The notes under the pieces: generated by a model | Database searches by the model: none | Told to the model about the DNA's origin: nothing | What the model saw: only the letters and a program-made list of their open reading frames with translations | Part shown: in pieces, positions 1 to 36,312 of the stretch | Layout of the letters: each line of letters starts with the position of its first letter | Numbering within the stretch: the first letter of the stretch is position 1 | DNA from: Candidatus Zixiibacteriota bacterium | GTDB taxonomy: Bacteria > Zixibacteria > MSB-5A5 > UBA10806 > 4484-95 | Assembly (NCBI GenBank): GCA_021159005.1 | Contig: JAGGSN010000148.1 | Location: 1-36,312 of the forward strand | Length of the DNA stretch: 36,312 nucleotides | Direction: 5' to 3' | Program-made: the position numbers and the translations under genes

Positions 1-100
1 AAGATATTATAGCGGCTTATTGTTTTATATGTTATGGCTTAAGCAAGCTTCATTTATTGTGTATTAATTGGAGAATTCTATTGAAAAGGCCGGACAGTAG
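1..100 (-). repeat. Truncated copy of a ~175-bp dispersed repeat (copy C)
   Basis: Read on the minus strand, positions 100 down to about 30 align with two other places in the window, 25457-25630 and 36140-36312. Shared words include CTACTGTCCGG at the outer edge, then CTTTT, GAATTCT and GAAGCTTGCTTA. Similarity fades towards position 1, where the window begins. The copy carries no convincing open frame. It is in the opposite orientation to the other two copies. Confidence 0.75.
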
Positions 101-262
101 GGATATAATAACTAAAGTAGGACAGGCTGATTATCTGAGATAACATACTGTTAATCAAGGAAATAAAAAGTAAGAATTCAATTGATTTTACCTATCTTAA
201 ACCGATATATTTTAAATAACTAAGTAAATTGCAAATGATGGTTTAATAGACAGGGTTATTTT
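101..262. other. Non-coding leader before the first gene
   Basis: This AT-rich stretch lies between repeat copy C and the first gene. I see no gene, hairpin or clear promoter in it. The only readable signal is AGGG at 252-255, seven bases before the ATG at 263, which can act as the ribosome binding site. Confidence 0.5.
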
Positions 263-1129
263 ATGATAAGCTTCTGTTATTCATACTGTAAGCTATCAAA
301 GGTTAATATATTAGTTCTAATAACATTAGTGATTCTTATATGCTGCAGTAGATTGTCAGCTTATGAGACTATTTACCCGGAAAGCTTAAATATAGCCTCA
401 AGTTACTCCGTCTCCTCAACGGAATTTGCTTTAACTGACACACTGACAGTAAATTGGAGCATAACAAACAACGAGAGCTATTATTTAGCCAACCTGTATT
501 TTTCAGATAATCTGCCCTCAGAGTTTAGTATAATTTCATCATCAATGCAGATTAATAGCTCTTCCATCGTTTATTATTATTCGGGAGCGATTAATAGCCA
601 TATTATTCCATCTAATAACACATACAGATGGGTTATCGATTTTCCTGTTCCTGATGATAGCACTAACAGAATTTTAGCGCCTGGAGACACAATTAATCTG
701 GAATACCAAGCGATTTGTTCTGATACCGGAAACTATACTCTTCCATTTCATACAATATGCTGTTATGGCAGCGGGTCGGGAATATTTTCAACCTCCGACA
801 GTATTTATTTAACCGTTTATTCAGGCTCGCATATTGATGAGAATACCGAAACGCTGCCGGAGAAACCACTGCTTTGTACGGCTTACCCTAATCCATTTAA
901 TAGCGAGATATTATTTAAACTAAGCAATCATTTGGATTCTAACATTTTTATCAGATTAGCAATATTTGATATTAATGGCCGAAATGTTTTTACGGAAAAC
1001 ATCAATAGTTCTGCCAACAGATTTGTAATTAGTTGGAAACCCGAAAAAATTGTTGCTGCTGGTGTATATTTTTATAAATTAATTACAGGAAATAATATTT
1101 CTTCGGGGAAAATAGTATTTTTAAAATAG
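263..1129 (+). CDS. Secreted protein with type IX (Por/FlgD-like) C-terminal sorting tail
   Basis: This 288-residue protein has an N-terminal hydrophobic segment (about residues 14-33) ending near LSAYE, which fits a Sec signal peptide or anchor. Residues about 38-195 form a beta-rich domain with the look of a conserved-repeat/DUF11-like bacterial surface domain: a 'TDTLTVNWSITNNE' stretch and a 'LAPGDTINLEYQ' stretch. Residues about 205-288 are a sorting tail beginning AYPNPFN, followed by 'IFDINGRNV' and 'AAGVYFYKL', the standard pattern of type IX secretion and FlgD-like tails. It is therefore probably exported and surface-attached. No catalytic motif is visible. The next gene follows after 10 bases, so the two are probably co-transcribed. 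Its specific function is unknown. Confidence 0.8.
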   Translation: MISFCYSYCKLSKVNILVLITLVILICCSRLSAYETIYPESLNIASSYSVSSTEFALTDTLTVNWSITNNESYYLANLYFSDNLPSEFSIISSSMQINSSSIVYYYSGAINSHIIPSNNTYRWVIDFPVPDDSTNRILAPGDTINLEYQAICSDTGNYTLPFHTICCYGSGSGIFSTSDSIYLTVYSGSHIDENTETLPEKPLLCTAYPNPFNSEILFKLSNHLDSNIFIRLAIFDINGRNVFTENINSSANRFVISWKPEKIVAAGVYFYKLITGNNISSGKIVFLK

Positions 1130-1139
1130 CGAGGCGTTT

Positions 1140-2444
1140 ATGAAGTCAATCGACAGACGGAAATTTATAAAAGATATCAGCAAATATGTTAGCGGCGCTT
1201 TTATAGGTGGTTATGTTTTCGATTCTATGTTGTTTAGACCTCAGCAAGCCCACGCTTCTATCATGGCTAGTGTTTATGTTGCGAAAAACGGAACACCCGC
1301 TGAAAATGTAGCCAAAGTTATTGATATGCGTTTTGGCGGGATTGAAAATATAATAGGCTCAGAGGATATTGTTGTGATTAATCCGAACGGCCAATGGACT
1401 AATCAGGGCGGCTCAAATTGCGCCTGCTGTATGGGGCTGATTGACCTAATCCTAAACAGGCCGAGCGGTTTTAGCGGCGAAATCATTTTCACTGAATGTA
1501 CCCAGTTTTCCTCCACTGGCTATTGGACAGCCACGGGAAATGGATTATTAAGAAATGGCCCTTACAATTTTAATGATATGATAGCCTATTATCATTCACA
1601 GGGGCATAATAATGTTAATGGAGTAAGATTATGGCGCAATACCGATGATTCATCAAACTGGCCTGTTGTAACCGGTCCGCATGAGGGACAGGGTTGGGTT
1701 AGGGAGGGCTGTGCATATCAATGTCCACCTCCATCAAACAGATGGTATTCTATAACATATCCCTGTATCCGCTCTCCATATTCGAATAAGATTATCGACT
1801 TGAAAAATGGAATTTACGACAACGGGTACGATAATCAGCCGTCATTAAAGTTTATAAAAATGCCGAATTTAAACAATCACGGCGGTAATGGCCAAATGGA
1901 TTATGCCGGTATAACCAGCGCTTTGAAATCGTTTTTGGGCATCACTGAAATTGGCGGTCCCCCTTACCTTACTCTTCATGATGGCTACTCGCATACCGCC
2001 CATGAGGTTGGTCAGGCTATTGGAGGCTGGATGAATAATTGCAGGAAACCTGATTTCTTCTTAACAACCGCCGAATGGGTGGGGTGGGGTGATAGAACTT
2101 CCTCTCTTGCAACCCAAGCCAAAACTGTCGGCTTTGGCGAGGATCCGGTTACTTTAGATTATTATATGAGCAAATATGTTTTATGGCCTACTCATCCCGA
2201 ATCGCAGCATTTTAACCCTGATTACAATCCCGAAAGCAACAACAGCCGGTTGACTATGGATGGCTGTCAAAGTCTTGGTTTTGGCACGACCAATGAATCG
2301 GAAATCGCTGCTATAGTATATGATTACAATTCTCCCTCAACTTTCAGGTTCGATATCGACAGAAAAATCAAAGCCTTCCGTGAAGGCGGCGCTGATTTGC
2401 AGGAAGTCCTTGATTTAATTAGCCAATATAATTCAGGTGAATAG
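1140..2444 (+). CDS. Tat-exported DUF362-family protein
   Basis: The 434-residue product begins with a twin-arginine leader: DRRKFIK at residues 5-11 with R6 and R7, a hydrophobic stretch, then a cleavage-like AHA near residue 39. The mature part resembles the DUF362 family. It has 'GGIENIIGSEDIVVINPN' near residues 66-83, a cysteine patch (NCACC) near residue 93, and a late 'GFGEDPVTLDYYMSKYV' segment matching the DUF362 'DPVALD' motif. Tat export implies that it folds, possibly with a cofactor, before crossing the membrane. The reaction is unknown, and no classical 4Fe-4S ferredoxin motif is seen. GAGG at 1131-1134 supports the ATG start. It lies 10 bases after a secreted sorting-tail gene, which suggests a shared envelope role. 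Confidence 0.75.
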   Translation: MKSIDRRKFIKDISKYVSGAFIGGYVFDSMLFRPQQAHASIMASVYVAKNGTPAENVAKVIDMRFGGIENIIGSEDIVVINPNGQWTNQGGSNCACCMGLIDLILNRPSGFSGEIIFTECTQFSSTGYWTATGNGLLRNGPYNFNDMIAYYHSQGHNNVNGVRLWRNTDDSSNWPVVTGPHEGQGWVREGCAYQCPPPSNRWYSITYPCIRSPYSNKIIDLKNGIYDNGYDNQPSLKFIKMPNLNNHGGNGQMDYAGITSALKSFLGITEIGGPPYLTLHDGYSHTAHEVGQAIGGWMNNCRKPDFFLTTAEWVGWGDRTSSLATQAKTVGFGEDPVTLDYYMSKYVLWPTHPESQHFNPDYNPESNNSRLTMDGCQSLGFGTTNESEIAAIVYDYNSPSTFRFDIDRKIKAFREGGADLQEVLDLISQYNSGE

Positions 2445-2491
2445 GAGAGAATTTACTTAGTTCGTTAATTTAAAATATTAAATTTATAATT

Positions 2492-3091
2492 ATGCATAAA
2501 ACCAAGAATTTGCTTAGGGATGAAATAAAAAATTATTATTATCGGGGCTGCGGCACAACCTCGCCCTCGCTAAGCAAAAAAATGAAAATCTGGCTTTATC
2601 AATTCGGAATGCATTGCGTCGTTGTCTATCGATTCGGGCAATATGCCGGGGAAGTTTATGCAAAAAATAAGCTGCTGGGACTATTATATAAAATCATTCA
2701 TAGGTTTCTTGATTATATAATTAAATTTATTTACCATGTTGACATTGATGCTGTCAATATTGAACCGGGATTATATATTGGCCATACGGGAACAATAATA
2801 ATAGGTCCTTGTAATATCGGGAAAAATTTTTGTGTTACACATAATGTTACGATTGGTATAGGACATGCGATGGGAATTGAAAATATCCCTACTATTGGTG
2901 ATAATGTCTGGGTGGGTACCGGTTCGGTAATTACCGGAGCTATTAGTATCGGCAGCAGAGTTACTATTTCATCAGGCAGCATACTATCACGAGATATCCC
3001 TGATGGCTGCCTTGTTGGCGGCAATCCGGCCAGGGTTTTGCTTAGGGATTATGACAACAGCAAATTGATAATAGAACCCCCCCCTGACTAA
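2492..3091 (+). CDS. Left-handed beta-helix acetyltransferase, serine O-acetyltransferase-like
   Basis: This 199-residue protein has a helical N-terminal part (1-80) and then hexapeptide repeats (about 88-180) typical of the CysE/LbH acyltransferases, ending in 'GGNPARVLLRD'. The conserved acceptor-side histidine is present in 'YIGHTG' (H98). The second histidine that serine acetyltransferases carry in an 'RHP' motif is replaced by 'ENIP', so the acceptor may not be serine. In this context, at the head of a polysaccharide cluster, an O- or N-acetyltransferase acting on a sugar is more likely than cysteine biosynthesis. No strong Shine-Dalgarno precedes the ATG. The start is chosen because the family's N-terminal helices begin there. 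Confidence 0.8.
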   Translation: MHKTKNLLRDEIKNYYYRGCGTTSPSLSKKMKIWLYQFGMHCVVVYRFGQYAGEVYAKNKLLGLLYKIIHRFLDYIIKFIYHVDIDAVNIEPGLYIGHTGTIIIGPCNIGKNFCVTHNVTIGIGHAMGIENIPTIGDNVWVGTGSVITGAISIGSRVTISSGSILSRDIPDGCLVGGNPARVLLRDYDNSKLIIEPPPD

Positions 3092-3176
3092 TTATTTTAT
3101 TGATTATCTTATGCAGCGGCATCAACATTATGAAGACAATTACAACTATCAATATGATTAATATTAGGAGAAGCAG

Positions 3177-3857
3177 GTGTTAACAACAAGGAAACTTAAA
3201 GGATATATTGTTGATGTTATAATTCTATTTCTGAAAATCACCTTTTTGCGCAGATTAGAATCTTTTAAAGATTTTTACCATACTTTTTACATGAAGCAAC
3301 TTATGCGAAAAGACCATATAGCCTGGAATGTTGAATGCGCCAAGGATGCAGGAGTACATGTTGGAGAAAATTGCAGGTTTCTTGGAAATATTACCTACTC
3401 GACAGAGCCGTATTTAATAGAAATTGGGGACAATACGATTATATCCGGTTGTGTCGATTTTATTACTCATGATGGCGCTGTACTTCTTTTTAATGACGGG
3501 GAAAATGATATATTTGGTCATTTCGGAAAAATTAAAATTGGCAGCAATTGTTTTATTGGCTTTAAATCCATGTTTCTGCCTGATGTCCAAATAGGAGATA
3601 ATTGCATAGTAGCGGCAGGTTCGGTAATTATGAATAGTTTCCCTGATAATTCAATTATAATGGGAAATCCGGCAAAATTAGTATCACATGTCGATATTTT
3701 CAGAAAAATTAAAATGAGCAGTAAAAATACTATTAGAAGTAAAGAATATCCTTTCCCTAAAGAGGAAGAGATGCCCAAGGATCAAAAAAAACAGATGGTG
3801 ATAAAGCATTTTGAAAATCTGCCAATAAGAAAACCGAGATCAAAAAAAAATCGTTAA
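3177..3857 (+). CDS. LbH (hexapeptide repeat) acyltransferase, maltose O-acetyltransferase-like
   Basis: The 226-residue protein has hexapeptide-repeat coils from about residue 55 to 165 ('IEIGDNTIISG', 'IKIGSNCFIG', 'VQIGDNCIVAAGSV') and the usual closing 'IIMGNPAKLV'. The likely catalytic histidine lies in 'DFITHDGAV'. This is the CoA-dependent xenobiotic/maltose O-acetyltransferase type, common in capsule and O-antigen loci, where it acetylates sugars. The start is GTG, supported by AGGAG at 3166-3170 with six bases of spacing. The last 40 residues are very basic and lysine-rich, which is unusual and could promote contact with membrane or nucleotide-sugar enzymes. Together with the preceding gene it forms a pair of acyltransferases. 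Confidence 0.8.
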   Translation: MLTTRKLKGYIVDVIILFLKITFLRRLESFKDFYHTFYMKQLMRKDHIAWNVECAKDAGVHVGENCRFLGNITYSTEPYLIEIGDNTIISGCVDFITHDGAVLLFNDGENDIFGHFGKIKIGSNCFIGFKSMFLPDVQIGDNCIVAAGSVIMNSFPDNSIIMGNPAKLVSHVDIFRKIKMSSKNTIRSKEYPFPKEEEMPKDQKKQMVIKHFENLPIRKPRSKKNR

Positions 3858-3906
3858 AACAACGGTTAAAGCAGTTATTATTGCCGATAAGGCATCCTGT
3901 TGTTTT
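3856..3906 (+). terminator. Possible hairpin after the second acyltransferase
   Basis: AAAACAAC at 3856-3863 can pair with GTTGTTTT at 3899-3906. Inside the loop, TGCC (3882-3885) and GGCA (3891-3894) form a second small stem. The T-rich right arm followed by TAATTT looks somewhat like an intrinsic terminator, but the long loop makes it weak. Confidence 0.3.
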
Positions 3907-4235
3907 TAATTTATAATGAATATTATAAAGAAACTGTGTTAAAATATGGGAAATATTGAATATTAGCAATATACTAATAACACTCAATGCGATTATAATG
4001 GATTTACTATTGTAAATTTATAAGCAAGAATCAAATAAGCGCGGTTTATTACTATCAATTGAGAAATTATGTTTGGACTTTAGGTGATTAATCTAATAAT
4101 ATGAATTGAAAAATGTTCGCCAGATTTTGATTGAATAATAGAATTGTTCTTTTGAAATTAAGAATTGAAATAGCGGTGATTCGGATGGCTTAAATCAAAG
4201 CAATTTAGGCTATTAAAGAAATATTAAGGGACTGC
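3907..4235. other. Gene-free AT-rich spacer
   Basis: This is roughly 330 bases with no coding frame that resembles a protein. It may hold the promoter for the glycosyltransferase that follows, but I could not pick out convincing -35 and -10 boxes in such AT-rich sequence. It does not resemble the dispersed repeats seen elsewhere in the window. Confidence 0.4.
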
Positions 4236-5198
4236 ATGCCCAAGGTAAGTGTCATTATACCTGTTTATAATTCAACCGGTTTCATTGATGAGGCTTTGCA
4301 AAGTGTATTTGCTCAAACATTTAAGGATTATGAAATTATTATCATTAATGATGGTTCTACTGATAATACTAAGCAGGTAATTGAAAAATATTCCGATAAA
4401 ATAAGATACTTTTATCAAGAAAACAGAGGACCTGCCGCTGCCAGGAATAATGGTATTAAAAAAGCTAAAGGCGAATATATCGCTTTTATAGATTCTGACG
4501 ACATCTGGCATCCCGAAAAGTTAAAAATGCAGGTTTCAATTTTAGACAGCAATCAAAATATTGGCATGGTATTTACCGAAAACAGCTTATTTGATGAGAA
4601 CGGAGTTTACGAATCCTCACTTGGAAAGCGTAAGAGGCTAATGCACGGTAATCTTGCAGAAAACATTTTTCTCTATAGCTATGTTGCAACTCCTACTGTC
4701 ATGATTCGAAGGGAAGTGTTTGACAACATTGGGTTATTCGAGGAAAGTATAAAAATGGCTGAAGATGATAATATGTGGATAAGAATTGCCAGTAATTATA
4801 GAGTCGAACTGATATATCAATCGCTTGTATCTGTAAGAGATCACCCCAATCGGATGACACGTCAAAATAACGATTTATTTAATTGTATTCAGATTAGCAT
4901 TGATATGCTTCATTCGAATTATGGCGATAATGTACGAAAAAATATTGATAAAGTCGTACCAAAAAAAATGGGGCAAATTTATTTTAACACTGGATACAAA
5001 TATTTCGAAAATCAAAATACCAAAGAAGCGAGGAAAGCATTCTCCAAAAGTATTAAATATTGTAAATGGAACTGGAAATATTATTTGTATTATATTACAA
5101 GCTTAATGCCTTCAAGTATAATCATATTAATTAGGCGGCTGAAAAGAAAACTCTATCCATCATTCGATTCAGAAACCATAAGGACGAGGAGAGATTAG
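4236..5198 (+). CDS. Family 2 glycosyltransferase
   Basis: This 320-residue protein is a GT-A fold inverting glycosyltransferase. It opens with 'VSVIIPVYNS', followed by 'IINDGSTDNT' (nucleotide binding) and 'YIAFIDSDDIWHPEKL' carrying the metal-binding DxD. The acceptor-side 'MAEDDNMWIRIA' contains the expected ED pair. The C-terminal part (about 275-310) is lysine-rich with one hydrophobic segment, which may hold it at the membrane. It would transfer one sugar from a nucleotide donor to a lipid-linked oligosaccharide. Substrate cannot be read from sequence. It stands 38 bases before the flippase gene. Confidence 0.9.
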   Translation: MPKVSVIIPVYNSTGFIDEALQSVFAQTFKDYEIIIINDGSTDNTKQVIEKYSDKIRYFYQENRGPAAARNNGIKKAKGEYIAFIDSDDIWHPEKLKMQVSILDSNQNIGMVFTENSLFDENGVYESSLGKRKRLMHGNLAENIFLYSYVATPTVMIRREVFDNIGLFEESIKMAEDDNMWIRIASNYRVELIYQSLVSVRDHPNRMTRQNNDLFNCIQISIDMLHSNYGDNVRKNIDKVVPKKMGQIYFNTGYKYFENQNTKEARKAFSKSIKYCKWNWKYYLYYITSLMPSSIIILIRRLKRKLYPSFDSETIRTRRD

Positions 5199-5236
5199 CA
5201 TAGATTTCATTAAATCAAAACCAGTGCTGGCAACCA

Positions 5237-6730
5237 ATGTTTGATGATTTTAAATCGATAATCAAGCATTCTGTAGTTTATGGTATGGGTGGTATGCTTG
5301 GCAAAGTTGTCGGTTTTATCCTTCTACCGCTCTATACGCATTACCTTTCAACAAGCGAATATGGCACACTCGAACTTCTTGAATTGACCACATATATTGT
5401 GGGCATGTTTTTAGCGGCAGGTATTAGCCAATCGCTTTTCAGATTTTATTATGATACCGAAATCCCCGAGGAAAAAAATGAAATAGTCAGTACAGCCTTG
5501 GTTGCAATATGGGTAATATCATTAAGCGGCTTTGTTGTGATAGCGTTGTTTTCCTCATCTGTTTCAAATATTGTTTTTGGCAGCAGCGACTATACGGGTT
5601 TATTCCGCCTTGTATTTTTGGGTTTAATGTTCAGCTTGACCGGCGAAATACCCATGTCTTTCATCCGCGCTCAACAGAAATCTGTATTATTCACTACAAT
5701 ATCCTTAGTTAAGCTTATAATTAATCTCATCTTAAACATTCTTTTCATTGTTGGTTTCGGCTGGGGTATTCGAGGCATAATATTGAGCGCATTAACCACG
5801 CAAAGCGTTATTAGCATAATATTCTCAATTTATGTTATAAAAATATGCGGCTTTCATTTTTCCTTAAGCAAATTTAGTAAAATGTTTAAATATGGTTCGC
5901 CTATGATTCCGGCGGGATTAGGCTATTTTATCTTGAATTTCGCCGATAGATTTATTCTTCAGCGATTCACCTCGCTTTCGGATGTCGGAATATATTCTCT
6001 TGGCTATAAATTCGGTATGATAATGAGTTCAGTGATTGCTCAACCGTTTATGCTTATATGGCAAGCCAAGATGTTTGAAATTGCTAAAAAGGAAAATGCT
6101 AAGAAATTTTTCTCATTAATATTTACATATTTTATGTTTGTAGAGATCTTTTTTGGCTTATCGCTTTCAATAATCATTATTGATGCCCTTAAAATAATTT
6201 CCAGTCCCGAATATTATAATGCATGCTTTATTGTGCCAATTATAGCATTTTCATATATTTTATCAGGCGCGTATTTTTACATGCAATTAGGATTATTAAT
6301 TACTAAGAAAACTAAGTATATTGCATATATTGTTATAATAATAGCCGCCATTAATATGGGTTTGAATTTCTTGCTTATACCAAGAATTGGAATATGGGGT
6401 GCTGCCTATTCGACGGTAATATCATATGGCTTACTATGCATTTTTAATTATTATGTTACCCAGAAAATATATTATATTAAATATCAAATTCTAAGAGTAT
6501 TTAAGCTGTTTATAGTTGCTTTGGCTTTATATGTTTTGGCTTTTTATGTAAAAGTGGATAATTTTATTATTTCAATAACTATAAAGTTTATAATTTCTCT
6601 CAGTTATCCTATAGTATTATATTTAGTAAAATTTTATGAACCAGATGAACTTATCAAGATTAAAGAACTTATTGGAGAGTTAGTTATATATATCAAGGGA
6701 AAGATAAGTAAGACGAGAATTAGCAAATAA
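5237..6730 (+). CDS. Wzx-like polysaccharide flippase (MOP superfamily)
   Basis: This 497-residue polytopic protein has some 12 to 14 hydrophobic segments spread over its length. The N-terminus ('KHSVVYGMGGMLGKVVGFILLP') and the 'GLGYFILNFADRFILQRF' segment at about residues 229-246 are typical of the O-antigen/teichoic-acid flippase branch of the MOP superfamily. It should move the undecaprenyl-linked repeat unit across the cytoplasmic membrane. Together with the O-antigen ligase-like gene at 7972 it indicates a Wzx/Wzy-type route rather than an ABC-transporter route. No good ribosome binding site is visible. The start is chosen on the family N-terminus. Confidence 0.9.
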   Translation: MFDDFKSIIKHSVVYGMGGMLGKVVGFILLPLYTHYLSTSEYGTLELLELTTYIVGMFLAAGISQSLFRFYYDTEIPEEKNEIVSTALVAIWVISLSGFVVIALFSSSVSNIVFGSSDYTGLFRLVFLGLMFSLTGEIPMSFIRAQQKSVLFTTISLVKLIINLILNILFIVGFGWGIRGIILSALTTQSVISIIFSIYVIKICGFHFSLSKFSKMFKYGSPMIPAGLGYFILNFADRFILQRFTSLSDVGIYSLGYKFGMIMSSVIAQPFMLIWQAKMFEIAKKENAKKFFSLIFTYFMFVEIFFGLSLSIIIIDALKIISSPEYYNACFIVPIIAFSYILSGAYFYMQLGLLITKKTKYIAYIVIIIAAINMGLNFLLIPRIGIWGAAYSTVISYGLLCIFNYYVTQKIYYIKYQILRVFKLFIVALALYVLAFYVKVDNFIISITIKFIISLSYPIVLYLVKFYEPDELIKIKELIGELVIYIKGKISKTRISK

Positions 6731-6747
6731 TCAGGAAATTGCAAGAA

Positions 6748-7947
6748 ATGGTTTGTAATACAACGGAACAAAACAGCAAAAAGACGATTCTAATACTTGG
6801 ATATTATGGTAATGCCAACACCGGCGATGAGGCTATTCTAAGTTGTATGCTCAATCAATTGCGAGATATTTATCCCGATATGGAATTTTGTGTTTTATCA
6901 GGTAATACGGATTTTACATCAAAAATGCACAAAACGGCTTCTCTGCCAAATATTTTGCCATCTAATTATGTCCGATATATTATCGGGATGCTTGGACGAA
7001 ACCGGGTTAATTTTATTAACACATTAAATAGGATTAAGGAATCATCCGCTTTAATTGTCGTCGGCGGCGGATTATTTTTTGATAAGCCCGCAAAGAATAA
7101 ATATCTCCTTGAATTTTTGGGCAAGATTAGTTGGATGAAAAAATCGGGGAAAACAATTAATGTCATAGGCGTGGGAGTAGGTCCTCTTTATGAAAATAAA
7201 TCAAAAATTGCTTTAAGAAAAATCCTTAACACTGTCGATTTAATTACTGTAAGAGACAATGAATCCAAGGAAGCACTAAACCAAATTGGCGTATCAAATC
7301 CTGAAACTTACATAACTGGAGATATTGCAATTTTATTGGAACCATCACCGTCAAAGCAGATAGTGGAAATTATGAAGGGCGAAAAGTTAACTGCCGACAA
7401 GAATCCTGTAATTGCTATTAGCATTCGCGGAAGCGATGTTCAAAATCCAATGTTGAAGAAATCAATAATCAAGTTTTGCAGGTATGCGACAGAACAATAT
7501 AATGCTCAGATTTGGTTTTTCCCTTTTCAATTTTCCGGCAACGATGACGACCGACCTGGAATAAGAACTCTTGAAAATGAGTTCGGGGAAAATAATAATG
7601 TGTTTTTCCTTTATAAAGAGAAATCTCCAATGGATATTTTAGGTTTATTTAGCAAAGCTGATATAGTTATTGGCGAACGATTTCATTCTATAATATTTTC
7701 GATAATCGCTCAAAAACCTTTCATAGGGATTTCATATTTGCCCAAGGTTGAAAGATTATTTAGCGAGATTGGACATAAAGAATGGTGCGTAAATCTTGAC
7801 AACATTGATGAGGATTCTCTAATTAAACGTTTTGATAATATATGGATAGAAAAAGATGAAATTAAGCTTGAGCTTGCTGATATCCTAATATCCTTAAGGA
7901 AAAAAGCTCTTCTTAATTTTGAAATATTATCAAAGAAAGCAACTTGA
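6748..7947 (+). CDS. Polysaccharide pyruvyl transferase family protein
   Basis: The product, about 399 residues, matches the CsaB/WcaK family. The N-terminus reads 'ILILGYYGNANTGDEAIL', followed by 'LIVVGGGLFFDKP', 'INVIGVGVGPLY' and, near the C-terminus, 'VIGERFHSIIFS' with the conserved ERxH motif. Members add a pyruvyl ketal from phosphoenolpyruvate to a sugar, or act as related transferases in capsule loci. Pyruvylation would give the polymer negative charge. The frame is also open from a TTG at 6739. I prefer the ATG at 6748 because AGGA at 6733-6736 is too close to the TTG. It follows the flippase by fewer than 20 bases. Confidence 0.85.
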   Translation: MVCNTTEQNSKKTILILGYYGNANTGDEAILSCMLNQLRDIYPDMEFCVLSGNTDFTSKMHKTASLPNILPSNYVRYIIGMLGRNRVNFINTLNRIKESSALIVVGGGLFFDKPAKNKYLLEFLGKISWMKKSGKTINVIGVGVGPLYENKSKIALRKILNTVDLITVRDNESKEALNQIGVSNPETYITGDIAILLEPSPSKQIVEIMKGEKLTADKNPVIAISIRGSDVQNPMLKKSIIKFCRYATEQYNAQIWFFPFQFSGNDDDRPGIRTLENEFGENNNVFFLYKEKSPMDILGLFSKADIVIGERFHSIIFSIIAQKPFIGISYLPKVERLFSEIGHKEWCVNLDNIDEDSLIKRFDNIWIEKDEIKLELADILISLRKKALLNFEILSKKAT

Positions 7948-7971
7948 TAATGTATAAAATTATAGTGGAAC

Positions 7972-9474
7972 ATGAACATTAATAGTGGAAAACATTTAAA
8001 TCAGATTTCTGGCGCGCCCCGGAAAACCTACCTAACCACAAAAACCTTATGGATTGCCAGCCTGCTGACTCTCTGTCTTGTTGGCGGGCTTGCGATTGCC
8101 TTTGTTCAGCCGCTTATAATAATAGGGGCAATCGGAGGCATAATTGGCGCTATGTCGCTTATATTCCATCCCTTCCTTGGAGTTCTCGGCTATATTACAT
8201 TTGAATATGGCAACATGGCAAAGATGATTCCGGCACTTGGCGCTATCCACAGCGGCAAAATAATCATTGTCCTAACTTTACTAATATGGGTAATACGCTC
8301 AAAAATGAAAGGGCAGATAAATTTTGTCAGCGATAAACTTAATTGGGTTATGTACATTTGGTTAATAACAGCTATCATATCTACTCAAGCAGCTATGGAT
8401 TTAGACAAATCTATTCAAGGAGTTATCGATTTACTTAAATGGCTGATTATCTATATCATGATTATAAATATAGTGGACGATCAGCCTAAATGGCGCATGT
8501 CAATGTGGCTTCTGTTATTGCTGAATTTCAAAATGAGCCAACATCAAATTAGAGCTTATGGTGCAGGGTTAGCGGCGTCCGGAAGTTTCCAGAGCCATTT
8601 TATCAGAGAGGGAATGGGCAGCGGCAGTAGTTCTTTTTTCGGAAATGCCGGCGATTTTGGTGTGGCAATGTGTGTTGTTGTACCTTTGGCATTTTACCTA
8701 ATGAAAGCCGAGAAAAATACAATATTGAAAATAATCGGGTTAATCTTTACTATCTTTTTTACTGTGTCGCTTGTAAAAAGCGGCGCGCGGGGTAGTATAG
8801 TCGGCTTTGCGGTTATCGCTTTGATTTTTTGGCTAAAGTCATCTTATAAATTGCCGACTGCAGTTTCAATTATTCTATTAGCAGCAACCTATTGGGTAAG
8901 CGCTCCGGATGTCGTAAAAAATAGATTTATAGCCGCCACCGAAGAGGAAAAAGATAATACATCCGCCCATAGGCTTCTGCTATGGAAAACAGGTATTAAT
9001 ATGTTTCTTGACCATCCTCTTACTGGAATAGGAATTAACAATTTCCACGAAAGCGCAGGAAGATACTACTTGCATGGCGAAGATAGAGCCGGGGCGTTAG
9101 AGCCTCATAATATTTTCATAAAAGCTATCTCCGAGTTGGGGCTTGTGGGCATAACCTGCGTGCTTTCTGCTATCTTTCTGATTTTTCTGCGCAATCGCCA
9201 AATCCGTAAGCTTCTGATAAAACATAATATGAAAAACGATTTTATATATAATTTCAGCCATGGCTTGGATTTGGCCTTGGTCGGCTATATTACATCCGGC
9301 TCATTTATTACCGTATTATATTATCCGCATCTGTTTATCATAATGGCTTTTACTGCTTCACTATATAATATTACTGCTAAAAGGATTGAGCAAAAGCTTG
9401 ACTTGATTGAACCGGAAAATAAAAATATAAATACATCCGCCAAGTTCGCGCTTTCGACAAACTCCAAGCCTTAA
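7972..9474 (+). CDS. O-antigen ligase / Wzy-like polymerase (O-glycosylation ligase type)
   Basis: This 500-residue membrane protein has about 11 to 12 hydrophobic segments and a large periplasmic loop. The Wzy_C signature is clear: 'KSGARGSIVGFAVIALIFW', then 'HRLLLWKTGINMFLDHPLTGIGINNF' and 'EPHNIFIKAISELGLVG', with the conserved H in the EPHN motif. The segment 'YIWLITAIISTQAAMDLDKS' recalls the O-glycosylation-ligase branch found beside exosortase systems. It would polymerise repeat units or transfer them to a lipid or protein acceptor at the periplasmic face. Which of these it does cannot be settled from sequence. It is the only Wzy/WaaL candidate in the window. Confidence 0.87.
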   Translation: MNINSGKHLNQISGAPRKTYLTTKTLWIASLLTLCLVGGLAIAFVQPLIIIGAIGGIIGAMSLIFHPFLGVLGYITFEYGNMAKMIPALGAIHSGKIIIVLTLLIWVIRSKMKGQINFVSDKLNWVMYIWLITAIISTQAAMDLDKSIQGVIDLLKWLIIYIMIINIVDDQPKWRMSMWLLLLLNFKMSQHQIRAYGAGLAASGSFQSHFIREGMGSGSSSFFGNAGDFGVAMCVVVPLAFYLMKAEKNTILKIIGLIFTIFFTVSLVKSGARGSIVGFAVIALIFWLKSSYKLPTAVSIILLAATYWVSAPDVVKNRFIAATEEEKDNTSAHRLLLWKTGINMFLDHPLTGIGINNFHESAGRYYLHGEDRAGALEPHNIFIKAISELGLVGITCVLSAIFLIFLRNRQIRKLLIKHNMKNDFIYNFSHGLDLALVGYITSGSFITVLYYPHLFIIMAFTASLYNITAKRIEQKLDLIEPENKNINTSAKFALSTNSKP

Positions 9475-9516
9475 TAATTTGAATAAAAACTATACTAAAA
9501 TATTCAGGTTGAAAAA

Positions 9517-10653
9517 TTGACTGAGAATAAAATAAAAATCCTTCATATCTGCGAAACATCCGGAACCGGCGGCGCTGAGACTGTTCTTCTGAATATCGTC
9601 AATAATCTTGATAAGGATATCTATCACTCATCGGTTGTCCTATTCCAAACCGGCTGGCTTTATGAAAAGCTGATTGAGAAGGGAATCGAGACATATATTC
9701 TTGAAAGCTGCCGTTCGTTTGACTTGAGTTTGATTAATAGAATACGGCAGATAATTAAGAAATTTAAAATCGAACTGGTTCATTCTCATCTTCCGGATGC
9801 TAATGCCTATAGCTGTTTGGCTGCCAAGTTAGCCGGAACGCCATCAGTCGCAACATATCATGGGAAAATCGCTTTTACCAACAGCATATTCAGTCCCAAT
9901 AATATCAAGCTTTTTTTGGTAAAAACGCTTACTAAAATGGTTGTTTCGGTTTCAGATTTCCTTAAAGTTGATTTAACTGATAAAGCAGGGTTCCCTATGG
10001 CTAAAGTTCAAACGATTTATAATGGCGTTGATTGGAAACAGTTTGATAACCCTATTGATATATCAGTTAAAAAAGGAGAGCTTGGGTTCAAATCGGATGA
10101 AATATTAGTGGGCATGGTTGCCAATATAAGACCTGCGAAAGGATATGAGTATTTTATCCGCGCTGCCAGATTAATTGCGGATAAAAAACCAAAGGCAAGA
10201 TTTCTTATATTTGGGGATGGACCTGATAACCTTAAGCAGATAATCTATGACGAAATTTCAAAACTCAATCTTAACGGTATTGTGAAAATTATGGGCTTCA
10301 GAGAAGATATACCCGATATATTGCCAATTCTTGATATCTTTATGCTTTCCTCAATCAACGAGGGCTTATCGATTGCGACTATCGAGGCGATGGGAGCCGG
10401 CGTACCGGTTGTCGCTACTAAAAGCGGCGGACCTGAGGAGATAATTACTGATGGTGAAACAGGTTATCTTGTGCCTGTTCGCGATGAAAAAAGCCTGGCT
10501 CAAAAAGCATTAATTTGCCTGAAAAACCGAGAACTATCTTCGTCCATATCACAACGGGCGAAGGCTCATGTTCGGGAGAAGTTCGGGATTGAAAATATGA
10601 TAAAACAATATGAAGCGGTTTATCAAAAATGTCTTGAGAGGAAAAATCATTAA
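9517..10653 (+). CDS. Family 4 glycosyltransferase
   Basis: This 378-residue GT-B enzyme has an N-terminal acceptor domain starting 'ILHICETSGTGGAETVLLNIV' and a C-terminal donor domain with 'GMVANIRPAKGYEYFIRAA', 'FLIFGDGP' and the E-x7-E motif in 'SSINEGLSIATIEAMGAGVPVVA'. It is a retaining glycosyltransferase that would extend the repeat unit on the cytoplasmic side. The start is a TTG at 9517 with AGGTTGA shortly upstream. No ATG lies near the conserved N-terminus, so the TTG start is well supported. It is followed by a 135-base spacer containing a strong hairpin. Confidence 0.9.
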   Translation: MTENKIKILHICETSGTGGAETVLLNIVNNLDKDIYHSSVVLFQTGWLYEKLIEKGIETYILESCRSFDLSLINRIRQIIKKFKIELVHSHLPDANAYSCLAAKLAGTPSVATYHGKIAFTNSIFSPNNIKLFLVKTLTKMVVSVSDFLKVDLTDKAGFPMAKVQTIYNGVDWKQFDNPIDISVKKGELGFKSDEILVGMVANIRPAKGYEYFIRAARLIADKKPKARFLIFGDGPDNLKQIIYDEISKLNLNGIVKIMGFREDIPDILPILDIFMLSSINEGLSIATIEAMGAGVPVVATKSGGPEEIITDGETGYLVPVRDEKSLAQKALICLKNRELSSSISQRAKAHVREKFGIENMIKQYEAVYQKCLERKNH

Positions 10654-10759
10654 AAATAAATTGATTTGCAATAATTATGCTCTTTACTCTAATTCTGTTA
10701 TGTTCTATTTTAAATGAAAATGTTGATGGTATTAAAATACTAAGAAGAATCGCTTTTAT

Positions 10760-10784
10760 GGCTGCCAAACAACATTTGGCAGCC
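10760..10784. promoter_or_regulatory. Perfect 10-bp hairpin just upstream of the FemAB-like gene
   Basis: GGCTGCCAAA (10760-10769) and TTTGGCAGCC (10775-10784) are exact inverted repeats around a five-base CAACA loop. The stem ends four bases before the ATG at 10789. There is no run of T after it, so it is not a textbook terminator. It would fold over the place where a ribosome binding site should sit for the 10789 start, so it may act as an attenuator or translational control, or protect the RNA end after the upstream gene. Confidence 0.6.
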
Positions 10785-10788
10785 GACT

Positions 10789-11934
10789 ATGTTTATTATG
10801 AAGGATATTGTAGAAATTAACGAAATGAAAAAACTTATGAGTATTTCCAAAACTATAAACTTAATCCCGTTATCCGAGGAAAAGGATAAAATAAAACTAT
10901 GGGATAATTTTGTTGTCAATCATCCCGAGGGAAGATTTTGTCATTTGTCCGGCTATAAGAAAGTGGTGGAAAACTCATATAATTACACGCCATATTATTA
11001 TATGCTTGAAAAAAACGGCACCATTGTAGGCTTAATTCCTTTCTTTGTCAGCAAAAGCATCTTCTTGGGCAAAAAGATGGTTTCTCAGCCATTCTCTGAA
11101 TATGGAGGCTTGCTTTTAGACGATATGACTTCCATGGAGCATGAGGAGGTTTTTAGTGCTGTCAGAGCAGTTATGAGACAGGCAAAAGCAGGTCTTGCCG
11201 AAATTCATGGCGGGTTTGGCATTCCGGAAAGCGAAAGGAATAAACATCTAATGCCTATAGCCCCGCATTTCCGCGCTGTCATAACGCTTGACATGGATGC
11301 CGAGACTTTCTTCACTAAAAAGATTAATCGCATGGTGCGTAAAGCGGTTCGCAAGGCAGAACGCAATAATGTTATTTGTTATGAAAAATCTGACCCGGAG
11401 ATGGTTAGCAAATATTTCTATCCCTTATTTTTGCTATCAATGAAACGGCTGGGAGTTCCGGCTCATCCCTTGTCATATTATACTGGTTTTTGCAAACATC
11501 TAAAAGATAACCTGAAAATATTCTGGGCTGAATACGACAATAAAATAATCGCTGCCCTTTTGGGATTTACCGTAGGCAAAGGGATTCATATAATCAACAT
11601 AGTATCAGACTCCGCCTATTGGGATAAACGCCCTAATGATCTCTGCCATTGGCGTTTTATAAAATGGGGCATTGAAAACAATTACGAGTTTTTCGATATG
11701 GGTTCTGTTCGATATGACGGTCAGGAGAAATTCAAGAAAAAATGGGGTATAGAACTTATGGATTATAATCATTATCTTATAAATATCGATCCCAATAAAA
11801 AAATGCCTTCAGGCAGCTCTTTTGATTCCTCATCGAAAACAATGAGGCTTTTCAGCACTGCCTGGAATAAGTGTATTCCACTGCCATTAACGAGATACAT
11901 AGGGCCAATAGTTAGAAAACAATTAGCGCGCTAA
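10789..11934 (+). CDS. FemAB-like GNAT-fold protein, exosortase-locus type
   Basis: This 381-residue protein has the double-GNAT organisation of FemAB-like aminoacyl or acyl transferases. An N-terminal half contains 'GRFCHLSGYKKVVENSYNY' and 'FSEYGGLLLDD'. A basic linker 'KKINRMVRKAVRKAERNNV' follows near residues 180-200. The C-terminal half has 'AALLGFTVGKGIHIINIVSDS', 'NDLCHWRFIKWGIENN' and 'DMGSVRYDGQEKFKKKWG'. The same layout is seen in FemAB-like proteins of exosortase/PEP-CTERM polysaccharide loci. FemAB proteins attach amino acids from aminoacyl-tRNA. This one more probably forms an amide on an amino sugar, but that is inference. Starts at 10798 and 10837 are also possible, because no ribosome binding site marks the 10789 ATG. 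Confidence 0.82.
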   Translation: MFIMKDIVEINEMKKLMSISKTINLIPLSEEKDKIKLWDNFVVNHPEGRFCHLSGYKKVVENSYNYTPYYYMLEKNGTIVGLIPFFVSKSIFLGKKMVSQPFSEYGGLLLDDMTSMEHEEVFSAVRAVMRQAKAGLAEIHGGFGIPESERNKHLMPIAPHFRAVITLDMDAETFFTKKINRMVRKAVRKAERNNVICYEKSDPEMVSKYFYPLFLLSMKRLGVPAHPLSYYTGFCKHLKDNLKIFWAEYDNKIIAALLGFTVGKGIHIINIVSDSAYWDKRPNDLCHWRFIKWGIENNYEFFDMGSVRYDGQEKFKKKWGIELMDYNHYLINIDPNKKMPSGSSFDSSSKTMRLFSTAWNKCIPLPLTRYIGPIVRKQLAR

Positions 11935-12001
11935 GCAGCAATGTTCGAAAGCAGCAATCATTTGAAGTCATCCGTAAACGCCTTTATTCGGTAATTATAT
12001 T

Positions 12002-13204
12002 ATGCTATATTTATTGCCTCCCGCCGGTTTTCCCATATCATTTGCCGATATACTCAAAATAATCAAAGCTCGCGCCAATTCAGAGAAATATTCCGAGATG
12101 TTCAAAACCAAGATTGCAGAACATACAGGAGCAAAACATTGTTTCCTTTTCAACTTGGGAAGAACCTCCCTTTATCATATTCTAAAAGCTCTAATCGAAC
12201 TATCGGATTCATCAAAAACCGATGTCGTTATCCCTTCCTATACATGCTTTACAGTAGCTGCGCCAATCGCCAGACTCGGGCTTAAGATACGGCCAGTTGA
12301 CATAGACCCGATGACTATGGATTTTGATTATGAGAAACTGTCAAGGCTCGATTTCGAGAAAGTTCTGGCAATTGTCCCCAGCAGTCTGTTTGGTATTATC
12401 AGCGATTGGGATAAATTATTATCAATCAAACAACATAACGATATTTACCTTATTGATGATGCCGCTCAGGCGATGGGTTCATGCTATCATGACAAGCCAG
12501 CTGGTAGTTTTGGTGATGCCGGTATATTCAGCCTTGACCGAGGCAAACCTCTCTCGACATATTTAGGCGGGTTAATGGTTACTAACGATGACGAGATTGC
12601 AGATAGAGTAAAAAAAGCCGCTGATGATTTGAAATTGCCCGGTATTAAAGATGAACTGATGATAGTTATTAAAATAATTCTTTATGCTATGATGTTAAAC
12701 GCAAGATTATTCTGGCTTCCCAATAAAATACCTTTTCTTAAATTGGGACAAACTTTCTTTGATGAACAATTCAATATGGGGCTTTTATCTGACCTGCAAA
12801 GCTGCGCCGGCGCTGTTATGTTTTCCAAACTCGATAGTTTCAATGCTATTCGCGTAAAGAACGCTAAAGCGATTTGTGATGGATTATCGAAAGATGACCG
12901 CTACCGCATCCCCGGGTACAGTCAAACCAATTGCCCTGTTTACCTGCGTTTGCCCATACTGGCGCGAAATAAACAGGAACGTGATTGGGCTATTGCCGCA
13001 CTTGGAAAAAGGGGGATAAAGGCAAGCGCAATGTACCCATCGACAATAAATCAGATAGAAGGAATAGAAAAATATTTAGCCGGCCAGGAAGGTAGCTTTG
13101 AAGGCGCTCAGACTGTAGTAGATCGGCTTTTCACATTGCCGACACATCCGTATGTAAGAAGCAATGATATAGAAAAAATCATCGATTGCCTGACTATAAG
13201 GTAA
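12002..13204 (+). CDS. DegT/DnrJ/EryC1-family PLP aminotransferase
   Basis: The 400-residue protein has the sugar-aminotransferase layout. 'FNLGRTSLYHIL' lies near residues 50-61 and 'VVIPSYTCFTVAAPI' near 75-89. 'LIDDAAQAMGS' gives D153 and Q156 for the PLP ring. 'FSLDRGKPLSTYLGG' places the Schiff-base lysine at K182. The usual 'FSFxxxK' is altered to 'FSLDRGK' but the lysine is kept. It would convert a keto-sugar nucleotide to an amino sugar, supplying a group that can then be acylated or amidated. It starts a run of nine closely packed genes (to 21547). The first base of the next gene lies seven bases beyond the end of this one. Confidence 0.88.
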   Translation: MLYLLPPAGFPISFADILKIIKARANSEKYSEMFKTKIAEHTGAKHCFLFNLGRTSLYHILKALIELSDSSKTDVVIPSYTCFTVAAPIARLGLKIRPVDIDPMTMDFDYEKLSRLDFEKVLAIVPSSLFGIISDWDKLLSIKQHNDIYLIDDAAQAMGSCYHDKPAGSFGDAGIFSLDRGKPLSTYLGGLMVTNDDEIADRVKKAADDLKLPGIKDELMIVIKIILYAMMLNARLFWLPNKIPFLKLGQTFFDEQFNMGLLSDLQSCAGAVMFSKLDSFNAIRVKNAKAICDGLSKDDRYRIPGYSQTNCPVYLRLPILARNKQERDWAIAALGKRGIKASAMYPSTINQIEGIEKYLAGQEGSFEGAQTVVDRLFTLPTHPYVRSNDIEKIIDCLTIR

Positions 13205-13210
13205 GGTAAA

Positions 13211-14287
13211 TTGACGGCATTTATTAAAAGGCTTATTAAACATCTGTTGGCGGTTTGTATCTATTATTCCGGCTTGCTGTCGTTTTTCGATATCATCAAA
13301 AGACTGACTTCAACGCCGGATGATTTTTCTATTCTGATGTATCACTGTGTCTTAGGGGATACAGCTAAGGAGAGAGAATATCTTCAAGACGGCATGATAG
13401 TCTCAGAGAATATATTCGAAAAGCAGATTGCTTATCTTTCTCATAACTATAATATCATCGCTTTTGATGAGCTTGTGAATTTATTGAAGGCTGAGAAAAG
13501 ACCGCCTCGCAAAACCGTATGTATAACTTTCGATGATGGCTGGCGCGATAATTATAATTGCGCATATCCAATACTAAAAAAACACAACATACCGGCTATG
13601 ATTTTTTTGCCTACTGATTTTATCAATACCGGCAAGTTATTCTGGTTTATAAAAGTTATAATCGCCCTATCCGATAATTATAATTTAAGCGATGGACTGG
13701 CTGATATCTTTGATAAGGTCAAACAAGAATTCGATGATAGAGATGCGGCGAATCTGCCTCAGGCTAACGATATTGTTGATATTGGAGATAATCCTGACAA
13801 ATTGATTGAAAAACTCAAACAGTATGACCTTGAGGTTTCGGATAGGATTATTGATTTGATGTTATCTAAAAGCGGTCAACATACTGATAAAAAACGCTGG
13901 ACATTATCCTGGGATGAGATTAATGAGATGATGCGAAACAATATCGATTTTGGCTCGCATGGCCAATCTCATAAAATTATGACTTTACTGCCGCCCGATG
14001 AAGTTCGAAAGGAAATGGTAAAATCGAAAGAGATTATTGAAAAAAATACAAATCGCCCTATTCAAGTCTTCTCATATCCTAATGGCGATTATAATGCCGA
14101 TACGAAAATATTAGCGCAAAAAGCCGGATATAAAAGCGCAGTCGCAACATCCGGATGCGAGCCAGCCGGAGATAAGCCCGACCTGTTTGCTCTAAGAAGA
14201 ACAGGCATTCATGATGGCGTATCAACTGGCATTACAGGCAGGTTTTCTAAAGCGATGTTTGCTTGCTATCTTAAGAGGATATTCTGA
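13211..14287 (+). CDS. Polysaccharide deacetylase (NodB-type, carbohydrate esterase 4)
   Basis: This 358-residue protein has the CE4 metal motif 'ITFDDGWRDNY' with D108 and D109, and the HxxxH motif 'SHGQSH' (H250, H254). 'VFSYPNGDYN' follows as the later active-site segment. An insertion of about 85 residues separates the first two motifs, longer than in short NodB enzymes. An N-terminal hydrophobic stretch (about 8-28) can anchor it. It would remove N-acetyl groups from hexosamines in the polymer, exposing amines. The start is a TTG at 13211, with AAGGT at 13203-13207 overlapping the previous stop. No ATG precedes the conserved 'ILMYHCV'. Confidence 0.88.
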   Translation: MTAFIKRLIKHLLAVCIYYSGLLSFFDIIKRLTSTPDDFSILMYHCVLGDTAKEREYLQDGMIVSENIFEKQIAYLSHNYNIIAFDELVNLLKAEKRPPRKTVCITFDDGWRDNYNCAYPILKKHNIPAMIFLPTDFINTGKLFWFIKVIIALSDNYNLSDGLADIFDKVKQEFDDRDAANLPQANDIVDIGDNPDKLIEKLKQYDLEVSDRIIDLMLSKSGQHTDKKRWTLSWDEINEMMRNNIDFGSHGQSHKIMTLLPPDEVRKEMVKSKEIIEKNTNRPIQVFSYPNGDYNADTKILAQKAGYKSAVATSGCEPAGDKPDLFALRRTGIHDGVSTGITGRFSKAMFACYLKRIF

Positions 14288-14317
14288 TAATGGCATTTTT
14301 AAACGGATTAATAAAAT

Positions 14318-15538
14318 ATGCGTAGAATACTTGCAGCAGACGGCCACCAGCGATCAACTCTTGCCCTCGTTCGTTCGTTGGGCAAAAAAGGGATAGCAGT
14401 TTCTGTCGCCGAGGACAGGCATCCATGTCTGGCATCGAAATCCAAATACTGCCGCAGCCGGGTAATTTACGCATCGCCGGAGGAAAATCCCCTCAAGTTT
14501 ATCGAGGATATTAAAAATGAGCTAAAAAATAACGACTATGATATGCTCATCCCGATGACAGATATAACATGCTTCTTAGCTAATGAACATGCAGAAGAAC
14601 TATCGCAATATACGCATATTTCTATGCCGCCCCCTGAAATTTATAAAAAAGCTCAGGATAAGGGCGAGGTGATTAAGCTATGTAAATCGTTGGATGTGCC
14701 AACACCGGCAACCTATTTTATAGAAAATCTGGATGATGCGAAGAAGCTGGCAAAGAGTTTAAAATATCCCGTAGTTGTCAAGCCAAGGCTGTCTAAGACA
14801 TTAACATCGAACGGCTGGGTACACGGAAGCATAAGCTATGCACATACTGAAACCGACCTTATTCAAACCTGCAAGAATTGGGATTCCTCTCTGCCGCTGC
14901 CTCTAATTCAGGAAAGAATCGAGGGTCCTGGCGGGGGCGCCTTCCTGCTGTGCAAAGATGGCGAACCGCTGGCAGTATTCTTTCACCGTCGAATTCGTGA
15001 AAAACCACCCTCCGGCGGGGTAAGTGTTTTAAGGGAAAGCGTTCCGGTCGATAAGGCCATGAAAGAATATTCTTTAAAAATTCTCAAGGCTCTTAATTGG
15101 CAGGGCGCGGCTATGGTAGAATTTAAGCTTGACCGGCGAGACAATCTGCCAAAGATTATGGAAATAAATGCTCGATTCTGGGGATCGCTTCAATTGGGCA
15201 TTGACGCGGGTGTTGATTTTCCATATCTATTGTACAGGTCGGTTATGGGCGAGGACGTTCAGCCGATTCTCGATTATAAGGCAGGCATTAAAACGCGATG
15301 GCTGATAGGTGATATTGACCATCTCCTGATTCGTCTGTTTAAGTCTGATAAAAACCTGAATCTGCCTGATGGATTTCCGGGGAAGTTGGCTGTGTTAAAA
15401 GAGTTTTTCAGGTTTTTTCAATCAGGTATGAAATATGAAATACTCAACCGGGACGACTTGAAACCGGCTCTATATGAATTATATGAATATCTGAAGAACA
15501 TTATTAAAGGGATATTGGGAAAGTTGCGCAAGAAATAG
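14318..15538 (+). CDS. ATP-grasp ligase (carbamoyl-phosphate-synthase-like)
   Basis: This 406-residue protein has an N-terminal Rossmann-like domain ('ILAADGHQRSTLALVRSLGKKG') and a central ATP-grasp fold. Lysine K155 sits in 'PVVVKPR', a glycine-rich loop in 'IEGPGGGAFLL', and the metal residues in 'MVEFK' (E268) and 'MEINARFWGS' (E282, N284). ATP-grasp enzymes activate a carboxylate as acyl phosphate and join it to an amine or thiol. Near a deacetylase and an amino-sugar aminotransferase, it could form an amide on a sugar or an amino-acid conjugate. The substrate is not readable. The C-terminal 100 residues are lysine-rich and outside the catalytic fold. Confidence 0.85.
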   Translation: MRRILAADGHQRSTLALVRSLGKKGIAVSVAEDRHPCLASKSKYCRSRVIYASPEENPLKFIEDIKNELKNNDYDMLIPMTDITCFLANEHAEELSQYTHISMPPPEIYKKAQDKGEVIKLCKSLDVPTPATYFIENLDDAKKLAKSLKYPVVVKPRLSKTLTSNGWVHGSISYAHTETDLIQTCKNWDSSLPLPLIQERIEGPGGGAFLLCKDGEPLAVFFHRRIREKPPSGGVSVLRESVPVDKAMKEYSLKILKALNWQGAAMVEFKLDRRDNLPKIMEINARFWGSLQLGIDAGVDFPYLLYRSVMGEDVQPILDYKAGIKTRWLIGDIDHLLIRLFKSDKNLNLPDGFPGKLAVLKEFFRFFQSGMKYEILNRDDLKPALYELYEYLKNIIKGILGKLRKK

Positions 15539-15566
15539 CATTTGAAATAATAGAGGGAATAATTAT

Positions 15567-16715
15567 TTGGACATCATAACGATAATTACTATCATCTTTT
15601 GGGTTTCGCTATTTTTGATATTCTGGACTTATTTTGGCTATTTGTTAATACTGGGCTTGTTATCCCTGTTTTTCACCAAAAAGGTCAACCGTCAGGATTA
15701 TTACCCGGAGGTAAGCCTGATTATCACAGCCTATAACGAAGAGAAGCGGATTAAGCAGAAGATTGAAAATACGTTAGCTCTTTCGTATCCGAAAGAAAAG
15801 CTGGACATCATTGTTGTTTCGGATGGCTCTACCGACCGAACGGAGGAAATTATCAGCCAGTTTCAGAGTCGGGGCGTACGGCTTCATTCAATACCATCCC
15901 GTCATGGCAAACACTATGGCCAGAATGAGGGAATTAAAATCGCCAAATATGACATTCTTGTTTTTACTGATGCCGCAACATTTTTAGAAAATAACGCTAT
16001 TGAAAAAATCTCCCGCAATTTTGCCGACTCCAAAATCGGCTGCGTATCGGGGTTCGATAAAATTAAGGGCGATGATAATAATATTCAGGGTGAGGGCGCC
16101 TATGTTAAATATGAAATGATATTGAGAACATTAGAAAGCGCAGTAGACTCATTGATTGGCGTATCGGGTTCATTCTTTGCGATACGAAAGCATCTATGCA
16201 ATAACTGGCCAATTCATCTTTCAAGCGATTTTTTTACGCCGATTATTACTTATATGAACGGGTTTAGAATAATTCTGGAGAAAGAGGCAATCGGCTATTA
16301 TGAAGTTCTTCAACAGCCGGAAAAGGAATTCATCAGAAAGGTGCGGACTATTGTTCATGGTATGAGCGTGTTTTTTAAATTCAGACGTATTGCTAACCCG
16401 TTTAGGTACGGGACATATTCCATTCAGGTATTGACACATAAACTATCTCGCTGGTTAGTACCAATCTACTTAATAATGTTTTTTCTGTCTAATTTATTGT
16501 TAATTAATCAGCATTTAATTTTTATAGCGGTTTTTATCGCGCAGGTAGTATTCTATGCTCTTGCGCTATTTGCTTCACTTAATAAAAAGCTTAAGGATAC
16601 CATATTTTTTAAAATCCCGCTGTTTTTTGTTATGGTCAATTATTCTATCCTTGTAGCCTGGTACTATTTTTTCCGTGGTGAAAGATTTATTGTATGGAAA
16701 CCGACAGAAAGATAA
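15567..16715 (+). CDS. Membrane-anchored family 2 glycosyltransferase
   Basis: The 382-residue protein has one N-terminal membrane segment (about 10-35), a cytoplasmic GT2 domain and two to three C-terminal membrane segments (about 295-370), the pattern of processive or cellulose-synthase-like GT2 enzymes. Motifs are 'VSLIITAYNEEKRI', 'IIVVSDGSTDRTEEI' and 'ILVFTDAATFLE'. It lacks the QxxRW motif of true processive synthases; 'RRIANPFRYG' is not a clear match. It probably adds a sugar to the lipid-linked intermediate. The start is TTG at 15567, with GAGGG at 15553-15557 giving a good ribosome binding site. The 3' end overlaps the next gene by 22 bases. Confidence 0.88.
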   Translation: MDIITIITIIFWVSLFLIFWTYFGYLLILGLLSLFFTKKVNRQDYYPEVSLIITAYNEEKRIKQKIENTLALSYPKEKLDIIVVSDGSTDRTEEIISQFQSRGVRLHSIPSRHGKHYGQNEGIKIAKYDILVFTDAATFLENNAIEKISRNFADSKIGCVSGFDKIKGDDNNIQGEGAYVKYEMILRTLESAVDSLIGVSGSFFAIRKHLCNNWPIHLSSDFFTPIITYMNGFRIILEKEAIGYYEVLQQPEKEFIRKVRTIVHGMSVFFKFRRIANPFRYGTYSIQVLTHKLSRWLVPIYLIMFFLSNLLLINQHLIFIAVFIAQVVFYALALFASLNKKLKDTIFFKIPLFFVMVNYSILVAWYYFFRGERFIVWKPTER

Positions 16716-17836
16716 ATATCTGTCATCTTATTTCCGGCGATTTATGGGCTGGCGCCGAGGTTCAGATGTATACGCTGACAATGGCATTAAAAGCAGTGCC
16801 CGATATTAGTATCTCGGCCATAGTTCTCAATGAGGGCAAATTGGCTGTGGAATTACACAAAGCCGGTATTGAAACAACGGTGATTGATGAATCGCAATAT
16901 GGTTTTTTCAGCATTTTGCGTCAGATTAAAGATAATATGAAGGGTAAAGATATTGACATTTTGCATAGTCATCGTTATAAGGAAAACATACTTGGAAGCT
17001 TGCTAAAAAGAGACGGGCTTGTTAAATATCTTGTTCAAACCGTTCATGGTTTAGGTGAACCGTTTACAGGAATTAAGATTCTGAAAACAAAAATAATTTC
17101 ATGGCTAAATATTTATTTTACAAACAAATATTATGATAAAGTGATAACCGTTTCTAACGATATTCAAGGACAATTACAAAATAAAATCAATCCCGAAAAA
17201 ATGATAACCATACATAATTCGATTGATGCTGCTAAGACAAAACCAATTAAACCGCCATCGGATATAAAAAAGGAATTTGGTATTGATGAGAATATGCCTG
17301 TGATTGGGTCTGTTGGCAGGATGGTGCCTGTTAAGGGGTTTGATCTGTTTCTAAAAGCCGCTAAAAAAATATCAGAGTCTAAACCGGATATCAGGTTTTT
17401 ACTTGTTGGTGATGGTCCTATGAAAACCGAACTTGAGGTTCAGGCTAAGGAACTGGGATTGGGTTCGAAAGTAATATTTCCCGGTTTCCGCAATGATGTG
17501 ATTGATATAATAAATTGTTTTGACATTTTTATAATCTCATCATACCATGAGGGCATTCCGATGGTTGTATTGGAGGCGATGGCGTTGGGAAAGGCGATAG
17601 TTTCAACTTCAGTAGGCGGGATGGTGGAAATATTGATAAACGGCGAATCCGGGTTATTGATAGATTCGGGGAATTTCAGTGCTCTTGCTGAAGGATGTTT
17701 GAAAGTTTTTGAAAGCAGCAGCCTAAAAAGTAAGCTTCAGAGAAAAGCTTGCGAGAGAATTGAAGAAAAATTTGATATCAATGCCCATATTATTAGAATT
17801 AATAAACTCTATTATGGTTTGGTGAATCAAGCATGA
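16694..17836 (+). CDS. Family 4 glycosyltransferase
   Basis: This 380-residue GT-B enzyme shows 'NICHLISGDLWAGAEVQMYTL' at the N-terminus, then 'DILHSHRYKENILG', 'VTVSNDIQ', 'IGSVGRMVPVKGFDLFLKAA', 'FLLVGDGPMKTEL' and the donor-site motif 'ISSYHEGIPMVVLEAMALGKAIVST'. It is a retaining glycosyltransferase of the polysaccharide repeat unit. It begins 22 bases inside the end of the preceding gene and its end overlaps the following gene by ATGA, so translation is probably coupled on both sides. The donor sugar is unknown. Confidence 0.9.
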   Translation: METDRKINICHLISGDLWAGAEVQMYTLTMALKAVPDISISAIVLNEGKLAVELHKAGIETTVIDESQYGFFSILRQIKDNMKGKDIDILHSHRYKENILGSLLKRDGLVKYLVQTVHGLGEPFTGIKILKTKIISWLNIYFTNKYYDKVITVSNDIQGQLQNKINPEKMITIHNSIDAAKTKPIKPPSDIKKEFGIDENMPVIGSVGRMVPVKGFDLFLKAAKKISESKPDIRFLLVGDGPMKTELEVQAKELGLGSKVIFPGFRNDVIDIINCFDIFIISSYHEGIPMVVLEAMALGKAIVSTSVGGMVEILINGESGLLIDSGNFSALAEGCLKVFESSSLKSKLQRKACERIEEKFDINAHIIRINKLYYGLVNQA

Positions 17837-19059
17837 AAATACTACTGATAACTCACCTTCTGCCCTATCCGCCAAGCGGCGGAGTAAGAATAAGAAATTA
17901 CAACTTACTTAAGGAAGCCAGTAAAAATAACGATATTTACATGCTTACTTTCTATCAACAAGCGCATCTTGAAAATCCGGAGAAATTTGATCAGTATGTG
18001 ATGGAAATTAAAGAATATTGTAAACATTTAGAAGTATTTGAAATTCCAACTGACAATAAAAAGCTTGCATGGTACGCAATGTTGTTATTGAATATATTCT
18101 CGTTTGCTCCATATTCCGATTGGTATTTTCGATCGAAGAAAATGAAACATGCTATCAAACAGCAGATAGCATCCAATTCATTTGATGTGGTTGAAATAGG
18201 TACAATAGGTCTGGCAAGATATGCCAAGCTTGCCCCGGATATTCCGGCAGTTTTAGTGCATCATAATATTGAATCTGCGCTTATTTACCGTAGAAGTAAG
18301 GCTGTTAAAAATTGGTTTAGCAAAGTATATTTGTTATTACAAGCTTGGAAACTCAAGCGGCATGAAGCTCTATCTGGTAAGTATATTAAATATCATACAA
18401 CCTGTTCTGAGGAAGATAAAACTATTTTAGCTAAGCACTGCCCCGATGCTAATATTGCTGTTGTGCCTAATGGCGTGGATATTGAGTATTTCCAGCCGGA
18501 TAATGATTTAGTTGAAAAAAATAGCTTGGTATTTGCAGGAGGTTTAAATTGGTTTCCAAACTTGGATGCTATGATATACTTTAAAAACGATATCTGGCCG
18601 ATTTTAAAATCTAAAATCCCGAATATTAGCATGAATCTTATTGGTATGAAACCAGGGCGGGAATTATTGGAATTCAGTAAAAAAGATGAATCTTTCAAGG
18701 TTTTGGGGTTTGTCGATGATGTTCGTCCATATATTGCCAAAGCGGCAGTATATGTGGTGCCTATACGGGTTGGCGGCGGTACTCGCTTGAAAATACTCGA
18801 TGCTATGGCTATGGGTAAGGCTATTGTTAGCGATCCGATAGGGTGTGAGGGGATAGATGTTTCGCATGGTGAAGATATTTTAACTGGAGCTACTCCTCAG
18901 GAATTTGCTACTCATGTTATTGAAATTTTAAATAATGATGAAAAAAGAAAAAAATTAGAGATAAATGCCAGGGATAAAATGGTTAGAAAGTATTCATGGA
19001 CTTCAATAGGTCCTTTACTCAATGATGTTTATATCAGAACAGCAGCTATAATCAATTGA
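17833..19059 (+). CDS. Family 4 glycosyltransferase, exosortase-locus sugar-transferase type
   Basis: This 408-residue GT-B protein starts 'ILLITHLLPYPPSGGVRIRNYNLL' and has 'VVPNGVDIEYFQP', 'LVFAGGLNWFPNLDAMIYF' and 'VDDVRPYIAKAAVYVVPIRVGGGTRLKILDAMAMGKAIVS'. The 'NWFPNLDAM' block and the 'VRPYIAKAAV' block match the look of the sugar transferases found beside exosortase/PEP-CTERM loci. This assignment rests on the motif pattern, not on a search. It overlaps the preceding gene by the four bases ATGA and the next by TTGA, so translation is probably coupled. Confidence 0.87.
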   Translation: MKILLITHLLPYPPSGGVRIRNYNLLKEASKNNDIYMLTFYQQAHLENPEKFDQYVMEIKEYCKHLEVFEIPTDNKKLAWYAMLLLNIFSFAPYSDWYFRSKKMKHAIKQQIASNSFDVVEIGTIGLARYAKLAPDIPAVLVHHNIESALIYRRSKAVKNWFSKVYLLLQAWKLKRHEALSGKYIKYHTTCSEEDKTILAKHCPDANIAVVPNGVDIEYFQPDNDLVEKNSLVFAGGLNWFPNLDAMIYFKNDIWPILKSKIPNISMNLIGMKPGRELLEFSKKDESFKVLGFVDDVRPYIAKAAVYVVPIRVGGGTRLKILDAMAMGKAIVSDPIGCEGIDVSHGEDILTGATPQEFATHVIEILNNDEKRKKLEINARDKMVRKYSWTSIGPLLNDVYIRTAAIIN

Positions 19060-20153
19060 GCGCTTTATTAAAAAATACTACTCTTTTGGCTGTCGGTGAT
19101 ATCATGCTTGGGGATTCACCGGTATGCTATGGGTTTGGCGTTGGGTCAATGATCGAAAAGTATGGCTCGAATTATCCTTTTCAACATATAGCTGAAGAAT
19201 TGAATAAAGGTGATATTGTAATTGGTAATCTTGAAGTTGTTATTTCCGCCTTTAATAAGCAGATTGACAACTTTGAATCAATTCAGTTTCGAGGTCAACC
19301 TGAGGCCATTCATGGTTTAGTCGAGTCGAATTTTAATATTGTCGCTTTAGCATCAAACCATACGATGCAGCATGGCCGCAAAGGCTTAGAAGAGACGATA
19401 GATATCTTAAATGAGAACAATATTGGTTTTACGGGAATTGAAATTCCAGAAAAGCAAGTAAGAAACCAGTATTTTATGGAGAAAAATGGTTTGAAATTCT
19501 GTTTTTTAGGTTATAATTTCAGACCTCAACAGTATTTTAAAGATCCACCGTTGTGGAATAAGCCAAGTTTGGAACTGATAAAAGATGAAATTTGCAAGGT
19601 TCGAGATTTGGCTGATTGTGTGGTAATTACTCTTCATTGGGGTGATGAATTTATCGAATACCCTTCATACCAACAAGTAAATTTAGCTAGACAATTAATC
19701 GATTCCGGCGCGAATATAATTCTGGGACATCATCCGCATATTATACAGGGGGTTGAAAAATATAATGGCGGTGTGATTGCCTATAGCCTTGGGAATTTCA
19801 TTTTTGATATGTGGCAAAAGCGTTTAAGAAAAACGATGATTTTAAAATGCATTATTTCCAAAAAAGCAGAAATCGATTTTCAAATTATCCCGATTGAAAT
19901 AAATAACAAATATCAACCCCAAATTGTTCATGGGCAAGCTGGCGAAATATTAAAACAGGAATTAGAAAAACTTTCACTAAAAATTAGCAATAATAGTACT
20001 GATAATGATAACTATAATAGTGAACTGAATAAAAATACAAAGTTATTCCGTAGGGAGATTTACTTACATTATCTATATCATTTACATAAATATGGAGTCA
20101 GACCTCTAATCGGAAATCTTTTAAACGCTATGAAGAAAAGATTGATAAAATGA
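19056..20153 (+). CDS. CapA/PgsA-like metallophosphatase-fold protein
   Basis: This 365-residue protein has the family blocks 'LLAVGDIMLGD' (D15), 'DIVIGNLEVVIS', 'IVALASNHTMQHGRKGLEETIDIL', 'VVITLHWGDEF' and 'NIILGHHPHIIQGVEKYNGGVIAYSLGNFIFD'. All are typical of CapA (PGA_cap), a metallophosphatase-like fold used in poly-gamma-glutamate and capsule export. There is no N-terminal membrane segment, so unlike classical CapA it may act in the cytoplasm or in contact with a membrane partner. The gene starts with TTG inside a TTGA overlap and ends in an ATGA overlap. The C-terminal 80 residues are asparagine- and lysine-rich. Its exact role in the polymer is unknown. Confidence 0.85.
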   Translation: MSALLKNTTLLAVGDIMLGDSPVCYGFGVGSMIEKYGSNYPFQHIAEELNKGDIVIGNLEVVISAFNKQIDNFESIQFRGQPEAIHGLVESNFNIVALASNHTMQHGRKGLEETIDILNENNIGFTGIEIPEKQVRNQYFMEKNGLKFCFLGYNFRPQQYFKDPPLWNKPSLELIKDEICKVRDLADCVVITLHWGDEFIEYPSYQQVNLARQLIDSGANIILGHHPHIIQGVEKYNGGVIAYSLGNFIFDMWQKRLRKTMILKCIISKKAEIDFQIIPIEINNKYQPQIVHGQAGEILKQELEKLSLKISNNSTDNDNYNSELNKNTKLFRREIYLHYLYHLHKYGVRPLIGNLLNAMKKRLIK

Positions 20154-21547
20154 ATAGTTCTATAGAAAAACTTTACAATAATAGTCCAGTATTTTTTCAA
20201 AATATTGGAATCAGTCTTTATGGCTTAAAAATATACTTGCGGGAATATGGTAAAAAACTGCAAATCGAGCTTGACAAACTTGATAAAAGCCAATGGTATT
20301 CAATAAATGAGTTAAAGGAATATCAGAGCGAAAAGCTGAGAAAGCTGATTAAACACAGCTACAATCATGTTCCTTATTATAGAAATATAATGGATTCACG
20401 GCGGCTTAAACCGGATGATATAAAAACTATAAAGGATCTCTATAAATTACCTGTACTCACCAAGAATGATATAAAGCATAATTTGAATGAGTTAACAGCT
20501 AATAATTATAAGCCGTCCCAACTTATTAAAGGACATACCAGTGGGACAACGGGGACACCATTACAATTCTATTATGATAAACACGCATGTTTAGTAAAAA
20601 ATGCTGTAGACTGGCGTCAGAAAAATGAGGGGGAAATCGATATAGGAGATAAAATTGCTTTATTCCTCGGAAGAGTGGCAGTTCCTATCACGCAAGGTAA
20701 ACCTCCGTATTGGCGAACAAATTGGATTTTAAATCATCGATTCTATTCAAGTTTTCATTTGTCATCAAACAATATCGATAAATATATTGATGACTTAGAA
20801 CGATTTCAACCGGCTGCCTTTGAGGGATACCCATCAACTGCCTATATAATTGCCCGATTTCTATTGAGCAAGAATAAATCTTTGCCTCTTAAGGCGGTTT
20901 TCACATCATCCGAAACGTTATTTCCTCAACAAAGAGAAGTTATCGAAAAAGCTTTTAAATGTCCTCTGTATGATTTTTATGGAATGGCGGAAAGAGTGAT
21001 ATTTGCAACCGAATGTTCGGCTCATGAGGGACATCATCTGAATATGGATTATGGCATAACGGAGATTCTAAATAAAGATAATGAACCTGCATCTGACAGC
21101 GAGATGGGAAGGATTATCGCCACCGGACTTCACAATTATGCTATGCCGTTAATACGATACCAGACCAGCGATGTTACAGCACTTAAAAAAAATGAATGCT
21201 CCTGCGGCAGAGAATTTCCATTAATGGAGGATGTTACAACTAAGGCTGAAGATGTTATCACAACTAAAGATGGAAGGCTAATATCATCATCAATTTTAAC
21301 GCATCCTTTTAAGCCTATGCGCTATGTTGCCGAATCACAGATTATTCAAGAGGATTTGGAACATATCAGAATAAAAATTGTGAAACTGCCGGGCTATAAA
21401 GATGATGATACCAAGTATCTATTAAATGAGTTTATTAAGCGAGTTGGTGATGATATGAAAATTGACATAGAGTTCGTGGAGTCAATCCCGCGCACAAAGA
21501 TGGGAAAATTTCGATGGGTTATTTCTAAAGTCCCATTGGGGTTTTAG
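20150..21547 (+). CDS. PaaK/CapK-like adenylate-forming ligase
   Basis: The 465-residue protein belongs to the phenylacetate-CoA-ligase-like branch of adenylating enzymes. It contains 'LIKHSYNHVPYYRNIM' near the start, the P-loop 'SGTTGTPLQF' (131-140), 'FEGYPSTAYIIARFL', 'VFTSSETLFPQQREVIEKAF', 'DFYGMAERVIFATEC' and 'IIATGLHNYAMPLIRYQTSDV', and ends in 'RTKMGKFRWVIS' carrying the catalytic lysine region. CapK-type members occur in capsule loci and activate a carboxylate as its AMP ester. The substrate may be an acid that is then placed on the polymer. It overlaps the CapA-like gene by four bases and is the last gene of the run. Confidence 0.87.
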   Translation: MNSSIEKLYNNSPVFFQNIGISLYGLKIYLREYGKKLQIELDKLDKSQWYSINELKEYQSEKLRKLIKHSYNHVPYYRNIMDSRRLKPDDIKTIKDLYKLPVLTKNDIKHNLNELTANNYKPSQLIKGHTSGTTGTPLQFYYDKHACLVKNAVDWRQKNEGEIDIGDKIALFLGRVAVPITQGKPPYWRTNWILNHRFYSSFHLSSNNIDKYIDDLERFQPAAFEGYPSTAYIIARFLLSKNKSLPLKAVFTSSETLFPQQREVIEKAFKCPLYDFYGMAERVIFATECSAHEGHHLNMDYGITEILNKDNEPASDSEMGRIIATGLHNYAMPLIRYQTSDVTALKKNECSCGREFPLMEDVTTKAEDVITTKDGRLISSSILTHPFKPMRYVAESQIIQEDLEHIRIKIVKLPGYKDDDTKYLLNEFIKRVGDDMKIDIEFVESIPRTKMGKFRWVISKVPLGF

Positions 21548-21846
21548 CCACGAAGCATTTTGGTCACAATTAACGAATTAAAAAAATGGATTTGTTTTTA
21601 TCATTTGTGATTATACTAAAACGAGTAAAAATACTTCTTTGGCTTGTGTCTAATGTTTAAATACTATACAATATTCAAATATTTAACAAATATAATGATG
21701 TTTGTGTAAAAATATGATTGTATAACAGCTTTAATTAAAGTAAGTTAGAAACAAATGAATGGATTGTTAATTGTTGGTTCAAATATTGTATTTAATGACG
21801 ATATGAATAAAGTAATAGTGTTTAAATTAGAAAACGAGGTGAATTT
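21548..21846. other. AT-rich spacer before the large surface protein
   Basis: I see no gene here. GAGGTGA close to the start at 21847 is a good ribosome binding site for the large surface protein. Because the gene pauses here after a tightly packed run, a promoter is likely in this spacer, but no clear -35/-10 pair stands out. Confidence 0.5.
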
Positions 21847-24800
21847 ATGTTTAAAAAAATAGCTGTTAGCGTACTACTAACATTAATAATGATATCTTAT
21901 TCACAGGCGACGACTTATTATGTGAACGCTACAAACGGCAGCAATAGCAATAATGGTTTATCTCCGGGTAATGCATTTTTAACTTCGGGCAAAATTTGCT
22001 CTACGGTTGTAGCAGGAGATACTGCTTATTATCTTAATGGAACATTTGACGAACGGTGGTTAGCTTACGATGGTAGATATGCCTGTCTCTTTCCTGTTAA
22101 TAACGGTGTTAGTCATAATAGCAATATTGTGTTCTATGTACATCCAGAATCCACAGTAGTCGTTAAGGGTGACACAACTACAGGTAATGAAGGATGGGGA
22201 GTATTATTATCGACACGGCAATATATAGTTATTAATGGATTTGAGGTTTGCTATAGCTATCCGGCTGGCATCGGTGGTTGGTCGCAAAACTATAATAGAA
22301 TAAAAAATTGCCATGTTCACCATAATCGAGCTGCGAATAATGATAATGGTGGTGGTATATATATAGGTTATGACGCTTCTTCATATTGCGTTGTTGAGAG
22401 TTGCATTATTGACAGTAATTATTCAAATTTAGCTGTTGATGTAAATTTTAGCGGCATCCATACTTATAGAACCTATGCTTGCACACTTAAATATAATACT
22501 ATATTCAGTCATCGCCCATACGGAAACGGGATTAGATTGAAGCGGGAAGATTCCTTGAACGTCATTTATGGTAATATCATTTATGACAATGATGTTGGTA
22601 TGGGTGTTGGCTCTGGTTCAAGAGCTAATAGATTTCATCACAATCTTATTTACAAATGCAATGATGGCTTCAGAGTATGGCTTTCTGGAGACATTCCTCA
22701 TTCTGATAGCAATATGGTTTACAACAATACATTTGATAGTTGTGCTGTTACTGGTATTCATTTGTATGACCACTCAGTCATTCACAGTGAATATGACAGT
22801 ATATTTAATAATATATTTTCAAACATAGACTATGACAATAATAGTACCGAAGAGGGCATTCATTGGCGACAAAACCTTGATGGAGAATCGACATATAACG
22901 GTTTATATTCGGATTATAATTGTGTATATAATGCCAATAATAGTTATTTTGGGAGCATATATGGTGGCAATAATGCAGGGACGTATACGTTAAATAATTG
23001 GACATCAACTTTTAGTATAGATGTTAACTCAATTTGTCAAAGCCCGCTATATGAACCGGGCAACCATACCTATATCTTATCCGATTCCTCCCCCTGCCGA
23101 ACAACCGGGCGCGGGGGTGCCTACCCAACCTATATGGGGGCTATCGATCCCGAAGCCGAACCACCCGACCCGCCGGCAACACCAACACTTGCCAGCCCAG
23201 CCAATGGCGCTACCAATCTGAGCCAGCCGGTTGTCCTCAATTGGAATAATGTCGCTACCGCCACTTATTATCATGTGCAGATTGACAACAATTCCGATTT
23301 TGGCAGTCCTGAAATAGATAATGGCTCAGCAACAAGTTCGCAATACAATGCCTCCGGATTAGAAGGCAGCACTCGGTATTATTGGAGAGTGCAAGCCGGC
23401 AACTCAGGCGGTACAAGCTCCTGGAGTTCTTCCAGATATTTCACCACTGCGGCACCCGATGAAGACGACCCAGTAATTTCAAATGTTAATTCCGGCAATA
23501 TCACCTCAAATTCAGCAGCTATAACATGGACAACCGATGAACCGGCAACCTCTCAGATTGATTATGGATTTACCTCCAGCTACGGTTTAAGCACAACCGT
23601 GGATCCATCCCTAATAACTAACCATGAAGTCATCCTAACAGGCTTACAGCGTGATAACGATTACCATTTTCGAGTTAGATCTGCGGATGCATCCGACAAT
23701 GAAGCAGTTAGCGGTGATTATACTTTCCATACCGATACTTCTACAGTAGTAGAAAACATAGCGCCAGCGTCAGACGTTACTGTAAGCAGCACCTACAGCG
23801 GCTACTCATCAATCCGTATAAACGATGGAGTTATCAACCCCCGCGGCGGAACCCCAACAACCTGGGCCTCTACGGAAAGCTCAAGTTCGCCGCATTGGAT
23901 AGAGTTCGATTTCGGCAGCAATAAATCCTTAGAAAGCATTTCGATAAACTGGGCATGGAATGATTACCGAAGCGAATTTATGACCTCTCAGCAATACTAT
24001 ATTCAACGCTGGAACGGTTCTGACTATACAACATTCAATCAGGTTGACAACAGCAGCGCCGACAGTGTAACCACAACCGATGTTTCAGGATTGACTACCT
24101 CAAGATTGAGGATTTATCAGCCTGCCAATATGGGTTCGCCGAATTATTCATCTGTTATCTGGCTGACTGAGGTGGAGATATATGGCTCGGACGCCGAATC
24201 CGATACTATCCCGCCAGCGCCAATTGACGACCTTAACGCTATACCGGGCGAAAATCATGGTGATATTATCCTGACCTGGACGGCTCCCAGCGATGGCGAT
24301 ATTGCGGCTTACTTATATGAAATCAAATACTCCATCGATCCAATATCGGAATCGAACTGGGAATCAGCCATCTCTGTTTCGGATGCTCCTGCTCCCCAAT
24401 CTTCCGGAACCAACTCAACTTTTGTAATGGAAGATCTTGAGGAGGGACAACCCTATTATGTTGGCATCAAATCATATGATGGTTCGGGGAATGCCTCAGA
24501 CCTGTCAAATACTCCGGATACTTTTGCCTGCGGCATCATGCCGCCCTCTCAGCTAAGCACTGAGGTTGATTCAACTAACGGTTCGGTTGTGTTAACCTCA
24601 TCATGTGTCGAATCATACAGATCGGTATCATATAAATTTACGCTCGATTCATTAAGCGATTTTCCCAGCCCCAAAATCGGACTCGGTTTTGGGGCTGGAG
24701 ATGATACAATTACCATGGTTACATTCAACGAACTATCTTCTGACATTAATTATTTTTGGCGCTGCTGCGCTTATTCTGCCGCCAGTCCTATTGATAGCTT

Positions 24801-25419
24801 AGACGCTGATTCGAGCGGCTGGTCGCCTACTATAAATTTTAACTTGATAAGCGGCGCCTTCGAAGCCTTAACCGAATCAAACTGCTTATATCCTGCCGAG
24901 GGGGATGTTGTTCATGCCAGTCAACCGGTATTCAGTATCAGAAATGCTACCGGAATTGAAATCATATATTTCCAGATTGCCGATAACGACCAATTCGATA
25001 CTTTTGTAGAAGAATCAGGTCCGGTGCAGAAAGTGTCCGGCTCGGATATTACTACCTGGAAACTTTCAGAGTCGCTTGAACAGGGAGAAACATACTATTG
25101 GCGAATAAGTCCCGATAACATATTATGGGCACAATCATTGAGTTTCAGCACACTATTTGATATTCATCCATACCCTAATCCGTTTCGCCCCTCTGATGGC
25201 CATACAGCCATTACTTTCACAAACCTCCCGCAAAACAGCAATATTATAATCGCTACTATATCAGGGGAAATAGTTATGACAGGAAACGATATAGGTCCGG
25301 ATGACTGGGTATGGGATGCAAGAAACAGCGGCGGGGACAACCTTGCCTCCGGCGTTTACTTATATATGGTAGATTTCCCCTCAGGTTCTACCAACGGCAA
25401 GGTAATCGTTATTCGCTAA
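21847..25419 (+). CDS. Large secreted beta-helix / FN3 / discoidin protein with type IX sorting tail
   Basis: The 1190-residue protein has a signal peptide (1-21) followed by a right-handed beta-helix domain (about 24-430) opening 'YYVNATNGSNSNNGLSPG'. Then come two FN3-like domains (about 440-536 and 538-632), a discoidin/F5-8 type C domain (about 634-785, 'RINDGVINPRGG' and 'HWIEFDFGS'), a further FN3 domain (788-897), two looser beta-sandwich domains (898-1103) and a sorting tail from 1105 (HPYPNPF... 'LASGVYLYMV'). Beta-helix and discoidin domains commonly bind or cleave polysaccharides, so it could act on the polymer made by the neighbouring cluster. Base composition rises sharply near 23040, suggesting two parts of different origin. 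A terminator-like hairpin overlaps its stop. Confidence 0.85.
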   Translation: MFKKIAVSVLLTLIMISYSQATTYYVNATNGSNSNNGLSPGNAFLTSGKICSTVVAGDTAYYLNGTFDERWLAYDGRYACLFPVNNGVSHNSNIVFYVHPESTVVVKGDTTTGNEGWGVLLSTRQYIVINGFEVCYSYPAGIGGWSQNYNRIKNCHVHHNRAANNDNGGGIYIGYDASSYCVVESCIIDSNYSNLAVDVNFSGIHTYRTYACTLKYNTIFSHRPYGNGIRLKREDSLNVIYGNIIYDNDVGMGVGSGSRANRFHHNLIYKCNDGFRVWLSGDIPHSDSNMVYNNTFDSCAVTGIHLYDHSVIHSEYDSIFNNIFSNIDYDNNSTEEGIHWRQNLDGESTYNGLYSDYNCVYNANNSYFGSIYGGNNAGTYTLNNWTSTFSIDVNSICQSPLYEPGNHTYILSDSSPCRTTGRGGAYPTYMGAIDPEAEPPDPPATPTLASPANGATNLSQPVVLNWNNVATATYYHVQIDNNSDFGSPEIDNGSATSSQYNASGLEGSTRYYWRVQAGNSGGTSSWSSSRYFTTAAPDEDDPVISNVNSGNITSNSAAITWTTDEPATSQIDYGFTSSYGLSTTVDPSLITNHEVILTGLQRDNDYHFRVRSADASDNEAVSGDYTFHTDTSTVVENIAPASDVTVSSTYSGYSSIRINDGVINPRGGTPTTWASTESSSSPHWIEFDFGSNKSLESISINWAWNDYRSEFMTSQQYYIQRWNGSDYTTFNQVDNSSADSVTTTDVSGLTTSRLRIYQPANMGSPNYSSVIWLTEVEIYGSDAESDTIPPAPIDDLNAIPGENHGDIILTWTAPSDGDIAAYLYEIKYSIDPISESNWESAISVSDAPAPQSSGTNSTFVMEDLEEGQPYYVGIKSYDGSGNASDLSNTPDTFACGIMPPSQLSTEVDSTNGSVVLTSSCVESYRSVSYKFTLDSLSDFPSPKIGLGFGAGDDTITMVTFNELSSDINYFWRCCAYSAASPIDSLDADSSGWSPTINFNLISGAFEALTESNCLYPAEGDVVHASQPVFSIRNATGIEIIYFQIADNDQFDTFVEESGPVQKVSGSDITTWKLSESLEQGETYYWRISPDNILWAQSLSFSTLFDIHPYPNPFRPSDGHTAITFTNLPQNSNIIIATISGEIVMTGNDIGPDDWVWDARNSGGDNLASGVYLYMVDFPSGSTNGKVIVIR

Positions 25420-25441
25420 TCAATAGCGCTATTATTTTTTT
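25414..25441 (+). terminator. Intrinsic-terminator-like hairpin at the end of the surface protein gene
   Basis: CGCTA (25414-25418) pairs with TAGCG (25424-25428) around an ATCAA loop. A run of T follows at 25435-25441. The hairpin overlaps the stop codon at 25417-25419. The stem is only five base pairs, so termination may be partial. Confidence 0.5.
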
Positions 25442-25456
25442 AAACTTCAAATTTCA

Positions 25457-25630
25457 TCACTACTGTCCGGTCTTTTCAATTGAATTCTTCAATAATATAT
25501 AGTAAAGCGAAGCTTTCTTGAATTATAATCTAATGGCCGACAAGATGTTGGACGACTTCGATAAAAATTGGCATTTCATCTTATATTTTATTGAATATTT
25601 CGAGATAAGATTTGAGAAATTGATTCTAAT
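25457..25630 (+). repeat. Dispersed ~175-bp repeat (copy A)
   Basis: It aligns along its length with 36140-36312 and, in its first part, with the reverse complement of 1-100. Shared landmarks in order are TCACTACTGTCCGG at the start, GAAGCTT, GATGTTGG, CGAC, CGATAAA and CATC, then ATAAGATTT and an AATTGATT-type end. It carries no open frame. The copies differ by scattered substitutions, so they are old rather than recently duplicated. Confidence 0.85.
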
Positions 25631-25647
25631 TCGATGATTATCCATTT

Positions 25648-25830
25648 ACGTCATTCCCCCGCCGCGGCAGGAGAATCCAGGAATCCGCCAGCGGCGGACG
25701 GAACTGTTCGTTAACTCAAAGGTGGATAACAAGAATACCATGCCCTGTATCCGCAGACAGGCGGGCGCCGGCAGGCAGGAAGTGTCGGCATGACCAATCT
25801 CTGGACTCCCGTTTTCACGGGAGTGACGTT
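25648..25830. repeat. Palindromic interspersed repeat pair (REP-like)
   Basis: The left half begins ACGTCATTCCC and ends GAATCCAG (25648-25680). The right half (25801-25829) begins CTGGACTCCC and ends GTGACGT, so the two are inverted relative to each other. CTCCCGT (25806-25812) and ACGGGAG (25817-25823) form a clean 7-bp hairpin with a TTTC loop. GC-rich pieces such as CGGCGGAC and CAGGCGGGC lie between. This pattern is common in intergenic palindromic repeats of uncultured bacteria. Confidence 0.6.
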
Positions 25831-25958
25831 GATTATAATGTTCTGCAAAAGGCCGGACAGTAGTGAAATTTCATACAACTCGAATTATCCCGGGTTTTGC
25901 AGTAGAGCTGCAAATAAATTAAAATATTATTCGGAATTATATTGAACGCTTAGCAATA

Positions 25959-26190
25959 AAAACACACCCCTAAATCCCTTCTCAAGAGGGGACTTTAAAA
26001 ACAAATATCCTCAAGCAAAAGCGTTTTACCCTAAGTCTCCAGCAGCGGCGAGAGACTTTCAAATTGAATAATCATATAGCGTGTTAGCGCGGCTTTATTC
26101 CCCCCCTTGAAAGGGATTAGGGTGGTTGGTGTACACTCCGTGCGCCAACATTTTATTATTCCCCTCTTGAGAGGGACCAGGGGTGTGTTT
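25959..26190. repeat. Three copies of a CCCCTCTTGAGAGGG-type repeat
   Basis: Copy one is at 25959-25996 on plus (ACACCCCTAAATCCC then TTCTCAAGAGGGG). Copies two and three, at about 26095-26135 and 26152-26190, are inverted and end in AGGGTGGTTGG and AGGGGTGTGTTT. Each contains a near-palindrome built on CCCTC and GAGGG. Such units occur in the intergenic regions of many FCB and related genomes. The cause here is inferred from the pattern only. Confidence 0.65.
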
Positions 26191-26267
26191 ACGTTAGCAA
26201 AACAATAAAACAGTTATCTAATATTTCACTTTTCTGTAAGGATATTTTTTCGCAGATGTGTAATGAT

Positions 26268-26423
26268 ATCGATTTATGGCAATGCTCTATATAATAATCA
26301 CTGCCATTATAAAATTCCAACCTGCCTGCCGGCGGACATGGCTGCAAAATATGGGTTCATATGTATCATTAAATCGATTCATTGCAATGTCTTATATAAT
26401 AGCTGCTGCTATAATAAAATTCC
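26268..26423 (+). repeat. Imperfect direct duplication of a 51-bp unit
   Basis: 26268-26318 and 26373-26423 share about four fifths of their bases. Both begin ATCGATT and end ATAAAATTCC, with TATATAAT in the middle. The unit start-to-start distance is 105 bases. The spacer carries a CCTGCCTGCCGGCGGAC stretch like pieces of the neighbouring palindromic repeat. It reads through as an open frame only because 51 and 105 are multiples of three, so it is not evidence of a gene. Confidence 0.7.
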
Positions 26424-26563
26424 TCAGCAAAATCTGGAATTAATTTTAGTTGCAAATAAGCGGTTATTATTTAATAATATAACGATAGTATAAAAACATA
26501 GGATTTTCTAATCGAAGCAAGTAATGACAGGCTGTCTTTTCTAATAATTGAATGAGATATTAA

Positions 26564-28420
26564 ATGAATTATCAAAAAGCGAAAGGCTTATATTATCTTC
26601 TTTTTTGTGTTATCATATTTATATTTTATATACCAAACTGTTTTGCTGACGATACTTCACTTGTCGAATGTTTATACGATTCGGTTTTCCTTGATATAAA
26701 ATCAGACTATACGGCTGAAACGATTATTAAGCAAAAACTTAAGTTCAACCGGCCGGGCAGCGTTAGATACTCATCAATCAGCGAATCGGTGAATCGCTAT
26801 GTCGAGTTTTCTATAATTGACATTAGATATATTTTCCCTGACAGTCAGACAATAATCATTAAAGATAACGACATTGAAACGGTCTCTGATTTTGGCTCCG
26901 GTTTTTATTCTAACAGCAAGACAAAGATTATTCATCTGCCGTCAACAAGAACCGGAGCGATTGCTGTAATCTCATATAAATTGAAATATAAAAGCCTTCT
27001 TTACCTGCCCCAGTTTTTTAGACAGAAAGATATGCCCACCTATAACTCTTATCTTGAGGTGAAATCAAAGACGCCTTATAAATACTTCCTCTCCGGGAAT
27101 GATTTTAATGTAAATGAAAACGACTCTCGATTAGTTTTATCTGCCGAAATGATTCCCGCTTATGTTTCCGAGCTTCACATGCCGCCAGTTGATTCTTACC
27201 GGGTGGTAATCAGGCCTGATATAATCGCCTATGATGACAATCAATACAGTTTCCAAAGCTGGGGAGATGTAGCTACATTTTACAACAATCTATCGGATGG
27301 AAAGATGATTCCCAATAATGAGATAACAGTTCTGGCGCAGAGATTATGCAAGGATGCGTTTAATTATACCGATTCTATAAAAGCTCTTTTTGATTTTGTT
27401 CGGGATAATATCAGATATGTTTCGGTCGAAATAGGCCGCGGCGAGTTTAGGCCGCTTCCAGCCGCTGATGTCTATCGCAAGAGATACGGCGATTGTAAGG
27501 ACAAATCAGCGCTGCTAATTGCTCTGTTGTCGGCTGTAGGAATCAAAGCCAATCCGGCCCTAATCGCAGCCCGAGATAAACCGGATGTTATAATCAGCCT
27601 TCCCTGGCCGGGTTATTTTAATCATGTAATCACCGCCGTAGATTATCAGGGCGATTACCTGTTTTTGGATGCCACTCAACTGACCTGCTGTTATGACCAT
27701 TTAGCCCCCTCCCTTAGAAACCGAAGAGCTTTAGTTTGCGGGACGGAGTCTTTTTTAGATTTCACTTTGACCTCTCCCTGCGATCCCGGCAATCAATTAG
27801 ATTTTACGCTGGTTTATAAAATTACCCCCAACGGGGATTTCCGCTGCGATGTCGATTTAAAACTTCAGAAAGATCCGGCATTCATTTACTACTCAATAAA
27901 TCACGATAAAGCTTTAGATGGAATACTTTACACATTTATGAGCGGCGGCTCTGCCAGATTAAGGTCGTCCGGTTTTCAGGTTGAACAAATAGAGCCGGAT
28001 TGCATCGAGGTTTCCGGTCATTTTTTCGGAGAACTGCCAAAAACCCAGCGAAGCAATAGACTGTTTGTTAATACGTTATCACCTTTTTACGATTATCTTA
28101 AATCATATTTTAATACTAAAACTCGGATTAATCCTTATTTGTTCGATTTCAACTTCAATATCAATGAAATAATCAGAATTGAGCTTTCGGATGCTTTCAA
28201 AGCAAACACAGATTCAATGGTTTTGGCTTTCAATGAACGCAGCCTGCAAGCAAATTTGTCATTAATAAGCGATGAAACAGGGTGTGTAATAAATAAGAAT
28301 TTCAAGCTCCTCGATTATACGCTTTCGGCTGAAAGATATAACAGGTTTTTCGAATTTCTCTTGATTGCATCGCAAATTCCTTATAATTCTATAGAAATAA
28401 TGCCGATGGACGCCAAATAG
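26564..28420 (+). CDS. DUF3857 plus transglutaminase-like protein, catalytic residues intact
   Basis: This 618-residue secreted protein has a hydrophobic leader (about 9-28) ending CFADD. A DUF3857 domain follows (about 35-215). A transglutaminase core comes next, with the catalytic triad visible: C311 in 'RYGDCKDKSALL', H354 in 'YFNHVITAV' and D369 in 'LFLDATQ'. The C-terminal 240 residues are beta-rich. DUF3857/transglutaminase proteins are common in Bacteroidetes and allied groups; their substrates are unknown. The next gene, a paralogue that has lost the catalytic residues, begins 11 bases later. No strong ribosome binding site precedes the ATG, only GAGAT. Confidence 0.85.
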   Translation: MNYQKAKGLYYLLFCVIIFIFYIPNCFADDTSLVECLYDSVFLDIKSDYTAETIIKQKLKFNRPGSVRYSSISESVNRYVEFSIIDIRYIFPDSQTIIIKDNDIETVSDFGSGFYSNSKTKIIHLPSTRTGAIAVISYKLKYKSLLYLPQFFRQKDMPTYNSYLEVKSKTPYKYFLSGNDFNVNENDSRLVLSAEMIPAYVSELHMPPVDSYRVVIRPDIIAYDDNQYSFQSWGDVATFYNNLSDGKMIPNNEITVLAQRLCKDAFNYTDSIKALFDFVRDNIRYVSVEIGRGEFRPLPAADVYRKRYGDCKDKSALLIALLSAVGIKANPALIAARDKPDVIISLPWPGYFNHVITAVDYQGDYLFLDATQLTCCYDHLAPSLRNRRALVCGTESFLDFTLTSPCDPGNQLDFTLVYKITPNGDFRCDVDLKLQKDPAFIYYSINHDKALDGILYTFMSGGSARLRSSGFQVEQIEPDCIEVSGHFFGELPKTQRSNRLFVNTLSPFYDYLKSYFNTKTRINPYLFDFNFNINEIIRIELSDAFKANTDSMVLAFNERSLQANLSLISDETGCVINKNFKLLDYTLSAERYNRFFEFLLIASQIPYNSIEIMPMDAK

Positions 28421-28430
28421 GAGGTGGAAT

Positions 28431-30326
28431 TTGCGGCGCCGAATATTCCTTAGCCTGATTATTATCCTGTTGCAATCTCCCGCTATTATTAGTCAGAGCT
28501 TGCCAAGTTTGCTCAAAATGCTGGCTCTTTATCCGGGTAAGGAAGCAGTCTATTTAAGCATCAACGACAGCACGGCTGTTGATTTTCAAAAAGATATTTA
28601 TATCTACAAGCGTTTTTTCCGTTCATTGGCTATGGTATTGCGTAAAGGTGAGGGCGGTATCTCGACTGCTGCGACTCCGGCTGTTTCAAACGATGATAAA
28701 ATTGAAGTCAGCGCTTACACTATTTCCCCGGAGGGCGACACGATAAATATATCCTATGAGGAAATGACATTTGTTGAACTATATGGCGGCAAGCAAAGAT
28801 ATATTATTTCATATCCGGATGCCAGAGCCGGGGCATTATTTATTTTAGAATGGACCATAGAATCCACCGAACCGGTATTCTCCGGCAGACGCTTTTTAGG
28901 ACGGTCATATCCGGCAGCTTCAAACCGCACGGTTATTAGCGCACCTGCTGACTGGGTGTTCAATTTCCTTATTCAGCCGAACTGTCTCTATAACCAGGAA
29001 AAATCGAGGAATTATGTACGAGGCGGGGAAATGTGGGTTAATTATATCTGGGAGGCGAGATCATTGCCAGGGATTCAATTCGAACCTGACAGCCCGCCTT
29101 TGTCACAATATATACCCTGCCTTTATTATGCTTTTTCTCATGATAGGCGCTGGCCTGATTTTAAAAGAGATAGAATTGACTGGCAATTGATAGCCCGGTC
29201 ATACGGCAATCACCTCGAATCAGTCGGTCAACCAGGCAAGATGGTGAAAAGCGAAGTTGATTTGCAGATTAGCGGCATATCCGACAAACGTGAAAAACTG
29301 AGCAAAATTACAAATTTCATTACTACAAATTTCAAGGCTGTATATTCGGATATTGACATTTCCGATTCTCCCGGCGACTTGCTCAATAGGGGATATGGTT
29401 CTCAGGCAGAGGCGGCTTTGTTATTGGGTGCGTTTTTGAAAGCCGTTCATATCTCTTGTGATTTTATCCTCATATCCACACGGGATAATGGCAACGTACT
29501 TAAAACATTGCCTGCCCTTTTTTATTTCAATCGCCTCTTGATAACCGCTTATATCAATTCGGATACAATCTGGATTGATCCATTCTACCAAGGTGCGCCG
29601 GCTGGCGTTTTGCCGCTTGAGGACCAGGCTGTTGAGGGCTTGAAGGTCGGCGATAATTTCAAGGATTTTATCACCACGCCAGTATCCGATTATAGAGAAA
29701 ACGGCCATGCTGTCCATCTGAAAATTTCTTTCGATGATAAAGGCGGGTTAACTGCCGATGGTGTCGAATTGTTTTCCGGCTCGCTGAATATAGAGGAAAA
29801 ATATATATTACAAAACCTTCCGTCTCAGGAAAGATTTGAACGCTGGTCAAAATTAACATTGAGTGGAATTCCCGGTTCATCGTTTAATGAACTTGAGTTT
29901 TCGGATTTTTATTCGGATATTAACCCTTTTCGGATAACTTATAAACTTTCAGCGCAGAATTATATTCAGCCTGATGATATGTTTTTATATATTCCTTTAG
30001 ATATTCTTGGCCGCTGGAAATTTACTAAAAAATATGAAAACCGGCAATTGCCCATTGAACTCGGACGGCCTCATTTGGAACAGGAAAGAATAACGATTGA
30101 AATACCGGCAGGATTTAAAGTGGATTATCTTCCCGAAAATTTCACGTTAAGCAGTTATCTCGGAGAGATATTCTCAGTAGTGGCAGTTACCGCCAATACA
30201 ATTACAATAACCCGCGGTTTAAGTATTAAATTTTTCAGGCTAAAAGCCAGCGAGGCAGGCAGTCTTAACGGCTTCTACAACACGGCTATGGACCAAGCGG
30301 CTAAATATATTGTACTCAGGAGATAA
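28431..30326 (+). CDS. DUF3857-type paralogue with a degenerate transglutaminase domain
   Basis: The 631-residue protein has a signal peptide (1-22) and the same layout as the preceding gene. Alignment of 'GYGSQAEAALLLGAFLKAVHI' with the neighbour's 'RYGDCKDKSALLIALLSAVGI' puts Q325 in the place of the catalytic cysteine. 'YFNRLLITAY' puts R368 in the place of the histidine. The aspartate (D383) remains. It is therefore probably not a transglutaminase and may act as a scaffold or partner of its neighbour. The start is TTG at 28431, with GGAGGT at 28420-28425 overlapping the previous stop, the strongest ribosome binding site in this part of the window. Confidence 0.82.
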   Translation: MRRRIFLSLIIILLQSPAIISQSLPSLLKMLALYPGKEAVYLSINDSTAVDFQKDIYIYKRFFRSLAMVLRKGEGGISTAATPAVSNDDKIEVSAYTISPEGDTINISYEEMTFVELYGGKQRYIISYPDARAGALFILEWTIESTEPVFSGRRFLGRSYPAASNRTVISAPADWVFNFLIQPNCLYNQEKSRNYVRGGEMWVNYIWEARSLPGIQFEPDSPPLSQYIPCLYYAFSHDRRWPDFKRDRIDWQLIARSYGNHLESVGQPGKMVKSEVDLQISGISDKREKLSKITNFITTNFKAVYSDIDISDSPGDLLNRGYGSQAEAALLLGAFLKAVHISCDFILISTRDNGNVLKTLPALFYFNRLLITAYINSDTIWIDPFYQGAPAGVLPLEDQAVEGLKVGDNFKDFITTPVSDYRENGHAVHLKISFDDKGGLTADGVELFSGSLNIEEKYILQNLPSQERFERWSKLTLSGIPGSSFNELEFSDFYSDINPFRITYKLSAQNYIQPDDMFLYIPLDILGRWKFTKKYENRQLPIELGRPHLEQERITIEIPAGFKVDYLPENFTLSSYLGEIFSVVAVTANTITITRGLSIKFFRLKASEAGSLNGFYNTAMDQAAKYIVLRR

Positions 30327-30327
30327 A

Positions 30328-31140
30328 ATGCCAGAATTGCCAGAGGTTGAGACAATAGTTAACGATATATCATCAGCTTTAATCGGACAGGTTGTTAAAA
30401 ACGCAAAGTTTTTGAATACTGCTATACGCGAAAAATGCAATCAGTATTCAGTCAAAGTTTTAAAAGGGAAAGAATTGAAAAGCATTTCTCGCAGCGGGAA
30501 GAATATCATATTTATATTTACGGGCGATATTGCGATAGTATGTCATCTTAAAATGACCGGTAAGTTGATAGTGGATTCGGAAATATCGTTAGCCAACAAA
30601 CATCGTCATTTTTTTATCGAATTTGCGAAGTCTCGGCTTGATTATTATGATGTCAGGAAATTCGGAAGAATTTGCATTATTGGCACTTCCAATCTGGCGA
30701 ATCATCCTAGACTAATGAAACTTGGCCCTGAACCATTCGAGATTTCAGCAAAGCATTTTGCCAATATCGCTAAAAAAAGGAATAAACCAATCAAACTGGT
30801 TCTACTTGATCAGGAGATAGTTGCCGGCTTGGGTAATATTTATACTGATGAATCCTTATTCAATGCCGGAATCAGACCATCTGTTAAAGCTTCCAAGATT
30901 TCAATAATCAGACTTATTCGGCTTCATGAATCAATAATAAGAGTTTTGGATTTTGCTATAAGTAAAAGAGGAACATCTGTCGATGACTATCTTGACGGCT
31001 TTGGTCAAAAGGGAAATTTCCAAAGCCTGCTTAAAATATATGGTAAAACCGGCCAAACATGTCCAAACTGCGGATTGCAGTTTAGACGGATTGTACTTGG
31101 AGGGCGATCTACTCACTATTGTCCGAAATGTCAGAAGTAA
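30328..31140 (+). CDS. mutM: Formamidopyrimidine-DNA glycosylase (Fpg/MutM)
   Basis: The 270-residue protein starts MPELPEVETI, the hallmark of Fpg, whose Pro2 (with Glu3) becomes the catalytic amine after methionine removal. K58 in 'SRSGKN' and 'VCHLKMTGKL' are conserved. The C-terminal zinc finger is complete (C245, C248, C265, C268) with R260 in 'GGRSTHYC', which contacts the flipped base. It excises oxidised purines such as 8-oxoguanine and nicks the strand. The ATG at 30328 is preferred to an upstream frame opening, because AGGAG at 30318-30322 sits at ideal distance and the family must start at this Pro. It follows the previous gene by one base and overlaps the next. Confidence 0.95.
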   Translation: MPELPEVETIVNDISSALIGQVVKNAKFLNTAIREKCNQYSVKVLKGKELKSISRSGKNIIFIFTGDIAIVCHLKMTGKLIVDSEISLANKHRHFFIEFAKSRLDYYDVRKFGRICIIGTSNLANHPRLMKLGPEPFEISAKHFANIAKKRNKPIKLVLLDQEIVAGLGNIYTDESLFNAGIRPSVKASKISIIRLIRLHESIIRVLDFAISKRGTSVDDYLDGFGQKGNFQSLLKIYGKTGQTCPNCGLQFRRIVLGGRSTHYCPKCQK

Positions 31141-32057
31141 GAAATAAATATAGATTAGGGCTGGCGCTTGGCGGCGGCGGCGCGCGCGGCTTAGCACATG
31201 TTGGCGTGCTTAAAGTGCTCGAAAGGGAAGGCATCAGACCCGATTTAATAGTCGGCACCTCGATGGGGGCGATTATCGGGGCGATGTATTCCCAGTATGA
31301 AGATATCGGGATTGTTGAATCTAATATTCTTAACTACCTCGACCAATTTCTCAATAAAAAACAATGGATCAGGCTGATTAATTCTACTAGCAAAAAGGAT
31401 AAAAATACAGTTTTCTCCGAGCTTACCAACTATGTCCATCGCCGATTGATCGGATTAAAGGCACTAACAAGAATATCACTGGAAACTAAGGAAACTCTAT
31501 TTGAACCATTGAAGGATATCCTTAAAAACAACAATATAGAGGATAATAAAATCCCTTTCGCGGCTGTCTGTTTAGACCTGGTTAACGGCAAACCGGTTGT
31601 TATAACAAACGGCCCAATCATCAAAGCTGTTTATGCCTCATCAGCAATAGAGGGGGTGTTTCCGCCATTGGAATATAACGGCGGTCTGCTGGCCGATGGC
31701 GGCCCATCAAATATTACGCCGATTGAGGTAGCAATGAATCTTGGCGCTAAGCGGGTTGCTGCTGTCGATGTGCATCAGGATGTCAGCAAAGTTGAGAACT
31801 TTTCAAACGGCCTCGAGATTATTATGAGGGCTGATAATATCGGCTTGGAACGTCTTACCAAAATGGAAATTGCTATGGCTGATGTTGTCATCACTCCTAA
31901 TGTGAGAAAAATCCACTGGTCGCATTTCAATCGTGCGCGCGATTGTATAAGAATGGGAGAGCTGGCCGCGCAATCGATGCTGCCTGAAATCAAGGTATTG
32001 TTATCAAAAACAATATGGTTCTCTAAGGTGATTAACAAGCTTAAATCACTTAAATAA
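31128..32057 (+). CDS. Patatin-like phospholipase (RssA-type)
   Basis: This 309-residue protein has the patatin fold. The oxyanion loop is 'LALGGGGARGLAHVGVL', the nucleophile S45 is in 'VGTSMGAI' (GxSxG), and the catalytic aspartate D190 is in 'LLADGGPSN', which completes the Ser-Asp dyad. Patatins hydrolyse lipid acyl esters, and bacterial RssA-type members are usually intracellular. No signal peptide is seen. The ATG at 31128 overlaps the end of fpg by 13 bases, so the two are probably translationally coupled. A TTG at 31119 is possible but has no better support. Confidence 0.9.
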   Translation: MSEVRNKYRLGLALGGGGARGLAHVGVLKVLEREGIRPDLIVGTSMGAIIGAMYSQYEDIGIVESNILNYLDQFLNKKQWIRLINSTSKKDKNTVFSELTNYVHRRLIGLKALTRISLETKETLFEPLKDILKNNNIEDNKIPFAAVCLDLVNGKPVVITNGPIIKAVYASSAIEGVFPPLEYNGGLLADGGPSNITPIEVAMNLGAKRVAAVDVHQDVSKVENFSNGLEIIMRADNIGLERLTKMEIAMADVVITPNVRKIHWSHFNRARDCIRMGELAAQSMLPEIKVLLSKTIWFSKVINKLKSLK

Positions 32058-32208
32058 TTGCAGCTGTGTTGTCAAACTATTATATCCGGCTTACCGGGCA
32101 TTTATTTTTTCAAGATAATCCTTCCCGACGATTATCTCTCTTGCCATTTTATTCATAACCTCTTATCTTTACCATAACATTATCGCGAAGGCAGGAAACA
32201 TCGTCGCG

Positions 32209-32232
32209 AAGGCAGGAACCCTTTCCTGCCTT
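32209..32232. promoter_or_regulatory. 10-bp hairpin before the alcohol dehydrogenase gene
   Basis: AAGGCAGGAA (32209-32218) pairs exactly with TTCCTGCCTT (32223-32232) around CCCT. Just upstream, TCGCGAAGGCAGGAA occurs twice, 21 bases apart (32183 and 32204), so the left arm belongs to a tandem duplicate. It could stop transcripts from the lipase gene or shape the leader of the dehydrogenase mRNA. No T run follows. Confidence 0.5.
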
Positions 32233-32252
32233 CTGTTAACAATGGAGGAGAT

Positions 32253-33446
32253 ATGCTAAATTTTGAGTTTATACTTCCTACAAAAATAATATTCGGTCCG
32301 GGAGAAATCATCAAGCTTGGCAAAGAGGTTAAAAATATCGGTCGAAAACCTCTGTTGATTACAGGCAAGACCGCCATGCGTAAAACCGGTATTCTCGATA
32401 GAGTATTGGATATTCTCGACCGGGTGAATATCAAACCTGTATTGTTTGAAAATATCGAGCCTAATCCGCATGCTAAAACTGTTGATGAAGCCGCCCGAAT
32501 CGCCCGTGATGAAGGTTGCGATATGGTTATCGGCTTAGGCGGCGGTTCGACTATGGATGCCGCTAAGGGAATTGCGGCTGCAGCCATGTCTAAACGTCCT
32601 GTCTGGGACCATATCTATTCCGGCGATGGTGAAACTTATATCCCTATACGCAAGGCTCTGCCGATTGTATGCGTGCCAACTATTGCCGCCACCGGCAGTG
32701 AGGCAGACAGCGGCGGGGTAATCACCAATACCGATACAAATGAGAAAACCGGCATATTCGGCAAACCGTTATTCCCAACGCTTTCAATTGTTGACCCCGA
32801 ACTGACATTCACTTGTCCGAAAGATTATACTATCGACGGCGGCATTGATATTATCACGCATGTTATCGAATCATATTTTACCGGCACCGATACCGCTTAT
32901 CTTCAGGACAGGTTCTCCGAATCAATCATCCGAACGGTAATTCACTATCTTCCGATGGCAATAGCAAACCCCGAACATCTCGAAGCCCGCTCTCACCTAT
33001 CGTGGTGTTCGACAGTCGCCCTGTCAGGCATGGTAAATCAGGGGCGCGGCGGAACATTCCCGCTTCACGCCTTAGAGCATGCCGTTTCCGGCCACTATGA
33101 TATCTCCCATGGCCGAGGACTGGCTTTACTTCTGCCGGCGCTTATGGAATACACAATGCCGGCGCGTCCGCGCAAATTTATTGAGCTGGGTAGAAATATA
33201 TTCGACATTCAGTTTACTAGCGAATCGGAAGAACATGCCGCCCTCCAAAGCATCGAAGCCATGAAAAGTTTTTTAGCCTCAGTAAACAGACATATTCATT
33301 TTTCTGATCTCGACATAGATGATTCGAAGTTTGAGAAAATGGCTGATGATATTATTAAAATTTACGGCAGGGGGAAAAACTATCTCGAGAATCCGCGCCC
33401 TATCGATAAGGCAGGGATATTGGAGATTTTCCGGAATTCGTTGTAG
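32253..33446 (+). CDS. Iron-dependent (group III) alcohol dehydrogenase
   Basis: This 397-residue protein begins 'FILPTKIIFGPGEI' and has the NAD(P)-binding 'VIGLGGGSTMDAAKGIA'. The iron ligands D199, H203, H272 and H286 match the family spacing (4, 69 and 14 residues). 'HALEHAVSGHYDISHGRG' carries the last two. The length is usual for BdhA/YqhD-like butanol or aldehyde reductases. It would interconvert an alcohol and an aldehyde using NAD(P)H. GGAGGAG at 32244-32250 gives a strong ribosome binding site. Its stop codon is covered by the hairpin at 33443-33459. Confidence 0.92.
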   Translation: MLNFEFILPTKIIFGPGEIIKLGKEVKNIGRKPLLITGKTAMRKTGILDRVLDILDRVNIKPVLFENIEPNPHAKTVDEAARIARDEGCDMVIGLGGGSTMDAAKGIAAAAMSKRPVWDHIYSGDGETYIPIRKALPIVCVPTIAATGSEADSGGVITNTDTNEKTGIFGKPLFPTLSIVDPELTFTCPKDYTIDGGIDIITHVIESYFTGTDTAYLQDRFSESIIRTVIHYLPMAIANPEHLEARSHLSWCSTVALSGMVNQGRGGTFPLHALEHAVSGHYDISHGRGLALLLPALMEYTMPARPRKFIELGRNIFDIQFTSESEEHAALQSIEAMKSFLASVNRHIHFSDLDIDDSKFEKMADDIIKIYGRGKNYLENPRPIDKAGILEIFRNSL

Positions 33447-33459
33447 GGATATGCCCTAC
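33443..33459. terminator. Short hairpin over the stop codon between convergent genes
   Basis: GTAGGG (33443-33448) and CCCTAC (33454-33459) make a perfect 6-bp stem with an ATATG loop, overlapping the end of the dehydrogenase gene. It lies between two convergent genes only 47 bases apart, where a bidirectional stop is expected. No T run is present, so this is tentative. Confidence 0.35.
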
Positions 33460-33493
33460 ATAGCGCAGCAAATTTGATAGCTTGAGAGTAAAC

Positions 33494-34495
33494 TCACTTA
33501 CTGTTATAATACAGCGATCTGACATATCGGGCTAAACGCGCCATTCCTTCTTTATAGGTGATGCTTGGCTTGTATCCCAATTCAAATATAGCTTTGGAGA
33601 TGTCAAACACCTGATCATATTTGCCCATGCGAACAGTATAGCGGGTTATTGGAGGCTCAACCTTGTAGCGCCGAATTTGCGCGTAAGACTCGCATAAATA
33701 AGCCGCTATATAAGCAGGAACATAAGGGAAAGACCTTAATTTATAGTCAACCCCAATCAGGTCGATTAAGTCGCTCATAAAGCGGAAAGTGGTAACTTTA
33801 GAGCCATCTGTGATGTTGTAGGCTTTCCCTATTGCGTTATCATTTTCCGCGGCCAGCATAATTCCCTGAACCACATTATCGATATGCGACAGGTTCATAA
33901 GGTTCACGCCGTTATTAACTACTGCCAGCCGGTTGTTTTTTAACCCTTGTATCAATCTCGGCATGATTGCCCTATCGCCCTGCCCCCAGATATATCCCGG
34001 CCTGATAATTGTAGCCGGCAGGTTATGTTTCCGGTAATAATCAAAAGCCATACGGTCGGCGGCTATTTTCGAGCGAGTATAATTATCTATGATTAATTTT
34101 TCGTATGGTGCATCCTCATCGGTTCCGCGATGGTTTTGGCCATTGCCATAAACAGCCACCGATGAAATATAAATACTTCTTGGGCAATCCTGCTTAAGAC
34201 AAGCCTCAAAAAAATTCTTTGTCCCGTTAACATTGATGGTTAGAAAATCATCCCATGAACCGAAATCGGTTGCCAAGGCTGCGCAGTGTATGCCAAGGTC
34301 AGCGTTTTTTAACAGTGAGTTGAAACTGTTCTCATCAGATAGTTCGCCATATATTATCTCAACGCCAAGTTCACTTAAAACTGAGGTGTTTGAACTTTGG
34401 CGCGCTAAAGCGACAACATCATCGCCTCTATTAATATATGCTTTGGCTAAAGCGCCGCCAAGAAAACCTGTGCCGCCAGTGATTGCTATTTTCAT
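33494..34495 (-). CDS. NAD-dependent epimerase/dehydratase (extended SDR)
   Basis: This 333-residue protein has the Rossmann motif 'ITGGTGFLGGALAKAY' (G7, G10, G13), the active-site serines in 'ISSVAVYG' (S111, S112), and Y139/K143 in 'YTRSK'. It is an extended short-chain dehydrogenase/reductase acting on a nucleotide sugar or a sterol-like substrate. 'IRPGYIWGQGDRAIMPRL' and the N-terminal layout recall the 3-beta-HSD-like branch. It is transcribed towards the alcohol dehydrogenase and follows the DUF1189-like gene by eight bases, so it is the last gene of a minus-strand group. Confidence 0.9.
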   Translation of the reverse strand: MKIAITGGTGFLGGALAKAYINRGDDVVALARQSSNTSVLSELGVEIIYGELSDENSFNSLLKNADLGIHCAALATDFGSWDDFLTINVNGTKNFFEACLKQDCPRSIYISSVAVYGNGQNHRGTDEDAPYEKLIIDNYTRSKIAADRMAFDYYRKHNLPATIIRPGYIWGQGDRAIMPRLIQGLKNNRLAVVNNGVNLMNLSHIDNVVQGIMLAAENDNAIGKAYNITDGSKVTTFRFMSDLIDLIGVDYKLRSFPYVPAYIAAYLCESYAQIRRYKVEPPITRYTVRMGKYDQVFDISKAIFELGYKPSITYKEGMARLARYVRSLYYNSK

Positions 34496-34503
34496 TATTA
34501 TTG

Positions 34504-35289
34504 TCAGCCTTTTTTTATTTTGCTTAGACCTTTAGAAATATCAATATTAACGAATGCTCCAATATAAAATATATAAAATAGAATATACAGCAAAATATCC
34601 CAAAGAATATATATTTTCGCTATAAATAATACAGTTGAAACTATAAGCTGGAAAAACACTAAGTAAAGTCCGGCCTTGAAACACCCGCTATAGGCTAATC
34701 CCATCCGCCTGAATTTAAAGATGATGATAGGCGCAATAATCACTAAAATATAAAACAAGCCGACGGCAAATTTATAAATAAAAAATCCAACTACCGTCGA
34801 AATAATTAATCCGCCTGATATATATGACCAATAGCTATGAATTTTTTCGATATCAACAACACCAGAAAAACTATCGGGATAATCAATAGCAGTTTTTTTG
34901 CCCATAAGAATGATATAAGCGGTCTCCGGTCCGATAAAAATTGATAGAGATGTATCGCTCGAAATTTCATTATTCAATGAATCTTTACTGATATATTTTT
35001 TGTCTATATGGATTGTCCAATCTCTGAAATCTATGGTTTTATGTGTAATGGGCATATTGATAATTCTACCATTGGAGAATTCGACTGTTTCAATATTATC
35101 CTTAAAGAACACAACCGATTCTTTATATAACGACGCAACTTTAATATAGACATAAGCTGCCGCAATCAAGCTAAGCACGCATATTGAAATGACATAAAAT
35201 GCCCACGCCCTTTTTATAGGGCGTTCTAATATCTTATGGTAAAACTTGCCGGCAGTAAGAACTCCATATAAATCTCTATAAAAATTCAG
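34504..35289 (-). CDS. DUF1189-like membrane protein, probable CTG start
   Basis: The frame is in fact longer than its first ATG, GTG or TTG. Read from the CTG at 35289, the product is 261 residues and begins MNFYRDLYGVL, followed by a basic stretch and the first membrane segment. An in-frame stop lies at 35302-35304, and no ATG, GTG or TTG occurs between that stop and the end of the basic stretch. GGGAG at 35295-35299 lies five bases from the CTG. A second in-frame CTG is at 35301. The first GTG (35178) would cut into the first membrane segment. Four or five further membrane segments follow in the C-terminal half (about 150-260). The order of parts resembles DUF1189 proteins (function unknown). 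The CTG start is inference. Confidence 0.7.
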   Translation of the reverse strand: MNFYRDLYGVLTAGKFYHKILERPIKRAWAFYVISICVLSLIAAAYVYIKVASLYKESVVFFKDNIETVEFSNGRIINMPITHKTIDFRDWTIHIDKKYISKDSLNNEISSDTSLSIFIGPETAYIILMGKKTAIDYPDSFSGVVDIEKIHSYWSYISGGLIISTVVGFFIYKFAVGLFYILVIIAPIIIFKFRRMGLAYSGCFKAGLYLVFFQLIVSTVLFIAKIYILWDILLYILFYIFYIGAFVNIDISKGLSKIKKG

Positions 35290-35335
35290 GGCTGCTCCCA
35301 GTTATTATTCTTTAAAAGGAATTATATTAATTAAC

Positions 35336-35593
35336 TTATTTCTTATGACGGCGGCGTATTTTCTTGGGACCATCGCCCTTAGAATCAATTACCGAAAGGT
35401 CGAAATTAAGCTGAACATCGCCTAATTTGTTTTTGCCTTTTTCGGTAACGACATATTGAGCATTATCCCCTTCGCCTTCTTTTTCAAGCCAACCCTTGTG
35501 GACGCAATACTCAAGGTAAGCTGGTCCCAGGTTAAATGCATCCGTCCGGTGTTCAAATTGCATCTGGCTTGTGTTTGATTGTTTTTTTTTCAT
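35336..35593 (-). CDS. Small conserved-looking protein with a winged-helix-like segment
   Basis: This 85-residue protein opens with lysines and has a central 'FNLGPAYLEYCVHKGWLEKE' and 'QYVVTEKGKNKL', a pattern like the recognition-helix region and wing of winged-helix proteins, followed by a basic tail (KKIRRRHKK). I do not recognise a family with confidence. It lies on the minus strand between the DUF1189-like gene and a DUF3795 gene, with about 47 and 97 bases of space. The ribosome binding site is weak. It could be a small DNA- or RNA-binding protein. Confidence 0.6.
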   Translation of the reverse strand: MKKKQSNTSQMQFEHRTDAFNLGPAYLEYCVHKGWLEKEGEGDNAQYVVTEKGKNKLGDVQLNFDLSVIDSKGDGPKKIRRRHKK

Positions 35594-35690
35594 AATGATA
35601 TCTTAGTATTTCCGTTATTTTGCATTAAATTGCTCCGGTTTAAACATGCTTCAGTTCATGCGGCAATAAACCGCAAGAATTTCAGCCACT

Positions 35691-36071
35691 TCATTTTTTC
35701 TTTAGCGACATCTCAGAGATAAAAGCCTCAACGCCGATTTTGCTGATTTTATTTAGATTCTGAAGAGCATCCGGATGCTTATTGCAAAAATCATCAATAT
35801 CGGGACATGGATATTTGTGGCACTGATAGCAGAATTCTACTCCCATATCGCTGGCGCATTTTCTAATTTTACAGCTTTTACCCCAGCAATTTCTGTTTCC
35901 TGCTCGGCAGCCCCAGCAATGAATATCCTTAGGGCTGATTTCTTTATCCAGTTCGCGCGCATACTTTTTTGCCAGTTTTTCTTTCTTATTATCGTTAAAA
36001 GTCGTACTGGCGAGATAAATCGGACATTGACCGCAATATAACCCGCAATAACCTATCAAAATACCAGGCAT
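35691..36071 (-). CDS. Cysteine-rich DUF3795 protein
   Basis: This 126-residue protein starts 'MPGILIGYCGLYCGQCPIYLAST', the DUF3795 signature. It carries about a dozen cysteines in CxxC-like and paired patterns, including 'HCWGCRAGNRNCWGKSCKIRKC' and 'FCYQCHKYPCPD'. These may bind zinc or an iron-sulphur cluster; the family function is unknown. An open frame also runs 24 codons further upstream, but AAGGAGGA directly before the ATG at 36071 makes that the real start. The upstream part overlaps the edge of the dispersed repeat. It is the first minus-strand gene after the right-hand repeat copy. Confidence 0.85.
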   Translation of the reverse strand: MPGILIGYCGLYCGQCPIYLASTTFNDNKKEKLAKKYARELDKEISPKDIHCWGCRAGNRNCWGKSCKIRKCASDMGVEFCYQCHKYPCPDIDDFCNKHPDALQNLNKISKIGVEAFISEMSLKKK

Positions 36072-36139
36072 TTCTCCTCCTTCAATATGCAAAATATACC
36101 ACAAAACTATCAGTGTTGACAACCAATTATTACACAAAA

Positions 36140-36312
36140 TCACTACTGTCCGGCTTTTTTATAGAGTTCTTAAAATAATACCCAACAATCGAAGCTTGCT
36201 TATTTCATAACCCATAGAGCAGCGGGATGTTGGGCGACTCCGATAAACATCGGCACGTCATCTTTTATTTTGTTAAATATTTATAGATAAGATTTCAGTA
36301 ATTGATTTTAAT
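36140..36312 (+). repeat. Dispersed ~175-bp repeat (copy B), at the window edge
   Basis: It matches copy A (25457-25630) in order and length and may continue past the window. CCGAT (36240-36244) and ATCGG (36249-36253) form a small hairpin around AAAC. In copy A the same position still pairs using G-T pairs, hinting that the stem is conserved, although two copies are too few to be sure. Confidence 0.8.

Follow-up and report, generated by a model that had tools for sequence, protein, structure and literature searches.

Tandem genes encoding one active and one catalytically dead paralogue are a general arrangement in the DUF3857/transglutaminase-like family, and here we describe such a pair in a 36,312-nucleotide contig of a Candidatus Zixiibacteriota bacterium (JAGGSN010000148.1, hereafter the window). 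The first protein, P1, carries an intact Cys-His-Asp triad and its neighbor, P2, does not. We assign a probability of roughly 0.6 to the reading that they serve as the active subunit and the pseudoenzyme subunit of a single exported module encoded on one transcript, an obligate pair that is probably heteromeric, because active and dead genes are inherited jointly, lie tightly spaced in either order, show selection on the dead chain, and have been paired in repeated origins. Enzyme/pseudoenzyme pairs are already known; the case in the DUF3857 family and its repeated origin appear to be new.

P1 (26564..28420, + strand, 618 aa) is a predicted secreted protein with DUF3857 and transglutaminase-like domains, identified by ORF, Pfam, alignment, AlphaFold and Foldseek analysis. 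Its triad is encoded on the + strand at 27494..27496 (C311, within a GDCKD motif), 27623..27625 (H354) and 27668..27670 (D369), each assigned by alignment and the AlphaFold model. After a spacing of 10 nt, P2 follows in tandem on the same strand (28431..30326, 631 aa; ORF, Pfam, BLASTP, alignment, AlphaFold and Foldseek). An earlier note, made from the sequence alone, had described both reading frames and the P1 triad as we find them, and had credited P2 with a ribosome binding site and a signal peptide. The former is a GGAGG Shine-Dalgarno motif read directly at 28420..28424 (+), which overlaps the P1 stop codon and lies 6 nt ahead of the P2 start, corrected here to TTG; this overlap makes translational coupling from P1 to P2 possible. 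The latter agrees with the hydrophobic, signal-like segments at the N-termini of both proteins. One nucleotide past the P2 stop lies the ATG of mutM (formamidopyrimidine-DNA glycosylase; 30328..31140, +), supported by start motif, Pfam and synteny; the mechanical ORF begins too early, at a TTG at 30310, and the canonical MPELPEVE start corresponds to the ATG at 30328. At each of the order's eight pair loci with downstream flank in sequence, the arrangement P1-P2-mutM is kept.

P1 and P2 are paralogues with 20% identity (BLASTP E = 1e-9). Both exceed the Pfam cut-off of 24.6 bits for DUF3857 (PF12969; 28.8 bits for P1 and 28.7 for P2), whereas for Transglut_core (PF01841, cut-off 23) P1 passes at 30.4 bits and P2 fails at 14.9; DUF3858 also matches P2 below its cut-off. 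Facing C311, H354 and D369 of P1 in both BLASTP and a multiple alignment are Q325 (29403..29405), R368 (29532..29534) and the retained D383 (29577..29579, all +), as the earlier note had proposed, and these three residues are invariant across nine P2 orthologues. We looked for an alternative Cys and His in the P2 site by alignment and secondary structure, and found no invariant Cys or His column in the nine orthologues; a hidden catalytic site is therefore not likely.

Models from AlphaFold2, for which the input alignments contained relatives found in the GTDB scan, reached a mean pLDDT of 86.3 for P1 and 86.6 for P2. In these models a helix opens at C311 in P1 (311–324) and at Q325 in P2 (325–338), a strand opens at H354 (354–361) and at R368 (368–375), and the Asp follows the next strand (D369 and D383), so that alignment and predicted secondary structure both place the triad positions of the two proteins as equivalent. 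Foldseek returned the same best match for both models, 3KD4, along the whole length (TM 0.64/0.76 for P1 and 0.65/0.80 for P2). The P2 model additionally matches 3ISR, and the transglutaminase-like fold is kept despite the sub-threshold PF01841 score. Sequence searches of the PDB with the single proteins gave nothing useful and profile searches did yield matches; NCBIfam holds no model for the family. Both models also match Ost1/ribophorin I and M1 aminopeptidases, presumably via the beta domains.

The nearest solved structure may merit a different description from the one it was deposited under. 3KD4, the only solved DUF3857 protein we found, is BDI_1141 from Parabacteroides distasonis, deposited as a 'putative protease' and assigned by Pfam to DUF3857/DUF3858. 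Where active proteins have YGDCKD it reads YGTPLEI, with no Cys, and four of its relatives (31–52% identical to the fragment used) each directly adjoin an active GVCKD gene. On these grounds 3KD4 looks like a pseudoenzyme of a second ("GVC") lineage and not a protease. It shares its whole-length fold with P1 and P2 and, being Cys-less, can serve as a template for P2, although it belongs to the GVC pair lineage and is only 12–13% identical to either protein. 3KD4 has been listed among matches to the transglutaminase-like cysteine protease superfamily, in a passage that makes no mention of the missing Cys (PMC4866520).

Selection on the dead chain is evident. Between members of one congeneric pair, dN/dS (YN00) was about 0.12 for the dead gene and about 0.21 for the active one, and in a second pair it was 0.21 and 0.18, respectively. 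Identity within the family is 64/55% for P2 versus 50/37% for P1, and to the next family 33% versus 24%. These values strongly support P2 as a maintained pseudoenzyme under purifying selection and bear out the earlier view that it is not a decaying pseudogene. Across seven pairs of the order, conservation of P1 is highest in the catalytic core and lowest in the C-terminal domain (mean identity 26%), whereas P2 is at its most conserved in that domain (49%); the focus of conservation in P2 has shifted to the C-terminal beta domain. The loss of the triad in P2 is not a matter of chance: it is fixed throughout the order, and partners without the Cys are found across the class and also in other phyla.

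The pair is kept as a unit from order to class, which the earlier note had suggested checking in related genomes. In 117 related genomes, the adjacent pairs retrieved consist of one CHD and one Cys-less gene, with one broken active copy as the exception. We then considered 113 tandem clusters, drawn from the class set, a GTDB scan (by active motif only) and even draws of Bacteroidota and Acidobacteriota via PF12969. Exactly one active member (Cys-His-Asp/Glu) stands with one or two Cys-less members in 110 of the 113. The Zixibacteria set was chosen for two neighboring matches; the Bacteroidota and Acidobacteriota draws were not chosen for pairing, and there the arrangement was found in 20/20 and 14/15 clusters. 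Pairing thus spans Zixibacteria, Acidobacteriota and Bacteroidota. The three exceptions are L193 with three actives, L249 with none and L119, whose active gene is broken. The first of these, in Ignavibacteria (L193:4284-10535), holds its three actives in tandem; every other cluster has at most one active.

The two kinds of protein are sharply separated by their catalytic residues: the triad is CHD or CHE in all 207 actives, and the Cys motif is absent anywhere in the 137 dead proteins. They are alike in carrying an N-terminal hydrophobic segment (141/152 among actives and 123/137 among dead proteins; internal control, 11/344). The gap between active and dead genes has a median of −1 nt and is at most 50 nt in 93 of 103 pairs. 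The active gene comes first in 47 cases and the dead gene in 56, and because both orders are common, adjacency outlives rearrangement. Distances among active proteins correlate with those among their dead partners (Mantel r = 0.86, with 0/1000 permutations as high). Because the clusters are related, they cannot be treated as independent events, and the counts speak for generality rather than significance. Solo active genes are common in Omnitrophota, Poribacteria and others, indicating that some members of the family manage without a dead partner. Outside the order the Cys site accepts nearly any letter (A, S, R, P, G, Q, E and W among them). Some relatives have Ser-His-Asp at the site (SHD, family f16), and others the His and Asp.

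In trees computed without the triad columns, one lineage takes in most dead proteins of Zixibacteria, Acidobacteriota and Bacteroidota, and a second group of dead proteins falls next to the actives that belong with it. An AU test rejects a single clade holding every dead protein (p-AU 0.0025); the trees contain long branches, whose expected effect is to draw dead proteins together, not apart. Active/dead pairs of their own occur in each of three architectural classes (main, GVC and TPR-fused). The TPR-fused class of Acidobacteriota (1220 aa) contributes four further tandem pairs of one CHD and one dead protein (L297, L298, L299 and L300), and its dead proteins group with the TPR actives. Active/dead pairing has at least two origins, and probably three. 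The genome of the window itself carries a second active/dead pair, of the GVC lineage, on another contig (C78:62496-64966; L084:5219-9204), whose dead copy has N-N-N in the triad positions. Relatives of 1250 aa were considered as active-dead fusions and ruled out, their N-terminal half being TPR; some of them are themselves tandem active/dead pairs, and no natural active-dead fusion was found.

The closest working analogy for P1 and P2 is provided by the M16B metallopeptidase heterodimers, including TTHA1264/TTHA1265, SPH2681/SPH2682, AlbF/AlbE and mitochondrial MPP alpha/beta, in which two homologous chains, often encoded by neighboring genes in prokaryotes, carry the catalytic motif in one chain only, and the inactive chain is indispensable, since it contributes half of the chamber (PMC12731061). 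P1/P2 and their counterparts likewise are adjacent homologous genes, with exactly one active member in 110 of 113 clusters, and might by analogy form a complex; M16B differs in its unrelated fold and zinc chemistry, and P1/P2 are known here from genes and models. In the mechanism we propose, the module would reside in the periplasm or at the surface, and P1 would be either a transamidase or a cysteine-dependent amide hydrolase (a peptidase or an amidase). It would associate with P2 by way of the DUF3857 domain and the C-terminal beta domain, with P2 supplying half of the substrate-binding surface or controlling the P1 site, as the inactive M16B subunit does. The earlier note's interpretation, pseudo-enzyme regulation or scaffolding, is partly supported: the maintained pseudoenzyme and the conserved pair stand strongly, and P2 may regulate, scaffold or complete P1; the spread over several phyla and the repeated origin go beyond what that note could see. 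The Q325/R368/D383 pocket of P2, which does not vary within the order, may bind a ligand, or may form a salt bridge that replaces the His-Asp interaction. A broader and more tentative proposal, to which we give slightly less than even odds, is that the fold is a two-chain machine with a single catalytic site, that its pairs have at least three independent origins, and that the solved 'protease' is the non-catalytic chain.

Mirrored active and dead trees are, however, also expected from joint inheritance without contact, and P2 could instead serve the same pathway as a secreted binding protein (a receptor, a decoy or a means of substrate capture) that holds a ligand in the old cleft, does not touch P1, and is co-expressed with it on account of the shared pathway. 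The invariance of Q325, R368 and D383 is consistent with such a role, as is the crystallization of the relative 3KD4 on its own, but the near freedom of the Cys-site letter outside the order is unlike a conserved pocket and conservation lies mainly in the C-terminal domain; we consider this reading unlikely. That P2 is an inhibitor or zymogen-like guard keeping P1 off until a signal arrives seems distinctly improbable: co-expression, the shared fold and the general precedent of inhibitory pseudoenzymes would suit it, yet solo actives manage with no guard and no sensing domain was seen in P2.

The relatives that keep Ser-His-Asp or His and Asp raise the question of whether P2 retains some other catalytic activity, and here the absence of an invariant Cys or His from P2 and the variation of the site among subfamilies leave us with a very low expectation. 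Least credible to us is a frozen accident, in which one ancient duplication left a decayed copy carried along by linkage. It would account for the one large lineage that contains most dead proteins, but it is at odds with purifying selection, with the higher conservation of P2 than of P1 within the family, with adjacency kept in both gene orders, and with the rejected single origin and the separate TPR-fused pair, and we regard it as already largely refuted. An obligate, probably heteromeric pair of active and pseudoenzyme subunits is the reading that we prefer.

Among transglutaminase-like cysteine peptidases, 3ISR and TgpA (6G4H) share the core fold and a Cys-His-Asp type site with P1 and, unlike P1, lack a DUF3857 domain; we know of no Cys-less partner for either. 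In the non-subscription literature searched, DUF3857 occurs in a single paper, as a flanking gene of lolA and with no function given, and no paper on an active/dead pair in the family was found. The family is widespread and practically unstudied, its genes are usually interpreted one at a time, and the one structure solved is labelled a protease though it has no catalytic Cys. A fixed active-plus-dead pair tells which two proteins to co-express, and pairing may explain inactivity of a single chain. More broadly, the family is a repeated natural experiment in how enzymes gain pseudoenzyme partners.

In relatives (L065, L066 and L068-L071), a cassette of DUF6754 and three Pfam-less membrane proteins lies upstream of the pair, and this four-gene cassette is partly duplicated in tandem; no paper on DUF6754 was found in the literature search. 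The DUF6754 genes of the window's genome lie on other contigs and do not adjoin P1/P2. Neighboring genes pointed to no function for the pair, the cassette being unstudied and not beside the pair in this genome. Upstream of P1, promoter-like sites show a modest excess over shuffled sequence, and positions 25457–25866 are occupied by an element of 410 bp bounded by terminal inverted repeats of 20 nt that are 95% complementary. About 40 whole or partial copies of this element occur in the same genome, several of them at contig ends, which suggests a MITE-like repeat that interrupts the assembly.
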